Assembly: GCA_947574085.1 (NCBI GenBank)
Contig: CANPIH010000005.1
Coordinates: 1 to 39,777 of the forward strand
Origin: an uncultured Mycoplasmatota bacterium
GTDB taxonomy: Bacteria > Bacillota_I > Bacilli_A > RF39 > UBA660
DNA: 39,777 bases
Direction of reading: 5' to 3'
A program made the position numbers and the translations under genes. The notes below the pieces were generated by a model. The model worked only from the letters and a program-made list of their open reading frames with translations. It made no database searches and was not told the origin of the DNA. Numbering within the stretch: position 1 is the first letter of the stretch; every line of letters starts with the position of its first letter. Shown piece after piece: positions 1-39,777 of this stretch.

Positions 1-167
1 TTCTTTTAATTGTACATTCATTTATTCTTCCTCTTGTTTTTATTTTATCATTTTTTTGGCTGTTTTTATAGAAAATTTGATATCTAAATCTTTATAAAAA
101 CTTTGAGTATATAATTTACTAATTATAACAATACATGCTATAATTTACTTAGAAAGAAGGAAGAATC

Positions 168-1535
168 ATGATGAAAACAAGATTTATGATATTTCCTAAT
201 AAAAAAATGGATATTGAAGATTTAAGAGATGCTTTATTTTCTTATCTAATTGCAAAACATGATAAAGGCAAATTTGTTGTAACAGTAGAAAATTTTAATC
301 AAAATGTATCTGAAACTGAAATTAAAAACTGTATTTCTATTTTAGATTTTTTTGGCTTCCATTATGAAGAAATATTACCAAATAAAGAAAATATTTATAA
401 AGCGTATGCAGAAAAATTAGTGAAAAGTGGTAAAGCGTATTATTGTTTCTGTACGCAAGAAGAGCTAAATAAAAAACGAATGGAAGCGAGTGAAAAGAAG
501 ATTTCTTATCAATACGATAGAACGTGTAGAAATTTTCCAAAAGATGAGGCGAGACGTAAGATTTTAATTGAAGAAAATTATGTAATACGGCAAGCTATGC
601 CTAACGAAGGTCAAACAACATTTCATGATTTGGTTTATGGAGATATTACAACCTTAAATAGTTGCTTGGAGGATCAAATTTTAATAAAAAGCGATGGAAC
701 TCCTACATATAATTTTGCTAATGTAATAAATGATACATTCTTAAATATAACTCATGTAACCATGAGTGAAGATTTATTAACAAGTACACCTAAATATTTA
801 TTATTGTATGAAAATTTAGGGTTTTCAGTTCCAAAATTTATTCATTATCCAAAAATTATTACAAAATTTGAAAATATTTTAATGGATTTGTTAAACCAAG
901 GTTTTTTAAAAGAAGCTATTTTAAATTATATTGCTCTTTTGGGATGGAGTCCAAAATCCACGAAAGAATTTTTTTCTTTAGAAGAATTGATACTAAATTT
1001 TGATTACAATCATATAAATAAAAGACCAGCTATTTTTGATATTAAAAAATTAAAATGGTTTAATCATCAATATATAATGAAATTAAGTGATGAAGATTAT
1101 TTGGCTTTTGTAAGACCTTATTTAGAGCGATTTTATAATGTAGAAGATAAAAGTGAAGAATGGATTCATTATTTATTGTTATTGTTCAAAAATCAAATTA
1201 ATTTTGGTACTGAAATTGCTCTTACTACTCATATGTTTTTTACACCTCTTATAGATTTAGAAGAGAAAGAAGTTTCTAATTTAAAGGGGGATAATAAAAT
1301 AATGGAGGCATTAAAAATATTTAAAGAGGAAGTAAAAAAGACATCTGTTTGGAATGTAGATAGTATAAAAAAGGTTTTAGAGTTTGTAAAAGCAACAACG
1401 AACGCTACTGGGAAAACTTTGTATATGCCAATTCGTATTTCTGTTACAGGAAAAAAGCAAGGTCCTAATTTAATAGACTGCTTATATTTATTAGGGAAAG
1501 AAAAGATTTTAGAAAGATTAAACATTGTTGTTTAA
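168..1535 (+). CDS. Glutamyl-tRNA synthetase-like protein, predicted catalytically inactive (HIGH and KMSKS absent)
   Basis: Full-length GluRS architecture: CFCTQEEL, YDRTCRN, SDGTPTYNFANVINDTFLNITHV, AILNYIALLGWSP, and C-terminal GKTLYMPIRISVTGKKQGPNLIDCLYLLGKEKILERL. HIGH is replaced by DIED and the KMSKS segment is missing. Lies directly upstream of cysS. Confidence 0.85.
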   Translation: MMKTRFMIFPNKKMDIEDLRDALFSYLIAKHDKGKFVVTVENFNQNVSETEIKNCISILDFFGFHYEEILPNKENIYKAYAEKLVKSGKAYYCFCTQEELNKKRMEASEKKISYQYDRTCRNFPKDEARRKILIEENYVIRQAMPNEGQTTFHDLVYGDITTLNSCLEDQILIKSDGTPTYNFANVINDTFLNITHVTMSEDLLTSTPKYLLLYENLGFSVPKFIHYPKIITKFENILMDLLNQGFLKEAILNYIALLGWSPKSTKEFFSLEELILNFDYNHINKRPAIFDIKKLKWFNHQYIMKLSDEDYLAFVRPYLERFYNVEDKSEEWIHYLLLLFKNQINFGTEIALTTHMFFTPLIDLEEKEVSNLKGDNKIMEALKIFKEEVKKTSVWNVDSIKKVLEFVKATTNATGKTLYMPIRISVTGKKQGPNLIDCLYLLGKEKILERLNIVV

Positions 1536-1557
1536 AAATAGAGAAAGGAAACATAGT

Positions 1558-2868
1558 ATGAAAATATTTAATACTTTAACAAATCAATTAGAAGAATTTA
1601 TTCCTATTACTGATGGAGTTGTTAATATGTATGTTTGTGGACCAACGGTTTATAATTATGCTCATGTTGGAAATATGTATCCAGTAATTGTTTTTGATAT
1701 GGTATATCGTTATTTAACATATAAAGGATATAAAGTTAATTATGCGTCAAATTTTACGGATGTGGATGATAAAATCATTAAGGCAGCAATAGAGCTTTCC
1801 ACTACAGAAAAAGAAATTACTGATAAATTCATCAAAGCGTATTTAGAAGAACTCCAAGATTTAAATTGTTTAGAAATTGATTATAGACCTCGTGTAACAG
1901 AAACGATGGATAGTATTATAAATTTCATTTCTTTATTACTTGAAAAAGGATACGCTTACAAAAGCGGAGATGACGTTTATTTTAGAGTGAATAAAATTCT
2001 AGATTATGGTTGTTTATCCAAACAAAAATTAGAAAGTTTGGAACAAGGGAAACGAATTGAAATAGTAGATGAAAAAGAAAGCCCTTACGATTTTGTATTG
2101 TGGAAAAAAACTAGTGAAGGAATTACTTGGAACGCTCCTTTTGGAATAGGAAGACCTGGGTGGCATACTGAATGCGTTGTAATGATTCATGATATTTTTA
2201 AAGAAAAAATTGATATTCATGGTGGAGGCGTTGATTTGAAATTTCCTCATCATGAAAACGAAATAGCTCAAAGTAAAGCTGCATGGGATCATAACTTAGC
2301 TAATATATGGATGCATAATGGTCACATCATGGTAGAAGGCGAAAAGATGAGCAAGAGTTTAAATAATTTTATTTTAGCTAAAGATTTGAGAAAAGATTAT
2401 TCAAGTAATGTTATACGATTGGCTTTTTTAAAGAACCAATATCGAACTCCTCTTGATTTAACAAAAACTACATTTACAGAATGCGAAACTATTAATGAAA
2501 AAATTGAAAACGCTTTAAAACAAGCTCATACAAAAATAGAAATGTCTGCGATCGAAGTTGGAAAAGTTAAAAATGACGAAAAAATCGATGAAATTATGGA
2601 TAATGATTTTAATACACCTAATTTAATTACTTACCTTTTAGATTTACTAAAAGAATTAAATACCCAGATGAGAAATAACACAGATATTTCACAAACATAT
2701 GATAAAATATTATTAGTAAATTCGATATTAGGACTCAGCTATGAATTTAAAAAATTTAACGATGATGATAAAAAAATGTATCAGATTTGGTTAAAAGCTC
2801 GTAGTGATAAAGATTTTACAAAAGCAGATTTTTTAAGAGAAGAATTAATAAAAAGAAATATTTTATAA
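1558..2868 (+). CDS. cysS: Cysteinyl-tRNA synthetase
   Basis: CGPTVYNYAHVGN, GWHTECVVM, DIHGGGVDLKFPHHENE, GEKMSKSLNN. ATG at 1558 preceded by GAAAGGA; the track start at 1525 is a TTG inside the previous gene. Confidence 0.96.
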   Translation: MKIFNTLTNQLEEFIPITDGVVNMYVCGPTVYNYAHVGNMYPVIVFDMVYRYLTYKGYKVNYASNFTDVDDKIIKAAIELSTTEKEITDKFIKAYLEELQDLNCLEIDYRPRVTETMDSIINFISLLLEKGYAYKSGDDVYFRVNKILDYGCLSKQKLESLEQGKRIEIVDEKESPYDFVLWKKTSEGITWNAPFGIGRPGWHTECVVMIHDIFKEKIDIHGGGVDLKFPHHENEIAQSKAAWDHNLANIWMHNGHIMVEGEKMSKSLNNFILAKDLRKDYSSNVIRLAFLKNQYRTPLDLTKTTFTECETINEKIENALKQAHTKIEMSAIEVGKVKNDEKIDEIMDNDFNTPNLITYLLDLLKELNTQMRNNTDISQTYDKILLVNSILGLSYEFKKFNDDDKKMYQIWLKARSDKDFTKADFLREELIKRNIL

Positions 2869-2878
2869 GAGGTAGTCT

Positions 2879-3556
2879 ATGGATTTTATAATTTTAATTT
2901 TTATGCTTATTATTCCAGCTATTGCACAAATGGGAGTTACATCAAATTATAATAAATATAAAAATATTGAAAATAAGAAAAAAATAACAGGTTTTGAAGT
3001 AGCAAGAAAGATTTTAGATAAAAACGATTTAAAAGATATTTACATTGTAGAAATCAAAGGAAATTTAACTGATCATTACGATCCAAAACGAAAAGTAGTA
3101 CGTTTATCAAGCGATGTTTTTCATGGTTCAAGTATTGTAGCTTTATCGGTTGCGGCTCATGAATGTGGGCATGCTATTCAAGATAAAGTAGGCTATACTT
3201 ATTTGCGTATTCGAAGCCTTATTTTCCCTTTAGTTCATTTTGCTACAGGACTTTCTTACTTTGTTATTTTTTTAGGTCTCTTGATGGAATCTTTAAATAT
3301 AGTATGGTTGGGAATATTGCTAGTTGGAACAGGACTTATTTTTCAGTTAGTGACATTGCCAGTAGAATATGATGCAAGTAAAAGAGCAAAAATGGAAATA
3401 GAAAGTTTAGAATTAGCAAATAAGGAAGAGCAAGAAGGAATAGCTAAAATGCTTTCTGCTGCAGCAATGACCTATCTGGCGGGAGTAGTAACAAGTGCAT
3501 TAGAAATTTTAAGATTAGTTGTCATTTTTTTAGGAAATCAGAACGATAGAAGATAA
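2879..3556 (+). CDS. YugP-like zinc membrane metallopeptidase
   Basis: AAHECGHAIQDKVGY motif with several hydrophobic segments; typical of the neutral zinc metallopeptidase 2 family. Confidence 0.88.
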   Translation: MDFIILIFMLIIPAIAQMGVTSNYNKYKNIENKKKITGFEVARKILDKNDLKDIYIVEIKGNLTDHYDPKRKVVRLSSDVFHGSSIVALSVAAHECGHAIQDKVGYTYLRIRSLIFPLVHFATGLSYFVIFLGLLMESLNIVWLGILLVGTGLIFQLVTLPVEYDASKRAKMEIESLELANKEEQEGIAKMLSAAAMTYLAGVVTSALEILRLVVIFLGNQNDRR

Positions 3557-3623
3557 AAATTTTTAACAAAGAAGTAAAAATACTAAAATAAAATTAAAGG
3601 TATTAGAAAAAAGGGTGTGAAAT

Positions 3624-4385
3624 TTGAAAGCATTGATAACAGGAGCTAGTAGCGGAATTGGAAGAGATATTGCCTATTATTTGGCAAAACAAGGTTATGA
3701 TTTAATAATTGTGGCACGAAGAAAAGAAAGACTAGAAAAAATAAAAGAAAATGTAAAGGTAAAAGTGAAAATTGTTGTTTTAGACTTGCTAAATGAAAAA
3801 AATGTTTTTAAATTATATGAACAAGTAAAAAAAGAAAATATTGACATTCTAATAAATAATGCTGGATTTGGATTGTTTGGAATGTTTGACAAAACAGATT
3901 TAAAACGAGAACTTGAAATGATTGATTTAAATATTAAAGCTTATCATATCCTTACAAAATTATTTTTAAAAGACTTTAGGAAAAGAAATAGTGGTTATAT
4001 ATTAAATGTTTGTTCTAGTGCTGGCTTCTTGGCTGGACCTAGACTAAATACTTATTACGCTACTAAAAATTATATTACAAAATTGACAATGGCAATATAT
4101 GAAGAATTAAAACATCAAAAAATTCAGGTTCATATCAGTGCTTTGTGTCCTGGACCTGTTGCTACTGAATTTAATCAAGTGGCTCATGGCTTTTTTAACT
4201 TAAAAGAAATGTCTAGTAGTAAAGTAGCTAAATATGGAATTGACAAAATGTTTCAGAAAAAATTAATTATTGTTCCTGGATGGAGTGTAAAATTAGGCTT
4301 ATTTTTTAATCGTTTTATTCCTTGGAAATTGTCATTAGCAATTCTATATAAAATTCAAAAAAGAAAATATTCTGAAGAAAAATAA
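3624..4385 (+). CDS. Short-chain dehydrogenase/reductase
   Basis: TGASSGIG N-terminus, NNAG, YYATKNY (YxxxK); TTG start with AAGGGTG upstream. Confidence 0.92.
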   Translation: MKALITGASSGIGRDIAYYLAKQGYDLIIVARRKERLEKIKENVKVKVKIVVLDLLNEKNVFKLYEQVKKENIDILINNAGFGLFGMFDKTDLKRELEMIDLNIKAYHILTKLFLKDFRKRNSGYILNVCSSAGFLAGPRLNTYYATKNYITKLTMAIYEELKHQKIQVHISALCPGPVATEFNQVAHGFFNLKEMSSSKVAKYGIDKMFQKKLIIVPGWSVKLGLFFNRFIPWKLSLAILYKIQKRKYSEEK

Positions 4386-4420
4386 TTGTTTTATGGTATA
4401 CTATTTATAAGGTGGTTGTA

Positions 4421-5596
4421 GTGCAAAAATTAAAAAATAATAAAAGTCTTTGTTTGCTAATTTTCTTAGCTTTATTTGGTTTTTCAATTGGAGTATTTGA
4501 TAATTATCGTGAATTATGGATGAATGCCAATTCCTTATCCACTTCAACCATAAGTCATGTAATCAGTATTTCATGTGTGGTAACTGTATTTGTTTTATTT
4601 TATTTTACGATTCGGGTTTCTGCTAACAAATTAAAATGGGGAATTTGTATTTCGCTTGCGTGTAACATGATTACAGGAACAGCTTTGATATGTTTAAATG
4701 GCTCAGACAATTTCTTTTTGATTAAATTTTTAATGTTTTTCAATATAGCATTTAGCCAATTGATTCTTGCAAGTGTATATCCATTAATGATGAATATAAG
4801 CAAAGACGATGTAGTTTATACAAAAAAAATTTTTATTGAATCTTTATTTAGTAAACTAGGTTTTTTATTTGTAGCTATGCTTCTAGGAAAAACTATTTTT
4901 CATATTTTTGTGGATTACAATATATGCTTATTCCTATCTGTAGTCTTTAATTTTTTCGCTTTATTCTTATTAGTGTCTATTCAAATAAATGGTAGAAACA
5001 CTGCAAAATTTAATTTGCAAAAAACAATACGCTATTTTAATAAACATAAAATATTTTACTTTTTCTTATTTGTAAATTTCTTGGGAGATATGATTTGGGG
5101 AGCTATTTTTGGTATGCCTATGTTGCTTTTAACAAATAATTTAGATTTTTCTTCTAATTTTGCTAGCTTTTTAATTTTGGGTTTAGGAATATGTTCTAGT
5201 TTTTTATCAATGATTGTAGTTAAATATTTACGCTTTGATAATGAACATAAAAACTTTTTTGTTAAATTTGGAATTCGATTGCTTCTTTATGTTCTTGTTT
5301 TCATAACCAATAGCAAATTAATATTATTTATAACATTAATTTATTTATTAATAACAGATTGCTTGTATGGCTTTATTTTTGGTGGTTATTTTATTAATGC
5401 AATTGATGAAAAGTATTCTTTATTTTTAACAACCTTGAAATATTGCAGTAGTCTTTTGGGTAAAGCCGTAGGAACGTTTTTTTGCGGAATCGTATTTCAT
5501 TTCAATTTACGTATGTTTATCATACCAGCTTTAGTTATAAGTATTATTCATTACGTATTTGCTACTTTTTTAATTATTAAAAAAGAGAATTGTTAA
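4421..5596 (+). CDS. MFS-like multi-pass membrane transporter
   Basis: About 12 hydrophobic segments. Likely GTG start at 4421 after AAGGTGG (track start 4412). Confidence 0.7.
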   Translation: MQKLKNNKSLCLLIFLALFGFSIGVFDNYRELWMNANSLSTSTISHVISISCVVTVFVLFYFTIRVSANKLKWGICISLACNMITGTALICLNGSDNFFLIKFLMFFNIAFSQLILASVYPLMMNISKDDVVYTKKIFIESLFSKLGFLFVAMLLGKTIFHIFVDYNICLFLSVVFNFFALFLLVSIQINGRNTAKFNLQKTIRYFNKHKIFYFFLFVNFLGDMIWGAIFGMPMLLLTNNLDFSSNFASFLILGLGICSSFLSMIVVKYLRFDNEHKNFFVKFGIRLLLYVLVFITNSKLILFITLIYLLITDCLYGFIFGGYFINAIDEKYSLFLTTLKYCSSLLGKAVGTFFCGIVFHFNLRMFIIPALVISIIHYVFATFLIIKKENC

Positions 5597-5793
5597 TAAA
5601 GAAGTATAGACAAAATGATTTACGTTTAAATTTTATAACCAAATTTAAAATGAATATTGTTTTAATATAAAAATTTCTGAAAAGGAATTCTTTTTTTTCT
5701 TGTAATGTGAACAAACGTATGCTATAGTAATTTTGCAAATAAAAAAGCCAAAATGTGGTAAAATAAGTAACACTATGGAAGAGGTAATTGAAA

Positions 5794-8610
5794 ATGAAAA
5801 ACGATAGAATAGTAATACGTGGAGCAAGAGAAAATAATTTGAAAAATATAGATTTAGAACTGCCAAAAAATAAGTTAATAGTAATGACTGGAGTATCAGG
5901 ATCTGGAAAAAGTTCTTTGGCTTTTGATACAATATATGCAGAAGGGCAAAGAAGATTTGTAGAGAGTTTATCAAGCTACGCACGTCAATTTTTAGGGGGT
6001 AGTGATAAGCCAGATGTTGATAGCATTGATGGACTTTCACCAGCCATTGCAATAGACCAAAAAACAACCAATAATAATCCTCGTAGTACAGTGGGAACGG
6101 TTACTGAAATCTACGATTATTTAAAACTATTGTATGCAAGAATTGGAACTCCCTACTGTCCTAATCATCATGAACCAATTACTCATCAAAGTATTGAAGA
6201 AATGACCAATAAAGTTATGAACTTTGAAATAGGTTCAAAAATAGAAATTTTAGCTCCAGTTGTAAAAAATGAAAAAGGAATGCATCAGGAACTTTTGGAA
6301 AATTTGCGTCGCGATGGATTTACTAAAGTTAGAGTTAATGGAGAAATGCGTTCATTAGATGAAGAAATTCTTTTAGAAAAAAATATGAAAGATACAATAG
6401 AAGTGATTGTGGATCGTATTGTTTTAAAAGAAGAAGAAAGAAGTCGAATTTTTGAAGCAATTGAAAACAGCACAAAACTTGCAGATGGGCTTGTTTTAAT
6501 ACATCAAATTGGAAAAGAGGAAATGCTTTGGAGTGAAAAATTTGCTTGTGTAAACTGTAATTATTCTTTACCAGATTTAGAACCAAGAATGTTTTCTTTT
6601 AATGCACCATTTGGAGCATGTCCAGAATGCAAAGGATTAGGATTTAAAACAGCAATTTCAGAAGAATTATTAATACCAGATTCTTCTCTGACGCTAAACG
6701 AAGGTGCTATTTCTACCATGTCTGATGATCAAAATATATTTTATACTGACGTAAAAACCGTTTGTGATTTTTACAAAATTGATATGAATAAACCTTTTAA
6801 AAATTTAACCAAAAAAGAGAAACAAATTTTGTTTTTTGGAACTAATGAAGAATTAAATTTTGAATATACTGCTAAAAATGGCAATAAAAGATACGTAACT
6901 CGTTGTTTTGAAGGTATAATTAATAATTTAGAAAGACGTTATTTAGAAACTTCTTCCACTTGGATAAGAGAATGGCTGGATAATTATATGATGGAAATTG
7001 AATGCCCAGAATGCCATGGAGCAAGATTAAAAGAAAGCGTTTTAAATGTTTATGTTGATAAGAAAAATATCTATGAAATGACGAAAATGAGCATTGGTAA
7101 ACTTTTAGAATTTATTAAAAATTTAAAATTGAATAAAGAACAAATGGAGATTAGTCGTTTAATTGTCAAAGAGATTATCAATCGCTTAGAATTTTTAAAG
7201 AACGTAGGTTTAGATTATATTACATTGGATCGTATGGCTGGGACTTTATCTGGTGGAGAATTGCAAAGAATTCGTTTAGCTACTCAGATAGGTAGCAAAT
7301 TATCGGGGGTTTTGTATGTATTAGATGAGCCTAGTATTGGTTTGCATCAAAGAGATAATGACAAATTAATTGCTTCTTTAAAAGAGATGGTTGATTTAGG
7401 AAATACATTGATTGTTGTAGAACATGACACTGATACTATGATGGCTGCTGATTATTTGGTAGATGTTGGGCCAGGAGCTGGACGTGAAGGAGGAAAAATA
7501 GTTGCTGCTGGGACACCTATTGAAATCATGAAAAATAAAAATTCATTGACAGGAAAATATTTATCTGGAAAAGAAAAAATAGAAGTTCCTAAATCTAGGA
7601 GAAAAGGTAATGGTAAATTTATTGAAATAATTGGAGCTAGTGAACATAATTTAAAGGAGATAGATATAAAAATACCTCTTGGAAAATTTGTATGCGTTAC
7701 AGGAGTGTCTGGATCTGGAAAAAGTTCTTTGGTAAATGAAATACTTTACAAATCAGTCTTTAAAAGTTTGTATCCAAAATCAAAGGTTATATCTGGTAAG
7801 TGTAAAAAAATAAAAGGATTGAAAGAAATTGATAAAGTAGTTCAAATTTCTCAAGATCCTATTGGTAGAACACCAAGAAGCAATCCTGCAACTTATGTAG
7901 GTGTTTTTGATAACATTCGTGATTTATTTGCTGAGATGAAAGAAAGTAAAATTCGTGGATTTGATAAATCAAGATTTTCCTTTAACGTAAAAGGAGGAAG
8001 ATGCGAGGCTTGTTATGGAGATGGCGTCAAAAAAATAGAAATGCATTTTTTACCAGACGTATATGTACCTTGTGATGTATGTAAAGGAACCCGTTATAAT
8101 AAGGATACTTTAAACATAAAATTTAAGGATAAAAATATTTCTGAAGTTTTAGGACTTCGTGTAGAAGAAGCACAGGAATTTTTTGCTAGTATTCCCAAAA
8201 TAAAATCAAAGCTGGATATTATGATGGACGTAGGACTCTCTTATGTAGAATTAGGAGCAGGTGCCCCCACCCTTTCAGGTGGTGAAGCTGGACGTGTTAA
8301 GTTAGCTAAAGAACTTCAAAAAAAACCTACAGGAAAAAGTTTATTTATTTTAGATGAACCAACAACTGGGTTGCATTCAGATGACATTAAAAAGTTAATT
8401 ATTATTTTACAAAGAATTGTGGATAATGGAGATACTGTAGTAGTTATTGAACATAATCTGGACGTTATTAAAGTGGCAGATTATATAATCGACTTAGGTC
8501 CAGAAGGTGGCGATGGCGGAGGAAATATTGTTGCAACTGGAACGCCAGAAGAAATTATTAAAAATGAAAATTCTTATACTGGAAAATATTTAAAAAAATA
8601 TTTAAAATAA
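5794..8610 (+). CDS. uvrA: Excinuclease ABC subunit A
   Basis: Two Walker A motifs (GVSGSGKSS), LSGGE signatures, CxxC zinc fingers, IVVEHDTDTM; ATG at 5794. Confidence 0.97.
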   Translation: MKNDRIVIRGARENNLKNIDLELPKNKLIVMTGVSGSGKSSLAFDTIYAEGQRRFVESLSSYARQFLGGSDKPDVDSIDGLSPAIAIDQKTTNNNPRSTVGTVTEIYDYLKLLYARIGTPYCPNHHEPITHQSIEEMTNKVMNFEIGSKIEILAPVVKNEKGMHQELLENLRRDGFTKVRVNGEMRSLDEEILLEKNMKDTIEVIVDRIVLKEEERSRIFEAIENSTKLADGLVLIHQIGKEEMLWSEKFACVNCNYSLPDLEPRMFSFNAPFGACPECKGLGFKTAISEELLIPDSSLTLNEGAISTMSDDQNIFYTDVKTVCDFYKIDMNKPFKNLTKKEKQILFFGTNEELNFEYTAKNGNKRYVTRCFEGIINNLERRYLETSSTWIREWLDNYMMEIECPECHGARLKESVLNVYVDKKNIYEMTKMSIGKLLEFIKNLKLNKEQMEISRLIVKEIINRLEFLKNVGLDYITLDRMAGTLSGGELQRIRLATQIGSKLSGVLYVLDEPSIGLHQRDNDKLIASLKEMVDLGNTLIVVEHDTDTMMAADYLVDVGPGAGREGGKIVAAGTPIEIMKNKNSLTGKYLSGKEKIEVPKSRRKGNGKFIEIIGASEHNLKEIDIKIPLGKFVCVTGVSGSGKSSLVNEILYKSVFKSLYPKSKVISGKCKKIKGLKEIDKVVQISQDPIGRTPRSNPATYVGVFDNIRDLFAEMKESKIRGFDKSRFSFNVKGGRCEACYGDGVKKIEMHFLPDVYVPCDVCKGTRYNKDTLNIKFKDKNISEVLGLRVEEAQEFFASIPKIKSKLDIMMDVGLSYVELGAGAPTLSGGEAGRVKLAKELQKKPTGKSLFILDEPTTGLHSDDIKKLIIILQRIVDNGDTVVVIEHNLDVIKVADYIIDLGPEGGDGGGNIVATGTPEEIIKNENSYTGKYLKKYLK

Positions 8611-8712
8611 TTTTTATTTTTTACAATTTATAAAAAAATTTAAATATTGTTTATATTTCTTTTAAATAAAATAATATTTTGTTATAATTCAACATAGGAA
8701 GATGGTGTTATT

Positions 8713-9525
8713 ATGAATCCAATACTATTTAACGTATTTGGTCTTGAAATTAGATGGTATTCTGTTTTACTTTTAATTGCGATTGGCTTTGGTTTATTTT
8801 TATTAATAAAAGAAGGAAGACGTTATGAGTACTCAAAAGACTTTTTATTTAATCTTGCTTTTTGGGTTATTATTTTTGCTTTTATAGGAGCTAGAATTTA
8901 TTACGTTATTTTTAATTACAAATACTATTTAAATGATCCTATTAGTATATTAAGAGTTTGGGAAGGTGGTCTTGCCATTCATGGCGGATTAATTGGGGGC
9001 TTTATAACTTTAGTTCTTTACTGCCGTAAATACCATACTCGTATTTCAAAAATGACTGATATGATAACAATTCCATTATTATTAGGTCAAGCAATAGGAA
9101 GATGGGGAAATTTCTTTAATGGGGAAGCACATGGAAGTGCCACAACTTTGCTGGCTTTACAAAATAAGCATATTCCAGAATTTATTATAAACGGTATGCA
9201 TATAAATGGAGTATACTTTCATCCTACATTCTTTTATGAATCCCTTTGGTGTTTATTAGGAGTATTTGTTTTATTTGTAATGAAACAATACAAATATTTA
9301 AAAGTTGGACAATTATCAAGCATTTATTTAATGTGGTATAGTGTGGGGAGATTTTTTATAGAATCTTTACGAACCGATTCATTAATGTTGGGAGGGTTTA
9401 AAGTAGCACAACTTGTATCGGTTGCTTTATTCCTTCTAGGTTTATTAATTTTTATGATTTTAAGCAGAAAAGGAAAATTTGAAGATTTGTATACAGAAGT
9501 AAAAGGAAAAGAAATTATTTTTTAA
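8713..9525 (+). CDS. lgt: Prolipoprotein diacylglyceryl transferase
   Basis: RWYSVLLLIAIG, WEGGLAIHGGLIGG, GQAIGRWGNFFNGEAHG, HPTFFYESLW. Confidence 0.96.
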   Translation: MNPILFNVFGLEIRWYSVLLLIAIGFGLFLLIKEGRRYEYSKDFLFNLAFWVIIFAFIGARIYYVIFNYKYYLNDPISILRVWEGGLAIHGGLIGGFITLVLYCRKYHTRISKMTDMITIPLLLGQAIGRWGNFFNGEAHGSATTLLALQNKHIPEFIINGMHINGVYFHPTFFYESLWCLLGVFVLFVMKQYKYLKVGQLSSIYLMWYSVGRFFIESLRTDSLMLGGFKVAQLVSVALFLLGLLIFMILSRKGKFEDLYTEVKGKEIIF

Positions 9526-9534
9526 GGAGAAAAT

Positions 9535-10437
9535 ATGGAATACGATTTGATAATAATTGGAATGGGAATTTCGGGAATATCAGCAAGTATCTATGCTAAA
9601 AATAGTGGTCTTAAAGTTTTATTACTAGAAAAAAATAGTCCAGGGGGTTTATTAAATAGGATAAATAAAGTCAACAATTATCCGGGGTATTCTGAAATTA
9701 CTGGACCAGATTTAGCTTTAGAATTGTTTCAAAGTATAAATAATCTACAAATACCCTATAAAATTGCAGAAGTACAAGAAATAAAAGTAGAAGGAAATAA
9801 AAAAATGATCAAAACCACTGTTGGGAACTTTGAAAGTAAATTTGTGATCATAGCCTCTGGAAGGCAAAATCGAAAATTGGGTCTTGTCAATGAAGAAAAA
9901 CTAATGGGTCATGGAATTAGTACATGTGCTTTGTGCGATGGAAACCTGTACAAAGATAAAGAAATTGCAGTCGTTGGTGGGGGTAATAGTGCTTTAGAAG
10001 AAACAATTTATTTATCAAAAATAGTCAAAAAAATATATTTAATTCATCATCGTGATGCTTTTCGGGCAGAAGAAGCTCTCCTACAACAATTGAAAGAAAA
10101 AAAGAATGTAGAGATATTTTTAAATAGTCAAATTACTTCTTTGATTGAAGACAAAAATGAATTGAAAGAAATTGTAATAAATGATAAAAAACATTTATCA
10201 GTTTCTGCTTTGTTTACTTATATTGGCTTTGAGCCTAACAATTCTTTTTTTATCAACTTAAATATTTTAAACAAAGAAGGCTATATTGAAGTAAATGAAA
10301 ATTATGAAACAAAAATAAAAGGAATATACGCTACTGGAGATTGTATAAAAAAAGAAGTTTATCAATTAATCACTTCTGCCTATGATGGAGTAATGGCTTC
10401 AATTCATATTATAAACCAACTAAAAAATAAGAACTAA
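9535..10437 (+). CDS. trxB: Thioredoxin reductase-like FAD/NAD(P) disulfide reductase
   Basis: CALCDG (CxxC), VVGGGNSALEE, GIYATGDC. Confidence 0.92.
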   Translation: MEYDLIIIGMGISGISASIYAKNSGLKVLLLEKNSPGGLLNRINKVNNYPGYSEITGPDLALELFQSINNLQIPYKIAEVQEIKVEGNKKMIKTTVGNFESKFVIIASGRQNRKLGLVNEEKLMGHGISTCALCDGNLYKDKEIAVVGGGNSALEETIYLSKIVKKIYLIHHRDAFRAEEALLQQLKEKKNVEIFLNSQITSLIEDKNELKEIVINDKKHLSVSALFTYIGFEPNNSFFINLNILNKEGYIEVNENYETKIKGIYATGDCIKKEVYQLITSAYDGVMASIHIINQLKNKN

Positions 10438-10671
10438 TAGTTTTATATTTTAAAGAAAAAGATTTAAATTTCTGTAGTGGAAATAACACTAAGGCGGTTG
10501 TTTTATATTGCCAAAAATTATAAAAGTATTTGTACTTACCCAATCTATAGAAATGATAAATAAAAAAACTTAGTTTATACAAAACATTAAAAATTATCTT
10601 GCATTTTTTTCTTTTTTTAGTTACAATATTCAAAGTTTGCCTTAAAAGGCAATATAGAAAAAGAGGAAAAA

Positions 10672-11733
10672 ATGAAAAATAAACAAAAAAAGTTATTATA
10701 TACATTATTATTAAGTTTACTTACTATAAAAATAAGTGGTTGTTCTTACGAAACAAATCAAGATAATAGTACAGCAGAGATAATAAGTGAAGAGGATCTT
10801 TTTAAATTAAAATCTTTGAAAAATATAGAAGAACCTTTAGTTGTTAACAGAACTCCAGAATATATTTCAAAAACTCTACTAAGTGAAAAAAGACAATTTA
10901 AGCAATTTTTAGAAGTTCCAAGTGTGATTGCTCATGAAAACGTTAATATAAGAAAAGCACCAAATTTAGGGGCAGATTTAGCTGGAAAATTAGTAGAAGG
11001 TCAAACTTTAGAATTATTGGAAGAATTGAATAATGGTTGGTACAAAGTCTTATACTACGAAGAAGAATGTTATTTAAGTAGTGATTATACATCAAAGACA
11101 ATAACTTATAAAGTGAATGGAGACATAAAAAAAATATTCTATGCAAAAGATACTATAGATATAGTAATTCCAGCAGAAATAAGTGTTAGTGGATTTGAGG
11201 AGTACGCTACAATTCCTTCATTAGAATGTTTAGAGGTTTATAATGAAACTGAAAATCAATATTTAGTGCAAACAAGTGATTTTATTGGCTTTATAGATAA
11301 AAATTCTCCATTAGAAGAATTGGTTGGAACTTTTGTCGTAGTAGATATTAGTGACCAAAAATTAAAATTATATGAAAACAATAAAATAATTTTGGAAACT
11401 CCTGTTGTGACAGGTAAAACTTCTACTCCCTCTGATGAAGGATTGTTTCAGATTTATAAGTATAAAAAAAATGATTATTTGATAGGTCCTGGATATAAAT
11501 CTTACATAGATATAATGATGTTCTATAATCGTGGGGAAGGACTTCATGATAGTGAAATTAATTACTGTGAAAATGGTAAACAGAATAACCATGGTTGGAG
11601 AAGACCCGAAGAGTTTGGTGGAAATACATATATAAATCATGGTTCTCATGGATGTGTAAACATGCTTAATGATGCAGTTTTTGAAGTATATGAACACACT
11701 TCTATAGGAACAAAAGTTTTGGTAAAAAAATAA
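10672..11733 (+). CDS. Lipoprotein with SH3-like domain and L,D-transpeptidase (YkuD) domain
   Basis: Lipobox-like LTIKISGC; SH3-like VNIRKAPNLGADLAGKLVEGQ; YkuD motif INHGSHGCVNM. Confidence 0.9.
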   Translation: MKNKQKKLLYTLLLSLLTIKISGCSYETNQDNSTAEIISEEDLFKLKSLKNIEEPLVVNRTPEYISKTLLSEKRQFKQFLEVPSVIAHENVNIRKAPNLGADLAGKLVEGQTLELLEELNNGWYKVLYYEEECYLSSDYTSKTITYKVNGDIKKIFYAKDTIDIVIPAEISVSGFEEYATIPSLECLEVYNETENQYLVQTSDFIGFIDKNSPLEELVGTFVVVDISDQKLKLYENNKIILETPVVTGKTSTPSDEGLFQIYKYKKNDYLIGPGYKSYIDIMMFYNRGEGLHDSEINYCENGKQNNHGWRRPEEFGGNTYINHGSHGCVNMLNDAVFEVYEHTSIGTKVLVKK

Positions 11734-11741
11734 AGAAGAAA

Positions 11742-11772
11742 AAGTATTATTAATTCAATAATGCTTTTTTAT
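11742..11772 (+). terminator. Rho-independent terminator
   Basis: AAGTATTATT-AATTC-AATAATGCTTTTTT hairpin plus T-run after the L,D-transpeptidase gene. Confidence 0.7.
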
Positions 11773-11921
11773 TATTTGAATAAAAGAAGGAAGCACTTAT
11801 TTTATAATTAGAAAGATTTATCAATACAAATTTATACAGTGATTTAATGTAAACATATGTAAATTAAAATAACTTTCTTTTAATGATTTGTTATAATGAT
11901 TTTATAAAGGAACGTGAAAAT

Positions 11922-12128
11922 ATGCCAGAAAAATGTAAATTAAAATATCTTAAGATTTGTGAAAATGAAGATTTAGCTTATGAAATAATTGATAAATGGA
12001 ATGTATATTTAAATCAAAATATTTTTACTTCTAAAGAAGAAAAGTTAAAAAAAATAGAAAACATTAAAAGCAAAGATTTGAAATTATATCAAGCCATGAA
12101 GGAGGATATAGATGCCGAATTATACTGA
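11922..12128 (+). CDS. Small hypothetical protein (68 aa), overlaps the next gene
   Basis: ATG at 11922 with AAAGGAACG upstream; stop overlaps the downstream ATG by 17 nt. Confidence 0.75.
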   Translation: MPEKCKLKYLKICENEDLAYEIIDKWNVYLNQNIFTSKEEKLKKIENIKSKDLKLYQAMKEDIDAELY

Positions 12129-13539
12129 ATTTCTTCCATACTTTATAGAATTAGATAGAATCTGTGAAGAAAAAAACTGGGATTATAAAACTATTCAGGC
12201 TTTGAAACAATGGATTCTATTTATTATATGTTTTTATAAACCTAGTAATGATATTTTAAATCATTTTAGTGTAGAAGAATATATAAAATATAATTTTGAA
12301 AAATTAAAGCAAACAAAAGATATAAAAGTATTAGAATTAGAAGAAATACTTGTAAATCCTCAGTGTTCATTATATAAATATATTGAAAAAATATCGCTTA
12401 ATATAAATAAGTTAACAATGCGCTTTTCAAAAAAAGAAAAAAATTTTATTTCAGACGAAAATGGGGAATACTATTTGTCAGCAACAGGAGTATGTCGTGG
12501 TGGTAAAACAATTGAATTGGTAGATAAGCCAGTAGTAGCTCTTACTTTACAACACGAATTGCAACACATAAATCAAAATTATGTTTATCCAAGTGAATTT
12601 CCATTTGCAAATGATATGTTAAAAATGCTAAATGAGGGGGAAGGTGAATATCATTCTCATCTTTTAGACAAAAGCATGGATTTCTTTCCTATAGAAGAAA
12701 AAGGTTCCTATTATACTTACTATCTTGTATATACGTTATTAATGTTTGCTATTCCAAAAGAAATGCATGATTCTTGGAACAAAATATATAACATATCCTA
12801 TGACTCTTATATTTTTTCGAATATATTTAAAGATATAATTGATTCAGAAGAAAATAGAAATAATTTTTCTTGTATATTTTCTTTGGCAACTCTTATTGTG
12901 GCTTCTTGTAATTTTGAACATACAAAAGAAATATTTAACATTTCAACAGAAACAAGTATAAATCGTTGTTCGAAAGAGATAAAAAAATGGGATCAGTCTA
13001 TTTCGTCCGAATTAGTGTCAAAAAGAAAACAAAATTTAGAAGGTTTACAATACCACATTGAAGCAGTAAATGAAAAAATAAATATATTACAGAATCCTGA
13101 TTTATTACAAGCAAAATATTTAAAGATTATTTCCGATGAAAAAGAGCTTATAGCAAATGAACCGAAAGAAGTGCAAGAGGAATTACTTTATGAATTGAAA
13201 TTATTTACTTTGGAAAAATTTGAATCTATTTTAAAAGAAGAGGTAAAAAAAGGAGAAGATAGTATTCAAAAATATCAAAATAAAAAAGAACAAACTCCAC
13301 AAGAAATTTTAGGAGAATATGATTATAAACAATACCAATATTATCAATTTGGAATGGAATTAGGCAAAAAAATGCAAGTATTGTTAAAACAGGAATTAAC
13401 ATTTCTAGAAATTTTTGAACAATTTCTAGAAAAAATTGAAAGTTATTTAATTGAAAGAAAAGATTCTAGATTAGAGGAGAAACTTTATTTTATCAATGAA
13501 ATAAGAAAGAACTGCTTGATAAACTCTAAGAAAATTTAG
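12112..13539 (+). CDS. Uncharacterised putative zinc metallopeptidase (HExxH)
   Basis: LQHELQHINQNY, then LNEGEGEYH as candidate third ligand; strong AAGGAGG RBS; charged helical C-terminal half. Confidence 0.7.
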   Translation: MPNYTEFLPYFIELDRICEEKNWDYKTIQALKQWILFIICFYKPSNDILNHFSVEEYIKYNFEKLKQTKDIKVLELEEILVNPQCSLYKYIEKISLNINKLTMRFSKKEKNFISDENGEYYLSATGVCRGGKTIELVDKPVVALTLQHELQHINQNYVYPSEFPFANDMLKMLNEGEGEYHSHLLDKSMDFFPIEEKGSYYTYYLVYTLLMFAIPKEMHDSWNKIYNISYDSYIFSNIFKDIIDSEENRNNFSCIFSLATLIVASCNFEHTKEIFNISTETSINRCSKEIKKWDQSISSELVSKRKQNLEGLQYHIEAVNEKINILQNPDLLQAKYLKIISDEKELIANEPKEVQEELLYELKLFTLEKFESILKEEVKKGEDSIQKYQNKKEQTPQEILGEYDYKQYQYYQFGMELGKKMQVLLKQELTFLEIFEQFLEKIESYLIERKDSRLEEKLYFINEIRKNCLINSKKI

Positions 13540-13798
13540 ACCATAGGAGTGTAAGGGCATTTCTTGTTTTTTAGGGAAATAAATGTTAGATAAATGAACT
13601 ACGTAGTTTTATTTTATATTACTTTATATTGTTTTGTATTGTTTAGTGTTAAAAAAATAAATTTGTGACTTTTATTGTCCCCAAGCAAAAAGTTGATTAT
13701 TAACCTATCAAATTTATCGCATGAGACGAATTCATAGACTATGTGTACTAATAATTAGGCTGAGAGTTATCATAATAATAATGAATGGAGGTCACAAA

Positions 13799-14069
13799 AT
13801 GTTTAAATTAATATCAAAATATAGACCAAGTGGAGACCACCCCCCCAAGCAATAGATAAGTTGGTAGAGGGAATTAATAATGGCAAGAAAGAGCAGGTTT
13901 TACTAGGAGCTACCGGGACTGGTAAGACTTTCACAATTGCCAATGTAATCGCAAAAACGAACAAGCCAACCCTTGTTTAACACACAATAAAACACTTGCT
14001 GGACAACTTTATGCGGAACTCAAGGAGATATTCCCAGAAAATCACGTAGAGTATTTTATTTCGTATTAT
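13799..14069 (+). pseudogene. Duplicated 5' fragment of uvrB (truncated, two frameshifts)
   Basis: 194 nt (13864-14057) identical to 16254-16447 in uvrB. Has a C7 tract (net +2 nt) and the same GTTTAAC lesion; uvrB similarity ends near 14069. Confidence 0.92.
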
Positions 14070-14096
14070 AGAAACACTCCTAAAATCCTTATATTA

Positions 14097-14192
14097 AGTG
14101 CCATTTAATATCATTTAATTCAGAAAAAAAGAACTAAATATCACTAAGTAATATTAGATGAATAAATATAATTTGTGGCCAACATTCGTGTC
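14097..14192. repeat. Left end repeats of the small island
   Basis: AGTGCCATTTAATATCATTTA (14097-14117) and AATTTGTGGCCAACATTCGTGT (14170-14191) recur at 16036-16056 and 16060-16081. Confidence 0.75.
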
Positions 14193-14385
14193 TTAATTAT
14201 ATCATTAAAAGAGTATATGATAAAATAATTAGAATCTGCAAAAGATGCATAAAAAGATTGAGATAGAAAAGTAAAGAAACTTAAAATTCTAACAAATAGT
14301 TTTTACGGAAAAATAGAGAAACAACCATTTAAATAAAAACTACACATATTGACATAGTTCTTAATTCGGTATAATATATAAATGG

Positions 14386-15780
14386 GTGATCAAAATAGAT
14401 TATTTAACAGTAAAAGAGGCATCTATATTATGGAATATTAGTGAAAGAAGAATAGTTAATCTTTTAAATAACAACCGTATATCTGGTGCTTTTAAAACGG
14501 GTAGGAGGTGGAATATTCCTAAAGACACACGTAAACCTATTGATAAAAGAACAAACTATGCTAAAGAACAAGATGATAGAAAAATTGTTGTAGTTGCGGG
14601 TATAAATTCTGAAATTGGTGTTGAACTTTCTAAAATACTACTTGAAAAAGGTTTTTATATTATAGGTTTGTATCAAGAGGGGAGCTTTGTTGATAAAACT
14701 TTACAAAAAGAAAATATTAAATTACAACCTGTTGATTATTTTAAACGAGAAACTCTTATACAGGCAGTAAATGAGATAAAAAAAGATATTTATGGCTTTA
14801 TCTTTATGGAAATATTCTTTGAGCTTGAGGATTCTTTGGATTTTGATTATGACCAGTTTGAAAAAAGTTATCAAGTTAATTTATTTGCCGTTAATTTATT
14901 AGTTCGTGAAATTGTTAAAAAAATGAACTTTGAATCAAGTATAGTTTTTGTTAATAGTATTGAGGCTTATCGTGGTTCTTTTGGAGCAAGCGCTTATGCC
15001 TCTGCTCAGGCTGCTAAAGAAAATTTAATGAAAACATTTGCTAATATTTATACAGAAATGTATGGAGTAAGAGTTAATTCTGTTGTTGCGGGTTGGATTG
15101 GTGGAGTAATGGAAACTGATGATACATTTAATAAAACAAAAGATTCTATTCCAATGAAACGGCTTGGTTATCCACATGAAATAGCAGACGATATTTATTT
15201 AATGTTAACAAGACATAAATATTCTAATGGAACATCTTTAGTGTCTGATGGTGGATATTTATCATTTGATGAACAATCTAAAACAGAGGATTTAGATTCA
15301 GGAAAATTTTATCGTATTTTAGATAAGTTTTTTACAGAAACAAAAAAAGGCTCTGAAATGTGGATTATTTCGACAATGATGGACAATGAATGGAATGAAG
15401 ACCCTGCTGAAAGAAAATTTATTCAAAGTAACTTTGATGCAGTTGACCGTGGAGTTAAAATGGAACGTATTTTTCTTTTTAGCAAAAAGAATTTAAACAA
15501 ATATAAGAAAAATAAATATATTCAAAGATACTTATCTTGTAATAAAATTAAAACAAACTTTGTAGATTTAGATTTAGTACAGGAAAGATATCCAGAGCTT
15601 TTGAAAGTTGTAAAAGAAGGATGGATAGGTATAGATGACTATGCACTTTTGGTAGATTTGCCTAGCGATGGAACATCTAGAGGATATGTAACTATGAATA
15701 AAAAAGAAATTGCCAAAGCTAAAGAATGCTTTAAAAAGTTACATAAATTAGCTGTCTCTTTAAAAGAAGTTATGAAATAA
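14386..15780 (+). CDS. HTH (excisionase/MerR-like) fused to SDR-like Rossmann domain plus unassigned C-terminal domain
   Basis: N-terminal YLTVKEASILWNISERRIVNLLNNNRISGAFKTGRRWNIPKD; SDR-like VVVAGINSEIGVELSKILLEKGF, VNSIEAYRGSFGASAYASAQAAKENL and SLVSDGGYLSF; about 165 further residues without a recognised family. Confidence 0.85.
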   Translation: MIKIDYLTVKEASILWNISERRIVNLLNNNRISGAFKTGRRWNIPKDTRKPIDKRTNYAKEQDDRKIVVVAGINSEIGVELSKILLEKGFYIIGLYQEGSFVDKTLQKENIKLQPVDYFKRETLIQAVNEIKKDIYGFIFMEIFFELEDSLDFDYDQFEKSYQVNLFAVNLLVREIVKKMNFESSIVFVNSIEAYRGSFGASAYASAQAAKENLMKTFANIYTEMYGVRVNSVVAGWIGGVMETDDTFNKTKDSIPMKRLGYPHEIADDIYLMLTRHKYSNGTSLVSDGGYLSFDEQSKTEDLDSGKFYRILDKFFTETKKGSEMWIISTMMDNEWNEDPAERKFIQSNFDAVDRGVKMERIFLFSKKNLNKYKKNKYIQRYLSCNKIKTNFVDLDLVQERYPELLKVVKEGWIGIDDYALLVDLPSDGTSRGYVTMNKKEIAKAKECFKKLHKLAVSLKEVMK

Positions 15781-15799
15781 TTAATTAAAATAGGTTAGT

Positions 15800-15926
15800 T
15801 ATTGATTACGCAAATGAATTAAATAGTTATATTGATAGAGTTAAACCAGAAGAAATATTACACAATTTATTGACACCAATAGTGGAAGATTTGAACACGA
15901 ATTTAATGATTAATAGATATGTATAA
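15800..15926 (+). pseudogene. C-terminal ORF remnant of unknown gene
   Basis: Open frame LVIDYANELNSYIDRVKPEEILHNLLTPIVEDLNTNLMINRYV* with no start codon or upstream coding continuity. Confidence 0.4.
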
Positions 15927-16035
15927 AAAATAGTAAAAATGATAAAAATAATTACGAGGGAACATACAGGTGTTTCCTTGTTTTGTTTTAAAATAAGTGT
16001 TAAAATATATTATTAGAAATTGGCTTGTATCATAC

Positions 16036-16155
16036 AGTGTTATTTAGTATCATTTAGTAAATTTGTGGCCGACATTCGTGTTCAAGTAAAAAAGTCAGAT
16101 TTTGAAGCACTAAAAATTAGTCAGGACACAAATTTTTGAATTTTGGACACGAATA
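16036..16155. repeat. Right end repeats plus inverted half-sites upstream of uvrB
   Basis: AGTGTTATTTAGTATCATTTA, AATTTGTGGCCGACATTCGTGTTC, then inverted GGACACAAATTTTT and GGACACGAATATT. Confidence 0.7.
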
Positions 16156-16190
16156 TTCTGGCTGACTGTAGTCATAACAAGGAGGGCAAA

Positions 16191-18139
16191 ATGTTTAAAT
16201 TAATATCAAAATATAAACCAAGTGGAGACCAACCCCAAGCAATAGATAAGTTAGTAGAGGGAATTAATAATGGCAAGAAAGAGCAGGTTTTACTAGGAGC
16301 TACCGGGACTGGTAAGACTTTCACAATTGCCAATGTAATCGCAAAAACGAACAAGCCAACCCTTGTTTAACACACAATAAAACACTTGCTGGACAACTTT
16401 ATGCGGAACTCAAGGAGATATTCCCAGAAAATCACGTAGAGTATTTTGTTTCTTATTATGATTACTATCAACCTGAAGCCTATGTTCCCAGTAGTGACAC
16501 TTATATTGAAAAAGATTCTTCTATTAATGATGAAATAGATGAATTGCGCCATGCGGCTACTTCTTCGCTAATCAATAATCCTGATACAATTGTAGTATCT
16601 AGTGTTTCTTGTATTTATGGTATAGGGGAAAAAGAAGAATATATTAACAAAATGTTAATTTTAACGGTTGGAGACACCATAAATAGAAATACGATTATTA
16701 ATAAATTAGTCGATATGACGTATGAACGAAGTGATATGGATTTTCATCGTGGAACTTTTCGGGTACGTGGAGATGTTATTGACATTGTTCCAATAAATGA
16801 GCATGCAAATGGTATTCGTATTGAATTGTTTGGGGATGAAGTTGAACGTATTTATAGTTTTGATCCAGTTACAGGAGCCATTGTTCAAAACAAAAAAACG
16901 ATAACAATATCTCCAGCCAGTCACTTTGTTACAAGTAATGAAAAGATGCAAGAAGCTATAAAGCGAATTGAAGCAGAACTTGAAGTTCGATTAGATGAAT
17001 TAAAAAAAGATAATAAGTTATTAGAAGAACAAAGACTTCGCGAGCGAACGCTTTACGATTTAGAGATGTTAAAAGAAACAGGCTTTTGCAATGGAGTAGA
17101 AAATTATTCAAGACACTTAGCGTTACGAGATAAAGGAGAAACTCCTACTTGTTTAATTGATTTTTTTCCCCAAGACTTTTTACTTGTTGTGGATGAATCT
17201 CATGTAACTTTACCACAAGTTCGAGGAATGTATAATGGAGATAGAATGAGAAAACAAACTCTTGTGGATTATGGGTTTCGCCTTCCTAGCGCTTTAGACA
17301 ACCGTCCATTAAAGTATGAAGAATTTGAAAATAAAATTAATCAAGCTATTTATGTATCTGCTACACCTGGTGATTACGAATTAGAACGTACTCAAGGAAA
17401 ATTTATTGAACAAATAATTCGTCCGACTGGTCTTTTAGATCCGACCATTGAAATAAAAGCAACTGAGGGTCAAATTGATGATATAATTAACGAAATTCAA
17501 ATACGTAAAGAAAAAAACGAAAGAGTTTTAATTACAACATTAACTATTCGTATGAGTGAAGAATTAACAAATTATTTAAAAGAAATGAATATCAAAGTAG
17601 CTTATTTGCATAGTGAAATTAAAACTTTGGAACGACTTAAGATTATCCAAGAGCTTCGTTTGGGAATTTATGATTGTGTAGTAGGCATCAATTTACTTCG
17701 TGAAGGATTAGACATTCCAGAAGTAAGTTTAATATGTATTTTAGATGCTGATAAACAAGGTTTTTTGCGAAGCAGTAGAAGTCTTATTCAAACAATTGGA
17801 CGAGCTGCTCGAAATGCAAATGGACATGTTATTTTATACGCTGATACTCTTTCTGAAGCTATGGAATACGCTATAAAAGAAACAAAAAGACGTCGAGAAA
17901 TTCAGGAAACATTTAATCAGCAGAATGGTATTATACCAAAAACAATTGAAAAAGAAATTAAAGAAGTTATCAGTAACCAAATAGATGAAAATTCCAAAAA
18001 AGAAGTAAAAATGAGCAAAAAGGAAAAAGAGCAATATATGCTTCGAATAGAAGAAGAAATGAAAAAAGCTGCAAAAAATTTGGATTTTGAGCGTGCTATG
18101 GAGTTAAGAAACATATTATTTGAAATGAAAAGCGAATAA
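16191..18139 (+). pseudogene. uvrB: Excinuclease ABC subunit B, interrupted by a 1-nt frameshift
   Basis: ATG 16191 (AAGGAGG upstream): [24 protein letters not shown]...[24 protein letters not shown]. Coding resumes one frame over as [52 protein letters not shown] and stays open to 18139. Confidence 0.93.
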
Positions 18140-18347
18140 TAGTAAAAAAGTATTGTAATAAATTTCTTGAAATATTTTATTGTAAGGAATATAATACTGT
18201 TGCTTAAAAAGCAAAATTGAAATTAATTTACTAATTATCTAGTTAAAAGTCGAAATAATTTTAATCCAAAAAAATTATTATGTGTTTCATTTTAAAAGAA
18301 ACTATTTTGTATTTGTAAAATTATTAAATAAAGAGGAAGTGTAATTT

Positions 18348-19964
18348 ATGGAAAAAACATATATTTTTGGACATCAAAAGCCAGATACTGATTCAGTTTG
18401 TGCAAGTATTGGTTTATCTTATTTAAAAAATGAGTTAGGCTTTAATACGACTCCTAGAGTTTTAGGACATTTGAACAATGAAACAAAGTTTGTATTAAAC
18501 TATTTTGGAATAAAAGAACCAGAATATTTAAACGATGTAAAAGTTCAAGTACGAAATATGAAATACAATAAAAATGCTATCATAAAAGAAAAAGCTTCAA
18601 TAAAAGATGCTTTTAATCTTATGCAACAAGAAGAAGAAACAGGAGTTTGTGTTGTTGATGAATCAAACAAATTAAAAGGGCTTGTTACATTAAAAGAGTT
18701 AGCAAAGCATTTAATTATGGGAGAAAAAAATCGACTTTTTACTAATATTTCCAATATTGCAAAAGCATTAAATGGAGAAGTTGTTTTACATTTTTCTGAT
18801 GAAATAATTGGAAATATTTTTACTGCAACCTATCAGAGCAAAACAATTATTGATAGTGTTACGTTTACTTGTAATGACATTTTAATTGTAGGAGATCGTT
18901 ATAAAGTTTTAGAGTATGCTATAATATCAAAAGTAAAGCTAATTATCATCACAGGAGGACATTCTATTGACGAAAATTTACTTATAAAAGCAAAAGAAAA
19001 TAAAGTAAGTATAATAAAAACCAATTTAGACACGTATCATACTTCAAGTAATTTAATTCTTTCAAATTATATAGCGACTATTTTAACAGATTCTTTTCCA
19101 ATAACAATAAATAATCTTGATTATCGAACTGATTTTTTAGAATTATGTGAAAAATTAGGACATAGCAATTATCCTGTTTTAAATAAATCTGGAAAATGTT
19201 TAGGTTTATTAAATATGAATGATATGAATCAATATGAAAAATTACACGTTGTTTTAGTAGACCACAATGGATTTAGTCAAAGCGTTGATGGTATAGAGGA
19301 AGCAATAATTGATGAAATTATAGATCATCACAATCTATTGAACATTGGAACCACTGTACCTATTAATTTTCGTAGTATGCCTGTTGGAAGTACTTGTACA
19401 ATTATTTATCATATGTATTTAGAAAATGGAGTGAAAATTCCAAAAGAAATAGCTGGTATTATGTTGTCAGCTATACTTTCTGATACGCTTTTGTTAAAGT
19501 CAGTAACCACAACAGATAAAGACAGAAAAGTAGTTGAAGAACTAGCAAAAATAGCTAAAATTGATATCAAAACTTACGGCCATGAAATGGTAAAAGCTGG
19601 TTTTTCTATTAAAGGAAAAAAAGCAGAAGACTTATTAGAAGAAGATATTAAAACTTTTACTGTAAATAACAAAACGATTGGAATTAGTCAAATATTTACA
19701 ATGGATTATGAAGATATTGCCTCCGATATGGAAGTCTTTATTGATAAAATTGACAAATTAGCCATGGATCGTTTTCATATGGTTATTACTTTAATTACAG
19801 ATATAGAAAAAAATGGCTCTTATGTTTTTTTTGATAGGAAATCAGAAAATATAGTAAAAGACATTTTTAATAATGATAATTTTCAAGAAGGAGATTATGT
19901 TCAAGATCTATTATCACGAAAAAAACAATTAGTTCCTAATGTGATGGAAACTTTAGAAAAATAA
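18348..19964 (+). CDS. Manganese-dependent inorganic pyrophosphatase with CBS/DRTGG regulatory insert
   Basis: GHQKPDTDSVCAS, DEIIDHHN (DHH), CBS-like segments between the catalytic motifs. Confidence 0.93.
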   Translation: MEKTYIFGHQKPDTDSVCASIGLSYLKNELGFNTTPRVLGHLNNETKFVLNYFGIKEPEYLNDVKVQVRNMKYNKNAIIKEKASIKDAFNLMQQEEETGVCVVDESNKLKGLVTLKELAKHLIMGEKNRLFTNISNIAKALNGEVVLHFSDEIIGNIFTATYQSKTIIDSVTFTCNDILIVGDRYKVLEYAIISKVKLIIITGGHSIDENLLIKAKENKVSIIKTNLDTYHTSSNLILSNYIATILTDSFPITINNLDYRTDFLELCEKLGHSNYPVLNKSGKCLGLLNMNDMNQYEKLHVVLVDHNGFSQSVDGIEEAIIDEIIDHHNLLNIGTTVPINFRSMPVGSTCTIIYHMYLENGVKIPKEIAGIMLSAILSDTLLLKSVTTTDKDRKVVEELAKIAKIDIKTYGHEMVKAGFSIKGKKAEDLLEEDIKTFTVNNKTIGISQIFTMDYEDIASDMEVFIDKIDKLAMDRFHMVITLITDIEKNGSYVFFDRKSENIVKDIFNNDNFQEGDYVQDLLSRKKQLVPNVMETLEK

Positions 19965-20073
19965 CAACACTAGTTGTTTTTTAAATTTTTTACCAACTTA
20001 ATTCTCCCTGTTGCAAATTGAAATTGCTTATGTTATGATAGTAATGTATAAGAATAAAGGGAGTGGCTTAAGT

Positions 20074-21834
20074 ATGCAAACAGGGATATTGAAAAAAATT
20101 GATGTTTTAGTCGAAATGACAGAGTCTACAGCAAATGCAGATACTTTAAAAGCAGAACTAAAAGAGATCGAAATAGAAATAGAAGAGTTAAAAGAAGAAC
20201 TCGTTCTTTTACGTGATTCAAGAGAAAGCGAAAAATATTTTAAAATTAGTGAAAAACAAGTAGATGAAAATATTAAAGTAAGTTTAGAAGCAAAAATTAG
20301 AAAACAAGAAAAAGCTATAAGAAAATTACAAAAAGAAATTGATTCGGTTGTTGTAGAGGAATCCAATTATCATAATCGTATTGCCAAATTAAAAGAAGAA
20401 ATTGCATTAAGTAATGAATATATTTCAATTATTAATAAACGTATTTTTAATATATCGGAAGGCAATACAAAAGAATATTATGAAAATGTTTTAAAAGATG
20501 AGACAGAAAAAATTAATAATTTAACCACTTCTTTAGAAACTTTAGAAAGTAAAGATAAAGAAACTTTAGAAAACTTGAATTATTTAAATTTAGCAATGGA
20601 AGAAATGAATAACAAGCTTTCAGATGAAAAAGCAAGATTATTAGAGACCAAAAATAATTTAGGTGGTCCATCATCTTATATTGATGAAGAATTGAAAGAA
20701 CAGGACGATAAACATATAAGTGAGTTACAAAAGAAAATAGCCGATTTAGAAAAAAGAAGATTAGAAATAATAACTGATCCAGCTATAATAGCTAGTGAAG
20801 CTAAACAATTATTAGTAGAAGACAATCGTAGTAGTGCCTTAGTTAAAATTCAAGAATTGGTAACTATCGTTAAGTCAAAACCTTATATGGATATCCCAAG
20901 TAGTAATGAACTTACCGCTATGTTGGAAGAAGAAGAAGAAATTGCAACGTCTGCTCGAGACGAATTTGCATCGTTAATTGACACAAAGAACTATTCAAGT
21001 GGCGACACAGAAGTTATTGAAGAAAGAATTAATTTTTTAAATAGTGAAATATCTTCTTTAGAAGAAAGAATTAGATTGGCTAAAGAAGAAATTACAAATA
21101 TCGATAACGTACAATTTAAAAATATAGTAAATCATTTAAGTAACACTATAGAAGTATACAATCAATTGCAAAAAGAATTAGGAGAATATAAAATTATTAT
21201 CGAAACGGAAAATGAAGATAAAACTCCAAAAAGACGTGCTATTTTAGCATCTGCTTTTGATCGTAAGCAAAAAGAATTGGTAGACGTTGCCAATATAATT
21301 GAGCATTATAAAGAAGACCAAAAAGTATTGATTAATAAAGCGTTTGTACTAGAAACAAACGAAATTAAAAATTATGAACAAGAAATAGAAAAAAAGAAAC
21401 AAGAAATTCGTGAAATGGAATTTTTACTTGAAACCGCTAGCAAGGCAAAAGATGTTTTAGCTATTGAAAATGATAAACAAAAATTAAAAGATTTAGATAC
21501 CGCAGTTAAGAATATTAAACACCGCCAAAAATATGGTCAAACACCAAGTGAAATTTATGATGAAATTGAAATTTATTTAGGAACCGCGGATTTGGATTCT
21601 TATAAATATGAAGAAAAATCTAATAAAAGTCCAATTTTTACATCTTATACACCAATAGAACCTCAAGAGGTATTTGAAGAATTGCCGAGTTTAGAGGAAA
21701 ATGAACTTTCTGCTGAAAATTTAGAAAAAGAAGAATCTATTGAAAATCTTGAAGTTAATGAAGAAAATAACTTTGTTATCGGAGAATACAATAACACTCT
21801 TTCTACTTCAGAAAATCAAAATGAAAATCAATAA
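20074..21834 (+). CDS. Large coiled-coil protein of unknown function
   Basis: Continuous E/K/L-rich heptad-like sequence with no evident TM or enzymatic motif. ATG 20074 with AAAGGGAG upstream (track start 20011). Confidence 0.75.
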   Translation: MQTGILKKIDVLVEMTESTANADTLKAELKEIEIEIEELKEELVLLRDSRESEKYFKISEKQVDENIKVSLEAKIRKQEKAIRKLQKEIDSVVVEESNYHNRIAKLKEEIALSNEYISIINKRIFNISEGNTKEYYENVLKDETEKINNLTTSLETLESKDKETLENLNYLNLAMEEMNNKLSDEKARLLETKNNLGGPSSYIDEELKEQDDKHISELQKKIADLEKRRLEIITDPAIIASEAKQLLVEDNRSSALVKIQELVTIVKSKPYMDIPSSNELTAMLEEEEEIATSARDEFASLIDTKNYSSGDTEVIEERINFLNSEISSLEERIRLAKEEITNIDNVQFKNIVNHLSNTIEVYNQLQKELGEYKIIIETENEDKTPKRRAILASAFDRKQKELVDVANIIEHYKEDQKVLINKAFVLETNEIKNYEQEIEKKKQEIREMEFLLETASKAKDVLAIENDKQKLKDLDTAVKNIKHRQKYGQTPSEIYDEIEIYLGTADLDSYKYEEKSNKSPIFTSYTPIEPQEVFEELPSLEENELSAENLEKEESIENLEVNEENNFVIGEYNNTLSTSENQNENQ

Positions 21835-21866
21835 AAAAAATGTTTTAAGTAACATTTTTTTTTTAA
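21832..21866. terminator. Bidirectional Rho-independent terminator
   Basis: AAAAAAAATGTTTTAAGTAACATTTTTTTTT between convergent genes. Confidence 0.8.
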
Positions 21867-22549
21867 ATTAATTTATTTTTATAAAGGTTCGAATTATCAA
21901 ATTCTTTATTCATTAAAAATTCATGGATTATTTCTTCTTGGTTTTCAACAGCAATTTCCTCTATACGATCAACACGACATTTTTCACTTAACAAAATAGC
22001 TTCAATTTTAGAAACAGCATTCTCAATTTTATCGTTTACAACTACATAATTGTATTTTGAAATTTCATTAATCTCTTGATATGCGGTTTGAAATCTTTTT
22101 ATAATTTGTTCATTGTTTTCTTTTCCTCTTGCTTTAATTCTTCGTTTTACTTCTTCCATACTAGGTGCCATTATAAAGATTAAAATGGTTTCAGGAAAAA
22201 TTTCTTTAACTTTTTGTGCACCTTGTACTTCAATTTCCAAAATCACGTCTTGTCCATTTTCTAATTTCTCTTTAATTTCTTTTTTTGGTGTTCCATAATA
22301 ATTCATATTGTGAACAAAAGCATACTCTAAAAATTCATTTTTTTCTATTTTTTTTATAAAATCCTCTTTTGAAATAAAATAGTACTCTTTTCCATTAATT
22401 TCACCTTCACGCATATCTCTTGATGTATAAGAAATTGATAGTGCCAAATTTGGATTTCTTTGAAGCAAAGCAGAAATAACTGCTCCTTTTCCAGCACATG
22501 TAGTTCCAGAAATAATAATTAAATTTCCTTGTTTTTTTTGTTTTATCAT
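21863..22549 (-). CDS. gmk: Guanylate kinase
   Basis: SGTTCAGKGAV P-loop, TSRDMREGEINGKEYYFISKEDF, NYYGTPKKEI, LEIEVQGAQKVK. Confidence 0.93.
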   Translation of the reverse strand: MIKQKKQGNLIIISGTTCAGKGAVISALLQRNPNLALSISYTSRDMREGEINGKEYYFISKEDFIKKIEKNEFLEYAFVHNMNYYGTPKKEIKEKLENGQDVILEIEVQGAQKVKEIFPETILIFIMAPSMEEVKRRIKARGKENNEQIIKRFQTAYQEINEISKYNYVVVNDKIENAVSKIEAILLSEKCRVDRIEEIAVENQEEIIHEFLMNKEFDNSNLYKNKLI

Positions 22550-22674
22550 AACGACACCTTTCTTTTTTAGAATTATAACATACTATTTCTTTTAAAAAAA
22601 TAAAAAAACTTAGAAATGTCTTTACTTTATTTTTAGAAATTTGTATAATGTTCTCTAGAAATGAGGTATATTAA

Positions 22675-23214
22675 ATGGAATTAAAAGGAAGTAAAACAGA
22701 AAGTAATTTAATGGCTGCTTTTGCTGGAGAGAGTCAAGCAAGAAATAAATATACATACTATGCTTCTAAAGCAAAAAAAGAAGGGTATGAACAAATAGCA
22801 TCTATTTTTGAAGAAACTGCTAATAACGAAAAAGAACATGCAAAACTATGGTTCAAAGCTTTACACAATGGTGAAGTTCCAGATACATTAACAAATCTTA
22901 AAGACGCAGCTACAGGTGAAAATTACGAATGGACAGAAATGTACAAAGAATTTGCAGATACAGCAAGAGAAGAAGGATTTATGGATATTGCCAATCTTTT
23001 TGAAATGGTTGGAGAAATTGAAAAAAATCACGAAGAAAGATATATGAAATTGGTTGGCAATATCGAAGAAGATTTGGTATTTCAAAAGGGAAAAGAAACT
23101 GTATGGATTTGTAGAAATTGTGGACATATTTCTGTAGGAGAAAAAGCTCCAATAGTTTGTCCAGTGTGTAAACATCCACAAAGTTTTATGGAATTGAAAG
23201 CTGAAAATTATTAA
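22675..23214 (+). CDS. Rubrerythrin
   Basis: [16 protein letters not shown] diiron motifs, C-terminal CRNCGH...CPVCKHP rubredoxin-like domain. Confidence 0.96.
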
Positions 23215-23242
23215 AAAGTACAAAAAAAGTGCTTTTTTTTAT
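23214..23242 (+). terminator. Rho-independent terminator
   Basis: AAAGTAC-AAAAAAA-GTGCTTTTTTTT. Confidence 0.6.
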
Positions 23243-23281
23243 GTTTTATGATATAATAGCGCCAGAAAAGAGGGGATTTGG

Positions 23282-24310
23282 ATGTCAAAAAATGAAATCT
23301 CTAGAAAAGAAGAAGAGAATATCAAAAAAGATGTTGTTCATGTAATTAAAAATAAAGTTATAGAAGAAGTAAATAAAGAAATAAAAATATCTATTTTAGA
23401 GAATACTAAAAAATACAAAGAAGACTTAAAAGAAGAACTATTAGAAGATGTAAATAATGAAGTCGAAGAGTTTATGAAAAAAGAAGAAAAAAGAATTTTG
23501 AAAGGGAAAAATATTTCTATATTTAAAAGAGATATTGTTATTGTTTTATTTTTAGGAATTATTCTTTATTTTGGATATTGTTTATTTGATGTAAAATATT
23601 TTAATTTTATGAAGTCTGAGTGTGAAAAATCTGGAACTTGTTCTGTACCAGAAAATATAAATCAATCAGATGGAGAATCTAAGGAGCAAACTCCAGAAGT
23701 TGTAAAAGATAAAAATTGGTATATAACCAATTATGGTTATCTTATGGAAAATATAAAACTATCTTTAAACGCTGACAATGTTAGTGCTTATTACTTATAT
23801 AGTAAAGATCGACGAGTAAGCGAAATGAAATCATCTGTATTACTAAATATTGCATATAAGAATGTAAATGCAAAAAATATAAAAACCAATTCAGTAAATA
23901 TTACAATTGAAGGAAAAGATTTAAAAGATGCTTTTTTAAAAGTTTTTGGGTCAATGGCAAATTATAAGCCAGACGATTTTGCTTACAACTGTTTACAGTT
24001 TAAATACAATCAAGATAAAGACAAATATACAGCTGATAATAAAAAATGTCCTACTTCTAGTAACAAAATAATAGAAACAATTGATGATATGTATGAAGAA
24101 GGAGATGTTTTATATATACTCACAAATGCCACACTATTCAATGAAGTAGAGAATAGTTTTTATACTTTTGACAATTTATATGAACCAGAAGTTTCTGGAG
24201 TAAATGAAAACGATTTAAATGCAAACGCTAGGCGTTTAAATCGTTACCAATACCAATTTAAAAAAATGGAAGATAATTACTACTTGGATTCAATTATTAA
24301 ATTGAGATAA
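23282..24310 (+). CDS. Hypothetical single-TM protein
   Basis: Charged coiled-coil N-terminus, one TM (IVIVLFLGIILYFGYCLF), then an extracytoplasmic-looking domain. Confidence 0.75.
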   Translation: MSKNEISRKEEENIKKDVVHVIKNKVIEEVNKEIKISILENTKKYKEDLKEELLEDVNNEVEEFMKKEEKRILKGKNISIFKRDIVIVLFLGIILYFGYCLFDVKYFNFMKSECEKSGTCSVPENINQSDGESKEQTPEVVKDKNWYITNYGYLMENIKLSLNADNVSAYYLYSKDRRVSEMKSSVLLNIAYKNVNAKNIKTNSVNITIEGKDLKDAFLKVFGSMANYKPDDFAYNCLQFKYNQDKDKYTADNKKCPTSSNKIIETIDDMYEEGDVLYILTNATLFNEVENSFYTFDNLYEPEVSGVNENDLNANARRLNRYQYQFKKMEDNYYLDSIIKLR

Positions 24311-24424
24311 CAATAAAATATATTGATAATGTATTGAATATATATACCTAAGATTAAAAAATATGAAAACAAAGGTTAAAAATTATAATTCTTTACTTTT
24401 GATTTATGATATAATATATATAAG

Positions 24425-24655
24425 TAAACGTTGAAAATACAGTTTAGTAGTTTTCTTTTTTCTTCAAACAGAGATTAGGTAGGATACGCTGAGACTACTT
24501 AAAGATACAAAAGAAAATGAATTTCGCTATGTTTGAGTTTAAATCGTAAAGTATGCGTTAAATCTAAATAAAGTGCTAGAATAAATTCTAGAATTTGGGT
24601 GGTACCACGGAAATATATTTTCGTCCCTTACAATTTTTTGTAAGGGCTTTTTTTA
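24425..24655 (+). ncRNA. T-box leader, phenylalanine-responsive
   Basis: T-box sequence TTGGGTGGTACCACGG (24596-24611), terminator CCCTTAC-loop-GTAAGGGCTTTTTTT, candidate specifier TTC at about 24523; precedes pheS. Confidence 0.93.
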
Positions 24656-24698
24656 AATTTAATGTAGCTCAAAGTGGAGATAGAAAAGAGGAAAAAAT

Positions 24699-25751
24699 AT
24701 GAAAGAAAAAGTTGAAAATTTAAAATACGAAGCCTTAGAAAAAATTAGTAAATCTGAAAATTTAAAAGAAGTAAATGAACTTAAGATAACTTATTTAGGA
24801 AAAAAAGGTTTTATCAATGATCTTACGGCTTATTTAAAGGAATTAAGTAATGAAGAAAAAAAGGAATTTGGGAAAGTTTTAAATGGTTTAAAAACAGAAA
24901 TTAGTGAAAAATTAGATAAAAAAATAAAATATTATGAAGAGAAAGAATTAAATGAAAAATTAAATAAGGAACAAATTGATATCACTTTACCTGGGGTGGC
25001 TATCCCTATGGGTTCTCCTAATATTTTAGAGTGTATTATAGAAGAAGTGGAAAGTGTTTTTATGTCTATGGGGTATGACGTTGTGGATGGACCAGAAGTA
25101 GAGGAAGACAAGTTTAATTTTGAGCTTCTAAATATTCCAAAAGGCCATCCAGCGAGAGATGCTCAAGATACTTTTTACTTATGTGATGAAGAAATACTGT
25201 TGCGTAGTCAAACCTCTCCTGTACAAGCAAGAACTATGTTATCTGCGGGAGGTAATATTCCGATTCGCATGATTTGTCCTGGTAAAACGTATCGAAGAGA
25301 CGATGACGATGCTACACATTCTCATCAATTCATGCAGATTGAAGGATTACTTGTGGATAAAAATGTAAGTCTTTCTGATTTAAAAGGAACAATGGATATT
25401 GTGTTCAAAAAGCTATTTGGTGAAGATTGCGAGACAAGATTTCGCCCTAGTTATTATCAGTTTACCGAACCATCTGTAGAAACAGATATTTCTTGTTTTG
25501 TATGTAAAGGGATCGGATGCAGTTTGTGTAAAAATACAGGGTGGATTACGGTAAGTGGTGCTGGTATTGTACATCCAAACGTCTTAAAAAATTGTGGATA
25601 TGACCCAAGTGTCTGGACAGGTTTTGCTTTTGGTTTTGGAGCAGAACGACTTGCGATGTTAAAATATGGAATAAATGATATACGAACGTTTTACAATACT
25701 GATCTAAGAGAAATACGTACATTTGATAGAGAGGAGAAAGACAATGATTAG
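24699..25751 (+). CDS. pheS: Phenylalanyl-tRNA synthetase alpha subunit
   Basis: GPEVEEDKFNFELLNIPKGHPARDAQDTFYL, HSHQFMQIEGLLVD, GFAFGFGAERLAMLKYGI. Confidence 0.97.
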   Translation: MKEKVENLKYEALEKISKSENLKEVNELKITYLGKKGFINDLTAYLKELSNEEKKEFGKVLNGLKTEISEKLDKKIKYYEEKELNEKLNKEQIDITLPGVAIPMGSPNILECIIEEVESVFMSMGYDVVDGPEVEEDKFNFELLNIPKGHPARDAQDTFYLCDEEILLRSQTSPVQARTMLSAGGNIPIRMICPGKTYRRDDDDATHSHQFMQIEGLLVDKNVSLSDLKGTMDIVFKKLFGEDCETRFRPSYYQFTEPSVETDISCFVCKGIGCSLCKNTGWITVSGAGIVHPNVLKNCGYDPSVWTGFAFGFGAERLAMLKYGINDIRTFYNTDLREIRTFDREEKDND

Positions 25752-28113
25752 TTTAGAGTGGGTAAGTGACTATATTGACATCCAAAATGAAAATTTACAA
25801 GAATTAGCAGTAAAAATTACAAAGGCTGGAATTAATGTAGAAAAAGTTATAACCAATCGTATTGAGAATTTAGTGATTGGAGAAATTTTAGAATGTGAAG
25901 ATCATCCCAATAGCGATCATTTACATGTTTGTCAAGTTTGTATTGGAAACAGCAAAACCCAAATTGTTTGTGGAGCGTCCAATGTACGCAAAGGATTAAA
26001 AGTCATTGTTGCTTTAGAAGGAGCGGTATTACCAGAAAATTTTGAAATCAAGAAAAGCACTATACGAGGTGTAGAATCGAATGGAATGATCTGTGCCTTA
26101 TTTGAACTTGGAGTGGAAGAAAAAACCGAAGAAAACTATAACAAAGGAATTTATGAAATGCCTGAAAATGCACCAGTTGGAGTAGATGCTTTAAAATATC
26201 TAGGATACGATGATACTTTGTATGAACTTGATATTCACAAACATAGGAACAATGATTGTTATTACCATATTGGCTTTGCGTATGAAATTGGTTCTATTTT
26301 GAATAAAAAAGTAACTTTACCAAATCTTGATTTTAAAGAAGAAAAAGATTCTATAGAAAACTATTTTTCTTTAAAAGTGGAAACAAAGAAATGCCCATTT
26401 TATCTTGCCAAAATGGTAACAAATATAAAATTGGGAGAATCTCCAGAATTTATTAAAAAAAGATTAATTCGTGCTGGAATGCGTCCAATAAATAATGTAG
26501 TTGATATTTCAAATTATGTAATGCTTGAATTTGGTCAGCCTCTTCACTTTTTTGATAAAGACAAATTAGGAGACAAAATTGTGGTTCGTGATGCTTTAGA
26601 AAAAGAAGCAATTACAACGCTAGACCATAAAGATAGAATTTTAAAATCAAGTGATATTGTAATTACGGATGGTGTGCGTCCTGTTTGTATTGCGGGAGTA
26701 ATGGGTGGATTAAATACGGATGTGGATGATGCTACCAAAACAATTTTAATTGAAAGTGCTATTTTTGATGCTGTAAGTATACGAAATACATCTTCTCATT
26801 TAAATTTAAGAAGTGAAGCAAGCATTCGCTATGGAAAAGGTTTAAGTTACGAATATACCGAGATGGCAATTAAAAGAGCTTGTCATTTACTTGAAAAGTA
26901 CGCTGGAGCTACTATTCTCTCTGGAATGATTTTTCATGATAAAATTGACAAAACACCTAAAAAAGTAGTATTTAAAGCTTTAGACGTTAACAAAATGTTA
27001 GGAATTGAAATTGATACAAAAGATATGGAAGCAGAATTAAATCGTTTAGGTTTTCCTTATACTTTAGATAAAGATTTATTTACAGTAACTATACCAAGTC
27101 GAAGATTAGATATTGATGCAAATGTTAATGACATAGCTGAAGAAATTGGACGACTTTATGGATACCATAATCTGGTTTCAACTTTACCAATAGGTAAGAC
27201 TCGTCGTGGAACGTACGTCGGAGATGTATGTTTGCGTAAAAGTATAAGTAAACGTTTAAGAAGCTTAGGTTTAAATGAATGTAAAACTTATACGCTTACA
27301 AGTCCTGATATGGCAAGCCTTTTTAAATATGATGAAAGAGAAAATCTTATTTTGCCTAATGCTATGAGTGTGGATAAGAGTGTTTTGCGTACCACTATAC
27401 TTCCATCTTTATTAAATACTTACGAATACAATAAAAAAAGAAATGTGAAAGATATTCTTCTTTACGAAATAGCCAAAACGTACGATAAAGAATTTAAAGA
27501 AATTACCAAAGTAGCTATTTTAATGAAAGGGAGCTATTTACTAAATGAATGGCAAAAAAATATTATAAAAGTTGATTTTTACTTATTAAAAGGGATTGTA
27601 GAAAATTTATTCGATTATTTAGGATTTAAAAATCGCTATACATTTGTGCAACAAACAATAGATAGTTTACATCCAGGAATTTCAGCAGATATTTATTTAG
27701 ATAGAAAGAAAATTGGTATTATTGGTAGAATCCATCCAAGTATAAAAAAAGAAGACTTATATGTATGTGAATTTTCGATGAAAGCTTTGTATGAAGCCAA
27801 TGTAAAACCAATTCGATTTAAAGAAGCTAGTAAATATCCAGAGATTAATAAAGACATTGCTTTTATTGTCGATAACTCTATTGATAGCGAAACTATAAAA
27901 AATGCGATTAAAAAAGAAGGAAGAAGAATATTAGATACAGTCGAAGTATTTGATTTGTATCCAAATATAGAAGAAGGAAAAAAATCAATTGCATACAAAC
28001 TTATATTTAAGGACAATACTAGAACATTAGAAGAAGAAGAAGTTATGGAAGTATTGAGTGCCATTATTCAAAAAATAACTAATGAGTTTAATGCAAAGTT
28101 AAGGGATAAATAA
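25744..28113 (+). CDS. pheT: Phenylalanyl-tRNA synthetase beta subunit
   Basis: tRNA-binding EMAP-like N-terminus (HPNSDHLHVCQV), B3/B4 and B5 regions, FDX-ACB C-terminus; ATG 25744 overlaps the pheS stop. Confidence 0.97.
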   Translation: MISLEWVSDYIDIQNENLQELAVKITKAGINVEKVITNRIENLVIGEILECEDHPNSDHLHVCQVCIGNSKTQIVCGASNVRKGLKVIVALEGAVLPENFEIKKSTIRGVESNGMICALFELGVEEKTEENYNKGIYEMPENAPVGVDALKYLGYDDTLYELDIHKHRNNDCYYHIGFAYEIGSILNKKVTLPNLDFKEEKDSIENYFSLKVETKKCPFYLAKMVTNIKLGESPEFIKKRLIRAGMRPINNVVDISNYVMLEFGQPLHFFDKDKLGDKIVVRDALEKEAITTLDHKDRILKSSDIVITDGVRPVCIAGVMGGLNTDVDDATKTILIESAIFDAVSIRNTSSHLNLRSEASIRYGKGLSYEYTEMAIKRACHLLEKYAGATILSGMIFHDKIDKTPKKVVFKALDVNKMLGIEIDTKDMEAELNRLGFPYTLDKDLFTVTIPSRRLDIDANVNDIAEEIGRLYGYHNLVSTLPIGKTRRGTYVGDVCLRKSISKRLRSLGLNECKTYTLTSPDMASLFKYDERENLILPNAMSVDKSVLRTTILPSLLNTYEYNKKRNVKDILLYEIAKTYDKEFKEITKVAILMKGSYLLNEWQKNIIKVDFYLLKGIVENLFDYLGFKNRYTFVQQTIDSLHPGISADIYLDRKKIGIIGRIHPSIKKEDLYVCEFSMKALYEANVKPIRFKEASKYPEINKDIAFIVDNSIDSETIKNAIKKEGRRILDTVEVFDLYPNIEEGKKSIAYKLIFKDNTRTLEEEEVMEVLSAIIQKITNEFNAKLRDK

Positions 28114-28166
28114 AATATCTTTTTTAATATTATGTTATATTATTAATAAATTTAGGAGGTAGAAAT

Positions 28167-28663
28167 ATGAAACGAAAAGCTGAAGTAATACTATTAAACC
28201 AATTAGTATCTTTAAACGAATACCAAAAATGTATAGAAAAAAATATTTATCCTTTAGCAATAAAATTAAATGAAGATGAAACAGCAATTTTTCAAAAATG
28301 CAAACAGTATCAAAATTTTTTAAATGTAAGTACAAGTTTTAAAATATTGCTTGATTTTTATATTTTAACTTCTAATCTGGATAATAAAAAAGCAGTAATA
28401 TTTTATTTGAATCCGTATATTTTAAGAAAAAAAATAACAAGAGATGAAGTTTTTGTAAATACTTTTATAGATTTTGATAACCAAGTAAAATTTGTAGATT
28501 ATATTTCTGAATCTCAGGGATTTGATTTAGATGCACCTCGCATAGTTTTTAGAAAAAACCTAGAAAATTACTAAGAAAATGGGATTATTATGGCGAATGG
28601 AATGATGATATTTCTCAAGGAGAAGATTTACTAATTTTGGCTCATAAACTAATAAAATCCTAA
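28167..28663 (+). CDS. Hypothetical protein with apparent -1 frameshift (0 frame ends at 28574; -1 frame continues to 28663)
   Basis: RBS AGGAGG. After A_AAA_AAC at 28553-28559 the -1 frame reads KPRKLLRKWDYYGEWNDDISQGEDLLILAHKLIKS*. Confidence 0.5.
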
Positions 28664-28710
28664 CATTGGTAATTCCACTAAATATATAAAAAAGTTTTTC
28701 TTTTTTATTT

Positions 28711-28740
28711 TTCACTCTTCTTTCACAAATACGTTATACT
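28711..28740 (+). promoter_or_regulatory. Candidate response-regulator box TTCAC-N6-TTCAC plus -10
   Basis: TTCACTCTTCTTTCACAAATACGTTATACT upstream of the response regulator gene; 11-bp period direct repeat, 8 bp before TATACT. Confidence 0.55.
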
Positions 28741-28763
28741 ATTAGTTAATAGGAAGTGAATCA

Positions 28764-29426
28764 ATGAAAGTGTTAATTGTAGATGACGAAGAATTAATTC
28801 GTGATGTTATTAAAGAATATTTAAAATTAGAGAAAATTGAGTATGAAGAAGCTAGTGATGGATATGAAGCTATTGAAAAAATAAAAAAGAATTCTTTTGA
28901 TGTTGTAATTATGGATATTATGATGCCAAAAATGGATGGTTACAGTGCTGTAAAAGAGATACGTAAATGGAGTCAAGTGCCATTTATTATGTTAAGTGCT
29001 AGAAACGAAGAATACGATAAGCTCACCTGTTTTGATATAGGAGTTGATGACTATGTAACGAAGCCTTTTAGTCCAAGAGAGGTTATCGCACGCATTAAGG
29101 CTGTAACTAAAAGAAATCAAACTAGTAGCTCCTTATATAAATTTAAAGGTTTAGAAATTAACTCCTCTGCTCATGAAGTTTATGTAAATAAAAAGAAAAT
29201 TTATTTAACCCCTAAAGAATACGATTTACTAATTTATTTAATAGAAAATAAAAATATTGCTTTGTCTCGTGAAAACTTACTTACTCACATTTGGGGGTTC
29301 GATTTTTATGGAGATGATCGTACAGTAGATACACACATTAAAACATTGCGAAACAGTTTGGGAGAATATCGGGATTTTATTATTACAATTCGGAAAGTAG
29401 GGTATAAGTTTGAATACAAAGAATAA
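28764..29426 (+). CDS. OmpR/PhoB-family response regulator
   Basis: VDDEELIRDV, VVIMDIMMPKMDGY, DDYVTKPFSPREV, winged-helix C-terminus. Confidence 0.97.
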   Translation: MKVLIVDDEELIRDVIKEYLKLEKIEYEEASDGYEAIEKIKKNSFDVVIMDIMMPKMDGYSAVKEIRKWSQVPFIMLSARNEEYDKLTCFDIGVDDYVTKPFSPREVIARIKAVTKRNQTSSSLYKFKGLEINSSAHEVYVNKKKIYLTPKEYDLLIYLIENKNIALSRENLLTHIWGFDFYGDDRTVDTHIKTLRNSLGEYRDFIITIRKVGYKFEYKE

Positions 29427-30831
29427 ATGGCAAGAACTAAAAAATTCTTTTAAAATAAAAAAAAATAGTTTAAATATGAAGACTTTATTTTATTTAATTT
29501 TATTTAGTTTTGGTATTCTTGTATTTTTATGGATTTTTCAAGTATTGTTTTTGCAATTTAGTTACGAACACTATCAAATCAAAAAAATAAATCGCATTGT
29601 AAATCAAATTGATAATATTAATTTAGAAAATTTAGATAATATTTTAACTTCTTTAGCTTATCAAAATGAAGTTTGTATTGAATACGAATCCAATTTTGGA
29701 ACAACAATTACCTATAATACTTTACAAGTAGGATGTGGCTTAGATAAAAATATTAACAGTATTAATAAGATTAAAAATAATTTAAAAAATAAAGACTCAA
29801 AAAAAAGTGGAGTGAAGCTTATAAACCCAACTTACAAAACAAAGGCGTATTTGTATGCTATAAATATAAACACTGGTTACGTATTTGTTTATAGTAGTTT
29901 AGAAGACATTGACTCCACTAGTATTATTCTTAAAGAACAATTAATCTACGTTATGTTTTTAGTTCTTATTTTTGCTTGTTTTATTGCTTATTTTTTATCT
30001 AAAAAAATTACGAAACCTATTATCAATATGACAAAGAAGGCAAGAGAAATGGGAAAAGGTAACTATGATGTCGTATTTAAAGAAAATGGTACTTTAGAAA
30101 TTGATGAACTAGCAAGAACGTTAAACAATACATGTAAGGATATGAAACGAATTGATGAATTGCGTAGAGATTTATTAGCTAATGTTTCTCATGATTTAAA
30201 AACCCCTTTAACCATGATTAAAGCATACGCTGAAATGGTTCGTGATATTTCTTATAAAAATAAGAAAAAACGAAATAAAGATTTAAATATTATTATTGAA
30301 GAAACAGATCGTTTAAATATTTTAGTCAACGATTTATTAGATTTATCTAAATTAGAAGATAACAATGAAAAATTAAATAGAATGTCATATGATTTGGTAG
30401 AACAAATCAATAATGTTTTAAATCGTTACGATATTATAAAAGAAACAGAAAAATATAAATTTGTTTTGGAGTTACCAGAAAAAGCAATAGTAAAAGCGGA
30501 TAAAAATAAAATGAATCAAGTAATTTACAATTTGTTAAATAATGCTATTAATTATACTGGAAAAGATAAAAAAGTACTGATTCGAATAATAGAAAAAGAA
30601 AAAACTTTTCTAGTAGAAATAATTGATACAGGTAAGGGGATTAAAGCTTCGGATATTCCTTATATTTGGGATAAATATTATAAAAATGAAAAAAATCACA
30701 CTCGTAATGTTATTGGTACAGGTATAGGTTTATCAATAGTACGAAATATTTTAGAAATGCACAAATTTAAATATGGGGTAAAAAGCAAAAAAGGACATGG
30801 AACTACTTTTTATTTTGAAATTGTAAAGTGA
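29410..30831 (+). CDS. Sensor histidine kinase
   Basis: Two TMs, HAMP, LLANVSHDLKTPLTMIKAYAEM, N-box (NQVIYNLLNNAINYT), DTGKGI, GTGIGLSIVRNI. Confidence 0.97.
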   Translation: MNTKNKWQELKNSFKIKKNSLNMKTLFYLILFSFGILVFLWIFQVLFLQFSYEHYQIKKINRIVNQIDNINLENLDNILTSLAYQNEVCIEYESNFGTTITYNTLQVGCGLDKNINSINKIKNNLKNKDSKKSGVKLINPTYKTKAYLYAININTGYVFVYSSLEDIDSTSIILKEQLIYVMFLVLIFACFIAYFLSKKITKPIINMTKKAREMGKGNYDVVFKENGTLEIDELARTLNNTCKDMKRIDELRRDLLANVSHDLKTPLTMIKAYAEMVRDISYKNKKKRNKDLNIIIEETDRLNILVNDLLDLSKLEDNNEKLNRMSYDLVEQINNVLNRYDIIKETEKYKFVLELPEKAIVKADKNKMNQVIYNLLNNAINYTGKDKKVLIRIIEKEKTFLVEIIDTGKGIKASDIPYIWDKYYKNEKNHTRNVIGTGIGLSIVRNILEMHKFKYGVKSKKGHGTTFYFEIVK

Positions 30832-30838
30832 TTTAAGT

Positions 30839-30864
30839 TTCACTTAAACTTCACAATTTTGTCA
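30839..30864 (+). promoter_or_regulatory. Second TTCAC-N6-TTCAC box
   Basis: TTCACTTAAACTTCACAATTTTGTCATATT, starting 8 nt after the histidine kinase stop. Confidence 0.5.
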
Positions 30865-30986
30865 TATTCCTTTGTTATGATTTAGTTATAGAAAGGAAGG
30901 ATGTATATAGAATAAAAAAGAAAATATATAAATAACAAGAACTCTATACAATTTTAAATAACATATAAACTCAAAACTCACACTTT

Positions 30987-31020
30987 TAAAAGAACACGAT
31001 CCTTTGTGTTCTTTTTCTAT
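30987..31020 (+). terminator. Rho-independent terminator
   Basis: AAAAGAACAC-GATCCTTT-GTGTTCTTTTTC. Confidence 0.75.
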
Positions 31021-31132
31021 TTTTTCTGCTATATAAAATTTTTTTATTTTGAAGAATAGTAAAATTAAGGAATTTGTGATAAAATGGTAATAATTCTAGG
31101 GGAAAGGACTTAAAATTTAAGAGGTGATGCGC

Positions 31133-31645
31133 ATGACACAAAAATTAGCAAATTTCATGGTGGGAATTTTTGGAGGAGTTGCAGGAAGTATTTTAGGAAA
31201 ATATTTAATTATTTTTATACTTTCTATGATTCCCATATTAGAACTAAGAGGAGGATTGATTGCTGCAAGTTTACTTGAACTCCCTATGTGGCAAAGCTTT
31301 CTTATTTGCTTTGCTGGAAACATTATTCCTATTCCTTTTATTCTTTGGTTTATTAATCCAATTTTTCGCAAAATGCGTGAATGGAAACATTTAGGAAAGA
31401 TAGTTGTTTGGTGCGAAAATAAAGCTAATTCTAAAAAAGAAAAAATAGAAAATTTAAAATATTGGGGTTTATTTTTATTTGTAGGTATTCCAATACCAGG
31501 AACTGGGGCCTGGATGGGGTGCTTAATTTCTGCTCTTTTAAATATGGATAAAAAGAAATCGCTTATTTCTGCTTTTCTAGGTGTTATCTTAGCTGGTATT
31601 ATCATGCTTATTTTTTCTTATGGTATTTTAGGAAGGATTTTCTAA
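31133..31645 (+). CDS. Small multidrug export-like (COG2426-type) membrane protein
   Basis: IPILELRGGLIAAS, GNIIPIPFILWF, FVGIPIPGTGAWMG. Confidence 0.8.
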   Translation: MTQKLANFMVGIFGGVAGSILGKYLIIFILSMIPILELRGGLIAASLLELPMWQSFLICFAGNIIPIPFILWFINPIFRKMREWKHLGKIVVWCENKANSKKEKIENLKYWGLFLFVGIPIPGTGAWMGCLISALLNMDKKKSLISAFLGVILAGIIMLIFSYGILGRIF

Positions 31646-32263
31646 ATGAAACATTTATATTTTGTTAGCAACAATTTGGTTTCGAAAACCAATGTGATAT
31701 ACCCTAAAAAAACAAGTTTTAAAAAAGCAAGAATTCAAACGATGTTAAGTAAAAAAGGCGAAGAAAGTGCTTTATCTCTTTTAAAGATGAAAGTTTTAGA
31801 AGAAGTGGAAGTAGTCTATACGTCTGAATATTTTGGAGCTATGAATACTGGAAAATATCTTGCTGAAGAAAAAAGGCTAGAATTAGTGATAGATGAACGG
31901 TTGAATGAGCGTTTAGTAGGAGAACTTGGAAATAATGAATTTCGTTATTTAAAAGGTATGCAAGAACATGATTTTAATTTTAAATTACCTAATGGAGAAT
32001 CTATAAACGATGTTCAAAAGCGTATGGAAGATTTTTTACTGGATACTTTAATAAGTCCTGAAAAGAATATTCTGATAGTTACACACAATATTGCTTTGTT
32101 ATCTTTATTAGCAAAATATTGTAATAAAGGCTATAATTTGTATGATCGCTTAATTCTAGATTATCATGATGAAGTTGTTTTTGATGGAACTTTTCACGAA
32201 ATAGATTTAATTGAATTTATCTACGATGAAGATAAATGCGTAGGATTTAGAAGAATATTATAA
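31646..32263 (+). CDS. Histidine phosphatase-like protein lacking the RHG motif
   Basis: Fold-consistent HLYFV, VYTSEYFGAMNTGKYLAEE, DERLNERLVGELGN, ILIVTHNIALL; SNN replaces RHG. Confidence 0.72.
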   Translation: MKHLYFVSNNLVSKTNVIYPKKTSFKKARIQTMLSKKGEESALSLLKMKVLEEVEVVYTSEYFGAMNTGKYLAEEKRLELVIDERLNERLVGELGNNEFRYLKGMQEHDFNFKLPNGESINDVQKRMEDFLLDTLISPEKNILIVTHNIALLSLLAKYCNKGYNLYDRLILDYHDEVVFDGTFHEIDLIEFIYDEDKCVGFRRIL

Positions 32264-32360
32264 AAATATATACTATCAATAAAAAATATATTAACTTTAT
32301 ATTTAATATATTTTTCAAAATAATCTTAAATAAAAATAAATATATTCAGTTTAACTATTG

Positions 32361-32400
32361 GATTGTAATCTGTAATTCACAGTAACAATCTTTTTTTCTC
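32361..32400 (+). terminator. Rho-independent terminator
   Basis: GATTGT-AATCTGTAATTCACAGTA-ACAATCTTTTTTT nested stem. Confidence 0.7.
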
Positions 32401-32849
32401 TTAAATCCTTTTTATCAAATTTCTATAAACCATTTCATTCTTAATTTTTACACTTTATTCTTTTTTTAATTTGACAAAAAAGTTTTGGATATAATTCTTT
32501 TAATAAAGAAACATTTATAGTATAATGAATTTGTAAAATAAGATTAAAATTTAGTATAAGTAGTTTTAAATTTATTGATCTATCTTTGGAACTAGTGAAA
32601 AAATGTTTTCTCTTCTGAAATAAACAAGTTTGCTTCATATTTACAATTGATAATATAATTTATATTAATTTTAATATTTTAATATCAAGATTACAAAATA
32701 TATGGTAAATTTTACAAATTATTTATTAAGAAAAGCATTCAATTAATACAGAAGGTTTACCACAGAAAAATATGAGTGTTTAAAAAGTTTCTCATTTTAG
32801 ATAGCAATTTTAGAATAAATGTTGCAAAATAGAATAAGGAGTGATTATT

Positions 32850-33770
32850 ATGACTTTTGAAGAAATAACAAATATTAACTACGAAAATAGTATGTCTAGC
32901 AATAATTCATTAGTCATACTAGGTAATTGTTTAGATAATTTAAAAAAAATTCCTGATAAATCAATTGATTTGATTTTTGCAGATCCTCCATATAACATTG
33001 GAAAAAATTTTGGAAATAATAAAGATAAGTGGAATAGTACAGACGAATATATTGAATGGTGCAAAAAGTGGATCGATGAATGTTTTAGAGTACTAAAAGA
33101 TACTGGAACTTTTTATTTTATGACAGCAACACAATTTATGTCATATTTAGATGTTTATGTATCGAATAAATATAATGTTTTATCAAGAATAATTTGGTCT
33201 TATGATTCTAGTGGTGTTCAATCAAAGAAAATGTTTGGTTCCTTATATGAGCCTATTTTAATGTGTAATAAATCAAGTAAATGCAAATATAAATTTAACT
33301 ATCAAGATATTTTAGTTGAGGCCAAAACTGGATCGCAAAGAAAATTAATCGATTATAGAAAAAAAATACCAACACCTTATAACACTCAAAAAGTTCCAGG
33401 TAATGTATGGAATTTTAATAGAGTTAGGTTTAAAATGGATGAATATGAAAATCATCCTACACAAAAACCAGAATCTTTGCTAGAACGAATTGTTTTATCA
33501 TCTAGTGACGTTGGTGATATTATTTTAGATCCATTTAGTGGAACTTTCACAACTTCTGCTGTTGCGGTGAGACTTGGGCGAAAGGCTATAGGAATGGAAT
33601 TATATGAAGAATACTTTAAAATAGGTATTAGAAGAACTGGAATTGCTAATAAATATAATAGTGAAATTTTGAAAAAAGATCGAGTAAAAAAAACAAATAA
33701 TCCTAGTAAAAGAAGCTTGCGTCAAAAGCATAAAAACCAAATTCAAAAGGAGCTAGGAGTGGAAGTATAA
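32850..33770 (+). CDS. DNA adenine methyltransferase, YhdJ-like (beta-class order of motifs)
   Basis: ADPPYNIGKNF, IIWSYDSSGVQSKKMFGSLYEPILM, VEAKTGSQRKLIDYRK, ENHPTQKPESLLERI, LDPFSGTFTTSAVAVRLGRKAIGMEL; ATG 32850. Confidence 0.92.
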   Translation: MTFEEITNINYENSMSSNNSLVILGNCLDNLKKIPDKSIDLIFADPPYNIGKNFGNNKDKWNSTDEYIEWCKKWIDECFRVLKDTGTFYFMTATQFMSYLDVYVSNKYNVLSRIIWSYDSSGVQSKKMFGSLYEPILMCNKSSKCKYKFNYQDILVEAKTGSQRKLIDYRKKIPTPYNTQKVPGNVWNFNRVRFKMDEYENHPTQKPESLLERIVLSSSDVGDIILDPFSGTFTTSAVAVRLGRKAIGMELYEEYFKIGIRRTGIANKYNSEILKKDRVKKTNNPSKRSLRQKHKNQIQKELGVEV

Positions 33771-34852
33771 TGAAAGATTTCATCAAAGATATTTTAATAG
33801 AAGATTTTAAAGACAAATACGAAATCATTTATAATAATTCTGATTTAATTCAATATTTAAATAAGAAAACAGGGGCAATAGAAGGAGATTCTAAATCAAG
33901 AAGAAGTTTAGGAAATATTTATGCAATATATTCAGTTTTGTATTTTTATGTTGAAAAAAATTTTTATAATAATAAAGAAACATTTAAAAAATTTGATGGA
34001 TTTGAATATAGTGAGCTTTGGAATTTTTGTAAAAGACAATATGGGGGAAATAAATTACAAAACCACGCTTTAAATAGTAGACTTAATACGGAATTTCTAA
34101 ATAAAATTGCTAAAGATCCAACAAAAGAACTTTTAATAATTAATGGAAGTAAATACTTAATTCATGTTGACTATGTTTATGTACAAAATATTGATATATC
34201 AAAAACTTTAATAAAAATTATAGAAAAATATATTGAATTATTAAAAACTAAAGACTTTAAATTATCTTTTGATTTAAAAGAACTAGTGAATTTAAAAGAT
34301 ATTAATGAAAAAAAGTTTAAGATTGATAGTTTATTAGAAGAAAAGTCAGAAGCTAGAATATTTGAAATTATTTCTTATGCTATTTTAAAAAATCATTATA
34401 AAAATCAATATATCTATATTGGAACTAGAAGAACAAATATAAAAAAACAGTCTCTTACTCTTTATAAAACTGGTAGAACAAATGCAAATGATGGTGGTAT
34501 TGATTTTGTTATGAAGCCTTTAGGAAGATTTTTTCAGGTTACTGAAGTTGATAAATACGACAAATATTTATTAGATATTGACAAAGTGCTTCATTTTCCA
34601 GTAACATTTGTAATTAAAACTAATGCTAATAAGGAAAAGATTTATTCTGATTTATTATCTTATATTGATAAAATGTCTGGAGGAATGCAAGTCATTAAAA
34701 ATAAATATATCAATTCTATTGAAGAAATTATCACCATAAATGAGCTAAAAAAATGGTTATATGACTTAGACGATATAAATATTAATAATTTAATAAAAGA
34801 TATTGATATTTATTATAGGCTAGAGTTAAATATAGATGAAGATGATATGTAG
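33770..34852 (+). CDS. Putative Type II restriction endonuclease partner
   Basis: TAATG overlap with the methylase; EARIFEIISYAIL and NANDGGIDFVMKPLGRFFQVTEV resemble a PD-(D/E)XK core. Confidence 0.7.
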   Translation: MKDFIKDILIEDFKDKYEIIYNNSDLIQYLNKKTGAIEGDSKSRRSLGNIYAIYSVLYFYVEKNFYNNKETFKKFDGFEYSELWNFCKRQYGGNKLQNHALNSRLNTEFLNKIAKDPTKELLIINGSKYLIHVDYVYVQNIDISKTLIKIIEKYIELLKTKDFKLSFDLKELVNLKDINEKKFKIDSLLEEKSEARIFEIISYAILKNHYKNQYIYIGTRRTNIKKQSLTLYKTGRTNANDGGIDFVMKPLGRFFQVTEVDKYDKYLLDIDKVLHFPVTFVIKTNANKEKIYSDLLSYIDKMSGGMQVIKNKYINSIEEIITINELKKWLYDLDDININNLIKDIDIYYRLELNIDEDDM

Positions 34853-35212
34853 TTATCGATCATTATTATTCTTTTCCGAGTGTGTAAAAATTTTGTAGAA
34901 AATAAATCTAAACTTAGTAACTTCTATTCCATTTTTTAATATAGGTTTAAAGTTATTAGATAAAAAGGTATTTATTACTGGAATGCAGACTCTATTTATG
35001 TGATTCTTTAACACTTAATTAGTTTGCTAAATTTTATGCTTTGTTCCAATAAAACTTAATAACTAAATTGGAAGTACTAATTTTCATTTCTATTTTGTTT
35101 TTAATATCACAAGGAAAAATTAATTGTTCTATGGCCGTTTCCAAAAAAACACCTTCTAACATAAGAAAAAACCCATAATATCAAAATACTATGAACTTGT
35201 TTATAAAATAAA

Positions 35213-35246
35213 ACTCGCTTTACTTATTTCTAGTGTGCGAGTTTAA
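35213..35246. terminator. Hairpin between the restriction gene and the minus-strand gene
   Basis: AAACTCGC...GCGAGTTT stem. Confidence 0.45.
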
Positions 35247-35343
35247 ACCTCAATGGAGCGAATTACATACAAGTTACGAACTTCGTTTTCTTTCTAAGAT
35301 TATTATAAACGATTCATTATCAAAATACAATATTTACAAAAAA

Positions 35344-35748
35344 TTATTTTTGATTTGGAAATTGTTTTGATAAATCATTTATTTGCTCAGGTGTTATTTT
35401 ACCTGAAAGAATATCCTTAAACAATCCCTCAACAACACCTGACATTGCACCATTCATAACTTCTTGACTTTTTTCATTAATAGCAACTTTGCTTTTCAAT
35501 TCTGTCATTTCTTTCTCGTGTGCATAGTCCTTATCTTTTGCTTCCATTTCTAGTCTATGTTTTTCTTTTAAATCTTCTATATTAATTTTATGCTGTTGCA
35601 TAAGTTTTTCTATTTCATGCTTATTGTTAGTTTTAACAATTTCTAATTCTTGAGTAAGTTTTTTCTTGGCTTAGATATACGTTATTATACTTGCAATTAT
35701 CGAAACAGCGTATGGTAGCAATTCTTTTATAATATCTAAAAAATTCAT
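35344..35748 (-). pseudogene. Small membrane-anchored coiled-coil protein interrupted by in-frame TAA
   Basis: Start at 35748 after GGAGGTAAAAT: MNFLDIIKELLPYAVSIIASIITYI*AKKKLTQELEIVKTNNKHEIEKLMQQHKI...; stop codon at 35673-35671. Confidence 0.7.
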
Positions 35749-35933
35749 ATTTTACCTCCTATATTTCATTTAAATTTTTAGAAAAATTCTATAATTTTGT
35801 TATTAATTTTTTCATAATTATTATATAAAATTTGTTCTTAAATTTCAATGGGAGTATAGCAAATTTTTGCCATATATAGTATAATTTAAACATAAGAACT
35901 CTTATGATTTAAATTAAAGACAGGAGGCAATTA

Positions 35934-36959
35934 ATGGACAATAAATTAATTAAAAATGATAATGAAATTAATCATATATTTGATAATATCAAGGAATTAG
36001 TAATAAGTAGTAGAAATAAAGTATATAGTGCCGTAAATACTGAAATGCTTAGTTTATATTGGAACATAGGAAAATCAATTATGGAAATACAACAAGGTGA
36101 TGAAAGAGCAAGTTATGGTGATGCCGTCCTTGAAAAGTTATCACAAAGATTAACTAACGAATTCGGTAAAGGCTTTTCTAAAAGAAATTTAGAGAGAATG
36201 AGAAAATTTTATATCTATTTCCCAATTGCGACAACAGTGTCGTCGCAATTAAGTTGGTCACATTATTTAGAAATATTAAAGATAGAGGAAGAACCTAAAA
36301 GAAACTTTTATATTAAGGAAACAATTGATTCTAAATGGAGTGTTCGAGAACTTCAAAGACAAAGAGATTCTCTGCTATATGAAAGATTAACACTATCTGC
36401 AGATAAAGAAAAAGTATTAGAATTAGCAGAAAAAGGACAGATTTTAAAAACAAGCCAAGATTTAGTAAAAGATCCATTTGTATTAGAATTCTTAGATATT
36501 AAAGAAAATACACATTATTTAGAAAGCGATCTAGAAAAAAATATACTAGAACATTTAAAAGAATTTTTATTAGAACTTGGTAAGGGATTTAGTTATGTAG
36601 GAAATCAGGTAAGACTAACACTAGAAGAAGAACATTTTTATCCAGATCTCGTTTTCTACAATAGACTTTTAAAGTGTTTTGTAATAATTGATTTGAAGAT
36701 TGGAAAAGTGACTCATCAAGATATAGGACAAATGCAAATGTATGTAAATTATTATGATAGAGAAATTAAGCAAGATGATGAAAATTCAACAGTTGGGATA
36801 TTGCTATCAACGAATAAGAACGAAACAATTGTAAAATATACTTTACCAAAGGACAATAAAACGATATTTTCTTCTGAATATAAATTACATATGCCAACAG
36901 AACAAGAATTGATTACTGCTATTGAAGAAGAGAAGAAAAATTTTGAATTAAATGAATAA
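35934..36959 (+). CDS. DUF1016/YhcG-family PDDEXK nuclease-like protein
   Basis: LYWNIGKSIMEIQQ, SQRLTNEFGKGFSKRNLERMRKFY, SWSHYLEIL, WSVRELQRQRDSLLYERL, PDLVFYNRLLKCFVIIDLKIGK. Confidence 0.95.
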   Translation: MDNKLIKNDNEINHIFDNIKELVISSRNKVYSAVNTEMLSLYWNIGKSIMEIQQGDERASYGDAVLEKLSQRLTNEFGKGFSKRNLERMRKFYIYFPIATTVSSQLSWSHYLEILKIEEEPKRNFYIKETIDSKWSVRELQRQRDSLLYERLTLSADKEKVLELAEKGQILKTSQDLVKDPFVLEFLDIKENTHYLESDLEKNILEHLKEFLLELGKGFSYVGNQVRLTLEEEHFYPDLVFYNRLLKCFVIIDLKIGKVTHQDIGQMQMYVNYYDREIKQDDENSTVGILLSTNKNETIVKYTLPKDNKTIFSSEYKLHMPTEQELITAIEEEKKNFELNE

Positions 36960-36962
36960 AGC

Positions 36963-36988
36963 TAATTATGGCGAATTTGCCATAATTA
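36963..36988. repeat. Perfect inverted repeat TAATTATGGC-GAATTT-GCCATAATTA
   Basis: 10-bp arms, 6-nt centre, no following U-run. Confidence 0.7.
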
Positions 36989-37013
36989 AAGGTTATGAGA
37001 GGAGAAACCAAAA

Positions 37014-37387
37014 TGAAAATAATTAATGAGTTTCTAGTTAATGATGTTAGTGAGTCTATTAATTTTTACAAGGATTTTTTAAACTTTGAAATAGTTGAGA
37101 CAACAGGTAATCCCATAAATTGGGTAAGACTAAAAAATGATACTGCGGAATTGATGCTTGAAGATTATAAAAGTGCTATAAATGAGTTTGTAAAATTCCC
37201 TCCAAAAGTAAATTCGAGTAATCTAATTAAGTTTAAATACAGTAATATCAAAGATGTTAGAATGCTTTATAATAAAGTATTAAATAGCAATATAGAGATA
37301 TTTAAAGATTTAAAAGAAACAGATTATGGAACTGTTGAATTTGCAATTCTTGATTGTGATAATAATATAATTATCATATCAAACTAA
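37014..37387 (+). CDS. VOC (glyoxalase/bleomycin-resistance) family protein
   Basis: EFLVNDVSESINFYKDFLNFEIVETTG...WVRLKNDTAELMLE...ILDCDNNIIII. Confidence 0.85.
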
Positions 37388-37406
37388 TTTAGGAAGGAAA
37401 GATTAT

Positions 37407-38270
37407 ATGAATAATATAGAATTTATTAATAATGCTTTTACTGAAGATGGCTTACGACTACCTATGATACATTTTAATAACAACGAAAAAGATATTTGTG
37501 TAATATTTATACATGGAATGTGTCAAACTATTCTTGATAATTATTTTGCTACGGTATGTGGAAATATATTATCTAAAAATAATATTGGTTTTCTTTATGA
37601 ACATAATCGAGGACATTCAATAGAAAATGATATATTGATGAAAGATGGTTCTTTTAAAAGATATGGTTGTATGTATGAAATCTTTGAGGATTGTATTATT
37701 GATATTGATTTAGCTATATATAAGGCAAGGGAACTCGGTTATAAAAAGCTTGTTCTTATGGGACATAGTTATGGATGCAACAAACTGATTTACTACTATT
37801 ATAAAAAACATCCAAATGTTTTAGGATTAATACTTGCTAGTGTACCAGATATGGTTGGACTTCAATTGTTACGTCAAAAAGATTATAAAGAACTTATTAA
37901 AGAAGCAAAGGAAAATATTGATAATGGTGATTCAAATAAACTTCTTAGTGATTTGGTTGAAGATTATATGTATATGAGTTCTCAAACATATTATAATTGG
38001 TTTAATAAAGATTCTAATTTAGATAATTTACCTGTTATGGGAAATTCAGAAAACTGGTATCAATTTGAATCAATAGATATTCCTATTTTGACATTTTCAG
38101 GATCTTTAGAAACTGATAATTATTTACATTTAGATTTATTAAAAGATAAAGCAAAAAAATGCAATAACTTTGAATCCAAAATTATAGAAAGCGCAAATCA
38201 CTTTTATCATAATAAAGAAGATGAAATTAGTTCCTTAATTCTAAATTGGATTAACAAGAATTTTAAATAG
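37407..38270 (+). CDS. Alpha/beta hydrolase
   Basis: FIHGMCQT, LMGHSYGCNKL nucleophile elbow, ESANHFYHNKEDE. Confidence 0.9.
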   Translation: MNNIEFINNAFTEDGLRLPMIHFNNNEKDICVIFIHGMCQTILDNYFATVCGNILSKNNIGFLYEHNRGHSIENDILMKDGSFKRYGCMYEIFEDCIIDIDLAIYKARELGYKKLVLMGHSYGCNKLIYYYYKKHPNVLGLILASVPDMVGLQLLRQKDYKELIKEAKENIDNGDSNKLLSDLVEDYMYMSSQTYYNWFNKDSNLDNLPVMGNSENWYQFESIDIPILTFSGSLETDNYLHLDLLKDKAKKCNNFESKIIESANHFYHNKEDEISSLILNWINKNFK

Positions 38271-38276
38271 TAAGGG

Positions 38277-38292
38277 TATGGGAATTTCCATA
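38277..38292. repeat. Inverted repeat TATGGGAATTTCCATA
   Basis: Shares the TATGG...GAATTT...CCATA core with 36967-36984. Confidence 0.55.
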
Positions 38293-38377
38293 AATAGAAA
38301 ACGTGCGGGAGTAGGTTTTCAGTGCTGGCTAGGACATAACAATCTATTTACCCGCACACATTTTTAAGATAATTTTA

Positions 38378-38405
38378 AAGGACTGCTTTTTTTGCAGTCC
38401 TGTTT
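38378..38405. terminator. Terminator hairpin GGACTGC-TTTTTTT-GCAGTCCTGTTTT
   Basis: 7-bp G/C-containing stem between convergent genes. Confidence 0.75.
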
Positions 38406-38768
38406 TCATACATAAATTAGTTCTTTTATGATAATTTCTTCAGCAATATTTTGGTAATTATTCATTAGTTTTGCCCATTCAATTTGGTTATTCATTTTAC
38501 TTTTTTCAGATAGTAAATCATTAGAATTTTTGTATTGTTTCATCAAAATATTTAATCTACTTTCTGCTTCAATACTAACTGAAACAAGATGATTTGTTAG
38601 TTCATTTTTCATTAAAAGTGTTGTATAAAGAACTTTATTATTTCCTTTCAGATAGTGTAATCTTAAGTATCCATACTTGTTAATTTTCTCGCTATTTTGT
38701 TTTTCTATTGTTAAATTTGGTAAAAAATAATCGCCAACTTTTGTATAACTTAATTCCATTTTTTTCAT
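38406..38768 (-). CDS. tnpV: TnpV-like transposon protein
   Basis: MELSYTKVGDYFLPNLTI...YGYLRLHYLKGNNKVLYTTLLMKNEL...IEWAKLMNNYQNIAEEIIIKELIYV matches TnpV family layout. Confidence 0.85.
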   Translation of the reverse strand: MKKMELSYTKVGDYFLPNLTIEKQNSEKINKYGYLRLHYLKGNNKVLYTTLLMKNELTNHLVSVSIEAESRLNILMKQYKNSNDLLSEKSKMNNQIEWAKLMNNYQNIAEEIIIKELIYV

Positions 38769-39007
38769 CTCTCCATTTCTTTATTTTTAATATTTCTCTC
38801 GTAAAAATCTACTAATTTCGTTTTGCTATTGTATTTAAAATAACCTTGTGATTTATTTTTATCTATAACTTTAATAGTAAATCTATCAATTAAATATATA
38901 GCAAACTCACTAATAGATAATTGCTTTTTTAGATAATCAAGAACTTTAAATTGTTCTATGGTATCTACTTGATTCTTTAAAATATTTTCTTTCGTTAATT
39001 GTTTCAT
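38765..39007 (-). CDS. Small mobile-element protein, unknown function
   Basis: 80 aa, overlaps tnpV by 4 nt; same operon as the recombinase. Confidence 0.65.
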   Translation of the reverse strand: MKQLTKENILKNQVDTIEQFKVLDYLKKQLSISEFAIYLIDRFTIKVIDKNKSQGYFKYNSKTKLVDFYERNIKNKEMER

Positions 39008-39025
39008 TGATAACTCCTTTCATTT

Positions 39026-39777
39026 TTAATTTGCTTTTACTACTTCTTTTTTAGGAACTAATAATAGAAAATCTTTAGAAACATTCCCCTCAAAATAGGG
39101 ACTGCCAATTATACCATCTACATAAAAATGACTATGGGCTTTAGCAAAAAAATTATCTACAAACTCGCCCGGGTATTCATTACTTGTCATTTTTAAAATG
39201 GATAAAACATCATAATCTTTTTTCTTGATTTCTAATTCTTCTTCAGTTATTCCATTTAGATATTTAATACCAACAGTATCATTTTTTAGAACAATATATA
39301 AGTATTTGATAAATTCTGTACTACTTTTTGTAATAAATTCATCGGTAAATTTTATATATTTAATTTCAATGTTGTAATTATTATCTCTTGTAATTTCTAT
39401 CCCAGATATAAGCCTATGAATCATATCTCGTTTGGCTTCTCTTGATAGTAAATTGTAGAAAAAAGTGAAGTCAAACATCTTAACATTTTTGAATACCAGT
39501 TTGTCATCTTCTTTTTTACAATCTAATTTTTTTAATAATTCAGTTGTATATTCTTTTGATTCGTTATCTGGATCAAGAGTTATTTTCTTCTTGTTTAGTT
39601 TCTCAATCTCTTTTTTGATAACATCATTTTTATGATTAATCGTTTCAACATCTAGTGTAGAACTTAAATATAAATCAACTAACCTTTTTTCCTGTAACTT
39701 TAATTTTTCAATGGCTTTTTCTATTTCTTTTACATCATTACTTTTTGTAGAATTACAAGTGATAATTTCATTATTTG
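39026..39777 (-). CDS. Large serine recombinase (TnpX-like), C-terminal part, truncated by window edge
   Basis: Frame is open upstream of the track ATG to the window edge: ...KLKLQEKRLVDLYLSSTLDVETINHKNDVIKKEIEKLNKK...KMFDFTFFYNLLSREAKRDMIHRLISGIEITRDNNYNIEIKYIKF. Confidence 0.85.
   Translation of the reverse strand, partial: NNEIITCNSTKSNDVKEIEKAIEKLKLQEKRLVDLYLSSTLDVETINHKNDVIKKEIEKLNKKKITLDPDNESKEYTTELLKKLDCKKEDDKLVFKNVKMFDFTFFYNLLSREAKRDMIHRLISGIEITRDNNYNIEIKYIKFTDEFITKSSTEFIKYLYIVLKNDTVGIKYLNGITEEELEIKKKDYDVLSILKMTSNEYPGEFVDNFFAKAHSHFYVDGIIGSPYFEGNVSKDFLLLVPKKEVVKAN

Follow-up and report, generated by a model that had tools for sequence, protein, structure and literature searches.

The stretch of DNA studied here raises the question of what a glutamyl-tRNA synthetase gene is kept for once both class I signatures, HIGH and KMSKS, have disappeared from it, and of which enzyme then supplies the cell with Glu-tRNA. 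The window, i.e., the whole stretch analysed (39,777 nucleotides), is the entire contig C5 of genome G000, a metagenome genome of 1.36 Mb in 129 contigs that is 86% complete, and most of the genomes compared with it are likewise metagenome-assembled. The features on which the analysis bears are the following.

168–1535, + strand: pseudo-GluRS (hereafter GluRS-S), 455 residues, full GluRS scaffold without HIGH and KMSKS (TIGR00464, alignment, AF2, Foldseek)
192–227, + strand: former HIGH region, F9-P-N-K12-K-M-D15-I-E-D18-L-R20 (alignment on Tth GluRS)
444–527, + strand: retained CxCx20Yx3C motif (C93, C95, Y116, C120), part of a putative zinc-binding domain within the acceptor-binding region (motif as defined in PMC4381286)
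762–764, + strand: M199 where Tth has the catalytic-site Arg R205 (alignment; private to G000 and G006)
852–890, + strand: truncated loop at the KISKR site, K-I-I-T-K-F-E-N-I-L-M-D, nine residues shorter (alignment)
1113–1526, + strand: retained anticodon-binding domain (PF19269 match; 94% of the 16 family-invariant residues in the distal half kept)
1558–2868, + strand: cysS, encoding a CysRS of 436 residues with KMSKS intact, directly 3' of GluRS-S (TIGR00435, 483 bits)

The gltX-like gene and its catalytic motifs

The GluRS-S reading frame starts with ATG, contains no internal stop and is immediately preceded by the SD-like GAAGGAAG. Against TIGR00464 (gltX_bact), we observed a score of 394 bits over profile positions 2–464 of 470 (cut-off 290), and both PF00749 and PF19269 matched, as in an end-to-end GltX scaffold. 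The closest solved relative was the B. burgdorferi GluRS 4gri (E 5e-68), which was also the top solved GluRS in a Foldseek search (TM 0.89) with an AF2 model that is confident over the whole length (pLDDT 91.4, pTM 0.85). The preliminary description of this locus had claimed a GluRS scaffold conserved end to end, and these results bear it out. GluRS-S thus resembles bacterial GltX in its full-length fold, its complete set of domains and its clpC-gltX-cysS place, and differs from it in the absence of HIGH and of the KMSKS loop and in the replacement of ATP-site residues, so that glutamate activation is not expected. The score far above the TIGR00464 cut-off also carries a warning for annotation, since it labels this gene a working glutamate--tRNA ligase.

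To describe the losses, we aligned GluRS-S with 42 relatives and with T. thermophilus GluRS (Tth numbering; sequence checked against 1j09); the catalytic and contact roles given to Tth residues are those that we take from general knowledge of the T. thermophilus structure. In the window gene, H15-V-G-T18 is replaced by D15-I-E-D18 (nucleotides 210–221), S9 by F, G12 by K and E208/W209 by D/L. The KISKR loop (Tth 243–247) is missing, nine columns being absent between ITKF and ENIL in comparison with intact relatives. Both the loss of HIGH and a KMSKS segment about nine residues short had been reported in the preliminary description and are confirmed on this alignment. The further claim of a conserved Arg changed to Met stood in part: M199 does occupy the R205 site, but Met is found there only in G000, the window gene, and in its sister G006, and other copies that have lost the motifs (dead copies) carry S, K or still R. 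Because this change is restricted to two genomes, it is the losses of HIGH and KMSKS that are the traits common to dead copies. The residues flanking the lost motifs align well, which excludes a frame or alignment artefact. From these replacements, we infer that GluRS-S does not activate glutamate. R5, Y187 and often E41/N191, which we take to be the glutamate contacts, are kept in dead GluRS-S, so that some residual binding of Glu or Glu-tRNA may be possible.

The gene also lies in the usual gltX-cysS position, as had been stated: cysS follows directly, the order clpC-like gene, GluRS-S, cysS was found in G006 and G014, and the CysRS gene adjoins GluRS-S in most of the genus genomes fetched. 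The clpC-gltX-cysS order is the classical Bacillota neighbourhood of gltX. Since GluRS-S sits in this place, the simplest view is that the ancestral gene is the dead one and that the working enzyme is encoded by a paralogue. At 15 GluRS-S loci, no Rfam match to a T-box or other leader RNA was obtained.

Motif loss among relatives and selection on the dead copies

GluRS-S was detected in 18 of the 22 genomes of the window's genus. A GluRS without the HIGH/KMSKS motifs is carried by 13 genomes belonging to about a dozen species, which excludes the alternative that the losses are private to one decaying assembly. All 13 dead copies have D or T at position 15. Ten of them (G000, G004, G005, G006, G007, G010, G014, G016, G017 and G018) have lost both HIGH and KMSKS, with the KISKR loop deleted. 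In G021 and G197 the motifs are lost with a loop that is present yet degenerate, and in G032, from a different genus, HIGH is lost and the loop is shortened. G004 has a very divergent copy. The genome G197 is classified in a different genus, yet its GluRS-S gene falls within the clade of the window's genus, a placement possibly due to mis-binning or transfer. By contrast with these dead copies, GluRS-S is intact in G001, G008, G012 and G015, and partly eroded or altered in G011, G019, G020, G078 and G212. The copies of G078 and G212 (L173, L174) have HIGH and KISKR intact, but Cys at R5 of the glutamate site, which is possibly a different path of erosion. Species by species, these genomes form a natural series that begins with an intact GluRS, passes through copies with eroded motifs and ends in a protein that is dead yet conserved. 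A likely replacement enzyme is identified, and the series makes the residual use of a non-catalytic aminoacyl-tRNA synthetase directly testable in bacteria.

In a gene tree built without the motif columns, the ten dead genes formed one supported clade (100/99), with G021 and G197 nearby and G032 separate, and this tree requires three changes for the loss of the motifs. A single clade was rejected neither for 12 dead genes (AU test, p = 0.089) nor for all 13 (p = 0.11). The motifs were lost independently one to three times.

We then estimated selection by maximum-likelihood pairwise codon fits; because most dS values were saturated, ratios are quoted for two pairs of genomes. For G014–G018, w was 0.09 at a dS of 0.77 (2dlnL 171 against w = 1), and for G021–G197, w was 0.078 at a dS of 1.4 (2dlnL 247 against w = 1). 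No premature stop or frameshift was found in the 13 dead copies, in comparison with at least 16 premature stops expected per lineage in a simple neutral simulation at the observed divergences. GluRS-S is under purifying selection after the loss of its motifs. The dN/dS comparison proposed in the preliminary description thus gave, in the two least saturated pairs, values in agreement with its view of a retained gene.

These values bear on the reading of GluRS-S as a redundant gene in slow decay, on its way to being lost and with a constraint that is merely left over. The existence of a second GluRS in the relatives is in line with such a decay, as are the failure to detect GluRS-S in four genomes of the genus and in most of the family, the divergence of the G004 copy, and a dN about 2–3.4 times that of CysRS or GluRS-L (the second enzyme, see below) in most matching genome pairs. 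However, w remains at about 0.08–0.09 between species that share the dead form, the 13 copies are free of stops and frameshifts, new residues have been fixed and conserved, and the fold is predicted at high confidence. We therefore regard slow decay as very unlikely.

A second, intact GluRS

The relatives contain a second PF00749 protein of about 550 residues, a divergent GluRS that we call GluRS-L. In scans of seven members of the family and class, it scored 291–327 bits against gltX_bact, above the cut-off. An identification as GlnRS was considered and rejected, the NCBIfam profiles identifying a divergent GltX. All of the 33 GluRS-L sequences keep R5, S9, G12, H15, G17, E41, R205, E208 and W209 together with a K-x-S-K-R loop. 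A complete GluRS-L is carried by nine of the 13 genomes with a dead GluRS-S, and pieces of it truncated by the contig end were found in G018 and G032; G000 yielded none, and G197 is left out of these counts. Many genomes of the family have GluRS-L only and some have an intact GluRS-S only, so that each kind is apparently able to serve alone. Four genomes of the genus carry GluRS-L with no detected GluRS-S, and the dead protein is therefore probably not indispensable to GluRS-L or to GatCAB. GatB is near-universal among the sampled members of the family and present in the window's genome, as expected where a GluRS also feeds tRNA-Gln. We did not find gatB in G004 and G016, which are both about 90% complete and both carry a dead GluRS-S. 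As a separate observation, the zinc ligands are lost from the active GluRS-L of the window's genus (loci L134–L171) and kept in the GluRS-L of several other genera. The dead GluRS-S as a required complement of the zinc-less GluRS-L was rejected, because genomes without GluRS-S carry an equally zinc-less GluRS-L.

The preliminary description had predicted that a genuine GluRS is encoded elsewhere and had proposed a search for a second gltX in the whole genome. This prediction agrees with the intact GluRS-L of the relatives and could be upheld only in part for the window's own assembly, where we recovered a single PF00749 gene, and therefore one gltX, from a genome that is 86% complete. Nor did G000 yield the two neighbours that GluRS-L has in relatives, and the absence of all three fits an incomplete assembly. 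A clean assembly gap was not demonstrable, as the nearest syntenic contig, C54, is possibly foreign or transferred. On this contig, positions 1280–4680 (L198) share 97.6% DNA identity with G006 over 3.4 kb next to an integrase-like stretch, although the GluRS-S of the window and that of G006 share just 68% identity; the similarity may stem from a mixture of strains, from contamination or from a recent transfer.

The recovery of a single gltX from this MAG, together with purifying selection, is what would be expected if GluRS-S still charged tRNA by a non-canonical binding of ATP and were the working GluRS of the window's species. We consider this extremely improbable, as H15, G17, S9, G12, E208/W209 and the entire KISKR loop are gone, nine well-assembled relatives with the dead form have an intact GluRS-L, and the neighbours of GluRS-L are missing too from a MAG of 86% completeness. 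We strongly infer that GluRS-L took over the glutamylation of tRNA-Glu, and with GatCAB it would have taken over the supply for tRNA-Gln. The ATP-binding machinery of the ancestral GluRS would then have been lost because an intact second enzyme appears to do its job.

Retained domains and possible function

We next compared the retention of individual domains, using as a baseline the columns with a conservation of 95% or more among 23 intact relatives. Of these residues, the acceptor-binding domain of the window gene retains 90%, its stem-contact fold 87%, and its two anticodon-binding parts 83% and 94%. The figures are lower for the N-terminal Rossmann part (41%), the C-terminal Rossmann part (63%) and the KMSKS loop (25%). 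Non-catalytic domains are about as conserved among the genes of the dead clade as among the intact genes of the genus, and active-site segments clearly less. On this alignment the loss is selective, the ATP site being gone and the tRNA-side domains retained. The CxCx20Yx3C/H motif is kept in 11 of the 13 dead proteins, with His as the last ligand in four of these; in GluRS, the domain with this motif touches the acceptor end, and a link between it and GatCAB-dependent transamidation has been drawn (PMC4381286). Nine core dead proteins share an invariant K12 and D15, and D15 also occurs in G021 and G197, so that the former ATP site has gained a conservation pattern of its own. In dead GluRS-S, the acceptor and anticodon domains have not become consistently more basic in overall charge.

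Our best explanation, to which we give a probability of roughly 0.55, is that GluRS-S is a retained tRNA-binding pseudo-synthetase, accessory or regulatory, made from the ancestral gltX after GluRS-L took over catalysis. The ATP-activating site of the gltX in the clpC-gltX-cysS place has been dismantled, and the gene is held by purifying selection. The dead protein would still bind tRNA-Glu/tRNA-Gln, with its stem-contact and anticodon domains and with the zinc-motif domain for the acceptor arm, and its role would be that of an accessory or regulator without catalysis, such as a partner that presents tRNA to GluRS-L; GatCAB would be another possible partner. Binding of tRNA through the kept domains is favoured because of which residues are kept, and we hold it, with the accessory or regulatory role, at moderate confidence. 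The earlier claim of a retained pseudo-synthetase agrees with the 13 genomes, the strong purifying selection and the intact GluRS-L of relatives. More tentatively, and at somewhat less than even odds, GluRS may have been divided in this lineage between the catalytic GluRS-L and a full-length protein without catalysis, derived from the gltX in the ancestral place and dedicated to binding tRNA-Glu/Gln as a partner or regulator.

The closest functional precedent, by analogy, is SLIMP, a SerRS paralogue of animal mitochondria in which the active site is ablated and the tRNA-recognition domain retained, and whose partner is the active SerRS (PMC10570016). As predicted for GluRS-S, one paralogue is ablated with tRNA recognition retained and the other is catalytic; SLIMP differs as a class II SerRS derivative that forms a heterodimer in animal mitochondria. 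Among bacteria, HisZ is a HisRS paralogue without adenylation activity that has been kept and regulates HisG (PMC9437257). On this model, GluRS-S could have left tRNA and now partner another protein, allosterically or in its assembly, with the scaffold kept for protein contact or glutamate sensing. The newly conserved K12 and D15 of the former ATP site, suggestive of a new constraint, as well as the largely kept R5/Y187/E41, point in this direction. HisZ is devoid of the anticodon-binding domain, which GluRS-S has retained. The anticodon and acceptor domains are indeed better kept than the active site, although a pure protein-contact or sensor role would not need them, and no candidate partner gene was found, so that we judge a HisZ-like role rather unlikely.

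A more specific form of the tRNA-binding explanation is that GluRS-S binds tRNA-Gln/Glu-tRNA-Gln and is retained as a transamidosome scaffold for GatCAB, with catalysis by GluRS-L. The zinc-binding domain of GluRS has been argued to serve GatCAB-linked transamidation (PMC4381286), the dead protein has the exact zinc motif as opposed to the GluRS-L of the genus, and the window's genome encodes GatB. However, GatB and the same zinc-less GluRS-L also occur in those genomes of the genus that have no GluRS-S, and the two genomes in which GatB was not found have a dead GluRS-S. Such a scaffold seems quite unlikely to us.

Other GluRS paralogues offer a weaker likeness. Two GluRS per genome also occur with the GluRS2 paralogues (Helicobacter type; T. 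maritima), and one T. maritima copy, GluRS2, has been described as inactive (PMC3927822). The T. maritima chain in 2o5r keeps both motifs (APSPTG..HVG and KKLSKR), whereas GluRS-S, in the ancestral place, lost both and so has no intact class I motifs such as define GluRS2 together with tRNA-Gln-specific charging; the literature and the PDB label the T. maritima copies differently, and we do not equate the inactive one with 2o5r. GluQ-RS (YadB) is also a GluRS paralogue, with the catalytic domain alone and catalytic, and GluRS-S is its opposite: it keeps the anticodon domain, has lost the motifs and scores 116 bits against TIGR03838 (cut-off 277). YadB is the only GluRS paralogue listed with a new function in the review PMC9437257. 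A role as tRNA-binding partner or regulator is absent from the GluRS paralogue roles given there, within an open-access literature in which an earlier description may have been missed. By analogy, GluRS-S may be placed with the non-catalytic proteins derived from aminoacyl-tRNA synthetases, the site being lost, the gene selected and an active paralogue present in relatives (none recovered in G000).

Two further observations concern other genes of the window. The uvrB gene (about 16180–18139) has a frameshift near 16,350–16,370, which leaves the Walker A part in a different frame from the remainder and may reflect an assembly error or a broken gene. Within the genus, the cysS that adjoins the dead gltX comes in two very different versions of about 40% identity (window 1558–2868; L115, L121, L124, L125), apparently even between the close sisters G014 and G018, and this pattern suggests that cysS has been replaced in place within the genus.
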